Assembly (NCBI RefSeq): GCF_023702675.1
Contig: NZ_CP098478.1
Coordinates: 3,844,001 to 3,908,000, forward strand
Source of the DNA: Acinetobacter sp. C26M
GTDB lineage: Bacteria > Pseudomonadota > Gammaproteobacteria > Pseudomonadales > Moraxellaceae
Length of the DNA: 64,000 bases
Direction of reading: 5' to 3'
In this document: positions 1-64,000 of the stretch, piece by piece
Position numbering within the stretch: the stretch's first letter is position 1
Layout: every line of letters starts with the position of its first letter
Position numbers and translations under genes: made by a program
Notes under the pieces: generated by a model
What the model was told of the DNA's origin: nothing
Databases searched by the model: none
Seen by the model: the letters and a program-made list of their open reading frames with translations, nothing else

Positions 1-58
1 TGGCAGACCTACATACCCTAAACCAATAATTGCTATTTTCAATTCGGCAAGTTGCATC
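1..58 (-). CDS. Nucleotide-sugar dehydrogenase, TviB/Gna-like (N-terminal fragment)
   Basis: Only the first 19 codons lie in the window, read leftward from an ATG at 58. They contain the dinucleotide-binding start IAIIGLGYVGLP, typical of UDP-sugar 6-dehydrogenases. The fragment looks more like the UDP-GlcNAc/GalNAc dehydrogenase (TviB/VipA/Gna) group of Acinetobacter K loci than like WecC, but 19 residues cannot settle it. It lies downstream of and codirectional with mnaA, so it probably supplies a uronic-acid sugar nucleotide for capsule. Substrate is inferred. Confidence 0.7.
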
Positions 59-266
59 ACAATCAGCCTTTTCCCTTGTATTAAAGTGTATATCTGTCTG
101 TACAAAACTTATACCAGATTCTTTAAAATTAATTAACCGCATTAATCTCAGGGCGTACTATAGCAAATTTTTTACAAATGCCGCATTCCAATTGTATGAA
201 TGTGTTTACTGAAACTTATCAATGAAGTTTGTAAGAAAGATCCTTCCTATGTAAAAACTCGGAGAG

Positions 267-1406
267 CTACCCCCTCCCATCAGTATTCTTGAGCAAAAAC
301 TGAATAATAAGTTGACATGCTTGACCATCCCCATAAGGATTATGCGCCTCAGCCATCTCTGCATAAATAGTTGGATTTTCAAGCAACTCTGTTACTGAAC
401 GTTCGATAGTTCCTGCATCTGTTCCAACTAAACGTACCGTCCCAGCACGAACTGCCTCAGGTCTCTCAGTGGTATCTCGCATCACTAAAACGGGCTTACC
501 CAAAGATGGTGCTTCTTCTTGAATTCCACCAGAGTCGGTTAGAATTAGGTAACTACGATTCATTAAATAGACAAAAGGCAAATAATCTTGTGGCGATATC
601 AGATGAATATTGTCTATATCCGCTAACAACTCATTGACAGGCCGTTGTACATTCGGATTTAAATGCACAGGGTAAACTATTTGGATATCAGGATATTTTT
701 TAGCTAAATTACCTAATGCCTGACAAATATTTAAAAAGCCCTGACCAAAATTCTCACGACGGTGCCCTGTAACCAATATCAGTTTCTTATCCGCATCTAG
801 GAATGAAAACTGTTGTTGAAATTCATCGACCAGCGACTGGTCTTGCTCAACCTTTTGCTTTACTTGTAACAAAGCATCAATCACGGTATTTCCTGTAATG
901 ACAATATTTACAGGATTCACATTTTCTTTAATTAAATTTTCATACGATGATTGTGTAGGTGCGAAGTGATAATTCGTAAGTACGCCTGTTAATTTTCTGT
1001 TAGCTTCTTCTGGCCAAGGAGAATACAAATCCCCTGTCCTAAGGCCAGCTTCGACATGACCTACTTTTATCTTGTGATAATACGCGGCCAATGAAGCGGC
1101 AAAAGTTGTGGCAGTATCACCATGCACTAAAACAACATCTGGCACCCAAGTTTCAAATAACTGCTCTAAACCTTTGAGTACCCCTGAGGTAATATCAGAC
1201 AAAGTTTGCCCTGGTTTCATTAAATTCAAATCAAAATCAGGTGTTAACCCAAATAAACTCAGCACTTGATCCAACATTTGACGATGTTGACCTGTCACAC
1301 AGACTTTTGTCTCAAAATCTTGCTTAAGCTGTTGTAGGTTTAAGGCCAAAGGAGCCATTTTTATCGCCTCTGGCCGAGTACCAAATACCAATAGAACCTT
1401 TTGCAT
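267..1406 (-). CDS. mnaA: UDP-N-acetylglucosamine 2-epimerase (non-hydrolysing)
   Basis: Interconverts UDP-GlcNAc and UDP-ManNAc in the cytoplasm for surface polysaccharide synthesis. The 379 residues match the family's usual length. Visible signatures are the N-terminal [22 protein letters not shown] near residue 95, [10 protein letters not shown] with the following PEEANR near 120, and [28 protein letters not shown] near 290-315, which are the UDP-binding and catalytic segments of WecB/MnaA. It is transcribed away from wza and followed after about 200 bp by the dehydrogenase fragment. The pair suggests a capsule with an N-acetylated hexosamine or hexosaminuronic acid. The gene is also called wecB. 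Confidence 0.93.
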
Positions 1407-1974
1407 TCAACGCACCCTCTATATTTACATTTCTATTTATGATTTTAAACATTCTAGGCTCTATAACACTTAATTCCAGCAAACAAATTCACACCATATC
1501 CATATTATATAGTTTCAAAGAACCACTATCACAACATGAATAAATCAATAAACTCACAAACTAATAGAAAAATAAGCACTATTGATCTTTTGCTAGCACT
1601 AATCAAACATGATTTTATTGTTAATAATTTTTACCATTGCACTGCGTCAAAGCAAAATTCTTTAACTTATTTCATACACTCAAGCGTTAGGATAACTTCT
1701 TTATTGAGTAAATTTAAAAATAGAAACCTCGATGTTTGAATTTACTCAAACTTGATTTGTATGATTGAACATCACTATACAACCTAGCTTTCATCTAAAG
1801 TATTTCACTATATTCTTTCCAATACTTGTTTCCATATTATTCAGATAAACTAAACATACAAACCGAAATGATTCTTCTATGCTTTTTTGATCTTTTTCAG
1901 CTAGAATTAGCCCAATTCTAAGTCCAAAGATATGTTGTTGTGTGACAACAGGTATAACTATTCAAGGGTCGATT
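1407..1974. promoter_or_regulatory. Divergent K-locus intergenic region
   Basis: A 568-bp, very AT-rich gap between the leftward mnaA and rightward wza genes, and therefore the place where promoters for both capsule arms must lie. I could not fix individual -35/-10 pairs with confidence. A 67-codon open frame at 1536-1739 has no recognisable ribosome site and was not accepted. An imperfect hairpin at 1704-1749 is listed separately. No JUMPstart/ops element was recognised. Confidence 0.5.
1704..1749. repeat. Inverted repeat in the K-locus intergenic region
   Basis: Left arm TTGAGTAAATTTAAA (1704-1718) and right arm TTTGAATTTACTCAA (1735-1749) are complementary over 15 positions with one G-T wobble, around a 16-nt loop. 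It has no following T-run, so it does not look like a simple terminator. It could be a protein-binding dyad or a leader-RNA hairpin of the wza transcript. Confidence 0.5.
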
Positions 1975-3075
1975 GTGAAGCATTATCAACTTTTTTCCAT
2001 TCTTGCAATTAGTATTAGTGCTACAGGCTGTGCTGTTACTTCTGGCTTACAAACATATGATATTCCAACCGAAGGTGTTTACAAAACAGATCAGGGAACC
2101 AATGTCAATGTTATGCAAATTACTCAAGATAACTTGCCAGCAATTCAACCTGCTCAAATAGACTATCGAAACAATTACGCAACGCTTTTTAAACAACAAC
2201 AACAGGCATATCGTTTGAGTTCTGGTGATGTACTCTCTATTCAACTTTGGGCTTATCCTGAAATCACCCCTCCTGTAAACAATCTGACCAATGATCAATC
2301 CATACAAGCGAATGGCTACCCAATCGATTATAACGGTTTTATACAAATACCATTAGTCGGGCGATATAAAGCTGCAGGGAAGACCTTAGCTCAACTAAAT
2401 ACAGATTTACGCAGCCAATTTGCTCATTACTTAAAAAACCCTGATGTGATTGTGCGTGTACTCTCATACCAAGGACAACGCTATTCTGTTCAGGGAAGTG
2501 TAATGAAAGGTGGTCAGTTCTTCCTCAATGATCAACCCATTAGCATCTATACGGCTCTAGGTATGGCAGGCGGCGTTACAGACAAAGGTGATAATACATT
2601 TATCCAGCTTATTCGTAATGGTATGACATATGACCTCAACACGATAGACTTAGAGAAATCAGGATACTCTTTACACAAACTCTTAGTACAACCTAACGAT
2701 ACTATTTATGTAAGTACCAAAGAAAATCAGAAAATTTACGTAATGGGCGAATCAGGTAAAAATCAGGCCTTACCTATGCGCGATCAAGGTATGACCTTGA
2801 GTGATGCCTTAGGTGAAAGTTTAGGGCTCAATCCTTTGTCTGCCAGTGCTAGTCGTATTTATGTTTTAAGAACTAACCCCAATAATCGGCATACCGAACT
2901 GTATCATCTAAATTTAATGAGTCTGGGCGATTTTGGGCTTGCCAATCAATTTCGACTGCGTAGTAATGATATCGTGTATGTTGATGCAACAGGCTTAACT
3001 CGTTGGCAACGTGTTATCAACCAAATTATTCCATTCTCTAGTGCTCTATATAACTTTGATCGTTTAGGGCAATAA
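1975..3075 (+). CDS. wza: Capsular polysaccharide export outer-membrane lipoprotein Wza
   Basis: Forms the octameric outer-membrane channel for group 1-type capsule export. The GTG at 1975 is preferred over an in-frame GTG at 1942. It is preceded by AAGGG at 7-bp spacing and gives a lipoprotein signal peptide MKHYQLFSILAISISATGC, with Cys19 as the lipidation site. The mature protein has the polysaccharide-export domain (RLSSGDVLSIQLWAYPE onwards), then two SLBB-type repeats (VQGSVMKGGQFFLND..., VMGESGKNQALPM...). Length is 366 residues. It is followed by wzb at 5 bp and wzc at 18 bp, the conserved export/phosphorelay operon of Acinetobacter K loci. Confidence 0.95.
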   Translation: MKHYQLFSILAISISATGCAVTSGLQTYDIPTEGVYKTDQGTNVNVMQITQDNLPAIQPAQIDYRNNYATLFKQQQQAYRLSSGDVLSIQLWAYPEITPPVNNLTNDQSIQANGYPIDYNGFIQIPLVGRYKAAGKTLAQLNTDLRSQFAHYLKNPDVIVRVLSYQGQRYSVQGSVMKGGQFFLNDQPISIYTALGMAGGVTDKGDNTFIQLIRNGMTYDLNTIDLEKSGYSLHKLLVQPNDTIYVSTKENQKIYVMGESGKNQALPMRDQGMTLSDALGESLGLNPLSASASRIYVLRTNPNNRHTELYHLNLMSLGDFGLANQFRLRSNDIVYVDATGLTRWQRVINQIIPFSSALYNFDRLGQ

Positions 3076-3080
3076 TTTAA

Positions 3081-3509
3081 ATGGATATTAAAACTATTTT
3101 AGTTGTTTGCGTTGGAAATATTTGCCGTAGCCCGATGGCGGAGTATTTACTAAAACAACAACATCCAGATTTTCAAATTGAATCTGCTGGTATTTCTGGG
3201 CTGATTGGACATGCTGCTGATGCTAAAGCCCAGTTATGTATGCAACGTTTAAATATTGATATGAGTGCGCATGTTGCACAGAAACTCAGAGCAGATCACC
3301 TGAAAAAGGCAGATTTGATTTTAGTGATGAGCAATAATCAGCAAAAGCATATTGAGCAAAGTTGGCCTTTTGCAAAAGGTAAAGTATTTCGTCTGGGCCA
3401 TTGGCAAAACAAAAATGTACCTGATCCCTACCAACATGATCAAACTTTTTTTGATGATACCTGTCTGCTAATTCAACAGTGTGTTGCTGATTGGAAAAAC
3501 TATATTTAA
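3081..3509 (+). CDS. wzb: Low-molecular-weight protein-tyrosine phosphatase Wzb
   Basis: Dephosphorylates the tyrosine-rich tail of Wzc, allowing cycles of capsule assembly and export. The N-terminal P-loop VCVGNICRSPMAE carries the CX5R catalytic signature (Cys11, Arg17 region). The general-acid loop DPYQ near residue 115 completes the LMW-PTP active site. At 142 residues it has normal family length. It sits between wza and wzc with very short spacers, so it is almost certainly co-transcribed. Confidence 0.95.
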   Translation: MDIKTILVVCVGNICRSPMAEYLLKQQHPDFQIESAGISGLIGHAADAKAQLCMQRLNIDMSAHVAQKLRADHLKKADLILVMSNNQQKHIEQSWPFAKGKVFRLGHWQNKNVPDPYQHDQTFFDDTCLLIQQCVADWKNYI

Positions 3510-3527
3510 CTTTTTTAGATTAAGATT

Positions 3528-5711
3528 ATGAGCCAAAATACCAATATTGAAGATACAATTGACCTAAAAGAGCTTTTCTTTGCTTTAATTGCACAATGGA
3601 AGCTCATTGCATTGTGTATTATTCTGAGCTTAGTCTTTGCTTTACTCTATCTGCGTGTAACTCCAGATACCTATTCCGTTGATGCTTTAGTACAAGTTGA
3701 AGATAGTAAAGGGGCTTCTGCTGCCCTTTTAGGTGATTTATCAAATATGATTGAGCAAAAATCACCAGCTCAAGCTGAGATCGAAATTTTAAAGTCTCGT
3801 TTGGTTTTAGGGTCGGTTATTAAAGATTTACATCTGAATATACAAGTATCTAGTGCTGAAAATACACTTCTGAAACGTTTATTAAATGGCAGTGACTATA
3901 AAACCAATTACACAAAAAATTCAATTATCTTTAACGATGGTCCGAAAAGCTTTGAAATTCGCCAACTTGAAGTACCAGCATTTTATTTAGACAAAAACTT
4001 ATTGCTTAATTTTGACCAACAGTCTGTACGTTTAACAGATCCTGTAACAGAAGAAGTTGTCTTAACTGCCCCATTAAATCAATTAAACCAGATTAAAGGT
4101 CATAAAGGAACTTGGAAGGTTGGAATTTTTACAAAAGATCAATTGGGCGCAACTTATCATATTAAAAATTTATCTACACCTAGCTCTGTAAATAATATCA
4201 GTTCAAATTATAGTGTAGCAGAGCAAGGAAAACTCACAGGTGTTTTAGGCTTAACTTATCAAGGACAAGATAAAGAACATATTACCAAAGTTTTAAATGC
4301 AATTTTGGCCACTTATAGCGCACAAAACATCGAGCGTCGTTCAGCTGAATCAGCTCAGACTTTAAAGTTTCTGGATGAACAATTACCAGAACTAAAGAAA
4401 CAATTAGATGATGCAGAACGCGTATTCAATAAGTTTCGCCAGCAATTCAATACAGTCGATGTAACCAAAGAGTCTGAATTGTATCTGACCCAAAGTATAA
4501 CATTAGAAACCAAAAAGATTGAGTTACAACAACAACAAGCTGATTTTGCAGCCAAATATACTGCTGAACATCCAGCAATGCGTGAAATTAATGCTCAAAT
4601 CACAGCATTAAACAAACAGATCTCTCAATTAAACAATACCTTAAAGCAACTGCCTGATATTCAACGTCAATACTTACAACTTTATCGTGAAGTTGAAGTT
4701 AAAACTCAACTCTACACGGCTTTACTAAACTCTTATCAACAACTCCGTATCGCCAAAGCAGGTGAAATTGGTAATGTCCGTATTGTTGACACTGCCGTTG
4801 AACCTGTAAAACCAATAAAACCAAAGAAATTGCAGATTCTTATTCTTTCAATTTTCTTAGGTGGCTTCTTGGGCACTTTGATTGCTTTGTTACGTAATAT
4901 GTTACGTACAGGTGTAAAAGATTCAACACAAATTGAAAATGAATTCGATCTTCCTGTCTATGCAACTGTGCCGCGTTCACCTGTGCAAGAAACACGTATT
5001 AGTATCTTGAAAAAGAAGAAATCTATTCCTATTCTTGCTGTTAAACACAATGATGATATTGCTGTAGAAAGCTTACGTAGTATTCGAACCGCGATTCATT
5101 TCGCTTTGGCAAATGCCAAGAACAATATCATCATGATCGCAGGCCCTTCACCAGAAGTCGGTAAATCATTTATCTCGACCAACTTAGCTACTATTTTTGC
5201 CCAAAGTAGTAAAAAAGTACTCATCATCGATGCCGATATGCGTCGTGGTTATCTACATAAATATTTTAATGTAGAGATCAAGCCTGGTTTATCGGAATAT
5301 TTAAGCCATCAAGCTGACTTAAATCAAGTGATCCATCAAACTGATATCGCTGGTTTAAGTGTGATTACGCGAGGCAAAAACCCAACCAATCCGTCTGAAA
5401 TGCTTGGCTCAGAACAATTTAAATCATTATTGGAACAACTGAGTCAACAATACGATCACATCATTATTGATACTCCACCGATCTTGGCAGTCACTGATGG
5501 TATTATTATTTCTCAATACGCGGGTGTAAATTTAATCATTGCTCGTTATGCTAAATCACAAATGAAAGAACTTGAACTGAGTTTGAATCGTTTTGAGCAA
5601 GCTAATGTAAAAGTTAATGGATTTATTTTGAACGATATTCAACGTACAAGCGCTGGATACGGTTATGGATATAATTATTCATATGCCTATAAAGCCCATA
5701 AAGATGATTAA
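3528..5711 (+). CDS. wzc: Capsule chain-length regulator / BY-type tyrosine autokinase Wzc
   Basis: Inner-membrane co-polymerase that controls capsule chain length and export. An N-terminal Wzz domain has a transmembrane helix near residues 28-48, followed by a large periplasmic coiled-coil section rich in Gln/Lys/Leu and a second helix near 435-455. The cytoplasmic kinase follows, with Walker A GPSPEVGKSF, Walker A' LIIDADMRRGY and Walker B HIIIDTPP. The tail carries six closely spaced tyrosines in GYGYGYNYSYAYKAHKDD, the autophosphorylation cluster removed by Wzb. The 727-residue length fits the family. A strong terminator follows at 5733-5762. Confidence 0.95.
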   Translation: MSQNTNIEDTIDLKELFFALIAQWKLIALCIILSLVFALLYLRVTPDTYSVDALVQVEDSKGASAALLGDLSNMIEQKSPAQAEIEILKSRLVLGSVIKDLHLNIQVSSAENTLLKRLLNGSDYKTNYTKNSIIFNDGPKSFEIRQLEVPAFYLDKNLLLNFDQQSVRLTDPVTEEVVLTAPLNQLNQIKGHKGTWKVGIFTKDQLGATYHIKNLSTPSSVNNISSNYSVAEQGKLTGVLGLTYQGQDKEHITKVLNAILATYSAQNIERRSAESAQTLKFLDEQLPELKKQLDDAERVFNKFRQQFNTVDVTKESELYLTQSITLETKKIELQQQQADFAAKYTAEHPAMREINAQITALNKQISQLNNTLKQLPDIQRQYLQLYREVEVKTQLYTALLNSYQQLRIAKAGEIGNVRIVDTAVEPVKPIKPKKLQILILSIFLGGFLGTLIALLRNMLRTGVKDSTQIENEFDLPVYATVPRSPVQETRISILKKKKSIPILAVKHNDDIAVESLRSIRTAIHFALANAKNNIIMIAGPSPEVGKSFISTNLATIFAQSSKKVLIIDADMRRGYLHKYFNVEIKPGLSEYLSHQADLNQVIHQTDIAGLSVITRGKNPTNPSEMLGSEQFKSLLEQLSQQYDHIIIDTPPILAVTDGIIISQYAGVNLIIARYAKSQMKELELSLNRFEQANVKVNGFILNDIQRTSAGYGYGYNYSYAYKAHKDD

Positions 5712-5732
5712 ACACGCTTCATATTGATGAAT

Positions 5733-5762
5733 AAAAAGCCAGATTATTAGATCTGGCTTTTT
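5733..5762 (+). terminator. Rho-independent terminator after wzc
   Basis: AAAAAGCCAGAT and ATCTGGCTTTTT form a 12-bp stem with a 6-nt loop ending in a T-run. It closes the wza-wzb-wzc unit and separates it from fkpA. Confidence 0.9.
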
Positions 5763-5875
5763 ATTGTTAAAAACATAAATCTTATAAAAAACACACGCAT
5801 TTTTGCTGTTAATTATTCAATGTATTAGCCTATACATGCTAAGATCAACCCCATATTGTTTATTAAAATTTCGCT

Positions 5876-6595
5876 TTGGTACATCTCATGAGTAAAGCTT
5901 TACCTTTCGTTGTCGCAGCCGTTTTAGGTGGCGCAGCGCTCGTTCCAATTTACTACGCCACTAAAAACCCAACAACTGAGCTTGGTGCCAAAGCTGACAA
6001 AAATGCAGCACCCGTGGCAAAAATCAGTTATGCATTAGGTTATGAAGTTGCAAAACAAACACCACCCGAATTAGAAACCAGCGCATTTATCACAGGCTTC
6101 CGTGATGCACATGCACAAAAACCTGCTGCCTATACAGAAGAAGAGTTACAGGCAGCTTATGTTGAGTTCCAAAAAGAGCAACAACAAAAACAAATCACTG
6201 AAACAAAAAAAACTGAAGCAACCAACAACAGCTTTTTAGCAGAAAACGCGAAAAAAGAAGGTGTGAAAACAACCGCTTCAGGCTTGCAATATAAAATCAC
6301 TAAAGAAGGCACAGGTAAACAACCTGCTGCTACATCTGTTGTGAAAGTTCATTACAAAGGCCAACTTACTGATGGTAAAGTTTTTGACAGTTCCTATGAC
6401 CGCGGTGAGCCAATTGAATTCCCACTGAATCAAGTGATTCCTGGTTGGACTGAAGGCTTACAACTGATGAAAGAAGGCGGCAAAGCGACTTTTTATATTC
6501 CTGCAAACTTAGGTTATGGTGAACAAGGTGTCCCTGGTTCGATCCCACCAAATAGCACATTAATTTTTGATGTAGAATTAATCGCTGTTAAGTAA
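5876..6595 (+). CDS. fkpA: FKBP-type peptidyl-prolyl isomerase FkpA
   Basis: Peptidyl-prolyl cis-trans isomerase and chaperone, exported to the periplasm or anchored by its N-terminal hydrophobic helix ([21 protein letters not shown]). Residues about 45-110 form the FKBP N-terminal dimerisation domain ([12 protein letters not shown]). The C-terminal FKBP domain shows [19 protein letters not shown], the [14 protein letters not shown] segment and [13 protein letters not shown]. An alternative start is the internal ATG at 5888. The gene is the conserved right-hand border of Acinetobacter K loci and has its own terminator overlapping the spacer before fklB. Confidence 0.9.
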
Positions 6596-6603
6596 ATGAT
6601 CTT

Positions 6604-6633
6604 AAGGAGAGCCTATGCTCTCCTTTATTTTTT
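6604..6633 (+). terminator. Terminator between fkpA and fklB
   Basis: AAGGAGAGC (6604-6612), loop CTAT, GCTCTCCTT (6617-6625), then a T-rich run. It starts 8 bp after the fkpA stop codon. It lies inside the longer open frame of the next gene, which supports the downstream start for fklB. Confidence 0.85.
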
Positions 6634-6643
6634 GGAAAAAAGA

Positions 6644-7327
6644 ATGAAAAGATTAGGTCTCATTTTAATTGCTTTAACCATCGGAACGGTTCAAGCAGCA
6701 CCCATTACACTAAAAAGTCCACAAAAAGATCAACTCGGTTATAGTTACGGTTATTTCATGGGCAGAGGTAATGCCGAAACCTTAAAAGATTTGAATATTG
6801 AAACCTTTGCACAAGGTTTACAAGAAGCTGTACAAGGTAAAACGGCATCATTAACCGATGAAGAAATGACCAACGTTCTAAATCAATATAAAAAACGCCT
6901 AGAAGCCAAGCAACTGATTGAGTTCCAAGAACAAGCACAAAAAAATGATCATGTAGGTAAGGCTTTTTTAGCCGAAAACGCGAAGAAGGCTGATATTGTC
7001 ACTACAAAATCTGGCTTACAGTATCAAGTGCTACAACAAGGTCAAGGCAAGTCTCCCAAAGTGACCTCTACAGTTAAAGTCAATTATGAAGGTCGTCTAC
7101 TTGATGGCACCGTGTTTGATAGTTCAATTGCACGTAACCATCCGCTTGAATTTAAACTGAGTCAAGTAATTTCGGGTTGGACCGAAGGTGTTCAAACCAT
7201 GAAGGAAGGTGGTAAAACACGTTTCTTTATTCCAGCAAATCTAGCCTATGGTGATGTCGGTTCGGGTGATGCGATTGGGCCTAATAGTACGTTGATTTTT
7301 GATATTGAATTACTTGAAGTTCACTAA
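6644..7327 (+). CDS. fklB: Second FKBP-type peptidyl-prolyl isomerase (FklB-like), exported
   Basis: Paralogue of the preceding fkpA product. The ATG at 6644 is chosen because it yields a clean Sec signal peptide MKRLGLILIALTIGTVQA and avoids translating through the terminator at 6604-6633. The N-terminal domain (LGYSYGYFMGRGNAETL) is followed by the FKBP fold: [47 protein letters not shown]. The mature protein should act in the periplasm. Its stop codon overlaps by 3-4 bp the stop of the convergent acyltransferase gene, a tight junction consistent with later insertion of that gene. Confidence 0.88.
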   Translation: MKRLGLILIALTIGTVQAAPITLKSPQKDQLGYSYGYFMGRGNAETLKDLNIETFAQGLQEAVQGKTASLTDEEMTNVLNQYKKRLEAKQLIEFQEQAQKNDHVGKAFLAENAKKADIVTTKSGLQYQVLQQGQGKSPKVTSTVKVNYEGRLLDGTVFDSSIARNHPLEFKLSQVISGWTEGVQTMKEGGKTRFFIPANLAYGDVGSGDAIGPNSTLIFDIELLEVH

Positions 7328-8259
7328 AGTAAATATTTCAATTTTTTATTTAAGATCGTCAGTAAATAACCTAAAAAAATAGAAAGTAACAGCACTATAA
7401 TTGTATATATTATAGTGCTGTTACTTTCTATTGTCTTGGCCAATTCGTACATTACTATGGGGTGAATCAGATAGACTGCTGTTGAAAGTGCAGCAAGGTT
7501 CTTGCTTTGATTATAAACCTTTTTATTTAATGTAAAAATTAAGATTGCTGGGGAAACCAGCAATAACATTATCAGTAAATCAAGAGCCTCTTTATTATTT
7601 ACAAAGTAATAATTAACAAAAGATTCAATCAACAACAACAACATTAAAAATAATATCATATATAAATTAATATTAATTTTTCGATCTAACTTATACTTAT
7701 TAATCCCAAAACCAATCATCATAAATGGAAAACACATCATAAAAAAATTTCGATAATTTCTAGAATTATTCAGAAAACTGTCCAATTCTTTAGGAAATGA
7801 ATGTAAATTTCCAGAGGTTTGTATAATGTATCCTATAAAAAAACACAACAATGCAGAACCTAACTGAAAAGCCCACGAACGATTTCGAATCAGGTAGACC
7901 AATAATCCACCAAAGAAAGTTCCTATCAGATACCAAAGTACAAAATAGCCCCAGAATAGACTTTTAATATTTGCTAATAGTGATGAAGACGAGAACCAAA
8001 ATGATATATAAAATAACATCCAAATCAAATAGAGGATCAGAATTCTCCGACCCCAATGAATTAGTTTTTTAAAATCATCTATATAAAAGAAATAATAACC
8101 TGTAATTATAAGAAATAATGGAACAGCTATCCGAAATAAACCATTCACCGTTAAGTAGTATAAAGAAGTGTTTATATCTTTGAATAAACTACAATGTAGC
8201 ATTACAACTAAGAAGGACAGACAAAGCTTTAATATGTCTATTGCTGCATTTCTAGTCAT
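7324..8259 (-). CDS. Membrane acyltransferase, AcylT-3 (OafA/WecH) family
   Basis: A polytopic protein of 311 residues with about ten hydrophobic segments. The family-typical start AAIDILKLCLSFLVVMLHC has the conserved histidine of transmembrane helix 1, and an arginine-rich first cytoplasmic loop (HWGRRILIL) follows. Such enzymes O-acetylate surface glycans in the inner membrane. It sits just outside the K locus, where such genes (called atr in Acinetobacter) can modify capsule repeat units; that role is inferred. Base composition is visibly more AT-rich than murJ beside it, suggesting acquisition. A perfect 24-bp inverted repeat lies in its 3' part (7378-7432). Confidence 0.85.
   Translation of the reverse strand: MTRNAAIDILKLCLSFLVVMLHCSLFKDINTSLYYLTVNGLFRIAVPLFLIITGYYFFYIDDFKKLIHWGRRILILYLIWMLFYISFWFSSSSLLANIKSLFWGYFVLWYLIGTFFGGLLVYLIRNRSWAFQLGSALLCFFIGYIIQTSGNLHSFPKELDSFLNNSRNYRNFFMMCFPFMMIGFGINKYKLDRKININLYMILFLMLLLLIESFVNYYFVNNKEALDLLIMLLLVSPAILIFTLNKKVYNQSKNLAALSTAVYLIHPIVMYELAKTIESNSTIIYTIIVLLLSIFLGYLLTILNKKLKYLL
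7378..7432. repeat. Perfect 24-bp inverted repeat inside the acyltransferase gene
   Basis: Left arm 7378-7401 and right arm 7409-7432 are exactly complementary over all 24 positions around the 7-nt loop TGTATAT. The arms begin AATAGAAAGTAACAGC and end GCTGTTACTTTCTATT. It lies about 50 codons' worth or less from the 3' end of the acyltransferase coding sequence, and encodes part of the last membrane helix. It also lies 50 bp past the fklB stop on the other strand. No T-run follows on either strand. Confidence 0.9.
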
Positions 8260-8288
8260 TAATTCAAATATTCCTTCCTACTCAGTTT

Positions 8289-9830
8289 TTAAGCCTTCAA
8301 ATGTCTTGGTCTAAAGCCTGTCACCAACAATCCAACTACATAAGCCACCACACCAAGCACACATAAACCAGCCACTTCAGCAATACGTAGCCATTGTGAA
8401 ATCTCGCCTTGATACCATGTTAAACCGTACCAAAGTGCTGTAATCATAGTGATATTGGCAACCGCATATTGTAATGCAAGTTTCTTCCAATGCGTCCCAA
8501 AACGATAAATATTACGTTTATGCAGATAGAAATACAGCATTCCCGCATTGACCAAAGCAGAACCAGAAGATGCTAATGCGAGTGCCATATGCTCGGCATG
8601 CCAGTCGATCAATTTAAATAAACCAATAAAGATTAGGTTTAGAATCGCATTGGCTGCGACGGCCATTAAACCTACACGGACAGGCGTTTTGGTATCTTGC
8701 TGCGCATAAAAACCTGGTGCGAAGACTTTAATCAACATGAATGATATGACCCCTGCACTCATACATTGAAGCGCCAATGCTGTCATTCGCGTATCTTCCA
8801 CGGTAAATTCACCGCGCTGGAACAAGGCCTGAATAATTGGTGTCGATAGCATAAATAATGCAATACTCGCAGGAATACCGACCAGCATAATAATCTTCGC
8901 AGCCCAATCAATCATGCCTCTAAATTTGGCCTGATCTTGCTCTGCATGACGTGCAGAAAGTGAAGGTAAAATCACCGTACCAATCGCCACACCAATCAAT
9001 CCCAATGGCAACTCAGTCATACGCTCCGCACTGTATAACCATGAGACTGAACCATCTTGCATAAATGATGCCCAGATTGTATTGAGCAATAAGTTAATCT
9101 GAGTCACTGATACCCCAAACAAAGCAGGCAGCATCAGTTTTAAAATACGATCCACACCTTCATGTTTGAAGTCTACTTTCGGTGGAATCAGTAGGTTCTT
9201 TTTCCATAATTCAGGGATCTGAATCGCCAGCTGTAAAACACCCGCAGCAACCACAGCCCAGCCCAAAGCCATGATTGGCTCTGCCATATACGGCGTTAAC
9301 CACCACGCCCCTGCAATCATCGCCACATTGAGTAATACAGGAGAAAAAGCAGGTGAAGCAAATGAGCCATAGCTGTTTAAGATACTGCTGGCAAAAGCCG
9401 TCAATGACATAAACATCAGATATGGAATAGTCAGACGGAACATATCGACAGCGAGATCAAATTTCTCTGGGTCATTATGGAAACCAGGTGCATATAAATA
9501 AATAATCGCAGGTGCTGCCACCATAGCAACAAAGGTCAATAAGGACATGGCTGTAAGCAAACAGCCAAACACCCGACTAATTAAAATCTGGACTTCGGCA
9601 TGGGCACGACTGGTTTTATATTCTGTCAGGACAGGAATAAAGGCTTGAGAAAATGCCCCTTCTGCAAATAAGCGCCTGAAAAAGTTGGGAATACGAAAGG
9701 CGACAACGAAGGTATCGAAATCCTTACCTGCACCAAACACATTGAGTAGCACGACATCACGTACTAAGCCCAACACTCGAGATAACATCGTCATTGCACT
9801 GACAATTACAGTCGATCGCCACAATGCCAT
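8289..9830 (-). CDS. murJ: Lipid II flippase MurJ (MviN)
   Basis: Flips undecaprenyl-PP-linked peptidoglycan precursor across the inner membrane. Roughly 14 hydrophobic helices are seen in 513 residues. The conserved N-terminal region STVIVSAMTMLSRVLGLVRD and the following FRIPNFFRRLFAEGAF are hallmarks, including the charged residues that line the central cavity. The start is placed at the ATG at 9830 (MALWRS...), as in related proteins; an ATG at 9839 is three codons upstream. It is encoded leftward, with ampD upstream in the same orientation about 70 bp away. Confidence 0.95.
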   Translation of the reverse strand: MALWRSTVIVSAMTMLSRVLGLVRDVVLLNVFGAGKDFDTFVVAFRIPNFFRRLFAEGAFSQAFIPVLTEYKTSRAHAEVQILISRVFGCLLTAMSLLTFVAMVAAPAIIYLYAPGFHNDPEKFDLAVDMFRLTIPYLMFMSLTAFASSILNSYGSFASPAFSPVLLNVAMIAGAWWLTPYMAEPIMALGWAVVAAGVLQLAIQIPELWKKNLLIPPKVDFKHEGVDRILKLMLPALFGVSVTQINLLLNTIWASFMQDGSVSWLYSAERMTELPLGLIGVAIGTVILPSLSARHAEQDQAKFRGMIDWAAKIIMLVGIPASIALFMLSTPIIQALFQRGEFTVEDTRMTALALQCMSAGVISFMLIKVFAPGFYAQQDTKTPVRVGLMAVAANAILNLIFIGLFKLIDWHAEHMALALASSGSALVNAGMLYFYLHKRNIYRFGTHWKKLALQYAVANITMITALWYGLTWYQGEISQWLRIAEVAGLCVLGVVAYVVGLLVTGFRPRHLKA

Positions 9831-9901
9831 CGCATCCACCTACGGCTTATATTTTAAAAAGCGTTATTGTAATGAAAGTCCGAATAGATTTCGTTGTGAA
9901 A

Positions 9902-10495
9902 TTATAAATCCGACAATGTTTTTTGGGCGAATTTTTGTTGGGACAATAAGTTCCGAAACAATTGCCAATCAAAATATAAGCCAGGATCGGTTTTTCGTTT
10001 TGGCGCAATGTCGGAATGACCTGCAATATGATTTTGAATTTTTGGATATGCTTGGCGTAAAGTATTCACAACCTCAACCAATGCCTGATATTGCTCAGAT
10101 TCGAAAGGGAGATCATCACTTCCTTCCAGCTCTATCCCTATCGAATAATCATTGCATTCTTTCAATGCCAAATAGCTAGAACGGCCTGCGTGCCACGAAC
10201 GGTCATTAAAATTCACAAACTGAATCACTTCACCTGTACGCAAAATCAATAGGTGCGCTGAAACTTTCATCCCCTCAATAGTTTGGAAATAAGGGTGTAA
10301 TGACCAATCCAGCTGATTCTGAAAGAATTGTTGAATATAGCCACCACCAAACTGTGAAGGAGGCAAACTAATATTATGAATAACAATTAGTTGAATATCG
10401 GTATCTGTAGGTCGGACATTAAAATTAGGCGATGAAATTTGTGTTGCGCCTGCCAATATCCCATCTTGAACTTGAGTAAATCTAGATTGTTGCAT
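9902..10495 (-). CDS. ampD: 1,6-anhydro-N-acetylmuramyl-L-alanine amidase AmpD
   Basis: Cytosolic zinc amidase that cleaves the stem peptide from anhydro-muropeptides in cell-wall recycling; its loss classically induces AmpC beta-lactamase. The N-acetylmuramoyl-L-alanine amidase type 2 fold shows VIHNISLPP (zinc His), WHAGRSSY, IGIELEGSDDLPF and the C-terminal GHSDIAPKRKTDPGLYFDW (second zinc His and catalytic Lys/Asp region). The ATG at 10495 (MQQSRFT...) is preferred over an ATG at 10552, giving 197 residues. Confidence 0.93.
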   Translation of the reverse strand: MQQSRFTQVQDGILAGATQISSPNFNVRPTDTDIQLIVIHNISLPPSQFGGGYIQQFFQNQLDWSLHPYFQTIEGMKVSAHLLILRTGEVIQFVNFNDRSWHAGRSSYLALKECNDYSIGIELEGSDDLPFESEQYQALVEVVNTLRQAYPKIQNHIAGHSDIAPKRKTDPGLYFDWQLFRNLLSQQKFAQKTLSDL

Positions 10496-10589
10496 GGTGA
10501 CTCGAATCAGCAATTTAATATTTATCTTGCCCATTCTGACATGCTTTATCACGAATAATCGAGATGAAATACTTATTTTTTATGAGTAG

Positions 10590-11668
<1,079 letters not shown>

Positions 11669-11863
11669 CGTTCTCCCCTAAAAGTTCTTACTTTTAATTT
11701 GTATCCAATCTATCAAAGCAACATGAGCCAAATCGGTGGGCTGTGTTATAGGCATGTAAATGCTCAGTGAGCTATTGTTGACGATGATGTGTTTGTGTCT
11801 ACTTTCATTTCAATCTATGTAAGCTTAAAATGCTAAGCAGCTCAATTTATTAAAATAATAAAT

Positions 11864-12103
11864 ATGGATACCGTATTCGAAGCCGTATTTCATTTACTGT
11901 TTAAGCTGTTCCGTTTTCTATTCATTGACCTGATCTTTGAAATTATTTTTGAAGGCTTGATCCGTAGCATTGGTTATGGAGTTGTACGTTGCTATCGCCT
12001 TGGACAGCCGGTAGATTTTGACAGCACTGAAGTATTTGTCGTCGGTTTTATCACGCTGCTCATATTGATATTTCTATGTATCTACTGGTTTTTACTACGA
12101 TAA
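11864..12103 (+). CDS. Small two-helix membrane protein of unknown function
   Basis: 79 residues with an aromatic-rich amphipathic or hydrophobic N-terminal region (FEAVFHLLFKLFRFLFIDLIFEIIFEGLI) and a C-terminal membrane helix (VFVVGFITLLILIFLCIYWFLL). The start codon is ATG. It stands alone between a convergent small gene and the phospholipase unit and is followed by a hairpin terminator. No family is recognised. Confidence 0.55.
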   Translation: MDTVFEAVFHLLFKLFRFLFIDLIFEIIFEGLIRSIGYGVVRCYRLGQPVDFDSTEVFVVGFITLLILIFLCIYWFLLR

Positions 12104-12116
12104 TTTTCAACCCATA

Positions 12117-12158
12117 AAAAGCAGCCTAAGATTTACTTAGACTGCTGATTTAGCGTTA
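12117..12158. terminator. Probable bidirectional terminator
   Basis: AAAAAGCAG-CCTAAG and CTTAG-ACTGCT pair imperfectly around a short ATTTA loop between two convergent genes (the 79-residue protein and phospholipase C). T/A tracts flank it on both sides. Confidence 0.55.
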
Positions 12159-12171
12159 GCATTTAAAAGTT

Positions 12172-14352
12172 TTAGCTACCCGAAAAGCCCATATAAGGAT
12201 CAGAAATTGAGTCCTCATTGGTTTCAATACGTCCAGCAAAGCGACGGCTATAGCTTGGATCATTTTCAATCGTAACGGTAAAATCGTACCAACCACCAAA
12301 TTCAGTCATGTCCCAGCTCAGTTCTTTTTCAGTTGCAGCAGTTTCAATTTGCCAAGTCTTATTGGGTAAGTAGGCATTGGCTTTCACCACTAGTTTTGCT
12401 GTTTGTGTAGCGTCATTGCGGACTTTTAAGAAAATCTTTGGATCACACTCTTCCATACAGACACGAACTTCTGGAAGTGCTTGAATTTGTGCTGTGTGCG
12501 TTAGGTTACCCGTAAAGCTGCGATGGAAACCATTTGGTCCCAGTACCCATAAATCATATTGAGTGTCTTTGCTTTGCCAAACATCATCCAGTTGCTTGCC
12601 TGCTTCAACCATATAGCGGCGTGGAACTTCTTCTAAATTCAATTTGTCATAGACATGAAAGACGGCCGCATGAGTGCCCGTATTTGAGAATATCAATTTC
12701 ACAGTTTTAGCCACAGCATCGACTTTAGCACTGGTATGCAAAATATAGGGTAGTGCACGCGATGGACGAATCCCCATCTCCTGAACAGGATACGTCTGGC
12801 TTAAAGGACGGCTGACCTGTGCCAACCCCTCTTGTGCTTTACGAATCGCATCGGCTTCTGCTTTGGTCTTCTTGCCCGATAAGTCCTGCAAAGGTAAGAC
12901 ATTCGGTGTTTTAAAATTGAATGCCGAGCTTAAATCACCACATACTGCACGACGATAGGGACTGATATTTGGTTCTTTCACATCAAAACATTGCTCCAAG
13001 AATCGGATCACGGAAGAGTGATCAAACACTTGAGAATTGACCCAACCACCACGACTCCACGGTGAAATGATATACATCGGCACACGAATACCCGGTCCAT
13101 AGACCCCAACGCCATTACTGACTTCTGGATCGGTGAAATTAGGCTGCCCATTCGATGCTTTAGCATGCGTCGCATACTCATAGGACATCTGTTCTTTGCT
13201 GAGCGTGGATTTGCCATATACTATGCCTGATGCATCCATTGAAGGTGCACTTGGTGAAGGTACGTGGTCAAAGAAACCATCATTTTCGTCAAAATTGATC
13301 AAGAAAACGGTTTGGCTCCACAGCTCAGGACGCTCAGTCAGCGCATTGAGAACTTCTTGGATGTACCATGCCCCCTGCACTGGGCTTGATGGTCCTGGAT
13401 GCTCACTATAGGTTGCGGGTGCGACCAACCAACTTACTTGCGGTAATTGACCTTTAGCAATGTCTTCTTTAAATGTCCCTAAGAAACCACCATCTGGCAT
13501 GGTATTGGCAATACCTTTATACAAAGGTTGACTGGCATCAATTGCTGGATCATAAGCTGGGCAAATGGTGCTGTTATTGACTGGTTTACCTGATAACTCA
13601 TTGGCGCGACGATACTTTTTAAATCCTGCTAATGGATTATCAGTAAAGTTATCAGGCATGTTTTGATAAACTTTCCAACTTACGCCTGCTTGCTGTAAAC
13701 GCTCGGGATAGGTGGTCCAGTCATAACCTGTGGTCGATGGGCCAATTGCATCCAGATCATTCACCACGCTGGCAACATTAGCACCTGTTGGACCATTGGT
13801 GCCCGTCCAGATAAACATACGATTTGAGTTAGTGCCTGTATGCATCGCACAGTGATAAGCATCACACAGGGTAAAGGCATTGGCTAAAGCAAACTGGAAT
13901 TCAACTTCTTGTTGCTTGTAATAGCCCATCGACTGCGGTTCTTTATACTGCACCCAACTGCCCATTCGACCATGATCCCAAGCATATTGACCATCAGTCC
14001 ATGAGTGCGGTGTACCACGGACACGCTGTGCGTTACCGCGACTACTGTCTAAGTGATACGGATAGACCTTTTTCTTATTGGCATCATACTGTTCCCAGAC
14101 TTTACGACCTTGGCTTAAAGGAATGGTAAAACGGTCACCGAAACCTCGAACACCTTTTAGCGTCCCAAAATAATTATCAAAAGAACGATTTTCTTGGGTC
14201 AAAATCACCACATGTTTCACGTCTTTGATGGTGCCTGTTTCTACCTTGGCATCAATCGCAAGTGTCTTTTGAATACTCATTGGGAAACTGGTGAGTGCTG
14301 CTGTACCAAATAAGGCTTTGGTTGAATTTAATAAAAAATCACGACGATTCAT
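12172..14352 (-). CDS. plc: Phosphocholine-specific phospholipase C, Tat-exported
   Basis: Secreted phosphoesterase-family phospholipase C of the PlcH/PlcN type, releasing phosphocholine from phosphatidylcholine. The N-terminus has a twin-arginine signal, NRRDFLL, followed by a hydrophobic stretch. The catalytic domain shows VVILTQENRSFDNYFG, HTGTNSNRMFIWTG, LINFDENDGFFDHV and VPMYIISPWSRGGW. Two C-terminal DUF756-type beta modules occupy roughly residues 530-720. Length 726 matches the family. It is preceded by a 46-residue lipoprotein gene only 25 bp upstream on the same strand, suggesting a shared transcript. Confidence 0.93.
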   Translation of the reverse strand: MNRRDFLLNSTKALFGTAALTSFPMSIQKTLAIDAKVETGTIKDVKHVVILTQENRSFDNYFGTLKGVRGFGDRFTIPLSQGRKVWEQYDANKKKVYPYHLDSSRGNAQRVRGTPHSWTDGQYAWDHGRMGSWVQYKEPQSMGYYKQQEVEFQFALANAFTLCDAYHCAMHTGTNSNRMFIWTGTNGPTGANVASVVNDLDAIGPSTTGYDWTTYPERLQQAGVSWKVYQNMPDNFTDNPLAGFKKYRRANELSGKPVNNSTICPAYDPAIDASQPLYKGIANTMPDGGFLGTFKEDIAKGQLPQVSWLVAPATYSEHPGPSSPVQGAWYIQEVLNALTERPELWSQTVFLINFDENDGFFDHVPSPSAPSMDASGIVYGKSTLSKEQMSYEYATHAKASNGQPNFTDPEVSNGVGVYGPGIRVPMYIISPWSRGGWVNSQVFDHSSVIRFLEQCFDVKEPNISPYRRAVCGDLSSAFNFKTPNVLPLQDLSGKKTKAEADAIRKAQEGLAQVSRPLSQTYPVQEMGIRPSRALPYILHTSAKVDAVAKTVKLIFSNTGTHAAVFHVYDKLNLEEVPRRYMVEAGKQLDDVWQSKDTQYDLWVLGPNGFHRSFTGNLTHTAQIQALPEVRVCMEECDPKIFLKVRNDATQTAKLVVKANAYLPNKTWQIETAATEKELSWDMTEFGGWYDFTVTIENDPSYSRRFAGRIETNEDSISDPYMGFSGS

Positions 14353-14377
14353 TGGTTTATTTCCTTATTGTTCTTGT

Positions 14378-14518
14378 TTATGGCGCGCAGTGAATTTTGC
14401 ATGTGGATGTTGGCGGCTTTGGATTTGGCGTAGCATTATTATTATCGCCATCACTGTCGTTACAGGCACTGAGTAACAAGCAACTGCTGCTGAGCAACGC
14501 TAAAAGGAAATTTCGCAT
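14378..14518 (-). CDS. Small putative lipoprotein upstream of phospholipase C
   Basis: A 46-codon frame starting with ATG at 14518 and ending with TAA at 14378. It encodes a charged N-terminus, a hydrophobic core and a lipobox LLSAC, with Cys19 as the presumed lipidation site. The short mature tail has a DSDGDNNN stretch, prolines and two further cysteines. AAGGAAA-like purines lie near the start on the coding strand. It is codirectional with plc at 25 bp. Function unknown; a role with exported phospholipase is only suggested by position. Confidence 0.55.
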   Translation of the reverse strand: MRNFLLALLSSSCLLLSACNDSDGDNNNATPNPKPPTSTCKIHCAP

Positions 14519-14612
14519 TTGACTATCCGTTAAATATCAGTGCAGATAGTCAATACAATCTAAATGACAATTCGATGATGATTTGATCGCAATTCGATGA
14601 CAAAAAATGAAT

Positions 14613-14645
14613 AAAAAAAAGGCGGTCTAAAAAAACCAGACCGCC
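14613..14645 (-). terminator. Terminator of rph
   Basis: On the minus strand, GGCGGTCT pairs with AGACCGCC around a T-rich loop and is followed by eight T residues. It lies 19 bp past the rph stop codon. Confidence 0.9.
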
Positions 14646-14663
14646 CGCACTATCAACTGGAAC

Positions 14664-15380
14664 TTACCAACCGAGTGCCTGCTGTTGCTTCTGAATCAAT
14701 TCCGCGATTCCTTTTTCTGCAAGCTCTAACATGGCATTGCACTGCTGGCGCGTAAACGGTTTGTCTTCTGCCGTTCCTTGAATTTCAATAAATTCGCCCG
14801 CTTGTGTCATCACCACGTTTAAATCGGTTTGGCAATTTGAATCTTCTTCGTAGCATAAATCGAGTAAAACTTCGTCTTGATACATCCCGACTGAAATTGC
14901 TGCGACTAAACTTTTTAATGGATCCTGTTTAATTTTCTTGTTGCTGAGCAATACATTCATCGCATCAACCAAAGCCACTGCTGCGCCTGTAATTGCTGCT
15001 GTACGTGTTCCGCCATCCGCTTGAATCACATCACAGTCAATCGTGATGGTGTTCTCACCTAATTTCTTCAAATCCACCATGGCACGTAAGCTACGACCAA
15101 TTAAACGTTGGATTTCTTGCGTACGACCCGTTTGTTTACCGCGTGCCGCCTCACGATCACTGCGAGTATGCGTTGAGCGCGGTAACATGCCATATTCAGC
15201 CGTCACCCAACCTTGCCCTTGACCTTTCAAGAAACGAGGTACTGAGTTCTCAATGCTTGCGGTACACAACACTTTAGTATGACCAAACTCAACCAAAACT
15301 GAGCCTTCTGCGTAACGAGTAAAGTTACGGGTAATTTTGACCTCACGTAATTGGTCTAATGTTCTTTGGTCAATACGCAT
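14664..15380 (-). CDS. rph: Ribonuclease PH
   Basis: Phosphate-dependent 3'-5' exoribonuclease that trims tRNA 3' ends. Its 238 residues are the standard length. Features are [27 protein letters not shown], the [15 protein letters not shown] arginine-rich phosphate/tRNA-binding segment, [23 protein letters not shown] and the C-terminal [14 protein letters not shown]. It starts at ATG 15380 and ends at a strong terminator. Confidence 0.96.
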
Positions 15381-15488
15381 AACGATTCCTTAAAACTATG
15401 GCACAAATATCATTGCGCCATAGTATATCTCAATTACACGTGCTTCCAGTTTTACTTATTCGTTACAATTCACAGAATTAGTCATCGC

Positions 15489-16637
15489 TTAAGCAAACTT
15501 AAACTTCGATTTGAAATTCGTCCAAGTTTGCGCCACGTGTGCAGCCATATCATTTGGCAAAGAACATCTTGCTAAACGAACCCAAACCGTCCAGAACTGC
15601 TTCATAAAGTTAGCTTCGTTGTAGTTCACGCCATATTCAGCACATAAAGCTCTGATTTGTGGTGCAACTTGCTCATAACGATTGGCAGGCATATCTGGGA
15701 ACAAATGATGCTCAATTTGATGGCTCAAATTACCACTCATAAAGTGCATCCATTTACCACCAGTAAAGTTGCTCGAACCACGAATCTGACGCAGATACCA
15801 CTGCGCTTTGGTCTCATTCTCAGTATTGTCTGCTTCAAAGGTTTCCGCATCTTCAGTAAAGTGACCATTAAAAATCACGGCTGACGACCATAAATTACGA
15901 ATGATGTTTGCAACTGCATTTCCAGCCAATACTGGAATAAAGTTAATCGTTGCAATTGCAGGGAAAAACACATAGTCCTTTAACACCTGACGTGTCGCTT
16001 TTTTACGAAAATCAGATGCATCCGCCCAAACCTGCTTCCAAGTTTTGGTTTTATACACTAACGCATCTTCCAAATGCAGGTTTTGTACCCCGACATACCA
16101 TTGGAAAAAGAACATCAACTGTAAAGCCAACGGAATATTGGCCAAATGACGTACTTCCCATTTTTGATCTTCTGTTACTCGTAAAATGCCATAACCGACA
16201 TCATGGTCTTTTCCAACAATGTTGGTATAGGTGTGATGCATATAATTATGGGTATAGCGCCAGTCATTGCCTGAACAGGTATTGTCCCAATCGTAGTCTT
16301 CACCACGCAAGCTTGGGTCATTCAACCAGTCAAACTGACCATGCATCACATTATGTCCAAGCTCCATGTTCTCGACGATTTTAGACACACCCAGCATGGC
16401 TGTCCCCAACAACCATACAGGTGGGATCCAGCCACCGAACATCAACATGCCACGTGATGCGATTTCGGTATAACGTACGAAGTTACGAACTTTGTAGATA
16501 TATTTTGAATCCTGCTCACCGAGATTTTGCATCACATCTAGACGTATTTGCTCAACACGGCGACCAAACTCTTCGACTTGTTCAGGGGTTAAATGGGCTG
16601 ACTTTGATACGTTTTTAAATTCTAATGCCATATTCAT
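15489..16637 (-). CDS. Membrane fatty-acid (acyl-CoA type) desaturase
   Basis: Di-iron desaturase acting on acyl chains in the membrane. The three histidine clusters are visible: GHNVMHGQ near residue 90, HNYMHHTYTN near 125, and HQIEHHLFPD near 305. Hydrophobic helices flank the boxes. The ATG at 16637 is preferred because GAGG lies 9 bp upstream; a TTG at 16652 is not needed. The upstream gene at 16665 encodes the matching reductase, 27 bp away, so the two form an operon. It resembles Pseudomonas DesB/DesC-type systems under DesT control. Confidence 0.9.
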   Translation of the reverse strand: MNMALEFKNVSKSAHLTPEQVEEFGRRVEQIRLDVMQNLGEQDSKYIYKVRNFVRYTEIASRGMLMFGGWIPPVWLLGTAMLGVSKIVENMELGHNVMHGQFDWLNDPSLRGEDYDWDNTCSGNDWRYTHNYMHHTYTNIVGKDHDVGYGILRVTEDQKWEVRHLANIPLALQLMFFFQWYVGVQNLHLEDALVYKTKTWKQVWADASDFRKKATRQVLKDYVFFPAIATINFIPVLAGNAVANIIRNLWSSAVIFNGHFTEDAETFEADNTENETKAQWYLRQIRGSSNFTGGKWMHFMSGNLSHQIEHHLFPDMPANRYEQVAPQIRALCAEYGVNYNEANFMKQFWTVWVRLARCSLPNDMAAHVAQTWTNFKSKFKFA

Positions 16638-16664
16638 TGTACTAATCCTCAAATATCTTTGTTT

Positions 16665-17690
16665 TTATAGGTCAATCGTGACTGGGCTTAAGGCCTGGCT
16701 CACACATAACTTGATTGGACGATTCGGTTGATCATCAATTTCGCCTGTGATCACGTTCTGCGTCACACCACTGACTTTGGTACAGCTACAGCGGTTACAT
16801 ACACCCATACGGCAACCATGTTGTGGACGTAAACCTGCTTGTTCTGCACTACTTAATAGATTGGTCGTTGCAATAAAATTCTGTTGCGCACGACGGAAAC
16901 TAACCGGTTGAGCTGCACTTGAATGCTCAATCTGGATCGGTTGGAAAAACTCTTGATGAAAATTTCCAGCTGCATCCTGTTGTGTATAAATGTCTTGCGC
17001 TTGGCGCATCATGCTGTGGTGACCACACGCATACGCCTGCATCTCTTTAAAATTTGGGACCAATTTCTCTAACAATGCTGCATCTAAATGCTGTTTTTGC
17101 TCTGCGGTATTAAAGAAATGATAGTGCAACTGTGGATATTGCTCAGCCAAGGCCAAGATGTCCTGATGCAACACTTCTGCACGGTTAAAATAAACCACAT
17201 GAACCTGTTCAAGCTGCTGTTGTAGCGCTTGCTGCAATAAAGAGTAAATCGCGGTAATCCCTGAACCTGAAGCAATCAGTAATGCTCGTTGCTGCCCTTG
17301 ATGTAAGACGAAGTCACCTTGTGCCTGCGAGATCTCGAAACGATCACCTACACGCAATTGTTGTGCTGCTTTCGATACTACACCTTGGACTTTAATCCCA
17401 AGACGAATTTCGCCCTGTGGCGTGATATCAATAATTGAGTAACTACGTTGTTGATATACCCCATTGATCATCAAGGTAATCAAAACACTATGACCTGCTT
17501 GGACTTGGCTAAAATCAAAATTATGATTTGGCTTTACAGTCAATAACACCATATCCGAGCTGAGAGGCTGTACGGCGGTCACCTCTGCAAGAATGCGTTT
17601 CCAAGCAAAGGTTGGCTTTATTTTTTGCAAAATAAAATCAACAAAATCTTCTCGAATCCAATGTGGCTGATAACTTAACTCTGCGTTCAT
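16665..17690 (-). CDS. Ferredoxin-NAD(P) reductase partner of the desaturase (2Fe-2S/FAD)
   Basis: Flavin reductase that passes electrons to the downstream desaturase. The FAD-binding segment includes RSYSIIDITPQGEIRLGIKV, and the NAD(P)-binding region begins ALLIASGSGITAIYSLL. The C-terminal plant-type ferredoxin domain has the cluster CRMGVCNRCSC with the distant cysteine in LCVSQ. Its 341 residues fit this reductase class. The promoter region upstream contains three palindromic operators for the divergent TetR regulator. Gene order reductase-desaturase with divergent TetR matches DesT/DesCB systems. Confidence 0.9.
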   Translation of the reverse strand: MNAELSYQPHWIREDFVDFILQKIKPTFAWKRILAEVTAVQPLSSDMVLLTVKPNHNFDFSQVQAGHSVLITLMINGVYQQRSYSIIDITPQGEIRLGIKVQGVVSKAAQQLRVGDRFEISQAQGDFVLHQGQQRALLIASGSGITAIYSLLQQALQQQLEQVHVVYFNRAEVLHQDILALAEQYPQLHYHFFNTAEQKQHLDAALLEKLVPNFKEMQAYACGHHSMMRQAQDIYTQQDAAGNFHQEFFQPIQIEHSSAAQPVSFRRAQQNFIATTNLLSSAEQAGLRPQHGCRMGVCNRCSCTKVSGVTQNVITGEIDDQPNRPIKLCVSQALSPVTIDL

Positions 17691-17724
17691 ACGTTCCTCG
17701 TTTTGTATCTGGCTATTTATTTTG

Positions 17725-17799
17725 AGTGAACAAATGTTCGTGTAGTGAACATGTGTACACTATATTTATTTGTGTTCACTGAGTCAACACTTGTTCACT
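17725..17799. promoter_or_regulatory. Three DesT/FabR-like operators
   Basis: AGTGAACAAATGTTCG (17725-17740), AGTGAACATGTGTACACT (17744-17761) and AGTCAACACTTGTTCACT (17782-17799) are near-palindromes built on AGTGAAC/GTTCACT half-sites; a further half-site GTGTTCACT precedes the third. They match the known DesT-box pattern of Pseudomonas. They lie immediately upstream of the reductase-desaturase operon and 200 bp from the TetR gene. Repression of the desaturase by that TetR protein is the natural inference. Confidence 0.8.
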
Positions 17800-18003
17800 A
17801 ATTTTTTGAATAATTTTTATACTTTTTAATAAGCCTTTAAAAACGAGGAAAAAATAAAGAAGCTATCTTATGTATTAAGCTCGCCCTATGCATACACGAA
17901 TGGACGAAAGATCAAAAACACTTGCATTTAGCAATGGACGAAGACTAAAAAGTTTCTGTTTTTTTTGCTAGACTCTGTTGTACGGTTTTAAGGGATCTTA
18001 TTC
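17800..18003. promoter_or_regulatory. Leader/promoter region of the desT-like gene
   Basis: About 200 bp of AT-rich DNA. It contains a 10-bp direct repeat AATGGACGAA at 17899-17908 and 17933-17942 (34 bp start to start), the second copy close to the likely promoter of the TetR gene. A TAGACT-like -10 is possible near 17970. No other element recognised. Confidence 0.4.
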
Positions 18004-18654
18004 ATGTCGATTAGAGATGAACGAAAACAACAGAGTCGGCAGGCTCTACTGGATGCAGCACTTCATCTCAGCACTGCTGGGCGCTCATTTAGTAGTATTA
18101 GTTTGCGTGAAGTTGCTCGCGAGGTGGGTTTAGTCCCAACAGCGTTTTATCGTCATTTCCAAGATATGGATACACTGGGCCAAGAATTGGTTGATCAAGT
18201 CTCTTTACATTTAAAAAGCCTGATCCATCAATTAGGACAAAGTTATTTGAAACATAGTGGCAGTGCCAAAACCCGTACCAGTATTGAGTTGTTTGTGCAG
18301 GCCGTGAATCATAGCCCACAACAGTGGCAATTTATGATTGCAGAACGTTGGGGTGGATCAGAAACAGTACGCATTGCAATTGCACGTGAAATTGAGTTTC
18401 TGATTGAAGATCTCGCCATTGATCTATGCAAGCTCGAAACCTTCAAACACATTAAAGAAGCCAAAGACTTGCAAGTCTTGTCTACAATTTTGATTAATAT
18501 GTCGTTTACATGGGCAATGACGTGGATCAATTTACCCAAACAATTCACAATTGATCATCTACTCGAACAACAAAACTTATTTATCGACAATGCAGCGACT
18601 CAAGTCCGTTTACTCTTCAGTGGCATTTCTAACTGGGAACCACAAAACGCTTGA
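18004..18654 (+). CDS. desT: TetR-family repressor of fatty-acid desaturation (DesT/FabR-like)
   Basis: 216 residues. The N-terminal helix-turn-helix covers about residues 20-65 (ISLREVAREVGLVPTAFYRHFQDMDTLGQELVD), closely resembling the FabR/DesT subgroup, which senses the saturated/unsaturated acyl-CoA ratio. The C-terminal ligand domain includes WQFMIAERWGGSETVR. It is divergent from the reductase-desaturase operon, with three matching palindromic operators between. The gene symbol is by analogy. Confidence 0.8.
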   Translation: MSIRDERKQQSRQALLDAALHLSTAGRSFSSISLREVAREVGLVPTAFYRHFQDMDTLGQELVDQVSLHLKSLIHQLGQSYLKHSGSAKTRTSIELFVQAVNHSPQQWQFMIAERWGGSETVRIAIAREIEFLIEDLAIDLCKLETFKHIKEAKDLQVLSTILINMSFTWAMTWINLPKQFTIDHLLEQQNLFIDNAATQVRLLFSGISNWEPQNA

Positions 18655-18761
18655 CCTGATCCAAACCAAAGTTTGATATATAAAAGCATTGCTTAGCGTT
18701 ATGATGCATTAGACACTAATGCAAACGCAGTCTAGAACACTATGAGGAGCTTATAAGCATC

Positions 18762-19397
18762 ATGAATCCTGATCGTCATACTCAGTTCTTAATTCGTAAA
18801 GAAAAAATTTTGCAGGTTGCGGAAAAGCTATTATTAGAAAACAACCAAGAAATGACCCTAGATGAACTGGTTGCTGAACTGGATATTGCCAAGGGCACCT
18901 TATATAAACATTTCCGTAGCAAGAATGAACTGTTGCTGGAACTGATTATTCAAAATGAAAAAGAAATTTTAAAAATTTCAGACAAATACAACACCGATGT
19001 CAAAGAATACGCACCGCGTTATATGCTTTATCATCTAACCTCACCTAGTCGTACCATTCTGCTGCATCAGCTAGAAGAGCATCTGACCATGACTGAGTCG
19101 AAGTTAAAACATTTGTTTGATGAGCTTTATGCGATTCGTCAGCAGCGTATTGTTTCTTTGAAAGATATGACTGAAAAATATTTAAAATCACAGAATTACG
19201 ATATGTCGATTCGTGATTACCTGTCTTATATCTGGTCTTTGACCTATGGTGCAGCATTATTATTAAACTCAAGCTATTACCAGCGCTCGATTGGTTCGCG
19301 TGAGAAGTTGATTAATCTTTATGTGAACCAAGCTTTGTCTCTACCGACACAGAAAGTGCAGATCGATTTAAAAGATCTTCAGATTGACCAAAGCTAA
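18762..19397 (+). CDS. TetR-family transcriptional regulator
   Basis: 211 residues with an N-terminal HTH (MTLDELVAELDIAKGTLYKHFRSKNELLLELI, about 30-62) and a divergent all-helical ligand domain with no recognisable specificity. It is preceded by AGGAG at 12 nt from the ATG. It stands alone between the desT-like gene and convergent dsbA, with its own terminator. Target unknown. Confidence 0.85.
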   Translation: MNPDRHTQFLIRKEKILQVAEKLLLENNQEMTLDELVAELDIAKGTLYKHFRSKNELLLELIIQNEKEILKISDKYNTDVKEYAPRYMLYHLTSPSRTILLHQLEEHLTMTESKLKHLFDELYAIRQQRIVSLKDMTEKYLKSQNYDMSIRDYLSYIWSLTYGAALLLNSSYYQRSIGSREKLINLYVNQALSLPTQKVQIDLKDLQIDQS

Positions 19398-19403
19398 ATG
19401 AAA

Positions 19404-19433
19404 AAAAGGACTGTCACTACAGTCCTTTTTTAT
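19404..19433. terminator. Bidirectional terminator between tetR and dsbA
   Basis: AAAAAGGACTGT and ACAGTCCTTTTTT flank a short CACT loop. A and T tracts on both sides let it serve both convergent genes. Confidence 0.88.
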
Positions 19434-19449
19434 TGCAGGTCGACGTAAA

Positions 19450-20070
19450 TTATTTGGCTTTACGCTCTTTTTCCAATAGGTAATCAACTACTTGGGTTAC
19501 TTTACCATCTTCACCCTGTACCACATATTTACCATTCACAACTACAGCAGGGACACCCGTCAACTGATACTGCTGCGCCAATTTATTCGACTCGGCAATT
19601 TTTGCGGTAATTGGGAATGAGTTAAACATGCTGTTAAATTTCTGCTCAGGTACACCATAACGCGCAAAGAATTTTGCTTGAGAGGCTTGGTCAAAGATTT
19701 GCTGACCGCCTTCATGAATCGCATGGAACAATGGAATATGGGTTTTCTTGCGTACACCCAGTGCTTCTGAAACGTAATAACCACGTGCACCTTGTTCCCA
19801 GACTTTATTCATCGCCGCAGGGGTACGTAAGAAATAAACATCTTTTGGAATTTGCTTTAACCATGTTTGCATATGTGGTTCAAGCTTGAAGCAGTGCGGG
19901 CAGCCATACCAGAAGAATTCACGTACTTCGAGTTGTCCAGCAGGTGCTGAAGTTTTGCCTGGGTTGGCAATCACGGTATAGTCTTTACCGGCCACAAAAT
20001 CTGCTGCCATCGCATTCATTGAGAATGCCAACGCAACTGCACTTAAACCACCTAATACTAACTTTTTCAT
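19450..20070 (-). CDS. dsbA: Periplasmic thiol:disulfide oxidoreductase DsbA
   Basis: Introduces disulfide bonds into exported proteins. The ATG at 20070 gives the signal peptide MKKLVLGGLSAVALAFSMNAMA, cleaved after AMA; an in-frame ATG at 20094 is less likely. The thioredoxin-fold active site FFWYGCPHCFKLEP (CPHC) is intact, and the cis-proline loop is seen at LTGVPAVVVNGKY. Mature length of about 184 residues is normal. The gene is monocistronic, convergent with a TetR gene and divergent from ubiG. Confidence 0.95.
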   Translation of the reverse strand: MKKLVLGGLSAVALAFSMNAMAADFVAGKDYTVIANPGKTSAPAGQLEVREFFWYGCPHCFKLEPHMQTWLKQIPKDVYFLRTPAAMNKVWEQGARGYYVSEALGVRKKTHIPLFHAIHEGGQQIFDQASQAKFFARYGVPEQKFNSMFNSFPITAKIAESNKLAQQYQLTGVPAVVVNGKYVVQGEDGKVTQVVDYLLEKERKAK

Positions 20071-20248
20071 TGGCTTTGCTTTTCCTCTAAGCATTTTTCG
20101 TAAGTTTATATGCTAAATATAAAACAAACACGAGCAATTCGTTTTGCTTCTGTGAAGTTTTTTATTGGATTTATCGCTTTTTTTGCCAGAATCGCTACAC
20201 TACCAACAGATTAAACCGAAATAATCATCCTAATATAGAGGTGACACC

Positions 20249-20962
20249 ATGTCGCAATTGAATGTTGACCCACAAGAAATCGCAAAATTTGAAGCATTGG
20301 CTGCCAAATGGTGGGATCAACATTCAGAATTCCGCCCGCTGCATCAAATCAATCCCTTACGTCTAAATTGGGTCGATGAACGTGTCGGTGGCTTGGCTGG
20401 CAAAAAAGTACTGGATGTCGGCTGTGGTGGTGGCATCTTGGCTGAAAGCATGGCACGTCGCGGAGCAGATGTCCTTGGCATCGATATGGGCGAAGCACCC
20501 CTTGCTGTAGGGCGTTTGCACGCAGAACAAGACAATGTACAAAACATTGAATATCGTCAAATTCCCGTTGAACAATTGGCACTAGAACAAGCAGGTCAAT
20601 ACGATGTAGTGACCTGTATGGAAATGATGGAACACGTGCCTGATCCAGCCTCAATCGTGAAAGCCTGCCAAACCTTAGTGAAGCCAGGCGGTCATGTGTT
20701 CTTCTCGACCATTAACCGTAATCCTAAATCGTATTTATTTGCGATTATTGGCGCGGAATACATCCTGCGTTTATTGCCTAAAGGCACGCATGATTATCAT
20801 AAATTCATCCGCCCTTCAGAAATGGCGCATGATATCCGCAATGCGGGTTTAACGCTGAAAGAAATGATTGGCCTACATTATAATCCAATCACCAAACACT
20901 ATTGGTTAGCACCCAATGTTGAAGTGAATTACATGGTGCATACCACCAATACAGGTGCCTAA
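20249..20962 (+). CDS. ubiG: Ubiquinone biosynthesis O-methyltransferase UbiG
   Basis: SAM-dependent methyltransferase performing both O-methylation steps of ubiquinone synthesis. The SAM motif [26 protein letters not shown], the [23 protein letters not shown] post-I segment and [17 protein letters not shown] are typical. Length 237 is standard. AGAGGTGACACC precedes the ATG. The stop codon shares a base with the mupP start (TAATG), implying translational coupling. Confidence 0.96.
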
Positions 20963-21660
20963 TGAAAGCGGTTTTATTTGATCTCGATGGCACATTAATT
21001 GACACTGCCGCAGACTTCATTCGTATCATTCAACAAATGTGTCGCGATGAACAACGACCTGTAGTCGATGCGGATACCATTCGTACTCAAGTATCGGAAG
21101 GTGCTCGTGCCATGGTGAAGCTGGTTTATCCAGAATTAGACGTCACAGACCCCGTGTTTTTGGCACATCGCCAACGTTTTTTAGATGTATATGGTGAGAA
21201 TATTGTGGTCGATACCGACCTGTTTGTCGGCATGTACCCATTACTTGAAGAACTGGAAGCACATCAAATTCCATGGGGCATTGTCACCAACAAACCTCGT
21301 GGTTTAAGTGAGTCTCTATTGGCAAAACTGGATCTGACTGAGCGTTGTGCAGTCTTAGTTTGTCCAGAAGATGTCAGCAAAACTAAACCTGATCCAGAAC
21401 CGATGTATTTGGCTGCAAAGCAACTCGAGCTTGATGCGAAAGAGATTATCTATGTCGGTGATCATCCACGCGATATTGACGCAGGTCGTCATGCCGATAT
21501 GTATACCATTTTGGCTGCTTACGGTTATTTGCCTGTCGAATCGCGCGATGATCTTGCAGCTTGGCAAGCCGATGCCATTATTCAAACCATTCCTGAACTG
21601 CATCAGCTGATCAAACAGAAAATCACTGTATTGTCAGAAAATCAGGGTATGATGAATTAA
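20962..21660 (+). CDS. mupP: N-acetylmuramic acid 6-phosphate phosphatase MupP (HAD family)
   Basis: HAD hydrolase with DXD motif FDLDGTLIDTA, WGIVTNKPRG, and motif III/IV KTKPDPEPMYLAA ... YVGDHPRDIDAGRHA. The position between ubiG and yciK matches the Pseudomonas/Acinetobacter peptidoglycan-recycling phosphatase MupP, once annotated as phosphoglycolate phosphatase Gph. It dephosphorylates MurNAc-6-P on the AmgK-MurU salvage route. It overlaps ubiG by 1 bp and is followed by yciK at 30 bp. Assignment over Gph rests on context. Confidence 0.85.
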   Translation: MKAVLFDLDGTLIDTAADFIRIIQQMCRDEQRPVVDADTIRTQVSEGARAMVKLVYPELDVTDPVFLAHRQRFLDVYGENIVVDTDLFVGMYPLLEELEAHQIPWGIVTNKPRGLSESLLAKLDLTERCAVLVCPEDVSKTKPDPEPMYLAAKQLELDAKEIIYVGDHPRDIDAGRHADMYTILAAYGYLPVESRDDLAAWQADAIIQTIPELHQLIKQKITVLSENQGMMN

Positions 21661-21690
21661 ACTTTTAAGATAAGAATAGGAGGCATAACA

Positions 21691-22437
21691 ATGAAATACT
21701 CAGAATATCAACCTCGTCCAGATTTATTGAAAGATCGTATTATCCTGATCACAGGCGCTGGTGATGGGATTGGTCGTGCTGCTGCGATGAGTTATGCCCT
21801 GCATGGTGCAACCGTAGTATTACATGGTCGCACCTTAAATAAACTTGAAGTCATTTATGATGAAATTGAAGGCTTAGGCGCACCACAACCTGCAATTTTG
21901 CCGCTACAACTGTCAACAGCATCAACACATGATTATGAGTTGCTCGTCAGTACGCTAGAGCAACAATTTGGTCGTTTGGATGGTATCTTGCATAACGCAG
22001 GCATGCTCGGTGATCGAGTGGAACTGGCACATTATCCTGTCGATGTTTGGGATGATGTACTCGCAGTGAATTTGCGTGCACCGTTTGCCCTCACTCAAGC
22101 CCTGTTGCCTTTACTGGAAAAATCTGAACATGCCTCAGTGGTGTTTACCAGTTCAAGCGTAGGTCGTGAAGCACGTGCACTTTGGGGTGCTTATTCAGTG
22201 TCTAAAGTGGCAACCGAAGCCATGAGCAAAATTTTTGCGGCAGAAAACACCTATCCAAACATTCGTTTTAACTGCATTAATCCAGGTGGTACGCGTACAG
22301 CCATGCGTGCGAAAGCCTATCCAGAGGAAGATCCAAAAGTCTTACCGACACCTGACAGCATTATGCCTGCCTATCTTTATCTGATGGGTGATGATAGTTT
22401 AGATATGAATGGCCAAAGTATTGATGCTCAAGCTTAA
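21691..22437 (+). CDS. yciK: Short-chain dehydrogenase/reductase, YciK family
   Basis: Rossmann oxidoreductase with the cofactor motif ITGAGDGIGRAAAMSYALHGATVVLHGR, LHNAGMLGD, and catalytic Ser/Tyr/Lys in TSSSVGREAR...YSVSKVA. The 248-residue length and adjacency to ubiG-mupP agree with YciK, whose physiological substrate is unknown. AGGAGG precedes the ATG by 7 bp, a strong ribosome site. Confidence 0.88.
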   Translation: MKYSEYQPRPDLLKDRIILITGAGDGIGRAAAMSYALHGATVVLHGRTLNKLEVIYDEIEGLGAPQPAILPLQLSTASTHDYELLVSTLEQQFGRLDGILHNAGMLGDRVELAHYPVDVWDDVLAVNLRAPFALTQALLPLLEKSEHASVVFTSSSVGREARALWGAYSVSKVATEAMSKIFAAENTYPNIRFNCINPGGTRTAMRAKAYPEEDPKVLPTPDSIMPAYLYLMGDDSLDMNGQSIDAQA

Positions 22438-22617
22438 TTCAACCCTTACAATAATTCTAAATAACATTGAACACTGACCTTAAAGCTGATTTTTTGAGAG
22501 AAATGTGTGGTGTATCTTCATTTTTTTAATGGAAGAATGAATCGATCTTCACAGTTTCTCTGCATTTTTAAGGTACAGTTTTCACATGAGAGACATCCGA
22601 AGTCAATAAGGTGCATC

Positions 22618-23001
22618 ATGAAAAATTTTTTCATTATCTTGGTTTTAGGTTCGACAGTCCTGTTTAGTAGTATGGGGAGTTTTGCGGGCCCGCATGATCG
22701 TGACGATGATTCGCGCGGTGGCGGCTGGCAAGGTGGTCGTAACTTTGATCGCCCAGATGGTGAGAATCGTCAACGTGAACGCCGTATGCGCGAAGAACGT
22801 GGTGTAGAACGCCTTAAACAACATCGTTGGCAGGAAGGCTACGTCATGCCACAACACTATCGTGGTAACGGCTATAAAGTCGATTATAAAGACAGCAACC
22901 TGCCTCGCCCAGGTCGTAACGAACAGTGGTACAAGATCAATAATGACTATATTTTAGTCAACTCCGATGACAACAGTATTATCCGAATCATGGGCTTCTA
23001 A
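22618..23001 (+). CDS. RcnB-like periplasmic protein
   Basis: 127 residues from ATG 22618 with signal peptide MKNFFIILVLGSTVLFSSMGSFA. The next 60 residues are rich in Arg, Asp, Glu and Gly (DRDDDSRGGG, RQRERRMREERG). The C-terminal WYKINNDYILVNSDDNSIIRI is the signature of RcnB/DUF-type periplasmic proteins linked to nickel/cobalt homeostasis in enterics. Metal function here is unproven. An upstream in-frame start at 22507 would destroy the signal peptide and was not used. Confidence 0.75.
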   Translation: MKNFFIILVLGSTVLFSSMGSFAGPHDRDDDSRGGGWQGGRNFDRPDGENRQRERRMREERGVERLKQHRWQEGYVMPQHYRGNGYKVDYKDSNLPRPGRNEQWYKINNDYILVNSDDNSIIRIMGF

Positions 23002-23113
23002 GTCCTTTTTGCTGGTTTGTCAGAATTAAAGTTGAATCGTTGCTTTAGGAATTGATTTATCTTTTGATTTTTTTCGTTAGAATCAGAGCAAGTGCTGCAT
23101 ATCTGAGATCAAC

Positions 23114-24466
23114 ATGGCGAAGCAAATGACTGAAAATTCACATAGTACAACAAAAGATTATGTGCATTGGTTTCGCCACTCCGCACCCTATATCAATGCA
23201 CACCGTGATAAAACCTTTGTTTTGATGTTCTCTGGTGAAGCAGTCCAACACGAAAATTTCCAACACATCATCCATGATATTGCCCTATTACATTCTTTAG
23301 GGATTCGTTTAATTTTAGTTTACGGCGCACGTCCGCAAATTAATCAAAATCTGCTTGAACGCAATATCGAAACGCCCTTCCATCAAAGTCGTCGCATTAC
23401 CACACGCGAATCCTTACGCGGTGTCATGAATGCAGTAGGTTCTATTCGTCTAGAAATTGAAGCTCTCCTCTCCATGGGTTTGGCAAATTCACCGATGTAT
23501 GGTGCTCGCATTGATGTCGTCTCTGGCAATTTTGTCACAGCAAAACCCTATGGGATTCGCGATGGGATCGACTTCCAACTGACAGGTGAAGTCCGTTCCA
23601 TTGATACCGATGCCATTCAACGTCATTTAGACAATCACAATATTGTTTTACTTGGACCAACAGGTTATTCAACCACAGGCGAAGTATTTAATTTACTGGC
23701 TGAAGACGTCGCCACTAAAACAGCGACTGCCTTAAAAGCAGATAAACTGATCTTCTTGGGTGAAAAACAAGGTTTGATGAATGAACAACAACAGTTATTA
23801 CGCGAGTTAAGTCCGCACCAGCTAGAACCGTATATTCAGCAAAACCAACAACAATATCCAGAATTTGCCTTACACCTCAAACAAGCGCAACAGGCCTCTT
23901 TATCTGGCGTACATCGTGTACATTTGATTTCATATGCTTATGACGGCGCACTGATTGAAGAACTATTCACTCGCGATGGTATTGGTACCTTGATCACAGA
24001 TGCTCACTATGAAGAAGTTCGAATTGCCAATATTCACGATGTTGGTGGTTTGATTAGTCTTCTGCGTCCGCTGGAACAGGAAGGAATTCTGGTTTATCGC
24101 TCTCGCGAACGCCTTGAAAGTGAAATTGAGCATTTTGCAGTGATTGAACGCGACGGTATGATTTTAGCGTGTGCAGCACTGTACCCAATTCCCGCAGGAT
24201 CAGATGAAATTCGCTCTGCTGAAATTGCCTGCGTCGCAGTGGACTCAAGTTATCGAAAATCCAATCGTGGTAGCCAAATTTTGCAATTTTTGGAAAGTAG
24301 AGCCAAACAGCAAGGGATTCAGCGACTGTTTGTGCTGACCACTAGAACTGCTCACTGGTTTTTAGAGCAAGGCTTTAGCCCTGCCAGCGTAGATGATTTA
24401 CCCAATGCCCGCCAAGCACTGTATAACTATCAACGTAATTCTCTCGTTTTTAAAAAAGCATTGTAG
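23114..24466 (+). CDS. argA: Amino-acid N-acetyltransferase (N-acetylglutamate synthase)
   Basis: First step of arginine biosynthesis, acetyl-CoA plus glutamate to N-acetylglutamate. It is a classical 450-residue ArgA: an amino-acid-kinase-like domain (about 15-290; IRLILVYGARPQINQ, NIVLLGPTGYSTTGEVFNL) fused to a GNAT domain (about 300-445; IACVAVDSSYRKSNRGSQILQFLESRAKQQG). The kinase-like domain is expected to carry arginine feedback. An ATG four codons on (23126) is an alternative start. Monocistronic. Confidence 0.95.
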   Translation: MAKQMTENSHSTTKDYVHWFRHSAPYINAHRDKTFVLMFSGEAVQHENFQHIIHDIALLHSLGIRLILVYGARPQINQNLLERNIETPFHQSRRITTRESLRGVMNAVGSIRLEIEALLSMGLANSPMYGARIDVVSGNFVTAKPYGIRDGIDFQLTGEVRSIDTDAIQRHLDNHNIVLLGPTGYSTTGEVFNLLAEDVATKTATALKADKLIFLGEKQGLMNEQQQLLRELSPHQLEPYIQQNQQQYPEFALHLKQAQQASLSGVHRVHLISYAYDGALIEELFTRDGIGTLITDAHYEEVRIANIHDVGGLISLLRPLEQEGILVYRSRERLESEIEHFAVIERDGMILACAALYPIPAGSDEIRSAEIACVAVDSSYRKSNRGSQILQFLESRAKQQGIQRLFVLTTRTAHWFLEQGFSPASVDDLPNARQALYNYQRNSLVFKKAL

Positions 24467-24785
24467 TCATCACAACGCATACTGAAGGAGATATTTTTAT
24501 TTTTGATAAAGATATCTCTACTTCATCATTATCTCTGCTTAAGTGAATATGAAGAATAAATACACCAATCGACAAAATAAAAAATAATCTAATTAAAAAC
24601 AATATTTTATTCAAAAGAAGCTATTCAACACTTATTCAATCTATCGATAAGATTATGCAATTTTCTACTTTGCACTTTTCAGCATAAGCAAAGCCCGATT
24701 ACTTATTTTTTATGCAATAAAAAAAGTTTTAGTTTAGTTGCTCATCTTATTTAAATCTTTTGATTTGTCGGGGAGCACAACCAAC
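24467..24785. promoter_or_regulatory. Intergenic region upstream of the ssu operon
   Basis: 319 bp of strongly AT-rich DNA between argA and the first sulfonate-binding gene. A weak hairpin GAGATAT...ATATCTC (about 24490-24520) follows argA and may help termination. The rest should hold the ssu promoter and sites for a CysB/Cbl-type sulfur regulator, but I cannot define either. GGGGAG at 24770-24775 is the ribosome site of the first gene. Confidence 0.4.
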
Positions 24786-25778
24786 ATGGCCATTTCAATC
24801 AATCGTTCATGGGCAACATATAGCATCATCGCAGCAAGTCTTGCTAGCCTGATGGGTGTTGCAGGTTGTGCAAAAAAACCAGAGCAGCAAGAGACAAAAA
24901 AACAAGAAACCACAACATTAAATATCGGCTTTCAAAAGTATGGCATCTTGCCGATTCTCAAAGCAAAGGGTGAATTAGAAAAAAATCTTGCTGCTCAAGG
25001 CGTAAATGTTAAGTGGGTTGAATTTCCTGCAGGTCCACAGCTGTTAGAAGGCTTAAATGTCGGCAGTGTGGTTTTTGGTGAGGCAGGTGAAGCACCGCCG
25101 ATCTTTGCACAAGCAGCTAACCCCAATTTAGTTTATGTCGCCAACCAACCTGCGGCACCAAATGCGGAAGCTTTAATTGTACAAAAAGATTCACCAATCC
25201 AATCAATCCAAGATCTGAAAGGTAAACGTGTCGCGCTGAATAAAGGCTCGAATGTTCATTACCTGTTGCTCAAACTATTAGAAGCGAACAATCTCAGCTT
25301 GAAAGATATTCAACCTGTTTATCTACCGCCTGCGGACGCACGCGCAGCTTTTGAGAAAGGTGCAGTAGATGCTTGGGTGATTTGGGATCCATTCTTCGCA
25401 GCAGCAGAACATCAGATTCATGCGCGCGTAATCGCAACGGGTGAACACTTAGTCAGTAATCACCAATTTTATTTAGCCGATCGCCAATTTGCCGAAAGTC
25501 ATCCTGAAGCACTAAAAACGCTGGTCAGTACACTCAATCAAACAACGGATTGGGTCAAAACACATCCGGACGATGCAGCCAAATTACTCGAAAAACCAAC
25601 TGCACTTGAGTTTGATGTCCTAAAAAGTTCAATTTCGCGTATGGGCTTTGGGGTTCAACCAATTTCTGAGAAAGTCGCAAAAGAGCAGCAATACGTAGCC
25701 GATGCTTTCTTTGCGCAGAAACTGATTCCGAAGCAGCTTGTGATCCAAGATGCCGTATTAAAGAACGATGTTAAATAA
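24786..25778 (+). CDS. ssuA: Aliphatic sulfonate ABC transporter substrate-binding lipoprotein (copy 1)
   Basis: Captures alkanesulfonates for SsuBC. The ATG at 24786 yields a lipoprotein signal ending GVAGC, followed by the SsuA/NMT1 fold: [74 protein letters not shown], and [26 protein letters not shown] lipid anchor is less common for Gram-negative SsuA. The gene is first of five codirectional ssu genes and has a paralogue immediately downstream (12-bp gap). Confidence 0.88.
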   Translation: MAISINRSWATYSIIAASLASLMGVAGCAKKPEQQETKKQETTTLNIGFQKYGILPILKAKGELEKNLAAQGVNVKWVEFPAGPQLLEGLNVGSVVFGEAGEAPPIFAQAANPNLVYVANQPAAPNAEALIVQKDSPIQSIQDLKGKRVALNKGSNVHYLLLKLLEANNLSLKDIQPVYLPPADARAAFEKGAVDAWVIWDPFFAAAEHQIHARVIATGEHLVSNHQFYLADRQFAESHPEALKTLVSTLNQTTDWVKTHPDDAAKLLEKPTALEFDVLKSSISRMGFGVQPISEKVAKEQQYVADAFFAQKLIPKQLVIQDAVLKNDVK

Positions 25779-25790
25779 TTGAGGATCACC

Positions 25791-26777
25791 ATGAAGTTGT
25801 TATCTAAAGTTTCTGTTTTGGGCCTACTGATCTCTACATTTTCACTGAGTGGTTGCCAGAAGCCAGAGCAAACGACGGAGAAAGCGGCTTCAGCAACTGA
25901 AAATACGGCTGTCAAAATCCTATCCATTGGCTTCCAGAAGTCCTCCCTCAATTTGTTAGTTGCCAAACAACAAAAGCTATTTGAGCAAGCATTTCCGAAT
26001 GCCAAAATTGAATGGCGAGAATTTCCAGCAGGTCCACAAATGCTTGAAGCACTTGCAGTGGGTGCTGTAGATTTCGGTTATGTCGGCAATACACCACCGA
26101 TTTTTGCTCAGGCTGCGGCTAAACCGCTGAGCTATGTGGCATATGAAGTCGTTGCGCCAACAGGACAGGCTGTTTTGGTACATGGCAACGATAAAATAGA
26201 CAGCCTTCAAGATTTAAAAGGCAAACGTATCGCAGTACAAAAAGGCTCCAGTGCTCATGAACTTTTGGCAAAAACCTTGCAGAAAGCGGGTCTATCTTGG
26301 CAAGACATTCAACCAATCTGGTTACCTCCTGCCGATGCACGTGCAGCTTTTGACAAACAGGCCGTTGATGCATGGGCAATTTGGGAACCCTACTTAGGGA
26401 CAGCAGAACTGCAAGGTCATACCAAAACCTTGGTCGATGGCTCTGCTTTTCCGACCACTTATTCTTTTTATATTGGTAATCCTGATTTTATTAAAAATCA
26501 TCCCGATTCAGCGCAGAAATTCATTAACAGCGTTAATAACGCAGATCAATGGATTGTACAACACCAAGATCAAGCCTTACAGATTTATGCACAAAGTACA
26601 GGTCTCAGTACCCCTGTAGCGAAGCAAGTACTTAACAAACGTCCTAAACCTTCACCTGTATATGCACTCAACAGTGAAGTGATTAAAAGCCAGCAACAAA
26701 TTGCCGACTTATTTAAACAAGAGCAGCTCATTCCTGCGCAAATCGATATTCAGCACAGTGTCTGGTCTGCCCAATAA
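25791..26777 (+). CDS. Aliphatic sulfonate ABC transporter substrate-binding lipoprotein (copy 2)
   Basis: 328 residues, clearly paralogous to the preceding product: [96 protein letters not shown]. The lipobox is LSGC at residues 20-23. The ATG at 25791 with GAGG upstream is preferred over TTG 25779. The two binding proteins differ in ligand-pocket surroundings and may widen the substrate range of one SsuBC importer. Confidence 0.88.
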
Positions 26778-26809
26778 ACATTGATTTCATTTTCATAAGG
26801 AACATCGAC

Positions 26810-27985
26810 ATGAATATTTTCTGGTTTATCCCCACTCATGGTGACAGTCGTTATTTAGGCACCAGCAAGGGTGCTCGTCAGGTCGATCATGCTTATATGA
26901 AACAGATTGCAGTTGCCGTGGATAATTTGGGTTATGCAGGCGTACTCATTCCAACAGGACGCTCTTGTGAAGATCCTTGGATTACAGCAGCCAGTTTAAT
27001 TGATGCAACGACCCAGCTTAAGTTCTTAGTCGCACTTCGTCCAGGGCTTACCACACCAGCACTTGCTGCACGTATGGCAGCAACTTTTGATCGTCTTTCT
27101 AATGGCCGTATCCTGCTCAACCTTGTCACTGGTGGCGATGAACAGGAATTAAAAGGTGATGGACTATATGAAGATCACAGTACCCGTTATCAAACGGCCT
27201 CTGAATATGTCAAAATTTGGCGCGAAATTCTCACTCGCTCACATACGGGTGAATCGTTTAGCTTTCACGGCGAACGTCTCAGTGTGGATGATGCCAAACT
27301 GCTCTATCCACCCGTACAAAAACCTTATCCACCGCTTTGGTTCGGTGGCTCATCAGAAGCTGCAACCGAGCTTGCTGCTGAGCAGGTCGATACCTATTTG
27401 ACTTGGGGTGAACCTCCTGCTGCCGTGAAAGAAAAGATTGAATATTTACGTGCCAAAGCCGCAGCCAAAGGCCGTACCCTAAATTATGGCATTCGCTTAC
27501 ATGTGATTGTGCGCGAGACCAATGAACAGGCTTGGGCCGCTGCAGATGAGCTAATTCAATACCTAGATGATGCAACCATTGCCGCAGCACAGAAGAAATT
27601 TGCACAAATGGATTCAGTGGGTCAGCAACGTATGGCTGCTTTACATGGCGGTCGTAAAGATCAACTTGAAGTATCACCGAACCTATGGGCGGGCATCGGC
27701 TTAGTCCGCGGTGGTGCAGGGACAGCTCTCGTGGGTGACCCAGAAACTGTTGCTGCACGAATTCAAGAATATGCGGATTTGGGCATTGATACCTTTATTT
27801 TCTCAGGTTACCCACATTTGGAAGAGTCAATTCGCTTTGCCGAATTGGTGTTCCCTTTACTGCCACTCAAAACCCGTGAAAAACTGGCGCAACCACATTT
27901 AACTGGACCTTTCGGAGAAATTATTGCCAATAACTATGTCCCTGAAACAAAGCAAGCTAAAACCTTGATCAAGGAGGATGCATGA
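26810..27985 (+). CDS. ssuD: FMNH2-dependent alkanesulfonate monooxygenase
   Basis: Cleaves C1 and longer alkanesulfonates to aldehyde and sulfite using reduced flavin. It is a bacterial-luciferase-like TIM barrel of 391 residues with [75 protein letters not shown] and [12 protein letters not shown]. Usual SsuD length is about 380. It overlaps ssuC by 4 bp (ATGA). No ssuE reductase gene lies in the operon. Confidence 0.95.
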
Positions 27986-28785
27986 GTGCAAAACCTTTTT
28001 TGAATGATGTTTCACGTGGAACAAAAAAAATAGGCAAAGGGCTGCTGCCTTGGCTATTTCCAATTCTGCTGATTCTGATCTGGCAAGCAGCTTCAAGCTC
28101 TGGCTTATTGCAAAGCAGAGTATTGCCAGCTCCAACTGCTGTCGTGAGTGCCTTCTGGCACTTACTCATCAGTGGTGAACTTTGGCAGCATGTCAAAGTC
28201 AGTGCTGGTCGCGCCTTACTCGGCTTATTGATTGGTGGTGGCTTAGGATTAGTTTTGGGACTATTAAATGGTTCATCCCGTATTGCCTCAACCTTGCTCG
28301 ATACCACCTTGCAAATGATCCGTAACATCCCTGCACTAGCACTGATTCCACTGGTGATTTTATGGTTTGGGATTGATGAAACTGCCAAGTTATTTTTAGT
28401 GGCCGTCGGTGTGTTTTTTCCAATGTATATCAATACCTATCATGGTATCCGCTCGGTCGACCCACAATTGATTGAAATGGGAAAAAGTTACGGACTGAAT
28501 CGTTGGCAGTTATATAGAGATATTATTTTACCCGGTGCAATGCCCTCAATTTTAGTTGGGCTACGTTTCTCTTTAGGTCTGGTTTGGGTATTGTTGATCG
28601 TAGCAGAAACAATCTCTGCACAAGCGGGGATTGGCTATATGACCATGAATGCACGTGAGTTTTTGCAAACAGATATCGTTTTGGTGGGTATTTTACTGTA
28701 TGCCTTGCTCGGAAAACTAGCAGATGTATTGGCTCAAGTGTTGGAACGTTATCTACTGCGTTGGCATGCAGGTTATCAAAAATAA
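27982..28785 (+). CDS. ssuC: Alkanesulfonate ABC transporter permease
   Basis: Inner-membrane permease with about six helices in 267 residues. The cytoplasmic EAA-type loop reads [29 protein letters not shown]. It overlaps ssuD by 4 bp and precedes ssuB. An aggagg ribosome site lies within the ssuD 3' end. A ParB-type parS-like 16-mer lies within its first 15 codons (28008-28023). Confidence 0.93.
28008..28023. promoter_or_regulatory. parS-like ParB-binding site within ssuC
   Basis: TGTTTCACGTGGAACA differs at one position from the general bacterial chromosomal parS consensus TGTTTCACGTGAAACA. It is embedded in coding sequence (codons for VSRGT). A second perfect copy occurs at 49360-49375. 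Confidence 0.7.
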
Positions 28786-28798
28786 TAAGGACATCAAG

Positions 28799-29599
28799 AT
28801 GAGTAACTTAAATTTAAACTTCTACGATAACAACCTGATTCAGCCAGTTGCCGAACCAGAAGCCGTAACCACATCAGACAATGGCGCTCATATTCTGATT
28901 GAGCAGCTGTATAAATTTTATGGTGAGGTCAAAGTCCTTGAAGACCTTGATCTGAATATCCAAGCGGGTGAATTTGTGGCGATTGTTGGCCGTAGTGGTT
29001 GTGGTAAAAGTACCCTGCTCCGTTTGATTGCCCAACTCGAAAAAGCCAGTTATGGCGAAATCAAATTCCAGTCTGCCCGCAATTTTCGTGAAGGGATTAC
29101 CAACGATGATATCCGTGTCATGTTTCAAGATCCACGTTTATTGCCTTGGAAAAGTGTTTTACACAATGTTCAGCTTGGTTTGCCTAAAAACCAGCATCTG
29201 CTTGCAGAAGCGTTGCTGGAGAAAGTCGGTTTAAAAGACAAGGCGACACAATGGCCTGCTCAGCTTTCTGGCGGTCAACGCCAACGCGCAGCGCTTGCGC
29301 GGGCGCTTTCCCATACACCCCGTATTTTGTTGTTAGATGAACCGCTCGGTGCTTTAGATGCATTGACCCGTTTAGAAATGCAGAGCTTGATTGAACGGCT
29401 TTGGAAAGAGCAAGGCTTTACCGCGATTCTGGTCACACATGATGTCAGTGAAGCGGTGCAATTGGCTGATCGGATTATTCTTTTAGATCAAGGGCATATC
29501 GCCCATAGTTTTCAGGTGAATCTGCCACGTCCACGTAAAAAAAGTATTGCTTTCGCTCAACTTGAGCAACAAGTCCTCGATGCGGTTTTAGCCACCTAA
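28799..29599 (+). CDS. ssuB: Alkanesulfonate ABC transporter ATP-binding protein
   Basis: ATPase energising SsuC. Walker [12 protein letters not shown]-loop [11 protein letters not shown], signature [15 protein letters not shown], Walker [15 protein letters not shown] and H-loop [10 protein letters not shown] are all intact. The ATG at 28799 with AAGGA upstream gives 266 residues; an in-frame start inside ssuC would add an unlikely 25-residue leader. Last gene of the ssu transport operon. Confidence 0.94.
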
Positions 29600-29810
29600 A
29601 GCCGCTTGAGCAAGTATTGAAAAAACATAAAACTAAGCAAAAATTACCTGTCTGATTTAATCAATTGAAAATGAATTATTTACAAAATATGTATAAGCTT
29701 TTTTAGATTTCAATAATTATCAAATACATCCTCAACACTGGCCCAAAAAGTCTATTTTTTTCGATAAAAAAAATTTGTTATTGTGCACAAATCCGACAAT
29801 TTATCTTACA

Positions 29811-30455
29811 ATGTCAATGACATTTTTTGAATCAAGCTCGCAGATGGAACAGAAAAAAAGTACACAAAAGCGCAATCAACTGCTGAATGCTGCCCTAGAT
29901 GTTTTTTCCGTCTATGGGTTTAGTGGTGCCAGTCTGGATGAGATTGCGCAACTGGCAAATATGCATAAATCGAATATTTTCTACTACTATGAAAATAAAG
30001 AGTCGCTTTATGTCGAAGTGCTCACCACGGTATTACAAAAGTGGCTTGCACCCTTGCAAACCCTAGAGTCTGAGCTTGAGCCTACTGAAGCCCTGACCCA
30101 CTATTTAATTCAAAAAATTGAAAGCTCTCGTGATCAACCTAAAGCATCACGTTTATTTGCTCTTGAGATTATTCAAGGTGCGCCGCATATTTTACCAATC
30201 TTAAAAGGCCCTTTGAAAAAGCTATTTAAGCGCAAAACCAAGGTGATTCAAACTTGGCAAGAACAAGGTAAATTATCAGCAGAAATTGATCCTGAATTGT
30301 TGATTCTCAATATTTGGGCGATCACCCAAAATTACGCTGATTTTTCGACACAAATGGAAATGGTCACAGGCAAAACTTTGCGTAACCGTAGCATGTTTCA
30401 ACGCACGGTTGAGCATACTGTGCATATGATGTTATACGGCGTATTGCCACGCTAA
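29811..30455 (+). CDS. TetR-family regulator, RutR-like
   Basis: 214 residues from ATG 29811; ATGs at 29817 and 29844 are alternatives and the longer TTG frame at 29775 is unlikely. The HTH at about residues 35-65 reads ASLDEIAQLANMHKSNIFYYYENKESLYVEV. The C-terminal domain closely follows RutR/YcdC: SRLFALEIIQGAPHIL, NIWAITQNYADFSTQMEMVTGKTL. RutR senses uracil in E. coli. Here the position after ssu genes suggests, but does not prove, control of sulfonate uptake or of pyrimidine metabolism elsewhere. Confidence 0.82.
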   Translation: MSMTFFESSSQMEQKKSTQKRNQLLNAALDVFSVYGFSGASLDEIAQLANMHKSNIFYYYENKESLYVEVLTTVLQKWLAPLQTLESELEPTEALTHYLIQKIESSRDQPKASRLFALEIIQGAPHILPILKGPLKKLFKRKTKVIQTWQEQGKLSAEIDPELLILNIWAITQNYADFSTQMEMVTGKTLRNRSMFQRTVEHTVHMMLYGVLPR

Positions 30456-30498
30456 ATTTTCTTCTAAAAGCCTTAATTTTAGCGATTGAAATACACGG

Positions 30499-30526
30499 AA
30501 AAGCGACTTTGTTGGTCGCTTTTTTC
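30499..30526 (+). terminator. Terminator after the RutR-like gene
   Basis: AAAAGCGAC and GTCGCTTTTTT around a TTTGTTG loop. It marks the left edge of the AT-rich accessory island. Confidence 0.88.
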
Positions 30527-30816
30527 TTGCCAAATGGTTAAGGTGATTATTCAACTGAACTAATCAAAAATGTGGAACATTGATTAAGAAACATATGTGA
30601 AACGTGAAAAATCGTTGCAGTGCGTAGAACACAGAAACGGTTTTTCAATAAGATATTGATATTAAATACAAAATCCTAATAATTTCGTATAAGGTGTATA
30701 TATTAATTTTAGAAAATCTATAAAATCATTCAATTATATAAGTAATTAAACTAATTATTTGTTTCTTAGTATTTTTTTTATAAGATAGCTCTATAAATTA
30801 TATAAGTTGCTTATGT
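30527..30816. other. AT-rich flank of the accessory island
   Basis: 290 bp without a credible gene. A/T content rises sharply after about 30640. It presumably contains the promoter of the island's first operon. No tRNA, integrase or clear direct repeat was seen. Confidence 0.4.
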
Positions 30817-31878
30817 ATGAATACACACACAAACGTATTAGCTATAGAAGATATGGACTCAATCGAAAATAACAAGAAATTTGTTACTCATGATTTATGT
30901 ATCTGCTTTTATGAATTAACTTTTAAATCAAAAAGACTACCAAAAGAGAAATTGGCAGGCCCTCCATCTACAAAGCCTTTAGTCCTTGATATATTCAATG
31001 CTATTAAAGAATATTCTGATATAAAAAAAATTAAAGTCTTTACAGCTAAAGAACGTTATTCACATCATCTAGATCACATTCATATTTCTGATGATAAATC
31101 TTATATTGAATGTGTTTTTGCTTGTTTAGATAAAGAAGCTGAGGATTTAAGAAAGTATAATGAATTAAAAGATGAAGAATCTGTTATTAACTTCAATCAA
31201 AATGAAAGCCATATCAAACGAACTCATGTATTAATTCAATTAACAGAAGATAAGACAAAAGCAAACTTATTCTTTGAAGCAAATCGAGGGACGTCTTTAG
31301 GGGCAATTCGAGAATTGTTTAACTTTATTCTTGATACAATCCGTTTAAAAGCAACAAATCCTGAATTATTTGAAGAAATCTATGTAGGTAGTTTAGATGA
31401 AATTATGAATTTCAGCATCGTTACATCTATTGATCCAGTAGAAGATAAAGATATCGTTGAAAGGATAAAAAGTGGTGATTTTTTAAGAGTTGAAATTACA
31501 AAAACCAATGAGCTTAAATTTTATGAAGAGTTATCAAACTTATATGAATCTAAACAATCATTTGAGTTAAAACCATCTTTCAGCCAAAAAGAATCCTTAG
31601 CAAAATTCTCGGAAGGTTTAAAGAAATTTACTGATAAACATGTTTTAGGGAAAAAAACTCAAGAAAAAGTCAAGATCAGTCATAAATTAGTTTTTAGACA
31701 AGGAGACCATGAAAGAAAAGTTGAGTTGGATATTCTAAATGAGTCTATTTCTACTATAGCTGTTAAAAAGCATTGGATTGATAACTTTGAGAGACATTCC
31801 CTGCCAAAAGATATAAAGTTCGATTCAAATGTATTTGATACATTGAAGCGAATTAGTAAACAGAAAAATAGTTCATAA
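30817..31878 (+). CDS. Uncharacterised cytoplasmic protein of the accessory island
   Basis: 353 residues, soluble, lysine/glutamate-rich, with no signal peptide or membrane helix. The pattern is a first beta-rich part (CICFYELTFKSKRLPKEK...), a THVLIQLTEDKTKANLFFEANRGTSLGAIRELFNFIL segment near 125-160, and a C-terminal region with KVELDILNESISTIAVKK. This layout distantly recalls DUF4747-type proteins found near mobile or defence genes, but that is only an impression. The next gene (GTG start, 11 bp after the stop) encodes a four-helix membrane protein, so the two form an operon. Codons are much AT-richer than neighbouring core genes. Confidence 0.75.
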   Translation: MNTHTNVLAIEDMDSIENNKKFVTHDLCICFYELTFKSKRLPKEKLAGPPSTKPLVLDIFNAIKEYSDIKKIKVFTAKERYSHHLDHIHISDDKSYIECVFACLDKEAEDLRKYNELKDEESVINFNQNESHIKRTHVLIQLTEDKTKANLFFEANRGTSLGAIRELFNFILDTIRLKATNPELFEEIYVGSLDEIMNFSIVTSIDPVEDKDIVERIKSGDFLRVEITKTNELKFYEELSNLYESKQSFELKPSFSQKESLAKFSEGLKKFTDKHVLGKKTQEKVKISHKLVFRQGDHERKVELDILNESISTIAVKKHWIDNFERHSLPKDIKFDSNVFDTLKRISKQKNSS

Positions 31879-31889
31879 GGTCAAACTCT

Positions 31890-32501
31890 GTGGACGAACT
31901 CAAGGAATTACCTTTCAAGTATTTAAAAATTAGATGGCATAATGGAGATAATCAACCTTTCTATGGCTTCAAAAAAGACATTGATTGGATTTGGCCTATA
32001 AAGTTCGCCACTTACGCTACTCTCATTCATGCTATTTTTTTAATACTCGGTGCTACTCCATTTTTTCTAAACGAAAAATTCAGCATCATCATTAGTAGCT
32101 TACAAATTTTGCCAGGATTCTATATAGCCTCACTGGCTGCTTTAGGGGCTCTACAAAAAACAAATTTTTTGGATTGTTCATCAGATACAGCGGGTGATAA
32201 AGATAAAGATATCCCTCCAGGGGGGCCCATAGCAAAGATTGCTGGAAATTGGCGTAATATGAGTAGGCGAAGATTTTTAGCAAATGCCTTAACACATATT
32301 TCTTTATTATGTTTTCTTGCAATCTTTTTTATATTTTTAATTCAATATCTATATGCAAGTAATATTTTATTAGTTACATCAGTTTTTTACTACATAGGTA
32401 TATTGATTGTTGGATGGATAATAATTTTTTTAATATCTCAAATGTTAACTATAACATTGATGATTTTATATTATTTAGGAGATAGAGCTTACAGAAAATG
32501 A
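31890..32501 (+). CDS. Uncharacterised four-helix membrane protein of the accessory island
   Basis: 203 residues starting at GTG 31890, with AAGG 9 bp upstream. Hydrophobic segments lie at about residues 30-52, 58-80, 130-152 and 158-192. Between the second and third is a polar cytoplasmic-looking loop (DCSSDTAGDKDKDIPPGG) and an Arg-rich patch RNMSRRRF. No family recognised. A soluble partner plus small polytopic membrane protein is the organisation of several membrane-effector defence systems (e.g. Kiwa), but no sequence link was established. Ends just before a shared palindromic terminator. Confidence 0.7.
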   Translation: MDELKELPFKYLKIRWHNGDNQPFYGFKKDIDWIWPIKFATYATLIHAIFLILGATPFFLNEKFSIIISSLQILPGFYIASLAALGALQKTNFLDCSSDTAGDKDKDIPPGGPIAKIAGNWRNMSRRRFLANALTHISLLCFLAIFFIFLIQYLYASNILLVTSVFYYIGILIVGWIIIFLISQMLTITLMILYYLGDRAYRK

Positions 32502-32518
32502 AATTATCAATATTTGTT

Positions 32519-32546
32519 CAACCTAGTTTTATAAAAAACTAGGTTG
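32519..32546. terminator. Palindromic bidirectional terminator in the island
   Basis: CAACCTAGTTTT (32519-32530), loop ATAA, AAAACTAGGTTG (32535-32546): a perfect 12-bp stem between convergent genes. The right arm overlaps the last codons of the leftward SLOG gene. Confidence 0.8.
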
Positions 32547-33101
32547 TATTTCACTGTTCTTAATTAACTCAATTGATTGAAATATATTAATTTTTTTATC
32601 AGCATTCTTCAGGGATAATTCTGACATTTTCTGAGTAATTAGTAAAAACTCATCAACATTATAAACACGTTGGAATTTCTTTTCCTGCTGAAGAAAAACT
32701 GTAACCTTTTTCTTTTGTTTAATAAGCTCAATAATATTTTTTAATGTTCCTGTACTCTTTTTATCCCAAAGCATGACACCAATATCAGCGTCATTTGCTA
32801 AAGCTAGATCCTTAGCAGTGAAGAAATCCCTTGTACCAAATCTATATTTTGTAACTACTGATTTTGTAGGCCAATTACCTAAATTATTTCTGACTGTAGT
32901 GCCACTATGATAAACAGTAACCTTATTATACCCTTGAATATTAAGATATTTTTGTACAGCTTTATCAATTCCATCAGCATCCCCAAGGATAATTTCATAT
33001 CCTTGGTTCATCATCTTATCAATACGTTTAGTTACGGATTCATCTAGTTTTTTAATACTAATAGAACCCGCAATAAAAATTTTTTCCACTGTTATTTCCA
33101 A
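32529..33101 (-). CDS. SLOG-like (LOG/DprA-type Rossmann) protein
   Basis: 190 residues. The first 120 follow the SLOG/YspA pattern: IFIAGSISIKKL at the start (nucleotide-binding loop), MNQGYEIILGDADGIDKAVQKYL (GD.DGID motif), NKVTVYHSG, and ANDADIGVMLWDKKSTGTLKNI, with a glycine/threonine loop after the last strand. SLOG proteins bind or hydrolyse nucleotides or nucleotide-like ligands and often act in conflict systems. A helical tail of about 50 residues has no assignment. Its start overlaps the phosphoribosyltransferase gene by 10 bp, implying translational coupling. Confidence 0.75.
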   Translation of the reverse strand: MEITVEKIFIAGSISIKKLDESVTKRIDKMMNQGYEIILGDADGIDKAVQKYLNIQGYNKVTVYHSGTTVRNNLGNWPTKSVVTKYRFGTRDFFTAKDLALANDADIGVMLWDKKSTGTLKNIIELIKQKKKVTVFLQQEKKFQRVYNVDEFLLITQKMSELSLKNADKKINIFQSIELIKNSEIQPSFL

Positions 33102-33670
33102 GTTAATGCTGCTGTATAGATATCTTTAACTTTAGAATATGAGCTTAACACTTTACAAGCAGACTCCATAGTAGCCCCTGTATCAAATAGGTCATCTATA
33201 AGAAGAACATTCCAAGGTCCATCATTCCTAATGCCATCATAAAGAGAAAAGCTATTAGCTAATACTGACTCTTTCTCTTCTCTTGTTTGTAAATCTTTAA
33301 GAGACGTTCCATTTTTTGTCTTATGTAAAATATTATTAAACACAGGTATATTTAAAGCTTGTCCAAGTCCTTCAGCTAAACCATACACTGGCTGACGATC
33401 ACGATTATTAGATGCAGGCATAGGAACAATGAATCCTATCTTTTCACTAAAGTTTTGAGTTATTGCTGAAGATAGAGCCTCAACTAAAGTAGGAATTTGG
33501 TCCCAATCATTTCTATATTTTAATAAAAATAATGCTTGGCCTATGTCTGATCTTTTAGTGTCGAACATAGGACGACCATACTCATTTTCACCAAGGTATT
33601 CACTCTTTAGAACATGTTTATCTAAAACTATTCCTTTTTTCCAAGGACCATTAATTCCCTTAATATTCAT
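33092..33670 (-). CDS. ComF-like phosphoribosyltransferase
   Basis: 192 residues with a type I PRTase fold. The PRPP loop is VLLIDDLFDTGATMESA near residue 155-172, preceded by IGFIVPMPASNNRDRQPVYGLAEGLGQAL and KTKNGTSLKDLQTREEKE, as in ComF/amidophosphoribosyltransferase-like proteins. No cysteine-rich ComF N-terminal finger is seen; the first 60 residues are instead island-specific. Substrate unknown. It is translationally coupled to the SLOG gene, pairing a PRPP/ribose-phosphate enzyme with a nucleotide-binding partner. Confidence 0.8.
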   Translation of the reverse strand: MNIKGINGPWKKGIVLDKHVLKSEYLGENEYGRPMFDTKRSDIGQALFLLKYRNDWDQIPTLVEALSSAITQNFSEKIGFIVPMPASNNRDRQPVYGLAEGLGQALNIPVFNNILHKTKNGTSLKDLQTREEKESVLANSFSLYDGIRNDGPWNVLLIDDLFDTGATMESACKVLSSYSKVKDIYTAALTWK

Positions 33671-33904
33671 ATTACGATTAATCTCTAATTAAATTTTGAT
33701 TGATAATTTTTTAAATAGATTAAAAACAAAAACTTACTGGGAATAATTTAACATAAAATCTCTTATGAGAACTCCAAACACGATAGAATTTTCCACCTAT
33801 TTTACATAATGATCGTTACACGAATTAAATAAAAATTTAATTTCAATAACTTAATAAATAAAGTTTAGCAGTACACAACACTCTCCTACATTAAATCCTT
33901 GCAC
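33671..33904. other. AT-rich right flank of the island
   Basis: About 230 bp between the island and the nucleosidase gene. It contains the promoter of the leftward PRTase-SLOG pair. No repeat matching the left flank was found by eye. Confidence 0.4.
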
Positions 33905-34471
33905 CTAAAAATGCGCTTGATACAGCGCCAATAATTTTTGTGCGCCAAGCAACAAGTTCTCTTCCCAATCCAGATGCGCCGTATCATTGGCACCATCTGT
34001 AATATATTTAACTGAAATCAAACGCACCCCAAGCTTTTGGCACACTTTAGCTAAGGCATAGGCTTCCATATCCACGAGATTACAACTGACCTTTGGAACG
34101 CCTGTTTCAAAAGAATCACCTGTGCCACATATCCCTTTAGGTAAAATCTCAAAATGTGGCTGAGTATGGATCTCCGCAGGAATCTCATCATCCATTGGGG
34201 TCACGCCTACGGCAAAACCTAAAGGCGATACATCCATATCACGCTGCACAAAAGTAATCACCTCAACCAAACTATGCGCATCAAAGTGCGAACTGCCTGC
34301 ACTGCCTAAATTTATGAGGGTTTTACAGCCCGTCTTTTGAATCACCTCAAATGCCTTGAATGCCGCATTAATTTTGCCGATGCCACTGTAATGAACGTCA
34401 ATACCAGCTTGCTCAAATAAACCTTTGGATTCATTCGGCAAAGCCATAATCAGAGCAACATCAGCATTCAT
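33905..34471 (-). CDS. 5'-methylthioadenosine/S-adenosylhomocysteine nucleosidase-like protein
   Basis: Nucleoside phosphorylase superfamily: ALIMALPNESKGLF at the start, SGIGKINAAFKAFEVI, TLINLGSAGSS, and the catalytic VDMEAYALAKVCQKLGVRLISVKYITDGAND. Expected to hydrolyse MTA/SAH to adenine plus ribosyl product. At 188 residues it is shorter than typical MTAN (about 230), with the deletion lying between the GSAG and DMEA motifs. The transporter gene upstream has its own terminator, so it is probably transcribed alone. Confidence 0.8.
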   Translation of the reverse strand: MNADVALIMALPNESKGLFEQAGIDVHYSGIGKINAAFKAFEVIQKTGCKTLINLGSAGSSHFDAHSLVEVITFVQRDMDVSPLGFAVGVTPMDDEIPAEIHTQPHFEILPKGICGTGDSFETGVPKVSCNLVDMEAYALAKVCQKLGVRLISVKYITDGANDTAHLDWEENLLLGAQKLLALYQAHF

Positions 34472-34502
34472 AAAAAAGACTCGTTCAAATCAAAATAGAG
34501 AC

Positions 34503-34529
34503 ACAAAAAAGGTGTGCTTCGGCACACCT
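34503..34529 (-). terminator. Terminator of the TDT transporter gene
   Basis: On the minus strand AGGTGTGC-CGAA-GCACACCT followed by TTTTTTG: an 8-bp GC-rich stem with a stable tetraloop. It lies within 6 bp of the stop codon. Confidence 0.9.
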
Positions 34530-34534
34530 CGATA

Positions 34535-35668
34535 TTATTGCATCTTCTGCTGTAAGGCGACCAAACAAGGAGAGAAAAATAATTGACCGCTATACGCCCC
34601 TGCCAACGTTTTCTTCATCACCAATGCCCATAGGCCAACCAACAACAGACTTAGAACCACAGCCGCATACTGTAAGAAATCGATATGTAATTGATGCGCT
34701 AAATTAAAGATCGCCAAGATAAACACACCGAATGGGAAAGTCAGTCCCCACCAACCTAAGTTAAATGGAATACCAGTACGCATATGGCGCAGTGTGGTCA
34801 AGATCGCAATCCCAAACCACCATAAACCAAAACCTAATAGCACCAAACTTGCCACAATACCCAAGGCTGGAAGTAATGTCGCTAAGCCTTCAAAGCCCAT
34901 CGCCTGCATAATGCGTGGCGCTTGCTCACCCAGTAATAATAACGCTAATGCCCCTGTTCCAATCGGTCCTAAACATAACCAGCTAGAAATCGCGACTTCT
35001 TTCTCTGGCAATTGATGCAAGGCCAAACGTAGCATCAAAATGGTTAAGATCGCAAAAGCAGGTAATACAGAAATACCCCACAACACATAGCCTGTGATCA
35101 AAATCGTCAATGCATGTTGATCGGCTGCTAAATGCTGTAATAGCAGCCCCGCAGAGCTGGCAGCGACTTCACACGCTACGATCGGGAGTAACCATACCGC
35201 AGTCATCCGTTGTAATTGATGATCTTGGCAACTAAACATACAAAATGGCACCACCCACGCAATCACCACCGCAAGAGCAACATCGATATACCAAAGGTAA
35301 GTGGCAATCTGAACGGCAATATCGCCATATAAATGAGTACCGAAACTGAGAAAACCATTGGCAATTGTGGCTAAGCCCATTGGAATCGCACCGAGGAATA
35401 AGCTCATGTTGGGGTGAGTAAAAATCTGCTTGGCTTCGGTTGGAAATAAAATCCAGCGTAAGATATACAGCACACTAAAAGTACTAAATAACAGAATATT
35501 AAATTGCCATAATTTGGTCGCAAGCATAAATAAGACAGATGAGGCAAAAGGCAGCTGTGCTAAAATCATCGCTACGACACCTGTTCCCATGGTTGCAGTA
35601 AACCAGTTCGGGGTAAAATGACGAATCACATCGGTGCTCTGCTCTAGCTGGTAAAACGGCTTTTTCAT
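34535..35668 (-). CDS. TDT-family (TehA/SLAC1) transporter
   Basis: 377 residues with about ten membrane helices and the family start FTPNWFTATMGTGVVAMIL. The IPMGLATIANGFL segment and PFGVFILAIFNLA in the last third fit TehA/SLAC1-type anion channels and malate/C4-dicarboxylate or sulfite/tellurite exporters. Substrate cannot be told from sequence. A sulfite-export role would fit the nearby sulfonate operon but is speculative. Single-gene unit with its own terminator. Confidence 0.85.
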   Translation of the reverse strand: MKKPFYQLEQSTDVIRHFTPNWFTATMGTGVVAMILAQLPFASSVLFMLATKLWQFNILLFSTFSVLYILRWILFPTEAKQIFTHPNMSLFLGAIPMGLATIANGFLSFGTHLYGDIAVQIATYLWYIDVALAVVIAWVVPFCMFSCQDHQLQRMTAVWLLPIVACEVAASSAGLLLQHLAADQHALTILITGYVLWGISVLPAFAILTILMLRLALHQLPEKEVAISSWLCLGPIGTGALALLLLGEQAPRIMQAMGFEGLATLLPALGIVASLVLLGFGLWWFGIAILTTLRHMRTGIPFNLGWWGLTFPFGVFILAIFNLAHQLHIDFLQYAAVVLSLLLVGLWALVMKKTLAGAYSGQLFFSPCLVALQQKMQ

Positions 35669-35874
35669 CTCTTTCTCAATATCAAGCGACTATGCAGCTA
35701 TTTTAGGTCAATCTTTAAATAAGAAAAATTGATTTATTTTTATTTAATGAATCAGTTTAATTGATATAAAGACTTTAAATATTGAAATTTTTCTGTGTAA
35801 AAACACAACAACAAGACGAAACGCTGAGAATATGGCAATATATAGCCTTTGCAAAATCACTGTATTTAACGCCC

Positions 35875-36876
35875 ATGAAGTTGCTTCGTCTCAACGCATT
35901 ATCGCCAGATTTTCAGTTACCCCCAACTGCGGTAACGATTGGCAATTTTGATGGTGTCCATCTCGGCCATCAAGCGATGATTGCTCAACTCAAAACGTTG
36001 GCTGAAGCGCAAGACTTAAAAACATTGGTGATGATTTTTGAGCCACAACCACTTGAATTCTTTAAAGGTTATGATGCACCTCCTCGCATCAGCTCGCTCA
36101 GAGAAAAAGTAGAATATTTAACTGAGCTCGGTGTGGACTATATTGCAGTTGCGAAATTTGACCAATATTTTAGAAGTTTAAATGCCACTGAATTTGCCGA
36201 CCTACTCAAATTAAAACTCAATGCGCAAAGCTTGGTGCTGGGTGATGATTTTCATTTTGGTAAAGACCGCCAAGGCAACAGTGAATTCTTACGCGACTAC
36301 GGTTTTGATGTCATCAATTTAAATACGGTAGCTTTAAATGGTGAACGTGTCAGTTCAACTCGTATTCGTCAGGTCCTTCAACAGGGTGATCTGGCATTAG
36401 CGGCCAAACTATTGGGTCGTCCTTATAGCATCACAGGCCGAGTGCAATATGGCGATCAAATTGGTCGCACCCTTGATTTTCCAACCATTAATGTGCGTTT
36501 AAACCGTCACAAACCGTGTTTAAACGGGATTTATGCGGTAGATGTGGTCTGTGAAAATGCATCATTGATTGCCAAAGTAAAACATTCAAATCCTGCCCTC
36601 AACGGGATTACAGGCTATCAAGCTGACAGTTTGTTTGGTGCAGGTCATGTGGGGACACGCCCAGCCATCAAACAAGACCAGCCAGAATGGCGATTAGAGG
36701 TACATTTCCCTGATGTTTCTGCTAATCTGTATGGCTTATTGATGCGGGTAACCTTTCTTCACTATTTGCATGGTGAACTGAATTACCCTTCGCTTGAAGC
36801 CCTCAAAGCCGGAATTGATGATGATGTGCAAAAGTTACGAGACTATCGTACTAGCACAGCTGAATTTCCTTTTTAA
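35875..36876 (+). CDS. ribF: Bifunctional riboflavin kinase/FAD synthetase
   Basis: Makes FMN and FAD. The ATG at 35875 is chosen since the N-terminal adenylyltransferase motif AVTIGNFDGVHLGHQAMI falls about 20 residues in. The adenylyltransferase domain continues through VLGDDFHFGKDRQG and ERVSSTRIRQVL. The C-terminal kinase domain shows GRVQYGDQIGRTLDFPTINV and LNGITGYQ...GTRPAIKQ. 333 residues, standard. Followed at 56 bp by ileS, the conserved ribF-ileS-lspA order. Confidence 0.95.
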   Translation: MKLLRLNALSPDFQLPPTAVTIGNFDGVHLGHQAMIAQLKTLAEAQDLKTLVMIFEPQPLEFFKGYDAPPRISSLREKVEYLTELGVDYIAVAKFDQYFRSLNATEFADLLKLKLNAQSLVLGDDFHFGKDRQGNSEFLRDYGFDVINLNTVALNGERVSSTRIRQVLQQGDLALAAKLLGRPYSITGRVQYGDQIGRTLDFPTINVRLNRHKPCLNGIYAVDVVCENASLIAKVKHSNPALNGITGYQADSLFGAGHVGTRPAIKQDQPEWRLEVHFPDVSANLYGLLMRVTFLHYLHGELNYPSLEALKAGIDDDVQKLRDYRTSTAEFPF

Positions 36877-36932
36877 ATTTAAAATGTAAAACATGTCAGT
36901 TTACAAACTGATCAAACTGGAAGAAAACTTGC

Positions 36933-39770
36933 ATGAGCGATAAGCAAACTCCTGAAAATGCAGTGGATTATAAAGCCACACTCAATTTGCCAGCGACTGA
37001 CTTTGCCATGAAGGCAAACTTGGCTGTGCGTGAAGCCAAATGGTTAGAAGAGTGGTATGCCGACAACATTTATCAGCAGATTCGTGAATCGCGTATTGGC
37101 AAGAAAAAATATGTACTGCATGACGGCCCTCCATATGCCAATGGTCAAATCCATTTAGGTCATGCCGTCAATAAAGTCTTAAAAGACATCATTATTAAAA
37201 GCCGCGTTTTAGATGGCTTCGATGCACCATATGTGCCTGGTTGGGACTGTCACGGTCTACCAATCGAACTGAAAGTCGAAGAAAAAGTTGGTAAAGTGGG
37301 CGTTAAAGTCGATGCTTCAACTTTCCGTAAGGCTTGCCGTGAATATGCGTATACGCAAGTCGAATTACAGAAGAAAGACTTTGTGCGTATGGGCGTTTTT
37401 GGTGATTGGGATAATCCATACCTCACCATGAACTTCAAGCAAGAAGCAGATATCGTGCGTGCCTTGGGTGCCATTGCCAAAGCAGGTCATATTGAGCCGG
37501 GTCTAAAACCAGTGAACTGGTGTATGGACTGTGGTTCATCACTAGCTGAAGCAGAAGTTGAATACGAAGACAAAAAATCAGATGCGATTGATGTTGGCTT
37601 CACGGTTGTTGACCTTAAAGATCTCAGCACACGTTTGAATGTTGATGTTCAAGATGCCACGGATATCGTGATCTGGACCACTACACCATGGACTTTGCCT
37701 GCTAACCAAGCGGTCGCGCTCCACGCTGATATCGACTATCAATTGGTTCAAGTGACTACCGAGCGTGGTACGCAAAACTTTATTCTGGCCAAAGATTTGG
37801 TTGAATCAGCGATCGAACGTTACAAACTGGAAAACCCAGTTGTACTCGCTGATTTCAAAGGTGCTGCAATTGAGAATCTTCTTTTGCAACATCCGCTGTT
37901 GGCAGACCGTCAAGTCCCTGTGATTTTAGGCGAGCACGTGATTGCAACCAGCGGTACAGGTGCAGTGCATACCGCACCCGGCCATGGTGTAGACGATTAT
38001 AAAGTCGGTTTGCTGTACCAATTAAAAGTTGAAAACCCTGTCGGTGGCAATGGTGTTTATTTACCAACATCACCAATTTTTGCAGGGGAACATATTTATA
38101 AAGCCAACCCTCAAATCATTGAGGCATTGGGTGCAGTTGGTCGTTTATGGGCACATCAGCCAATTAAACATAGCTATCCGCACTGCTGGCGCCATAAGAC
38201 CCCGATTATCTTCCGTGCGACACCTCAGTGGTTTATCAGCATGGATGCCAATGGTCTGCGCCAAAATGCATTAAATGCGATTGAAAATGATATCGAATTT
38301 GTGCCTGATTGGGGACAAAGCCGTATTCAGTCGATGATTGAAGGTCGTCCAGATTGGTGTATCTCGCGTCAACGTACTTGGGGTGTCCCAATTCCATTTT
38401 TCGTGCACAAAGATACCAATGCATTGCACCCACGTACGCCTGAATTGATCGAAGAAGTGGCTAAACTGATCGAACAAGAAGGTATCGATGGTTGGTATAA
38501 CCGTGAAGCGAGTGAGTTCATCGGTGCCGATGCAGAACAATATAATGCGGTACGCGATACCTTAGACGTTTGGTTTGACTCTGGAACGACACACTACGCT
38601 GTGCTTCGTGAACGTGATGATCTACAAGATCCAGCAGACTTATATCTTGAAGGTTCAGATCAGCACCGTGGCTGGTTCCAATCGTCGTTGTTAACCTCGA
38701 TCGCGATCAATGAACGTGCGCCATATAAAGGCCTACTCACCCACGGTTTCGTGGTTGATGAGAAAGGCCGTAAGATGTCTAAATCATTAGGCAACATCAT
38801 TACCCCACAAGACATTATCAAAGATATGGGTGCTGATGGCTTACGTTTCTGGATCGCATCTGCTGACTATCGTTACGAGATGACGGCTGGTAAAGAAATC
38901 TTTAGCCGCGCATCAGATGGTTATCGTCGTATTCGTAATACCTTACGTTTCTTGTTGGCAAACTTGAATGGCTTCAAACCATCTACAGATGCGTTACCAG
39001 TCGACCAATTGATTGCATTGGATCAATACATCTTGCAACGCGCTGCTGAGGTTCAAAAAACCATTCAGCAAGCTTATGAAGAGATGAACTTCCATATCGT
39101 CACTAATGCGCTAACCAGCTTCTGTATTAATGACTTGGGTGGTTTCTACCTTGACATCATCAAAGATCGCCAGTACACCACTAAAGCAGATTCACAGGCA
39201 CGTCATTCTGCGCAAACTGCGCTATATCATATCGTGCAAGCTTTTGTTCGCTGGATGTCACCTATCCTCAGCTTTACCGCACAAGAAGCTTGGCCATTGA
39301 TTCCAGAACAAACTGGAAAATATGTATTTACCGCTGAATGGTATGATATCCCAACGGCATCAACAGCAAACTTACTGTCTGAAGCAGATTGGCAAACATT
39401 GATTAGCGTAAAATCAGCAGTAAATAAACAGATTGAAGCAGCACGTAACGCTAAACTCATTGGTAGTAACCTATCTGCTAAAGTTGAACTTTGGGCAGAT
39501 GAAGCATTACAAACATTGTTAAACCAATTGGCTGATGAATTACGTTTTGTCTTGATTACCTCTCAAGTCATCGTTCACCCTTATGCTGAACAAGGCGAAA
39601 GCACAGACCTCGAAGGTCTGCGTGTGCAAGTTTCGGCGGCAGACGGTGAAAAGTGTGTACGTTGCTGGCATGTATTGCCTGATGTAAATACACACGTTGG
39701 TCATGCTGGTTTATGCGCTCGTTGTATTATCAATGTCACTGGCAGTGGCGAAGTGAGAAAATATGCATAA
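36933..39770 (+). CDS. ileS: Isoleucyl-tRNA synthetase
   Basis: Class I aminoacyl-tRNA synthetase of 945 residues. The HIGH-type motif is [15 protein letters not shown] near 65, the editing (CP1) domain includes [16 protein letters not shown] and [12 protein letters not shown], and KMSKS is in [10 protein letters not shown] near 617. A C-terminal zinc finger reads [11 protein letters not shown]...GLCARC. Overlaps the next gene lspA by 8 bp. Confidence 0.97.
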
Positions 39771-40305
39771 TTCTGTGCAAACAAGCCCAACAAAAAAAGG
39801 CTTATTCCAATTTTACCCGCACAACTTAATGTGGCTTGGACTTTCAGCCCTTGCCATTGTGCTGGACCAATGGACCAAATGGATTGCCAGTTCACATTTA
39901 AATTATGCAGATCCTGTTCCTGTACTGCCCTTTTTAAATTGGACGCTGTTGCATAACTATGGTGCAGCATTCAGCTTTTTGTCTGATGCAGGTGGCTGGC
40001 AACGCTACTTCTTTACCTCATTAGCAGGCTTTGTTTCGGTGATTTTTGTTTTCTGGCTAATGCGTATGCCTAAGAAAATGATTGTATTACCAATGGCAAT
40101 TGCGTTGATTCTTGGCGGAGCAATTGGCAATCTGATTGACCGTGTTAGCTTAGGCTATGTGGTCGACTTTATTCATGTTTATTATCAAAACAGCCATTTT
40201 CCAGCCTTCAATCTTGCTGATAGCGCCATTACCTTAGGGACTATTTTGCTGCTGATCGATACTTTCTTCCTTGAGAAGAAACGTAACCAAAACGCGGATG
40301 CATAA
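39763..40305 (+). CDS. lspA: Lipoprotein signal peptidase II
   Basis: Aspartyl membrane protease that removes lipoprotein signal peptides. Four hydrophobic segments in 180 residues. The conserved [28 protein letters not shown] and [11 protein letters not shown] motifs hold the catalytic aspartates. Its start overlaps the ileS end by 8 bp. The following slpA gene begins 2 bp after its stop. Confidence 0.95.
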
Positions 40306-40306
40306 C

Positions 40307-40789
40307 ATGACTGAAATTATTCAACCAAACGAAGAAATTCGTATTCAGGATGGCTCAAAAGTCGAATTGCACTTTTCTGTCTCTATTGAAAATGGTGTTG
40401 AAATTGATAACACCCGTGGTCGTGAAGAACCCGTTAGCCTTGTGATTGGCGATGGTAACTTACTACCACATTTTGAGAAGGCATTATTTGGTTTACGTGC
40501 AGGCGATCGTCGCACCGTACATTTACCACCTGAAGATGCTTTTGGTCCGTGGAATCCTGAAAATATTCAGACCTTCGACACCGTCAAATTTGAACAACGC
40601 CCAATTGTTGGTCATATGATTGAATTTGAAGATAAGGCCAAAGCAACTTTGTTCGGCATCGTAAAATCGGTCAATGATGACATTACCGAGATTGATTTTA
40701 ATCATCCTCTGGCAGGCAAAAATATCACCTTTGAAGTGGAAATCTTCAAAGTCACCCCAGCTGGTCAGCAAGGCATCAAATTGATGTAA
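40307..40789 (+). CDS. slpA: FKBP-type peptidyl-prolyl isomerase SlpA/FkpB
   Basis: Cytoplasmic small FKBP of 160 residues: LHFSVSIENGVEIDNTRGREEPVSLVIGDGNLLPHFEKALFGLRAGDRR, then the IF (insert-in-flap) segment PEDAFGPW and the FEVEIFKV end. The ATG at 40307 is preferred to one at 40271, which would lie inside lspA. In gammaproteobacteria this gene regularly follows lspA. A terminator follows directly. Confidence 0.9.
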   Translation: MTEIIQPNEEIRIQDGSKVELHFSVSIENGVEIDNTRGREEPVSLVIGDGNLLPHFEKALFGLRAGDRRTVHLPPEDAFGPWNPENIQTFDTVKFEQRPIVGHMIEFEDKAKATLFGIVKSVNDDITEIDFNHPLAGKNITFEVEIFKVTPAGQQGIKLM

Positions 40790-40790
40790 C

Positions 40791-40819
40791 AAAAAAGCTC
40801 TCAAATGAGAGCTTTTTTT
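40791..40819 (+). terminator. Terminator of the ribF-ileS-lspA-slpA unit
   Basis: AAAAAAGCTCTC-AAAT-GAGAGCTTTTTTT immediately after the slpA stop codon. Confidence 0.9.
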
Positions 40820-40896
40820 ATATCCGAAAAAAAGTATAAGATCATTTAAAAGCATTCATTTTTAAAATCAAAGCAATAACACACAGGAATTTAAAT

Positions 40897-41439
40897 ATGC
40901 TGATTTATATTATTGTTGGTAGTGTTCGGGAAGGTCGCACAGCGATCAAAGTCGCTAATTGGGTACAGCAAGCGACAACTGAACTCGCATTAAAAGATAT
41001 TCAAACCGAAGTTGTTGATCTTAAGGAATGGGACTTACCGCTATTTGCAGGTTCTCATCCACCTGCGACAGGCATTTATGATCAGCCGAAACAACAACAA
41101 TGGGCAGATAAAATTGCACAGGCACAAGCCTTTATCTTCATTAGCCCTGAATATAACCATGGCTATAGTCCAGCGCTGAAGAATGCCTTGGATTATGTCG
41201 GGAAAGAATGGCAAGGCAAACCAGCAGCTTTTATCGGTTATGGCTCTACCAATGGCTCCCGTTCAATCAGTCAAATCCGCCAAGTAACTTCAAGTTTAGG
41301 GCTGGTTGATCCCAATGCCGTAATTGAAATTCGCGACATCTTTAAACGTAATAAAGACGAGAACTTTGAAGCCAATGAGTTTGAAGTGAAAGGATTAGCG
41401 GCTCTCGTTGCTAAATTACAGAAATATCATATCGCTTAG
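40897..41439 (+). CDS. NADPH-dependent FMN reductase / quinone reductase
   Basis: 180-residue flavodoxin-fold enzyme: YIIVGSVREGRTAIKVANWV (phosphate-binding loop) and IFISPEYNHGYSPALKNALDYVGKEWQGKPAAFIGYG (the SPEYN and LKNALD motifs of the FMN_red family). It reduces flavin or quinones with NAD(P)H. As the ssu operon here lacks ssuE, an enzyme of this class might supply FMNH2, but no direct link exists. AGGAA precedes the ATG. Confidence 0.88.
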   Translation: MLIYIIVGSVREGRTAIKVANWVQQATTELALKDIQTEVVDLKEWDLPLFAGSHPPATGIYDQPKQQQWADKIAQAQAFIFISPEYNHGYSPALKNALDYVGKEWQGKPAAFIGYGSTNGSRSISQIRQVTSSLGLVDPNAVIEIRDIFKRNKDENFEANEFEVKGLAALVAKLQKYHIA

Positions 41440-41440
41440 T

Positions 41441-41458
41441 TGTACGCCTAAGCGTACA
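41441..41458. promoter_or_regulatory. 18-bp palindrome resembling a GacA/LetA box
   Basis: TGTACGCCTAAGCGTACA: outer halves TGTACG and CGTACA with a 6-nt centre. The GacA upstream activating sequence is TGTAAG-N6-CTTACA, so each half differs at a single position and the symmetry and spacing are identical. It lies about 65 bp upstream of the presumed start of the candidate sRNA. No T-run follows, which argues against a terminator for the FMN reductase gene. Confidence 0.5.
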
Positions 41459-41512
41459 TTGATCAGGTCGATTTACGTCTGTTCCATTTCTGGCTTGATC
41501 GCTAATATATGA

Positions 41513-41636
41513 AGCATAGAGAGACAGGAAGTCTCATTGAGAATAAGAACAGACACAGGATGTGGTCGTTAATAGGATATCAACGACATAAACTGAATAT
41601 GAAGAAGCCCCGTCAGGATGATGGGGCTTCTTTTTG
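41513..41636 (+). ncRNA. Candidate CsrA/RsmA-sequestering small RNA (RsmX/Y/CsrB-like)
   Basis: A non-coding stretch of about 120 nt ending in a Rho-independent terminator. Four GGA motifs each lie in the loop of a local hairpin: GAGAC-AGGAA-GTCTC (41521-41535); CACA-GGA-TGTG (41554-41564), whose ACACAGGATGT nearly matches the CsrA consensus ACARGGAUGU; GTCGTT-A-ATA-GGA-TAT-C-AACGAC (41565-41587); and the terminator itself, whose 12-bp stem caps with TCA-GGA-TGA (41604-41630). This is the design of RsmX/Y/Z and CsrB/C. A -10-like TAATAT is at 41503-41508 with a poor -35, as expected for an activated promoter. Exact ends are inferred; binding of CsrA is not shown. Confidence 0.6.
41604..41635 (+). 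terminator. Terminator of the candidate sRNA
   Basis: GAAGCCCC (41604-41611) and GGGGCTTC (41623-41630) followed by TTTTT. The loop holds TCAGGATGA, which can extend the stem and expose GGA. On the other strand the AAATPase gene ends within 3 bp. Confidence 0.92.
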
Positions 41637-41637
41637 T

Positions 41638-42363
41638 CTATTCTTTCTCTAACAACTGCTCGATTCGCTTTTGATAATTATTTAAAAAATCCTTTGTTAC
41701 CCGAAAATGCTCTGTTTCTTCATAAGATATTTCTTTAATCCCTGAATCGGAAAACTGATAAATTTTGGCATTTGGATAAGCCAATAAAATAGGAGAATGG
41801 GTGGCAATAATAAATTGAGATTGCTCCTGACATAAACGATCCACAACCGACAAAGTTGTCATCAACATTGTTGGAGACAAAGCTGCTTCTGGTTCATCTA
41901 AAAGATATAAACCTTTACCTTTTAATTTCATTGTTAATAATTTTAAGAAAGCCTCTCCATGCGAGCGTAAGTGTATATCTCCCCCATACTCCACCAAATA
42001 GTCCACTTGCTTCATATAGGTTGCAACGTTATAGAAGCTCTCTGCACGCAAAAAGTAATAATCTTGAGGCTTCTTATAACTTTTTATCGTTCGAATCGCC
42101 TGATGCAAATCAGAAGCCGTTGTTGCAGTATTTAATTGTACATTCCGCGTTCCGCCTTCTTCTGAAAAACCCAAAGCAAGTGCTAAAGCTTCAAGAATGG
42201 TCGACTTTCCTGAACCATTTTCTCCAACAAAGAAGGTTACCTCTGGATGGAACTCAATACTTTCTAGATCATTAACCGCAGGAACGACATAAGGATAACT
42301 TGCCCAATCCAAGGACTCAGGTGCTTTAAACTTCACAGCTCGAATATAGGGTCTTTCTTGCAT
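41638..42363 (-). CDS. AAA/ABC-type ATPase of the SMC-like predicted ATPase group
   Basis: 241 residues forming a single ATPase head: Walker A FFVGENGSGKSTILEALA, an ABC-like signature region RSHGEAFLKLL, Walker B GLYLLDEPEAALSP and H-loop FIIATHSPILLAYP. No coiled-coil insert or nuclease (TOPRIM) domain, so it is not a full OLD protein. Function unknown; such stand-alone ATPases are widely conserved. It is convergent with the candidate sRNA. Confidence 0.85.
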   Translation of the reverse strand: MQERPYIRAVKFKAPESLDWASYPYVVPAVNDLESIEFHPEVTFFVGENGSGKSTILEALALALGFSEEGGTRNVQLNTATTASDLHQAIRTIKSYKKPQDYYFLRAESFYNVATYMKQVDYLVEYGGDIHLRSHGEAFLKLLTMKLKGKGLYLLDEPEAALSPTMLMTTLSVVDRLCQEQSQFIIATHSPILLAYPNAKIYQFSDSGIKEISYEETEHFRVTKDFLNNYQKRIEQLLEKE

Positions 42364-42470
42364 AAAATATTGGCAAAACGATTTGTTATAGCATGCTAGA
42401 TTTTGTCTTTGAAAAATACCTTAATTCATTGATAAACGTCTTAGGCTGTCGTATTTTAAATCTATCAGAA

Positions 42471-42806
42471 CTATCCTAAATTTTGCTGCTTTAGGCATTC
42501 GATCATTTCATCCAATACTTTCTGCCCCATCGTTGTTCGCACAAGTTCATTTAAATCACCTGCTAAAAAGCCAGACCAAGTCGTACTCGTTGAACCAGAA
42601 GAATGCGCATAACGTCCACAAGCAGACCACACCTTTTGGTCTGATGTAATAGAAGCTAAATACAGCTCCCCTTCAGGATCATCCAATATCCATTCGCGAA
42701 TAACTCTAGGTGCTTGATATTGTTGCTTAGGTTTTTCCAACCACTTCCATACTAAAAAACCTAAATAGACAATTCCAATAGCTGATAAAAGTGTATGGAA
42801 AATCAT
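42471..42806 (-). CDS. Hypothetical membrane-anchored protein
   Basis: 111 residues: one N-terminal membrane helix (FHTLLSAIGIVYLGFLVWKWL) then a soluble domain with WILDDPEGELYLASITSDQKVWSACGRYAHSSGSTSTTW. No family recognised. It lies 108 bp upstream of the ATPase gene on the same strand and downstream of the rrn terminator. Confidence 0.6.
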   Translation of the reverse strand: MIFHTLLSAIGIVYLGFLVWKWLEKPKQQYQAPRVIREWILDDPEGELYLASITSDQKVWSACGRYAHSSGSTSTTWSGFLAGDLNELVRTTMGQKVLDEMIECLKQQNLG

Positions 42807-42901
42807 GTCAGTCCTAATATCATTTCTTATTTACATTTAATCAGGATAAAAATAGCACGACTCTTTCAATATTGACTCGTATTTTAATTCCACGCAATAA
42901 A

Positions 42902-42935
42902 AAACACCCCAACCTCTCTCGAGATTGGGGTGTTT
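42902..42935 (-). terminator. rrn operon terminator
   Basis: AAACACCCCAA (42902-42912) pairs perfectly with TTGGGGTGTTT (42925-42935). On the minus strand it is followed by a T-rich tract and lies 10 nt beyond the 5S gene. Confidence 0.92.
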
Positions 42936-42945
42936 AGATTTAAAA

Positions 42946-43060
42946 GCTGGCGATGACTTACTCTCACATGGCAAGTGCCACACTACCATCAGCGCTAAGA
43001 GGTTTCACTTCTGAGTTCGGGAAGGGATCAGGTGGTTCACTCTTGCTATTGTCGCCAGCA
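42946..43060 (-). rRNA. rrf: 5S ribosomal RNA
   Basis: On the minus strand it begins GCTGGCGACAATAGC and ends GTCATCGCCAGC, with the terminal stem complementary and the conserved CCGAACTCAGAAGTGAAAC core inside. About 115 nt. Last gene of the rrn operon. Confidence 0.96.
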
Positions 43061-43216
43061 AACTGTTTTGGTTTTGGGTGGTCTTACGTTTTTTGCCACT
43101 TAGTACCGAAAGAGTTATTAACGGATTAGTTAATTGAGTCGGTATTGTAACTAGATTTCACACTAAATCAAGTTATGTATTGAATTTATCTTGAATACAA
43201 CAACTGTTTGGGTGTT

Positions 43217-46110
<2,894 letters not shown>

Positions 46111-46127
46111 TACAACCCCAAACAGTC

Positions 46128-46473
46128 GTTAACACATACAAGTGAGTGTTATCGTTGCAAACTTAATTGCTACTGGTTTGTTGTCTGTGAACTTAATCAC
46201 CATACAGCTTCAATCTAAATTCATATACCAAAACGCTTGATTCAGTGTTTTTGCTAGTTCTCAATTTCATTCTTTCGAATGAATTGAGTGAACAATTTAT
46301 TTCAGACTCAATTTTCTAATCTGTTAATGATTAACTACCACCTCGTCGGTGAGTAGTAAACTGTGATAAATCACAGAAGTTAATAAACTAAGATCTTTCG
46401 ATCTTCTTATTTATTAATTTCTATAAGCTATCTTGGAATTTAACTTTCGTTTTCTACATTACTTCGTAATGTA
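46128..46473 (-). other. rrn internal transcribed spacer (23S-proximal)
   Basis: About 350 bp of spacer between tRNA-Ala and 23S. It holds antitermination/processing sequences by position and several small inverted repeats, but no gene was seen. Confidence 0.6.
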
Positions 46474-46549
46474 TGGTGGAGACTAGGAGAGTCGAACTCC
46501 TGACCTCCTGCGTGCAAAGCAGGCGCTCTACCAACTAAGCTAAGTCCCC
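46474..46549 (-). tRNA. tRNA-Ala (anticodon TGC)
   Basis: 76 nt on the minus strand, beginning GGGGACTTAGCTTAGTTGG, with anticodon loop CTTTGCACG, T-loop GTTCGACTC and encoded CCA. The acceptor stem pairs fully (one G-U). It lies in the 16S-23S spacer. Confidence 0.96.
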
Positions 46550-46604
46550 AGCTTATCATTTAATGAACGACATATCTTTCAATCTAAGCTACTGCAATCA
46601 GATT

Positions 46605-46681
<77 letters not shown>

Positions 46682-46740
46682 TCAGATACATCTTCGAAGA
46701 ACAACTTGTTGTGGATTCTTACCGATCGTCAATCTTTCGT

Positions 46741-48279
<1,539 letters not shown>

Positions 48280-48534
48280 AAATCATTAGTAGCTTATGGC
48301 TACAAATCTTGGCTCATCAATTTTCTGACTAAAAATTCGCTCAAATAAACTTCGAGAAATTTCTACCATTCAATCAATGAAATATTTTCGATCGATCAAT
48401 CAGTAAAAATCCACACAAGTTGTTCTTCTATTCTCTTAATGATCATTTCACCACCTCGTCAGTGGCAAATCAACGCAATAAATTTTAACAACTTAACCAG
48501 TAAAGCTAAGTTATTTTTGCTTCATCGCGTCGGG

Positions 48535-48570
48535 ATGTGTGCATTATAGGAGATTTTTTTTGGTACGCAA
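48535..48570 (-). promoter_or_regulatory. Probable rrn promoter
   Basis: On the minus strand a perfect -10 TATAAT (48543-48548) sits 16 bp from a -35-like TTGCGT (48565-48570) beyond an A-tract. Transcription would start near 48536 in GC-rich CATCCCGACGCG, a discriminator expected for stringent control, leaving a 255-nt leader before 16S. Confidence 0.7.
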
Positions 48571-48660
48571 GTCTTTTTAAACCCTTGTTTTATTGAATGT
48601 TCTTTTTTTACACACCAACCTGTTTAACAAAGCAGCGTAATTGTCGTAAGCATATAAAAT

Positions 48661-48699
48661 TAAAGCAGAAATATTTTAAACATATTTCTGCTTTGTTTT
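48661..48699. terminator. Hairpin terminator beyond the cyclophilin gene
   Basis: AAAGCAGAAATA and TATTTCTGCTTT form a 12-bp stem, flanked by T- and A-rich tracts. It serves the leftward ppi gene. Confidence 0.85.
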
Positions 48700-49257
48700 T
48701 TACTTACTGTTCTTTATCTGTACACTGATAATTTTAATCGGCTGTTTCGGTACATTTTGATGCATTCCGTAGTTTGCCGTTGGTACATTTACGATCTTAT
48801 CGACAATATCCATACCTTTAGTCACTTTACCAAATACAGCGTAACCCGCATCCATTGGTGACTTATTTAAAAAGTTATTGTCAGCAACATTAATAAAGAA
48901 TTGACTACTTGCAGAGTTTGGGTTTTGCGTACGTGCCATCGCCAAAGTACCGCGAGTATTTTTCAAGCCGTTGCTTGCTTCATTTACAATTGGAGCTTTA
49001 GTTGTCTTCTCAATCATATTTGCATCTAGACCACCACCCTGCACCATAAAACCTGGAATAACACGATGGAAAATTGTGCCTGTATAAAAGTTGCTTTTTA
49101 CATAGCTTTCAAAGTTCTTTGCAGATACAGGTGCTTTATCATCAAAAAGTTCAATTTCAATGTTCCCCATACTGGTTTTCATATCAACCATGGTATTTGC
49201 AAATAAATGGCTGCTTGCCAGAATTAAACCTGTTGTCATGAACAACTTTTTCATCAT
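48700..49257 (-). CDS. ppiA: Periplasmic cyclophilin-type peptidyl-prolyl isomerase
   Basis: 185 residues from ATG 49257 with signal peptide [20 protein letters not shown]; longer in-frame starts up to 49314 would bury it. The cyclophilin core shows [52 protein letters not shown] and [18 protein letters not shown], with the active-site Arg and Phe/Gln residues present. Periplasmic folding of exported proteins. Symbol by analogy with the exported E. coli enzyme. Confidence 0.9.
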
Positions 49258-49355
49258 TGCTTTTCTCGGCTTGAACATAGATTTGTTGTGAATGCTCATC
49301 TTAGTTTTGCTCATTCTTTTTTGCTATTTCTATTTGTTATCGTTAAAACAAAAAA

Positions 49356-49379
49356 CCGATGTTTCACGTGAAACATCGG
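49356..49379. terminator. Palindromic terminator containing a perfect parS-like site
   Basis: A perfect 24-bp palindrome whose inner 16 bp (49360-49375) are TGTTTCACGTGAAACA, exactly the general ParB parS consensus. On the minus strand it is followed by TTTTTTG, so it also has the form of a terminator for the esterase gene that ends at 49391. Both uses are possible. Confidence 0.75.
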
Positions 49380-49390
49380 CTCAGACATAA

Positions 49391-50488
49391 TTAACTATGT
49401 TTATCCCAGAACTTTCTAAAGTTTTTGGCAACTTCAATGGTATTGCGTTTTGCCTTACTTGAGACGGGTGTGAGGTTGATAAAGCCATGTGTCTGATCTG
49501 GGTAATCAACATATTGGACTTTGACACCATTTTGTCTAAGTTTATGACTATAGATCGCCCCCTCATCATGCAGTAAGTCATGTCCAGCAGTAATCACATA
49601 AGCAGGTGCCAACTTTCTGAGACTTCCATAGGTTGGTGAGATTAAAGGGTCATCTAATGCGACATCATGCCGTGTCGCATAATAGTCAGTCACATAATCC
49701 ACATCTTTACTGGTCAACACCAAGCCCTCACCATAAGCATAAAACGATGGATGGCGGCTTTTGAAATCAACGACTGGATAAATCAATAGCTGTGCTTGTG
49801 GTGCATAGGCTTTGCCTACAGAATGCTGTGCAACCACGGTACTAATATTACCACCAGCACTATCCCCTGCAACAGCGATACGATTTTTATAGATTTTTAA
49901 CTGACGGCGATTTTGATAAACCCATGCCAATGCATCTTCACATGATTTGATCAACAGTTGTGGTGATGCTTCTGGTGCTAGTGGATAATCAATACTGAGT
50001 ACTTGTACTTTTGCGTACTTGGCAATTATACGACAAGCTTCGTCATGGGTATCCAAACCGCCCACCACAAAACCACCACCATGATAAAACACGATGATCG
50101 GCAATTTCTTATTGGGCGCAGGATGATAATGTCTAGCAAAGACTGTCCCGCTTTGCAAAGGAAGACGAATATCTTCAACCGATTCAATCGATGTCGGCTT
50201 ATTAATAATTGCCAACATTTGTGCATCAAACTGACGACGAGACTCTATCGGATCATCACCAATAAAACCAATGCGACCTTGTTTAATTTGAACTGCCATC
50301 AGGCATTTGGTAAATGAGTCTAAATCTGGATATTGGTATGGATAAGCCAAAAGCTTAGCGAGAGACTCTTGTACAATTTTGGGGAGCTTATCAAGTGCTC
50401 GTGCAGCAGGACCTTGTCCTTTATCTAAAATTGTTTGAATTCTTTGAGGTAATGCTGTCACTTCTGTCCCCTTCTTCGCTCTGTCCAT
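49391..50488 (-). CDS. Alpha/beta-hydrolase, hormone-sensitive-lipase-type esterase
   Basis: 365 residues with the HSL signature HGGGFVVGG (oxyanion hole), nucleophile elbow VAGDSAGGNIS, the DPLISPTYGSL/AGHDLLHDE acid region and catalytic His in DQTHGFINL. It hydrolyses short-chain esters, and no signal peptide is seen. A first ~80-residue helical part precedes the hydrolase domain. Single-gene unit ending at the parS-bearing terminator. Confidence 0.88.
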   Translation of the reverse strand: MDRAKKGTEVTALPQRIQTILDKGQGPAARALDKLPKIVQESLAKLLAYPYQYPDLDSFTKCLMAVQIKQGRIGFIGDDPIESRRQFDAQMLAIINKPTSIESVEDIRLPLQSGTVFARHYHPAPNKKLPIIVFYHGGGFVVGGLDTHDEACRIIAKYAKVQVLSIDYPLAPEASPQLLIKSCEDALAWVYQNRRQLKIYKNRIAVAGDSAGGNISTVVAQHSVGKAYAPQAQLLIYPVVDFKSRHPSFYAYGEGLVLTSKDVDYVTDYYATRHDVALDDPLISPTYGSLRKLAPAYVITAGHDLLHDEGAIYSHKLRQNGVKVQYVDYPDQTHGFINLTPVSSKAKRNTIEVAKNFRKFWDKHS

Positions 50489-50821
50489 AATTCTTGTTGT
50501 CTTCGACTATATGCTTTTCTAAAGTCTTAGATCAAGTTCAAGATTTGAAAAATATGTCGTACGCTAAAGGGCTATTATCAAAAAGTCATTAACCATAGTG
50601 CTTATTCATATCCACTTTTTATGTCAATTAAATGATGTTTTAACATTTTTTGTTAAATCAATAAAACTAGAACCAATGAATTCGTTCTAGTTTTATAGCA
50701 CTTCAAAAGTGTCAGTTTTATGAATTAAGTCAACTTCGCGCAATGTATAGCAGTACATTCGTAAGATTGCATGCGGCATCTAATGTTCAATCTTATACGA
50801 AGCCAACTTAAACCTAAAAAA
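50489..50821. other. Intergenic region with a 12-bp palindromic terminator
   Basis: 333 bp between the esterase start and the small lipoprotein stop. A perfect stem TAAAACTAGAAC (50662-50673)/GTTCTAGTTTTA (50684-50695) with a T-rich tail on the minus strand is a likely terminator for the lipoprotein gene. The remainder should carry the esterase promoter. Confidence 0.6.
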
Positions 50822-51058
50822 TTATTGCGCAGTCGTACCAGCTGAACCGGATGCCGAACCAGAAACATCAGCAGAAACGCCACCAGGTTGAACATCAACT
50901 GATGAACCTGCTTGTACACCAACACCACCTTGTACGCCTGTTGGGCTTGCACTGGTTTGAGCAGAGCCTGAAGCATCCAAACCACCTTGAGTCGAGCAAC
51001 CTACAGCTGTTAATGCAACACCAGATACAACCATAGAGATCAATGCTAACTTTTTCAT
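50822..51058 (-). CDS. Small Gly/Ser-rich lipoprotein
   Basis: 78 residues from ATG 51058: signal MKKLALISMVVSGVALTAVGC with lipidation Cys21, then a low-complexity tail of Gly, Ser, Ala, Val, Gln and Asp (STQGGLDASGSAQTSASP..., ending SGSASGSAGTTAQ). No cysteine besides the lipobox. Disordered, possibly cell-surface or a spacer lipoprotein. GAAAGGAAA precedes the start. No family recognised. Confidence 0.75.
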   Translation of the reverse strand: MKKLALISMVVSGVALTAVGCSTQGGLDASGSAQTSASPTGVQGGVGVQAGSSVDVQPGGVSADVSGSASGSAGTTAQ

Positions 51059-51439
51059 TGTGTATTTCCTTTCATTTATGACAAAAAGCAAAGTTGTCTT
51101 TGCGTTGCCTATAATTCACAATTTTTTTCTTGGACGTGATGCGGATTAGTTGCAGTTTGTTATGTAAGCTGCATTGTTTTGAAACTTTTCTTAAACCAAC
51201 CATGTTGATGTTTCACATATTTTTTAAATCAAACAAAATGGCTAAGCTGTTCTGGTCTAAGTAATTTCATTTTTATTTTGCCTGTAAAAAAGCGTTTATC
51301 TTATTTTTTGATAATTCATAGAAACACTGCATAAGCTTCTCAAAAGATTACAATTGGGTAATTTTAATTAAAAATAAATGTAGCACCCATAAAAAAACCG
51401 TGACTGCTCATCACGGTTCTTCATCTTATCTACCCGGCA
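51059..51439. other. Intergenic region between two leftward genes
   Basis: 381 bp. It holds the lipoprotein promoter and, at 51391-51420, the terminator of the MBL-fold gene. No gene seen. Confidence 0.5.
51391..51420 (-). terminator. Terminator of the MBL-fold gene
   Basis: Minus-strand stem ACCGTGA/TCACGGT around a TGAGCAG loop, followed by a T-run. Confidence 0.85.
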
Positions 51440-52294
51440 TTAAGGCCATTTCATCTCGCCTTTAACCACTTTAGCACCTAACTCTAAGCTGCTTGATTCA
51501 CCTAAAGCAGGATACTGTTTTTGCATCATTTGGATTAATTCAGCTGAGTTCTTGGTTACTTTGACTGCTTTCTCATATTGCTTTAAATAGTCAATTGAGA
51601 AATTCACCGCATCCAATCCTTCCGCTGCACCCGCTTTCATATGCGCGGGTACCACAACTTGCGGATTGAGTGCTTTGATACTCTCTAAGGTCTGTACCAC
51701 TTCTGCACGATCTTTGGCTGTTGGGGTATCAGCAGTCCAAAGATGAATACCCGATGACACTGGAATACCACCAACAACAGCTTTGGCACTCGGAATCCAT
51801 AAATAAGTGAGTTCTTTGTTACCTTTGATTTCGATATTTTCATTTTCTAATTTTAAGGTTTTAGCCGTATACGCTTGGGGAACAATAATCTTGCTCGGTG
51901 CATTGGCACCCATTTTTGGTCCCCAATACTGTACTTTCAGCGCTTGTGTATCCTGAATATGCTTCACTGTTTCAGGGGTCGCAATCACCTGCACATTCGG
52001 AAAGTATTGCTTAAACACATCTAAACCAAAATAGAAGTCTGGATCGCCATAGCTGACAAAAATCGTTTTTAAGGTTTTACCACTATCTAGAATGTCAGCA
52101 GCGATACGCAATGCTTCTGATTTAGAAAATTGGGCATTCACCAATAAGACTTCTTTGTCACCTTCAATTAAGGTTGAGGTCACACCGAAGTGCTCAGGCT
52201 GAGCCAAAAAGTTTTGAATTTTTAAGTCTTGTGCAAAAGCCGCAGATGTTGCCGCTAAAGTGGATAAAGCAATGATATAAGGTTTGGTGTTCAT
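51440..52294 (-). CDS. Exported metallo-beta-lactamase-fold protein lacking the HxHxDH motif
   Basis: 284 residues with a signal peptide (MNTKPYIIALSTLAATSAAFA). The fold is that of the MBL superfamily: STLIEGDKEVLLVNAQFSKSEALRIAADIL, KTLKTIFVSYGDPDFYFGLDVFKQYFPN, then LWIPSAKAVVGG and NPQVVVPAHMKAG. At the place where THxHxDH binds zinc it reads SYGDPDFYFG, so two zinc histidines and the catalytic Asp pattern are changed, while PAHM is retained. It may be a divergent hydrolase or a binding protein. A LysR gene is divergent, 108 bp away. Confidence 0.8.
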   Translation of the reverse strand: MNTKPYIIALSTLAATSAAFAQDLKIQNFLAQPEHFGVTSTLIEGDKEVLLVNAQFSKSEALRIAADILDSGKTLKTIFVSYGDPDFYFGLDVFKQYFPNVQVIATPETVKHIQDTQALKVQYWGPKMGANAPSKIIVPQAYTAKTLKLENENIEIKGNKELTYLWIPSAKAVVGGIPVSSGIHLWTADTPTAKDRAEVVQTLESIKALNPQVVVPAHMKAGAAEGLDAVNFSIDYLKQYEKAVKVTKNSAELIQMMQKQYPALGESSSLELGAKVVKGEMKWP

Positions 52295-52371
52295 CTTATC
52301 GTCTCCAATCTGATAAGGAACACTTTAAATTGCAATTATTGCTGAATAAACACTCTAAATTAAGATAAAAT

Positions 52372-52388
52372 GTTGCATATCTTGCAAC
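52372..52388. promoter_or_regulatory. LysR-type operator dyad
   Basis: GTTGCATATCTTGCAAC: perfect GTTGCA-N5-TGCAAC dyad of the T-N11-A class. It is placed 13 bp before the lysR start and 80 bp from the divergent MBL-fold gene, as expected for an autoregulated LysR pair. Confidence 0.6.
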
Positions 52389-52401
52389 AATGATAATAAA
52401 C

Positions 52402-53295
52402 ATGGATACCTTAAAAGCCATTCAAGTCTTCGTATGTATTGCCCATCAGGGCAATCTCAGCAAAGCAGCCGAACATTTAGATTACTCTAAAGCCATGGTG
52501 TCTCGCTATTTAGAACACCTTGAACAAACCTTTTCAACTCGTTTGTTTCAACGCAATACCCGTAAAGTTTCACTGACCCCAGCAGGTGAAAAAGCACTGG
52601 TCTATTGTGAAAATATTTTACAGCAGCAACACTTGCTCGAAGGATTGGCCGCCCCTGAACAACATAGTGGGACGATTCGCTTTACCTGTGGCTTGTTTCT
52701 GTTTCAATTGGGGGTCAATGAATGTATTAAACAGTTTAAGAAACGCTATCCGCAGATTCATTTTGATGTGTATTTAACTGAAAATACCGTCGACTTAATG
52801 GATGCGCATGTTGATCTTGCTCTACGCATTACCCAGAAAGTCGCGGATGGGCTGATTGCTCGTCCAGTCTGTCAGATTGAATCTATCTTTTGCGCGCATC
52901 CCCACTATTTACAGGATCACACTCCCCTGTTGCATCCTAGTCAACTCATTCAACATGAATGTATTGCTCATCATACCCATAATCAATACTGGACATTGTT
53001 TGATACAGATCAGCAACCCCAGAACTATCCTTTAAATGTTACGTTTAAAAGCAATGACGTGATCGCGCTTTATCAAATGTGTCTCAAGGCACAAGGCATT
53101 GCCATGTTGCCAACTTTATTGGTACGCAAAGATATTGCTCATCAACGTTTACAACAGGTATTTTCTGATTTTTCCGCACCAGACCTGACCTTGTCTTTAG
53201 TCTATGCATCAAGACAGCATTTGCCGAAAATAACTCAAGAATTTATTGCTTTTGTGATCGAAAACTTAAGTTTTTACCTAAATCAACAAAATTAA
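52402..53295 (+). CDS. LysR-family transcriptional regulator
   Basis: 297 residues from ATG 52402 (an ATG at 52390 overlaps the operator). N-terminal winged HTH: DTLKAIQVFVCIAHQGNLSKAAEHLDYSKAMVSRYLEHLEQTFSTRLFQRNTRKVSLT. The substrate-binding domain includes FDVYLTENTVDLMDAHVDLALRI and GLIARPVC. Typical of the group that controls a divergent single gene; here the exported MBL-fold gene. Ligand unknown. Confidence 0.88.
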   Translation: MDTLKAIQVFVCIAHQGNLSKAAEHLDYSKAMVSRYLEHLEQTFSTRLFQRNTRKVSLTPAGEKALVYCENILQQQHLLEGLAAPEQHSGTIRFTCGLFLFQLGVNECIKQFKKRYPQIHFDVYLTENTVDLMDAHVDLALRITQKVADGLIARPVCQIESIFCAHPHYLQDHTPLLHPSQLIQHECIAHHTHNQYWTLFDTDQQPQNYPLNVTFKSNDVIALYQMCLKAQGIAMLPTLLVRKDIAHQRLQQVFSDFSAPDLTLSLVYASRQHLPKITQEFIAFVIENLSFYLNQQN

Positions 53296-53317
53296 AAGAT
53301 TTAAATCGACCTGAACG

Positions 53318-53342
53318 CTTGAATTTTGTCGCCTTGCCCATA
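53318..53342 (+). promoter_or_regulatory. Sigma-32-type heat-shock promoter of grpE
   Basis: CTTGAA (53318-53323), about 13 bp, then GCCCATAC (CCCAT at 53337-53341), close to the sigma-32 consensus CTTGAA-N13/14-CCCCATNT. It lies about 110 bp before the grpE start. Confidence 0.7.
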
Positions 53343-53454
53343 CTTCATCCCTATCTATGAATGACCAAGATGTGGCAGTTCGGGTTTAACCCTATGAGCA
53401 TTCACGCTAAAAGGACTGTACATGTTTAAGAACTTTTTTCAACGGAGATCATCA

Positions 53455-54000
53455 ATGGCTAATGAGCACAATGAGCAAGCTCAAGACATTCAAAATGAGC
53501 AACAGGCTGAACAAACTCAAGCTGAAGGTGTAGAGCAAGCAAACGAGCTTAGCGTTGAAGATTTACAAGCGCAAATCACTAAACTCGAAGAAAGCTTGAA
53601 ACTAGAAAAAGCACGTACAGCCAATGCTGTTTATGAAGCACAAAAAAGCGTTGAACGTATTCAACGTGAATCTGAAAAGCATAAAGAGACTGTGCTGGAA
53701 AAATTTGCGAAAGAATTATTGGATTCTGTCGACAACCTAGAACGTGCGATTCAAGCTGCTGGTGAAGAGCAAACCCCTGTGCTTGAAGGGATTAAGCTCA
53801 CTTTGAAATCACTATTAACGACGCTGGAAAAATTTGGTGTGGTCGAAGCTGATACACAAAATGGCTTCAATGCGGATTTACACCAAGCTGTTGGCATCGA
53901 TCCAACGGCTCAAGCCAATCAAATTGGTGCTGTTTTACAGAAAGGCTATACCTTAAATGGTCGTCTACTCCGACCAGCAATGGTAATGGTGGGTCAATAA
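53455..54000 (+). CDS. grpE: Nucleotide exchange factor GrpE
   Basis: Releases ADP from DnaK. The ATG at 53455 with GGAG 7 bp upstream gives 181 residues; ATG 53422 with AAGGA is a possible longer form (192). An acidic Gln-rich N-terminus is followed by the long coiled coil ([24 protein letters not shown]) and the head with [20 protein letters not shown] and [17 protein letters not shown]. Upstream is a sigma-32-type promoter; dnaK follows with its own. Confidence 0.95.
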
Positions 54001-54075
54001 TTCAGGCGAGCAACGTATTTATTTGCTCAAAATTGCAAAAATTTGAGAGTTTTTTGATTTTTTTTCATAAAAATG

Positions 54076-54103
54076 CTTGAAAAAAACCGATTAACTCTCA
54101 TAT
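54076..54103 (+). promoter_or_regulatory. Sigma-32-type heat-shock promoter of dnaK
   Basis: CTTGAA (54076-54081), a 13-bp spacer and CTCTCATAT (CATAT at 54099-54103), near the sigma-32 consensus; 85 bp before the dnaK start. The leader includes the run AACAAGGGGGGTAA and AGAGGAA as ribosome site. Confidence 0.65.
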
Positions 54104-54188
54104 CGAATAACAAGAAAATCCTCTTTCAACGTCCCTGTAACAAGGGGGGTAATCTGAGGATTCACAAAATTTTAGAGGAACACAAACA

Positions 54189-56132
54189 ATGGCAAAAATT
54201 ATTGGTATTGACTTAGGTACTACCAACTCATGTGTTGCTGTACTTGAAGGCGATAAAGTAAAAGTAATTGAAAATGCAGAAGGCGCACGCACAACTCCAT
54301 CAATCATTGCATACAAAGATGGCGAGATCTTAGTTGGTCAAAGTGCAAAGCGTCAGGCTGTAACTAACCCAAAAAACACATTATTCGCAATCAAGCGTTT
54401 AATTGGTCGTCGTTATGAAGATCAAGCGGTACAAAAAGACATCGGTCTTGTACCTTACAAAATCATCAAAGCTGACAATGGCGATGCTTGGGTTGAAGTA
54501 AACGATAAAAAATTAGCACCTCAACAAATCTCTGCTGAAATCTTGAAAAAGATGAAAAAAACAGCAGAAGACTATTTAGGTGAAACCGTTACTGAAGCAG
54601 TGATTACTGTTCCTGCTTACTTTAACGATGCACAACGTCAAGCAACTAAAGATGCAGGTAAAATTGCAGGTCTTGATGTTAAACGTATCATCAACGAACC
54701 AACTGCTGCGGCACTTGCGTTCGGTATGGACAAAAAAGAAGGCGATCGTAAAATCGCGGTTTATGACTTAGGTGGTGGTACATTCGACGTATCAATCATT
54801 GAAATCGCTGACCTTGATGGCGACCAACAAATCGAAGTGTTATCAACAAACGGTGATACTTTCCTTGGTGGTGAAGACTTTGATAACGCGTTAATTGAAT
54901 TCTTGGTTGAAGAATTCAAGAAAGAACAAAGTGTGAACTTGAAAAATGATCCACTTGCGTTACAACGTTTGAAAGAAGCTGCTGAAAAAGCAAAAATCGA
55001 GCTTTCTTCGTCAAATGCAACTGAAATCAACCTTCCATACATCACGGCTGATGCGACTGGTCCTAAACACTTAGTGATCAACGTAACACGTGCAAAACTT
55101 GAAGGTTTAGTGGCTGACTTAGTTGCTCGTACAATTGAGCCTTGCCGTATTGCACTTAAAGATGCTGGTCTTTCGACTTCTGACATCTCTGACGTGATCT
55201 TGGTGGGCGGTCAGTCTCGTATGCCACTTGTACAACAAAAAGTACAAGAATTCTTTGGCAAAGAGCCACGTAAAGACGTGAACCCTGATGAAGCAGTTGC
55301 GATTGGTGCAGCGATTCAAGGTGCGGTATTGTCTGGTGACAAAACTGACGTACTTTTATTAGATGTAACACCGTTAACACTTGGTATCGAAACCATGGGT
55401 GGCGTATTAACAGCGATCATTGAGAAAAACACCACGATTCCTGCGAAGAAATCTCAAGTGTTCTCGACTGCTGCTGATAACCAGCCTGCTGTAGACATTT
55501 CAGTGTTCCAAGGTGAACGTAAAATGGCTCAACAAAACAAATTGTTGGGTAACTTCCAATTAGGCGATATCCCACCTGCTCCACGTGGTGTACCGCAAAT
55601 TGAAGTATCGTTCGACATCAATGCTGACGGTATCTTAAAAGTATCTGCGAAAGATAAGAGCACTGGTAAAGAGCAATCGATCCAGATCAAAGCAAACTCA
55701 GGTTTGTCTGATGCTGAAATCGAAGCAATGATCAAAGATGCTGAAGCGAATGCAGAAGAAGACCGTAAGTTTGAAGAGTTAGCAAAAGCACGCAACGAAG
55801 CGGATGCTTTAGTTTCTAGCTCAAACAAAGCAGTAAAAGATCTTGGTGATAAAGTTACTGAAGATGAAAAAACTGCGATCGCGACTGCGGTTTCTGAGCT
55901 TGAAGCAGCTACCAAAGAAAATGATGTTGAAGACATCAAAGCGAAAACTGAAGCTTTACAAAACATCTTGATGCCAATTACTCAACGTGCTTATGAACAA
56001 GCGCAAGGTGCTGGCGGTGCAGAAGGTTTTGATCCAAATGCATTCCAAGGTGGTGATGCTGGTCAACAACAGAAAGCGGACGATGGCGTTGTAGATGCTG
56101 AGTTCACAGAAGTAAAAGATGACAAAAAATAA
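54189..56132 (+). CDS. dnaK: Hsp70 chaperone DnaK
   Basis: 647 residues. The ATPase domain shows [15 protein letters not shown] at the start, [39 protein letters not shown] and [18 protein letters not shown]; linker [19 protein letters not shown]; substrate domain and helical lid; and C-terminal acidic tail ending [10 protein letters not shown]. Its own heat-shock promoter and terminator make it a separate unit from grpE. dnaJ is not adjacent in this window. Confidence 0.98.
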
Positions 56133-56148
56133 TTTGTCTCTTTAAAAA

Positions 56149-56175
56149 AGACCGCGCGCAAGCGCGGTTTTTTTA
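56149..56175 (+). terminator. Terminator of dnaK
   Basis: ACCGCGC-GCAA-GCGCGGT followed by seven T residues: a compact 7-bp GC-rich stem with GCAA tetraloop. Confidence 0.93.
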
Positions 56176-56179
56176 TGCC

Positions 56180-57064
56180 TTAAACTTTTACAGATTGGTC
56201 AAAATATAGCTCACCCAAAATCGGCATAAACAAAGGCACGACACCACAAGCTTTTATTTCTTCAATAAACTCAGGAATATTTACCCCTGGCAACAACTGC
56301 GGTGGCGCATCAATCGGCGTCACCATCGTATCCCAGTGGCATGGAATAATGTATTTCGGTTTCAATAACCGCACCACATCTTTGACATAGTTTGGACGAT
56401 ATTTACGCCCTATCGCGCAAAGACACACGATATCTGCCTGTCTGCCCTGCAGCTCTTGCTCAATAAAATCCGCAGAATCAATGTGAACAACTCGCAGTTG
56501 CCCTGTATCAATCCACCAGTTCAAGACTAAGCCATGTCGCAGCTGATGAAACTTCGGTGGAAAAGGCGGTGGTGTGGTCATATCTCCTGGTAATGGAATA
56601 CGACCAAACAGTGCTTTACCGTGAATTGAAGGTAAACCGACCACTTGCCACTCGCCACAGTGAATCACCTCCCTTCCCTGCGTGGCTTGCATCTGTTGCT
56701 CAAGCAAGCCTGCGGAACGCCCATACATTAAACTCGCTTCCGAACCGATCAAACGAGCCCCTGTTTGTTTGCAAAGCTCTGGTGCATCCAAAATATGGTC
56801 ATAATGCGCATGCCCAATCAGTACCTCATCTGCATATGGAATATAGTGTTTGACCAAAGCGGGATCGCTACATAACGGCTGGGTCAAAGTCTGCCAGAGA
56901 TTTGGACGGCTGATAAAAGGATCAAGTACTAAGGTTCGATTGGAATCAGACAAGATAAACCCTGCTGTCCCCAAATATTTGATTTTTAGATTTTCTGCTT
57001 TTGCTGCTGCGGGTGAAGCCGCAGCCCATGCAGCCTCAGGCGCTTTGAGTAGATATTTCAGCAT
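56180..57064 (-). CDS. UlaG/RomA-like metallo-beta-lactamase-fold hydrolase
   Basis: 294 residues. The zinc motif GHAHYDHILDAPEL (HxHxDH) is intact and followed by GREVIHCGEWQVVGLPSIHGK and the C-terminal IIPCHWDTMVTPID. This matches the UlaG/YhfI/NAPE-PLD-like group acting on lactones or phosphodiesters. Substrate unknown. An Ala-rich helical N-terminus (PEAAWAAASPAAAKAENL) precedes the fold. Convergent with dnaK. Confidence 0.87.
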   Translation of the reverse strand: MLKYLLKAPEAAWAAASPAAAKAENLKIKYLGTAGFILSDSNRTLVLDPFISRPNLWQTLTQPLCSDPALVKHYIPYADEVLIGHAHYDHILDAPELCKQTGARLIGSEASLMYGRSAGLLEQQMQATQGREVIHCGEWQVVGLPSIHGKALFGRIPLPGDMTTPPPFPPKFHQLRHGLVLNWWIDTGQLRVVHIDSADFIEQELQGRQADIVCLCAIGRKYRPNYVKDVVRLLKPKYIIPCHWDTMVTPIDAPPQLLPGVNIPEFIEEIKACGVVPLFMPILGELYFDQSVKV

Positions 57065-57247
57065 GCATATTCCTTTGCATTTTTATTGATATTCAGCAAT
57101 AAAATTCAATATGGCAGCTGTTCCAATGAATAACAAGTAATTGAACAACACTTCCAAACTAATCGCATCATCAGCAAAGCAGTTTAAATAAGCGAAACTT
57201 TTTTCTGTATAATCCAAAGCACTAAAAGAATGATACCTAGATAGAAG

Positions 57248-57664
57248 ATGAAAACAGATCCCGTACTGAGCAAAACCAAATTTAGATTAATGCTTATCTT
57301 TTCCCTACTTAGTATTTTGATAAGTGTCATATTTGATGCATACGATGAAACCTCAATTGCAATTAATGAACTATTAACAAAAGACCCTCAACAATGGGAA
57401 CTTTTCATCTCAGGCATAATTTCGGTTGGTTTTATTATTGTATTGATTGGCTTGCTACTATTTAAAGAATGGGCAAGAAAGATTTATGTCTATAGTTTTT
57501 TCCCACTGTTACTTATTTATCTTTTACCGAGCTATTCATGGACATTTATGTCTGGTCTAGGTGCTATTTTTTATGAGCTAGGCAACATTCTCTCTACACT
57601 CATCTGGGGAATTTTAGTCATACCCAGTCTGTACCAACCTTTATTTAAAAAAAATACTGAATGA
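57248..57664 (+). CDS. Hypothetical integral membrane protein
   Basis: 138 residues with four hydrophobic segments (about 12-30, 52-72, 78-98, 108-130). No signature recognised. Its stop overlaps the start of the first metzincin-like gene by 4 bp (ATGA), so the two are translationally coupled and the membrane protein could help localise the protease. Confidence 0.75.
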   Translation: MKTDPVLSKTKFRLMLIFSLLSILISVIFDAYDETSIAINELLTKDPQQWELFISGIISVGFIIVLIGLLLFKEWARKIYVYSFFPLLLIYLLPSYSWTFMSGLGAIFYELGNILSTLIWGILVIPSLYQPLFKKNTE

Positions 57665-58569
57665 AACTCGCCTTCATTATTGCATTGCTCCTCTTTATAC
57701 TCTGGTCGGGTTATCAAACCCGCCAACACCCACAACTTAAATTTAATTCGCTCACTGATCGAATTAGCAGCCCACTTGATACACGCCTACGCTATCGTAT
57801 TGCCGAAGTCGATCCTCGTTTTAAACTCAGTATCGAGCAAGTACAAGCCATTAGCCAACAAGCAACCCAAATCTGGAAAGATGGCACAGGGCAAGATTAT
57901 TTTGTCTATGACCCCAATGCTCAGCTCGCGATTCACCTGATCTATGATGAGCGTCAAATGGAAAGCGAACAACGTCGCGAACACCTTAGCCAGCTTAAAT
58001 CGAATCAACAACACTGGGTAGAGAAAAAGCAGCAGCTTGATCAGATTGAACAGGAAATCCTACGTAGTAAGCAGCTTCTCGACTCAAAACAACAGCAACT
58101 GAATCAGCAAATCCAACGCTACAATCTAGAACAGCAAAATGCACAACGGCATCCCAGCTCTTTTGCCAATCTTGAATATTTCCAACAACAGCAACATGCC
58201 TTATCTCAAAATGTGCAGTTACTACAGCAAGAAATTGATCAATATAATCAGAGAATCATTCAGTTAAATCAACAAGTTGATGAGTTGAATAGTTTAGACC
58301 AGCAGCTCAATGCTTCGGTCAGCCAATACAAACAACGCTTTAAGCCACATTTATTTCATAAAGGTCTATTTAATGGCAAACAAATATTAATTTATGAGTT
58401 TGAATCTCCAGATGATTTACGTTTAACCATCGCACATGAGCTAGGTCATGCTTTGAGTTTAGAGCATAGTGATGATCCTCAAGCACTGATGTATCCCATT
58501 ATGAGAGATCAAAATACAACGCATTTCCGTTTGACCCAAGCAGACCTCTCTCTTTTACTCGCAAGATAA
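57661..58569 (+). CDS. Matrixin/metzincin-like zinc metalloprotease with coiled coil (paralogue 1)
   Basis: 302 residues: an N-terminal membrane helix (LAFIIALLLFILWSGY), an astacin/matrixin-like strand region RLRYRIAEVDPRFKLSIEQV...YFVYDPNAQLAIHLIYDERQ, a Gln-rich coiled coil at about 105-205, and a C-terminal catalytic segment with FHKGLFNGKQILIYEF and metzincin motif HELGHALSLEH (259-269), followed by Met-turn ALMYP. The three zinc His and Glu are intact. First of three tandem paralogues. The insertion of a long coiled coil inside the catalytic domain is unusual. Confidence 0.85.
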   Translation: MKLAFIIALLLFILWSGYQTRQHPQLKFNSLTDRISSPLDTRLRYRIAEVDPRFKLSIEQVQAISQQATQIWKDGTGQDYFVYDPNAQLAIHLIYDERQMESEQRREHLSQLKSNQQHWVEKKQQLDQIEQEILRSKQLLDSKQQQLNQQIQRYNLEQQNAQRHPSSFANLEYFQQQQHALSQNVQLLQQEIDQYNQRIIQLNQQVDELNSLDQQLNASVSQYKQRFKPHLFHKGLFNGKQILIYEFESPDDLRLTIAHELGHALSLEHSDDPQALMYPIMRDQNTTHFRLTQADLSLLLAR

Positions 58570-58948
58570 TCACAGTAAATTGTTATGGTCTTATCCCCCT
58601 AAAAATGATTCAAATTGGATGGACTATAAATGTCACAATCCAGCAATTTTTAACTAAAAAGTAAAAAACTTTTCAACTTCGCATTAATTTTACAAAAGTT
58701 AACAATTGGCTGATTTTTTGCACTCCACCAACCTAATTTATGCTTTTATAAATTTAATCCCTTGATATTTTTTAACTTACGATCAAAAAACAAACATTTT
58801 ATTGATTTTTTTATTGTGCAAATCACTCGATCCAATTTTTTATTTATTAGAACAAAATCACATTTTTTAGTTTTATTTATTAAATACATAGCATTTTGAC
58901 GCCCACAAAATAATGATGAAAAATAAGTTTTATTTGGGGGGTTTCACA
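58570..58948. other. AT-rich intergenic region between protease paralogues 1 and 2
   Basis: 379 bp with long A/T tracts (several T5-T7 runs). No gene seen. It must contain a separate promoter for paralogue 2, which has the ribosome site GGGGGG 7 bp before its ATG. Confidence 0.4.
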
Positions 58949-59860
58949 ATGCGATTTCATTATCTAGCATTCTTTATTGCTTATTTAAGTGTCAGCATAC
59001 CTCAGTTAGGCAACGCACAAGCAAACATCAATCATATGGATGCTCATCGACACCAAACCACAAAAAAAATAGTGCATTATCGTATAGCTGATATTGATCC
59101 ACGCTTTAATTTAAGCCAACAACAAGTCCTCGAACTCACCCAACAAGCAGCCAAACTTTGGGAACAAGAAACAGGACAGCAAAACTTTATTTATGATCCA
59201 CAAGCCGAATTCAGCATCAATTTAATCTTTGACGAGCGTCAACAACGCAGCACGGATCGCCTACAAGGTCTAGATCAACTGAAACAACAACAAAAACAGT
59301 GGGAAAATCAAAATCTACAATTACAACAACTTAAAGCGGAAATTCAAAGAACAACGGCTTTAATCGCCAGTAAACAGGCACAGCTCAATCTCCAATTCCA
59401 GCAATACAATACCGAAGTTTTGCGTTTCAACCAAACACGTTCTAGTTCTAAAGATTTGGCTCAACAATTTTCACAAAGACAAAGGGTCTTAGAACAACAG
59501 TCTTTAATGTTACAACGCGAAGTTCAAGAACATAACCAGCGTACACAGCAGCTCAATCAGCGCATTCAGAATCTAAATCAAACCAATCAACAACTGGTTG
59601 CATCAGCAAGCCAATTTAATCAGGTATTTCAACCACATTTATTCCATAAAGGTCACTTTAACGGCAAACAAATCCTGATTTATGAATTTTCTTCTACCAA
59701 TGATTTGCGTTTGACCTTAGCACATGAATTTGGTCATGCGCTTGGTTTAGAGCATACCAATGACCCAAGCTCACTGATGTACCCTGTGATCCAAAAGCAA
59801 AATTTCCAACAGTTTGCGCTAACCGACTCAGATAAAGATTTGGTAAAAGCCATTTATTAA
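58949..59860 (+). CDS. Matrixin/metzincin-like zinc metalloprotease with coiled coil (paralogue 2)
   Basis: 303 residues from ATG 58949 (an upstream ATG at 58913 lacks a ribosome site). Sec signal MRFHYLAFFIAYLSVSIPQ...NAQA. Same architecture as paralogue 1: IVHYRIADIDPRFNLSQQQV, NFIYDPQAEFSINLIFDERQ, Gln-rich coiled coil about 110-210, FHKGHFNGKQILIYEF, and HEFGHALGLEH at 259-269 with SLMYP. Likely periplasmic or secreted. Substrate unknown. Confidence 0.87.
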   Translation: MRFHYLAFFIAYLSVSIPQLGNAQANINHMDAHRHQTTKKIVHYRIADIDPRFNLSQQQVLELTQQAAKLWEQETGQQNFIYDPQAEFSINLIFDERQQRSTDRLQGLDQLKQQQKQWENQNLQLQQLKAEIQRTTALIASKQAQLNLQFQQYNTEVLRFNQTRSSSKDLAQQFSQRQRVLEQQSLMLQREVQEHNQRTQQLNQRIQNLNQTNQQLVASASQFNQVFQPHLFHKGHFNGKQILIYEFSSTNDLRLTLAHEFGHALGLEHTNDPSSLMYPVIQKQNFQQFALTDSDKDLVKAIY

Positions 59861-60247
59861 TGACCCATACAACATGAATACTTTACAAGAATTAACAACC
59901 AATAGACTTTAAGTATAGTTTTTGTACAAATAAATAAATATTTTATGTGAAATGGAATGTATTTTTGGAGATGTAAAAAAATGTTTTTGCAACACACTTT
60001 GATCATCTCTTAAAGATTGAGTACATTAAAAATAAAAAATAAACAGTTGTTCTGGCATTGGTTTTAGATCATTTAATAAACAAACCCTGTTTTTTTATCT
60101 CGTTTTTTTACCAATATGTCTACAAATGTATTTTTATTCATTTTCCAGAAATATCGTTAAAACTCATAAGTTGAACCTTCTTCCATCAATTTGACTACTG
60201 ATTTTTTTTGACTAAAATGTGACCTCTTTCAAGCTTTATCTCCTATT
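59861..60247. other. AT-rich intergenic region between protease paralogues 2 and 3
   Basis: 387 bp, very AT-rich with T-tracts, no gene and no clear hairpin. Presumed promoter region of paralogue 3. Confidence 0.4.
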
Positions 60248-61156
60248 ATGCGTCTTTTATCTCTCGTTTTGGCTGCATGTTTTACCGTGCTAGCCCCAGT
60301 CTCGACTTTTGCTAAAATTAGCGCGACTGCTCCAGCACAGTCACAAGTTCGCTACAGCACAGAACAACCGTTGCGCTATCGCATTGCTGAACTTGACCCT
60401 CGCTTGAACATCGATCCACAGCAAATGATCGACTTAAGTAAACAAGCAGCTGCAATTTGGGAAAAGAATACCGGTCAAAAATATTTTGTTTATGACCCTG
60501 AAGCAGATTTCGTGATTAATCTCGTTTTTGACCAACGACAAATTCGCAGCATGAAACGTGCTGAAAGTTTGAGCCAACTTGAGCAAGAACAACAGAATTG
60601 GTTGAATAAAAATGAGAAGTTGCAGAAAACCAATGCTGATTTAGTAGAAAGCAATGCACAACTTGAGCTACAAAAGAAAGCTTACGAAACTCAGGCGCAA
60701 CAGTATCAGCAAGGCTTAGCACAATATAAAGCAGACAGTAACAATAAAGCATTGTTCACTGCACTGCAAAAACAGCAACAACAATTGCAGCAACAAGCCC
60801 AAAAGTTGCAGGCAAAAATTACGGAATACAACCAAAAAGTCCAGCAAAGTCAGGCAAAAGCTGAAAAATCAAAACAAGTCCATCAACAGTTAAGTGCTTC
60901 AGTAAATGATTTTAATGAGACATTTAAACCTGAAGTGCTACACAAAGGTCAATTTGATGGAAAACAGATTTTTATTTATGAATTTTCATCAACTGATGAC
61001 TTACGTTTAACCTTAGCACACGAATTTGGTCATGCTCTGGGTCTAAAGCATACTCGTGATCCAAGATCTTTGATGTATCCACGTATTAAAGATCAGGATG
61101 CGAAAGATTTTCAACTGACTGATACTGATCTAAAGCTACTAGGTTTAGCTGATTAA
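60248..61156 (+). CDS. Matrixin/metzincin-like zinc metalloprotease with coiled coil (paralogue 3)
   Basis: 302 residues with signal peptide MRLLSLVLAACFTVLAPVS..FA. Conserved blocks: LRYRIAELDPRLNIDPQQM, YFVYDPEADFVINLVFDQRQ, a Lys/Gln-rich coiled coil about 110-215, LHKGQFDGKQIFIYEF, and HEFGHALGLKH at 258-268 with SLMYP. All catalytic residues are present. The coiled coil differs most among the three copies, suggesting it sets partner or substrate choice. Confidence 0.87.
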   Translation: MRLLSLVLAACFTVLAPVSTFAKISATAPAQSQVRYSTEQPLRYRIAELDPRLNIDPQQMIDLSKQAAAIWEKNTGQKYFVYDPEADFVINLVFDQRQIRSMKRAESLSQLEQEQQNWLNKNEKLQKTNADLVESNAQLELQKKAYETQAQQYQQGLAQYKADSNNKALFTALQKQQQQLQQQAQKLQAKITEYNQKVQQSQAKAEKSKQVHQQLSASVNDFNETFKPEVLHKGQFDGKQIFIYEFSSTDDLRLTLAHEFGHALGLKHTRDPRSLMYPRIKDQDAKDFQLTDTDLKLLGLAD

Positions 61157-61288
61157 AAACAGATCAATAAAACATAATAGGTAGATATAAGATGATCTGC
61201 TAAGCAATAACAAGAATGGGTCGATTCTTTTGATTTATTCATGTTATTGTGATGATAAAACATCATCTTAGCCTTAATGGAGATCAGC

Positions 61289-61660
61289 ATGAGTTATTAT
61301 CATATCTTAATTGAAGTGAACGACCACATCAGTACGATTGAACAAACTCGTGATATCGAACTCTTGAATATTCAAGATATTAGCCCTTATCTCCATGCCA
61401 TCTTAATTCCCTATTTCAATGAGCAAGAGTTAGAGCTTGAAGATGAAAATCTTGCTTATGATGAAGTATTGCACCTTGAGATCAAACAAACACTATTACC
61501 GATCGAACACTTGATTGAAGAAGAACAAAAACAATTACCAAGTGATACCGATGTTACCATCACAGCTTACGAAATCTTTAATGATCGTGATTTAAGCCAA
61601 GATGTCACCGCTGTGATTTTTGATATTTTAGAAGCAGTTAAACTAGATACTGCGCCTTAA
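61289..61660 (+). CDS. Acidic protein of unknown function
   Basis: 123 residues from ATG 61289, with GGAG 5-6 bp upstream. Acidic, no signal or membrane helix, mixed alpha/beta: YYHILIEVNDHISTIEQTRDIELLNIQDISPYLHAILIPYF. No family recognised. Monocistronic with a strong terminator. Confidence 0.75.
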   Translation: MSYYHILIEVNDHISTIEQTRDIELLNIQDISPYLHAILIPYFNEQELELEDENLAYDEVLHLEIKQTLLPIEHLIEEEQKQLPSDTDVTITAYEIFNDRDLSQDVTAVIFDILEAVKLDTAP

Positions 61661-61662
61661 TT

Positions 61663-61691
61663 AAAAAGGTCTGCACTTGGCAGACCTTTTT
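61663..61691. terminator. Bidirectional terminator
   Basis: AAAAAGGTCTGC-ACTTG-GCAGACCTTTTT between the acidic protein gene and the convergent transglycosylase gene. Confidence 0.9.
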
Positions 61692-61709
61692 ATTTTATCT
61701 GATATAAAT

Positions 61710-63008
61710 TTACCGCATCATTTGCTTCGCTTGTTCCTGACGGAACGCACGAAGAATCTGCTGCCCTGCGCGTCCAGTCGGGTTCAAACCTAAGCGAGTT
61801 TGTTCTTGGCGAATTGCTTGTCGGCTTTTATCACCAATCAAACCATCGACTGCACCAATATCATAACCACGTTGCACTAAAAACTTTTGAATTTCACGAC
61901 GTTCTGCACGGGATGTCCCAGCATCATCGGTTGGCCAAGCAGTTAAAAATGGCGTACCCCCACGTAAACGATCGGATAAATGCGCAATGGCTAAACCATA
62001 GCTTTCAGCCGCGTTATAACTATAAATTGCATCGAAATTTTTAAATACTAGGAATAATGGACCATTGGCACCCGCTGGTGAAATCAAACCAGCTGGTGTA
62101 CTGCCCGATAAATTACCTTGAATCAACGCAGTACCATCAGCCCGGGTGACCCCTTGCGCAATCCAGCTATTCAGTGCTTTCTTATTACGACGACTTTCAC
62201 CAGAGATCGACATCCCTTGTGGAATTTTGACTTCAAAACCCCACGGCATGCCAGTTTGCCACCCTGCTCGTTTTAAGAAATTAGCTGTCGAAGCCAAGGC
62301 ATCGGTGGTACTTGAAACCAAATCACGGCGGCCATCTCCATCGAAATCGACGGCTAAACGTTCATAAGTTGATGGCATAAATTGAGTATGGCCAAACGCA
62401 CCAGCCCATGAACCATAAAGCTGGTCTTGGGTTAAATCACCACGTTGTAAAATACGCATGGTGGCAAAAAACTCGCCACGGAAATAACTTTGACGGCGAC
62501 CTTCACAGCTCAAAGTACCCAATGCCTGTAATAAAGGATATTTACCCGAAATATCACCATAGTTACTTTCGACGCCCCACACTGCTACGACCGTTTCGGC
62601 AGGCACACCATATGCCTGCTCAACTCGGTTCAAGACGGCACGATGTTGACTAAGTTTTTGCTGCCCTGCTTGTACACGCTCGTTATCCACAAGGCCCGAC
62701 AAATAATCCCAGATCGGTGTCGAAAATTCAGGCTGATAATTTAATTTATCAATCACGGAATAATCTGGGGTTAAATTTTGCGTATAGCGATCATACGTTG
62801 CACCTGATACACCCGATGCAATCGCCTGTGAACGTAAATTGGCAATACAACCCTGGAAATTGGAATTTGGCGTATAATTACTGCTGGTAACAGCTGCTGT
62901 TGTGGTCGATGTCGAAACTGTTGCACCGTTAATCACAAGCTCGGCATGCGCCTGATTGAAAAAAGTAAATAAGGCAGTGCCTAGAAAAAAAGAAAAATGA
63001 CGTTTCAT
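61710..63008 (-). CDS. Lytic murein transglycosylase (MltB-like) with peptidoglycan-binding domain
   Basis: 432 residues from ATG 63008 with a signal peptide (MKRHFSFFLGTALFTFFNQAHA). The SLT_2 catalytic domain contains VVAVWGVESNYGDISGKYP (catalytic Glu) and GSWAGAFGHTQFMPSTYERLAVDFDGDGRRDL. A C-terminal PG_binding_1 domain (KFLVQRGYDIGAVDGLIGDKSRQAIR) occupies the last 60 residues. It cleaves MurNAc-GlcNAc bonds, forming 1,6-anhydro ends that feed the AmpD/MupP recycling genes in the same window. No lipobox. Confidence 0.92.
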   Translation of the reverse strand: MKRHFSFFLGTALFTFFNQAHAELVINGATVSTSTTTAAVTSSNYTPNSNFQGCIANLRSQAIASGVSGATYDRYTQNLTPDYSVIDKLNYQPEFSTPIWDYLSGLVDNERVQAGQQKLSQHRAVLNRVEQAYGVPAETVVAVWGVESNYGDISGKYPLLQALGTLSCEGRRQSYFRGEFFATMRILQRGDLTQDQLYGSWAGAFGHTQFMPSTYERLAVDFDGDGRRDLVSSTTDALASTANFLKRAGWQTGMPWGFEVKIPQGMSISGESRRNKKALNSWIAQGVTRADGTALIQGNLSGSTPAGLISPAGANGPLFLVFKNFDAIYSYNAAESYGLAIAHLSDRLRGGTPFLTAWPTDDAGTSRAERREIQKFLVQRGYDIGAVDGLIGDKSRQAIRQEQTRLGLNPTGRAGQQILRAFRQEQAKQMMR

Positions 63009-63022
63009 GTCTGAACCAAAAC

Positions 63023-63546
63023 TTTTGAATTTAAATTTCCTCTCCACCTTAACACGCTCTATGAAGATGTATAGTTTGGAAACGTAACTTTAAATTCATT
63101 TGGCGGCTTTTAAATTTAAAACCCTGTTTTTAAATTCATAATTCAGGCTTTATTTTAAATTTAAAAGTTATCAACAAGGTTTGTTTAAATTCAAAAACAT
63201 CACCACTGGATAACACGTCGGTTTTAAATTTAAAACTTATCCACTTTTAAATTCATTTTTCCATATAAACGAGTGATTGTTTCAAACAGGATCCCACAAG
63301 GATAACAAACCCATATTTTTTATGCAGTTATTATAGAAGAAACAGATACCCACAACCCAACAATTTAAATTTAAAAGTTAACCACTCCCTCAGTTTTAAA
63401 TTTAAAACAATACCCTCGTTTTGAATTTAAAACCCACAGACACTTATCCACTGTCATTTAAATTCAAACAACCTCCACTATTTTAAATTCAAAATATCAA
63501 AAACAAGTTATCCACAATAGACTCTTTCTCTATTTTTAAATTTAAA
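63023..63546. repeat. Cluster of about 14 AT-only palindromic repeats
   Basis: Core TTTTAAATTTAAAA (palindromic) or its variants TTTTAAATTCA and TTTTGAATTTAAA. Copies lie near 63024, 63089, 63108, 63128, 63153, 63183, 63222, 63246, 63363, 63394, 63419, 63456, 63481 and 63533, i.e. irregular 15-45 bp spacing with one gap of about 115 bp. None is coding. DnaA-box-like sequences are interleaved. Confidence 0.9.
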
Positions 63547-63603
63547 AAGTATATGAAATAAAAAAAGCGATCCAAAGATCGCTTTTTTAGGTGTTGTGGA
63601 TAA
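63168..63603. promoter_or_regulatory. DnaA-box-like sequences interleaved with the repeats
   Basis: Perfect TTATCCACA at 63508-63516 and, on the other strand, at 63595-63603. One-mismatch TTATCCACT at 63237-63245 and 63444-63452, TTATCAACA at 63168-63176. Weaker: TTATCCAGT (minus, 63205-63213) and TTAACCACT (63378-63386). Together with the AT palindromes this resembles a replication-origin architecture. Confidence 0.55.
63561..63588 (-). terminator. Terminator of purK
   Basis: AAAAAAGCGATC-CAAA-GATCGCTTTTTT; a 12-bp stem located 18 bp past the purK stop codon. Confidence 0.9.
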
Positions 63604-63605
63604 GT

Positions 63606-64000
63606 TTAGATGCTCATATCATCGGTTAATGCCAATGGAACAGGTAATATTTTCGCCAATTGACGGCATAAACTTGTTAAATCATCTGAATGATTTGGCA
63701 TCAAAGTAATATGTCCTAGCTTACGACCCGTACGTTCAGACTTATTATAGAGATGTAAATGCGCGCCATTCAGTGCCAAAACATCTTCTGACTTGGGATG
63801 CTGACCAATAATATTGATCATCACACTTGGGCGAATCACTTCAGTTGCACCCAATGGTAAACCTGCAACCGCACGAATATGGTTTTCAAATTGCGAGCAA
63901 ATCGCGCCTTCAATTGACCAATGTCCTGAATTATGCACACGACAGGCCATTTCATTGGCGCATAAACCTTGTTCTGTGACAAATAGTTCAAGTGTGAGAA
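63606..64000 (-). CDS. purK: 5-(carboxyamino)imidazole ribonucleotide synthase PurK (C-terminal part)
   Basis: ATP-grasp enzyme of purine synthesis; the gene runs off the right end, leaving 131 codons. The motif LFVTEQGLCANEMACRVHNSGHWSIEGA is the hallmark Mg/ATP-binding segment (usually E.APR.HNSGH), followed by CSQFENHIRAVAGLPLG and YNKSERTGRKLGHITL. The Ala-Pro usual before Arg is here Ala-Cys. purE is expected upstream, outside the window. Confidence 0.93.
   Translation of the reverse strand, partial: LTLELFVTEQGLCANEMACRVHNSGHWSIEGAICSQFENHIRAVAGLPLGATEVIRPSVMINIIGQHPKSEDVLALNGAHLHLYNKSERTGRKLGHITLMPNHSDDLTSLCRQLAKILPVPLALTDDMSI

Follow-up and report, generated by a model that had tools for sequence, protein, structure and literature searches.

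The 64,000-nucleotide stretch of Acinetobacter sp. C26M analysed here (assembly GCF_023702675.1, contig NZ_CP098478.1, positions 3,844,001 to 3,908,000 of the forward strand; hereafter the window, with coordinates counted from its first base) carries a locus that, judging from its sequence and conservation, is very probably a GacA-activated small RNA (sRNA) gene of the Rsm/Csr sponge type, whose product would sequester CsrA together with sister copies elsewhere in the genome. In Rsm/Csr systems, GacA activates transcription via an upstream box, for which the Pseudomonas consensus is TGTAAG-N6-CTTACA; CsrA dimers bind GGA motifs in the hairpin loops of the sRNA, and this titration of CsrA frees its target mRNAs. 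An earlier note, made from the bare sequence, had read the locus in this way, and the reading is supported by a box held at a fixed distance from the RNA, by GGA loops on covarying stems, and by genes for CsrA, a GacA-like regulator and a GacS-like kinase in the genome. The predicted sRNA locus is confirmed as a real element. Its product is a known kind of RNA and not a new kind, and more interest attaches to the regulon as a whole; new here are the distribution of the family, the finding that two copies have lost box and GGA motifs jointly, and three further sRNAs that follow a box.

The elements named earlier all lie in order between two genes: a palindrome, a second conserved element, a -10 hexamer, three GGA hairpins and a GGA-capped terminator. 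The flanking genes proved to be those proposed, namely an NADPH-dependent FMN reductase on the forward strand (40897 to 41439; PF03358, 116 bits) and a converging AAA ATPase on the reverse strand (41638 to 42363; best match PF13304, 61 bits). The reductase stop codon occupies 41437 to 41439, and two bases after it begins the unstranded GacA-box-like palindrome TGTACG-N6-CGTACA (TGTACGCCTAAGCGTACA, 41441 to 41458), recognized by sequence and conservation, which departs from the Pseudomonas consensus by one base per half, as had been pointed out. The hexamer TAATAT (41503 to 41508, forward strand), likewise supported by sequence and conservation, would serve as the -10 and would place the transcription start at about 41515 to 41517; the centre of the box then lies about 66 bp away, in line with the 65 bp or so estimated before. 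Between box and hexamer, per-column information in 104 upstream stretches revealed the second conserved element on the forward strand (41471 to 41482; ATTTACGTCTGT in the window, family consensus about ATTGGCGAATAT). It starts 30 nt after the box start and overlaps the place expected for a -35. A scan of the locus for a sigma-70-like promoter with a -35 found none.

With its start taken from the -10 and its end from the terminator, the predicted sRNA spans 41515 to 41638 on the forward strand and would be about 122 to 124 nt long. Its four GGA motifs begin at 41527, 41558, 41575 and 41616. Hairpin 1 (41521 to 41535) presents GGA 41527-41529 in the loop AGGAA on a stem of five pairs, for which 100% of the alignment cells are paired; hairpin 2 (41554 to 41564) is the short CAC-AGGAT-GTG structure of 3 bp around GGA 41558-41560; hairpin 3 (41565 to 41587) carries GGA 41575-41577, with compensatory change at 5 of 7 pairs; and hairpin 4 (41601 to 41633), with compensatory change at 7 of 15 pairs, is an intrinsic terminator capped by GGA 41616-41618 and followed by a T run. 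All four are on the forward strand. The minimum-energy fold of the single sequence places GGA in a loop in hairpins 1, 3 and 4 and does not contain hairpin 2. The claim that all four motifs sit in hairpin loops thus holds directly for three of them, while hairpin 2 draws its support from compensatory changes in relatives, where its middle pair turns from A-U to G-C in 9 of 34 copies. Folding of 41515 to 41638 gave -42.4 kcal/mol, compared with -23.9 (sd 3.3) for shuffled sequences (z -5.58; 0 of 200 shuffles as good). A terminator scan of the region found 1 against 1.1 expected in shuffles; a terminator alone is therefore weak evidence, and the case rests on conservation. Within 41601 to 41640, the sRNA terminator runs up to the point where the convergent ATPase reading frame stops, and it may therefore end both transcripts; the T run on the reverse strand is the weaker one.

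A DNA search of 58 genomes returned matches in 20 of them; the genome that contains the window (G000) had four. We built a covariance model, R1, on an alignment of 34 copies (A2), which excludes five others: L033 and L034 are decayed, L015 is truncated, and the boxes of L003 and L005 had escaped the pattern used for selection. R1 matches the window copy at 41508 to 41635 (G000:3885508-3885635) with 138.6 bits. Seven copies in G000 reach E 1.2e-10 or better, and the hit ranking after them has E 0.011; besides the window copy, the six others lie at 26264, 97411, 101450, 102869, 3716062 and 3716940. We refer to these sequences as family A. In A2, 98.1% of the cells assigned to pairs are paired, and compensatory change is seen at 15 of the 30 pairs. 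The compensatory cells number 88, as compared with a shuffle mean of 24.4 and with 1-18 after sliding of the partners. A broader alignment, which comprises 93 distinct rows and is fitted to the model and hence biased towards it, gave 97.4% paired cells, compensatory change at 25 of 30 pairs, and 312 compensatory cells versus 87.3. Against this background of changing stems and linkers, the GGA motifs of hairpins 1 to 4 are kept in 34, 34, 34 and 33 of the 34 copies, respectively, as expected if CsrA reads the loops. The earlier note had called for exactly such a comparison of loops and stems.

The box is kept just as consistently. For this analysis we took 102 matches minus six below 60 bits and 39 matches minus three below 60 bits, 132 in all, and reduced them to 108 distinct copies by dropping duplicates and one copy with less than the 120 nt of upstream sequence needed; the loci had been taken as best matches or by sequence pattern, so the sample leans towards well-kept copies. 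At least nine of the ten fixed bases are present in 104 of the 108, and all ten in 82. In these 104 the box always starts 64-67 nt before the model start, and the bases surrounding it are not conserved. By comparison, 2 of 5000 masked random windows reached nine of ten, and 23 of 5400 shuffled upstream stretches reached nine or ten. Since the box is kept at a fixed distance in 104 of 108 distinct copies, it is very unlikely that the pattern at the locus arose by chance. The four exceptions are a box-like sequence shifted by one base (L062:622), the truncated L015 and two decayed copies (L033:1451-1578 and L034:1458-1585). In both of the latter the box is lost and the GGA of hairpins 2 and 3 has become GAA, with the terminator intact; box and loop motifs decay together, as expected if both serve one function. 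These two copies occupy corresponding places in related genomes, and their decay may be a single event.

A covariance search of Acinetobacter genomes, as the earlier note had suggested, found matches to R1 in 170 of 175 (E up to 0.001). Each matching genome has 1-15 matches, a raw count that may include antisense hits to the palindromic terminator, of the kind that turned up among the weakest matches elsewhere; some copies stand in tandem. Named species that carry the family include A. baylyi, A. dispersus, A. junii, A. haemolyticus and A. beijerinckii. Four of the five genomes without a significant match have weak ones at laxer limits (E 0.0016-0.0082), and for one of these (L180, G061) a box lies at the expected distance. 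Matches outside the genus are rare and weak. Among genomes drawn from the taxonomic family, 64 of 199 match, one of them outside the genus (G267, E 7e-4), and among those drawn from the order, 3 of 293 match, again with one outside the genus (G343, E 8.6e-4); a pattern search at the G343 locus found no box.

In A. baylyi DSM 14961 (L201), a family A RNA follows an FMN reductase gene closely homologous to that of the window, with the box between them and a converging gene after the RNA, and the order of three more ORFs from upstream in the window is preserved. The earlier note knew of no description of an sRNA at this place, yet a prediction probably exists: for A. baylyi ADP1, Table 2 of PMC5568370 places an RsmA-regulating sRNA between ACIAD0018 and ACIAD0019, at 25035 to 24917, with a probability of 0.99. 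Its length is 119 nt, versus about 122 nt for the window RNA, and its gene order and orientation are shared with the DSM 14961 locus, which, seen from the other strand, has the orientation printed for ACIAD0018/0019; on this ground we regard the window element as the probable counterpart of the ADP1 prediction, a correspondence that we infer. The ADP1 entry differs in being, as tabulated there, a computational prediction only, and the converging gene in the window's genome, the AAA ATPase, is a different one. The same table holds a second ADP1 prediction at ACIAD2750/2751, and the text notes that earlier work (Kulkarni 2006) predicted other such sRNAs. In PMC7366521, RsmX, RsmY, RsmZ and CsrA of A. 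baumannii appear in brackets, which denotes genome inspection without experiment.

The design of the window RNA agrees with that of RsmX, RsmY and RsmZ in Pseudomonas and CsrB and CsrC in enterobacteria, which have the same GGA loops including one in the terminator cap (summarized in PMC7366521), and which likewise have their own promoter with a GacA/UvrY-type box and reside in genomes with GacS/GacA and CsrA. Unlike these RNAs, the window RNA has only four GGAs, and there are seven copies in the genome. Such redundancy has a parallel in Azotobacter vinelandii, for which Table 1 of PMC7366521 gives RsmZ1-7 and RsmY1-2, also many Gac-controlled sponge RNAs in one genome; by name, these belong to a different sequence family. 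The family A copies searched reach no Rfam family. At gathering scores, only rRNA and tRNA were found in the whole window. With RsmY (RF00195), the window copy scored 19.8 bits (E 0.53) and the best sister 27.8, short of the gathering score of 57, and no other Csr/Rsm family was listed for the family copies at eight loci at E up to 10.

We next consider the proteins on which the proposed function would depend. The genome has one csrA gene (PF02599, 91.8 bits, over the cut-off). A GacA-like response regulator has UvrY/SirA/GacA as its best NCBIfam model, with 267 bits versus 163 for the next model, although it does not reach the curated cut-off of 280. BarA is the best model for a GacS-like hybrid kinase (568 bits, versus 388 for LetS as the next; curated cut-off 890, not reached), in which HisKA, HATPase, receiver and Hpt domains were recognized. 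Strong matches to the GacA-like protein occur in 174 of the 175 genus genomes. Absence of family A does not go with absence of GacA, an idea that was tested and rejected: all five have GacA and at least one strict box (the stringent form of the box pattern, described below). Conversely, family copies occur in G191, where GacA gave no match at 1e-40. Across genomes, the presence of GacA and that of the family therefore do not go hand in hand.

In the mechanism that we infer, and do not read from the sequence directly, phosphorylated GacA would bind the palindrome at 41441 to 41458 and switch on transcription from the promoter with its -10 at 41503 to 41508. The window copy would thereby be expressed as an RNA of about 122 nt ending at the terminator at 41601 to 41633, and its four GGA loops would allow one RNA to bind about two CsrA dimers and hold them off their mRNAs. 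The seven family copies and three other box-led sRNAs would probably act additively, and a GacS/GacA signal would then be converted into a graded lowering of free CsrA.

Two alternatives accept a regulated sRNA and differ in how it works. The RNA might be under Gac control and act mainly by base pairing with mRNAs in the manner of Hfq-dependent sRNAs, its GGA loops being secondary or meant for another protein. The linkers between the hairpins are A-rich and partly conserved, and A. baumannii has many base-pairing sRNAs (PMC11472050). A pairing seed should be invariant, however, and it is the loop GGA that is invariant here, whereas the linkers differ both in length and in sequence and the stems compensate; the loss of GGA along with the box in the two decayed copies speaks in the same direction, and we consider this alternative improbable. 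A comparably slim chance, rated a shade lower, attaches to a CsrA sponge whose box is bound by some LuxR-family response regulator other than GacA. The genome does contain seven GerE-domain matches, several of them with receiver domains on inspection by eye, and the window box is one base per half away from the Pseudomonas consensus. Other copies come closer, though, the L010 copy carrying TGTAAG-N6-CTTACA itself, and GacA is nearly universal in the genus.

The remaining alternatives deny that the locus is an sRNA gene at all, and both are extremely unlikely. The count of 1-15 matches per genome and the tandem arrangement of some could be taken for a dispersed repeat or mobile element with a terminator-like hairpin and no regulatory function; the compensatory stems, the invariant loops, the box at a fixed distance in the promoter and the same upstream flanking genes at the A. 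baylyi locus are all at odds with this, and we rejected it on the stems, the A. baylyi synteny and the box. A short protein could be encoded by the 30-codon ORF that starts at 41560 in the window copy. Its start codon, however, requires GGATG in hairpin 2, which only 11 of the 34 aligned copies have, loop and linker lengths shift by one or two bases, and the stems covary, so that a coding reading was rejected as well.

We also searched G000 with the box pattern itself. Looser forms of the pattern gave 19 and 17 sites compared with 13 and 12 for the control, so only the strict form is informative; it gave 11 sites, whereas the reversed pattern gave 1. All 175 genus genomes, the five without a significant family match among them, have one strict site or more. 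Seven of the 11 strict sites front family A copies, and three front other non-coding stretches that end in a terminator. The eleventh (G000:3410606) falls between two ORFs of the same strand that are 39 nt apart, and no GGA-rich RNA was seen after it. The locus had been presented as the Acinetobacter counterpart of RsmX/Y/Z and CsrB/C; the reading as a sponge-type sRNA is supported, but the locus is one of seven family copies and lies beside three other box-led sRNA candidates in the genome.

These three candidates, all box-led, non-coding and terminator-ended, define families B, C and D. The box of B is at G000:C1:3448160 (L118, reverse complement, from 1501 on), with further members at L163-L166 and L168-L170; those of C and D are at G000:C1:3527584 and G000:C1:3528001 (both L119), with further members at L154-L160, and C and D form a tandem pair about 0.3-0.45 kb apart. 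In G000, all three boxes are on the minus strand. In other genomes, the signatures of B, C and D were found behind boxes at 8 of 11, 6 of 8 and 8 of 8 loci examined, respectively. Seven GGAs are invariant in eight aligned B sequences. In D, the stem of a GGA hairpin covaries, but GGAs are few and long stretches of sequence, among them the repeated ACTTACAG, are invariant; D may therefore do more than hold CsrA.

Transcripts are on record for these families in A. baumannii. ABUWs074, ABUWs076 and ABUWs077 were detected in AB5075 in a study by RNA-seq and Northern blots (PMC5320573), for which they were chosen among six of the most abundant sRNAs. In genome G062, the published probes fit B with 0, C with 1 and D with 0 mismatches. 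The same paper describes, as Group 3, four related transcripts of 128-147 nt (ABUWs005, ABUWs061, ABUWs081 and ABUWs083), to which it assigns no function; like family A, they have a short hairpin with a conserved loop and an extended hairpin. Compared with six good family A matches in A. baumannii NZ_CP077849.1, gene number, size, order and relative strand agree, while the spacing agrees only roughly (e.g., 708 versus 729 kb and 98 versus 100-102 kb). From size and map position, family A probably corresponds to the Group 3 transcripts. For the window copy itself, the features of a stand-alone transcript are those of sequence, namely the -10, the terminator and the lack of a conserved ORF; the AB5075 transcripts are probable family members and not the window copy.

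In this genome, GacA may act largely through about ten sRNAs. We further put forward, tentatively and at somewhat less than even confidence, that the Acinetobacter GacA regulon consists almost only of sRNAs, about ten per genome from at least four families (A and those of ABUWs074, ABUWs076 and ABUWs077), with up to 15 family A matches; that GacA would rule by the dosage of redundant CsrA sponges; and that the most conserved of them, the ABUWs077-like D, would have a second task in addition to holding CsrA. In A. baumannii, GacS/GacA has been described as a regulator of virulence with global reach (PMC6480566). The searched portions of three Gac papers (PMC12609611, PMC10746170 and PMC10878099) returned no match to CsrA terms, and none of the Gac papers, in the parts searched, links GacS/GacA to CsrA and named A. 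baumannii sRNAs by experiment; nor is CsrA mentioned in PMC5320573. Families A to D would supply the missing step from GacS/GacA to CsrA in A. baumannii, the three abundant Northern-detected RNAs ABUWs074, ABUWs076 and ABUWs077 would gain a role, and the cascade would become testable genetically.

The record NZ_CP077849.1 (L174) used in the comparison above comprises 3,658,084 bases and is labelled A. baumannii plasmid pDETAB15, while its size and family content look chromosomal. Two other hits in the plasmid collection, NZ_CP104448.1 and NZ_CP064203.1, are of similar size.
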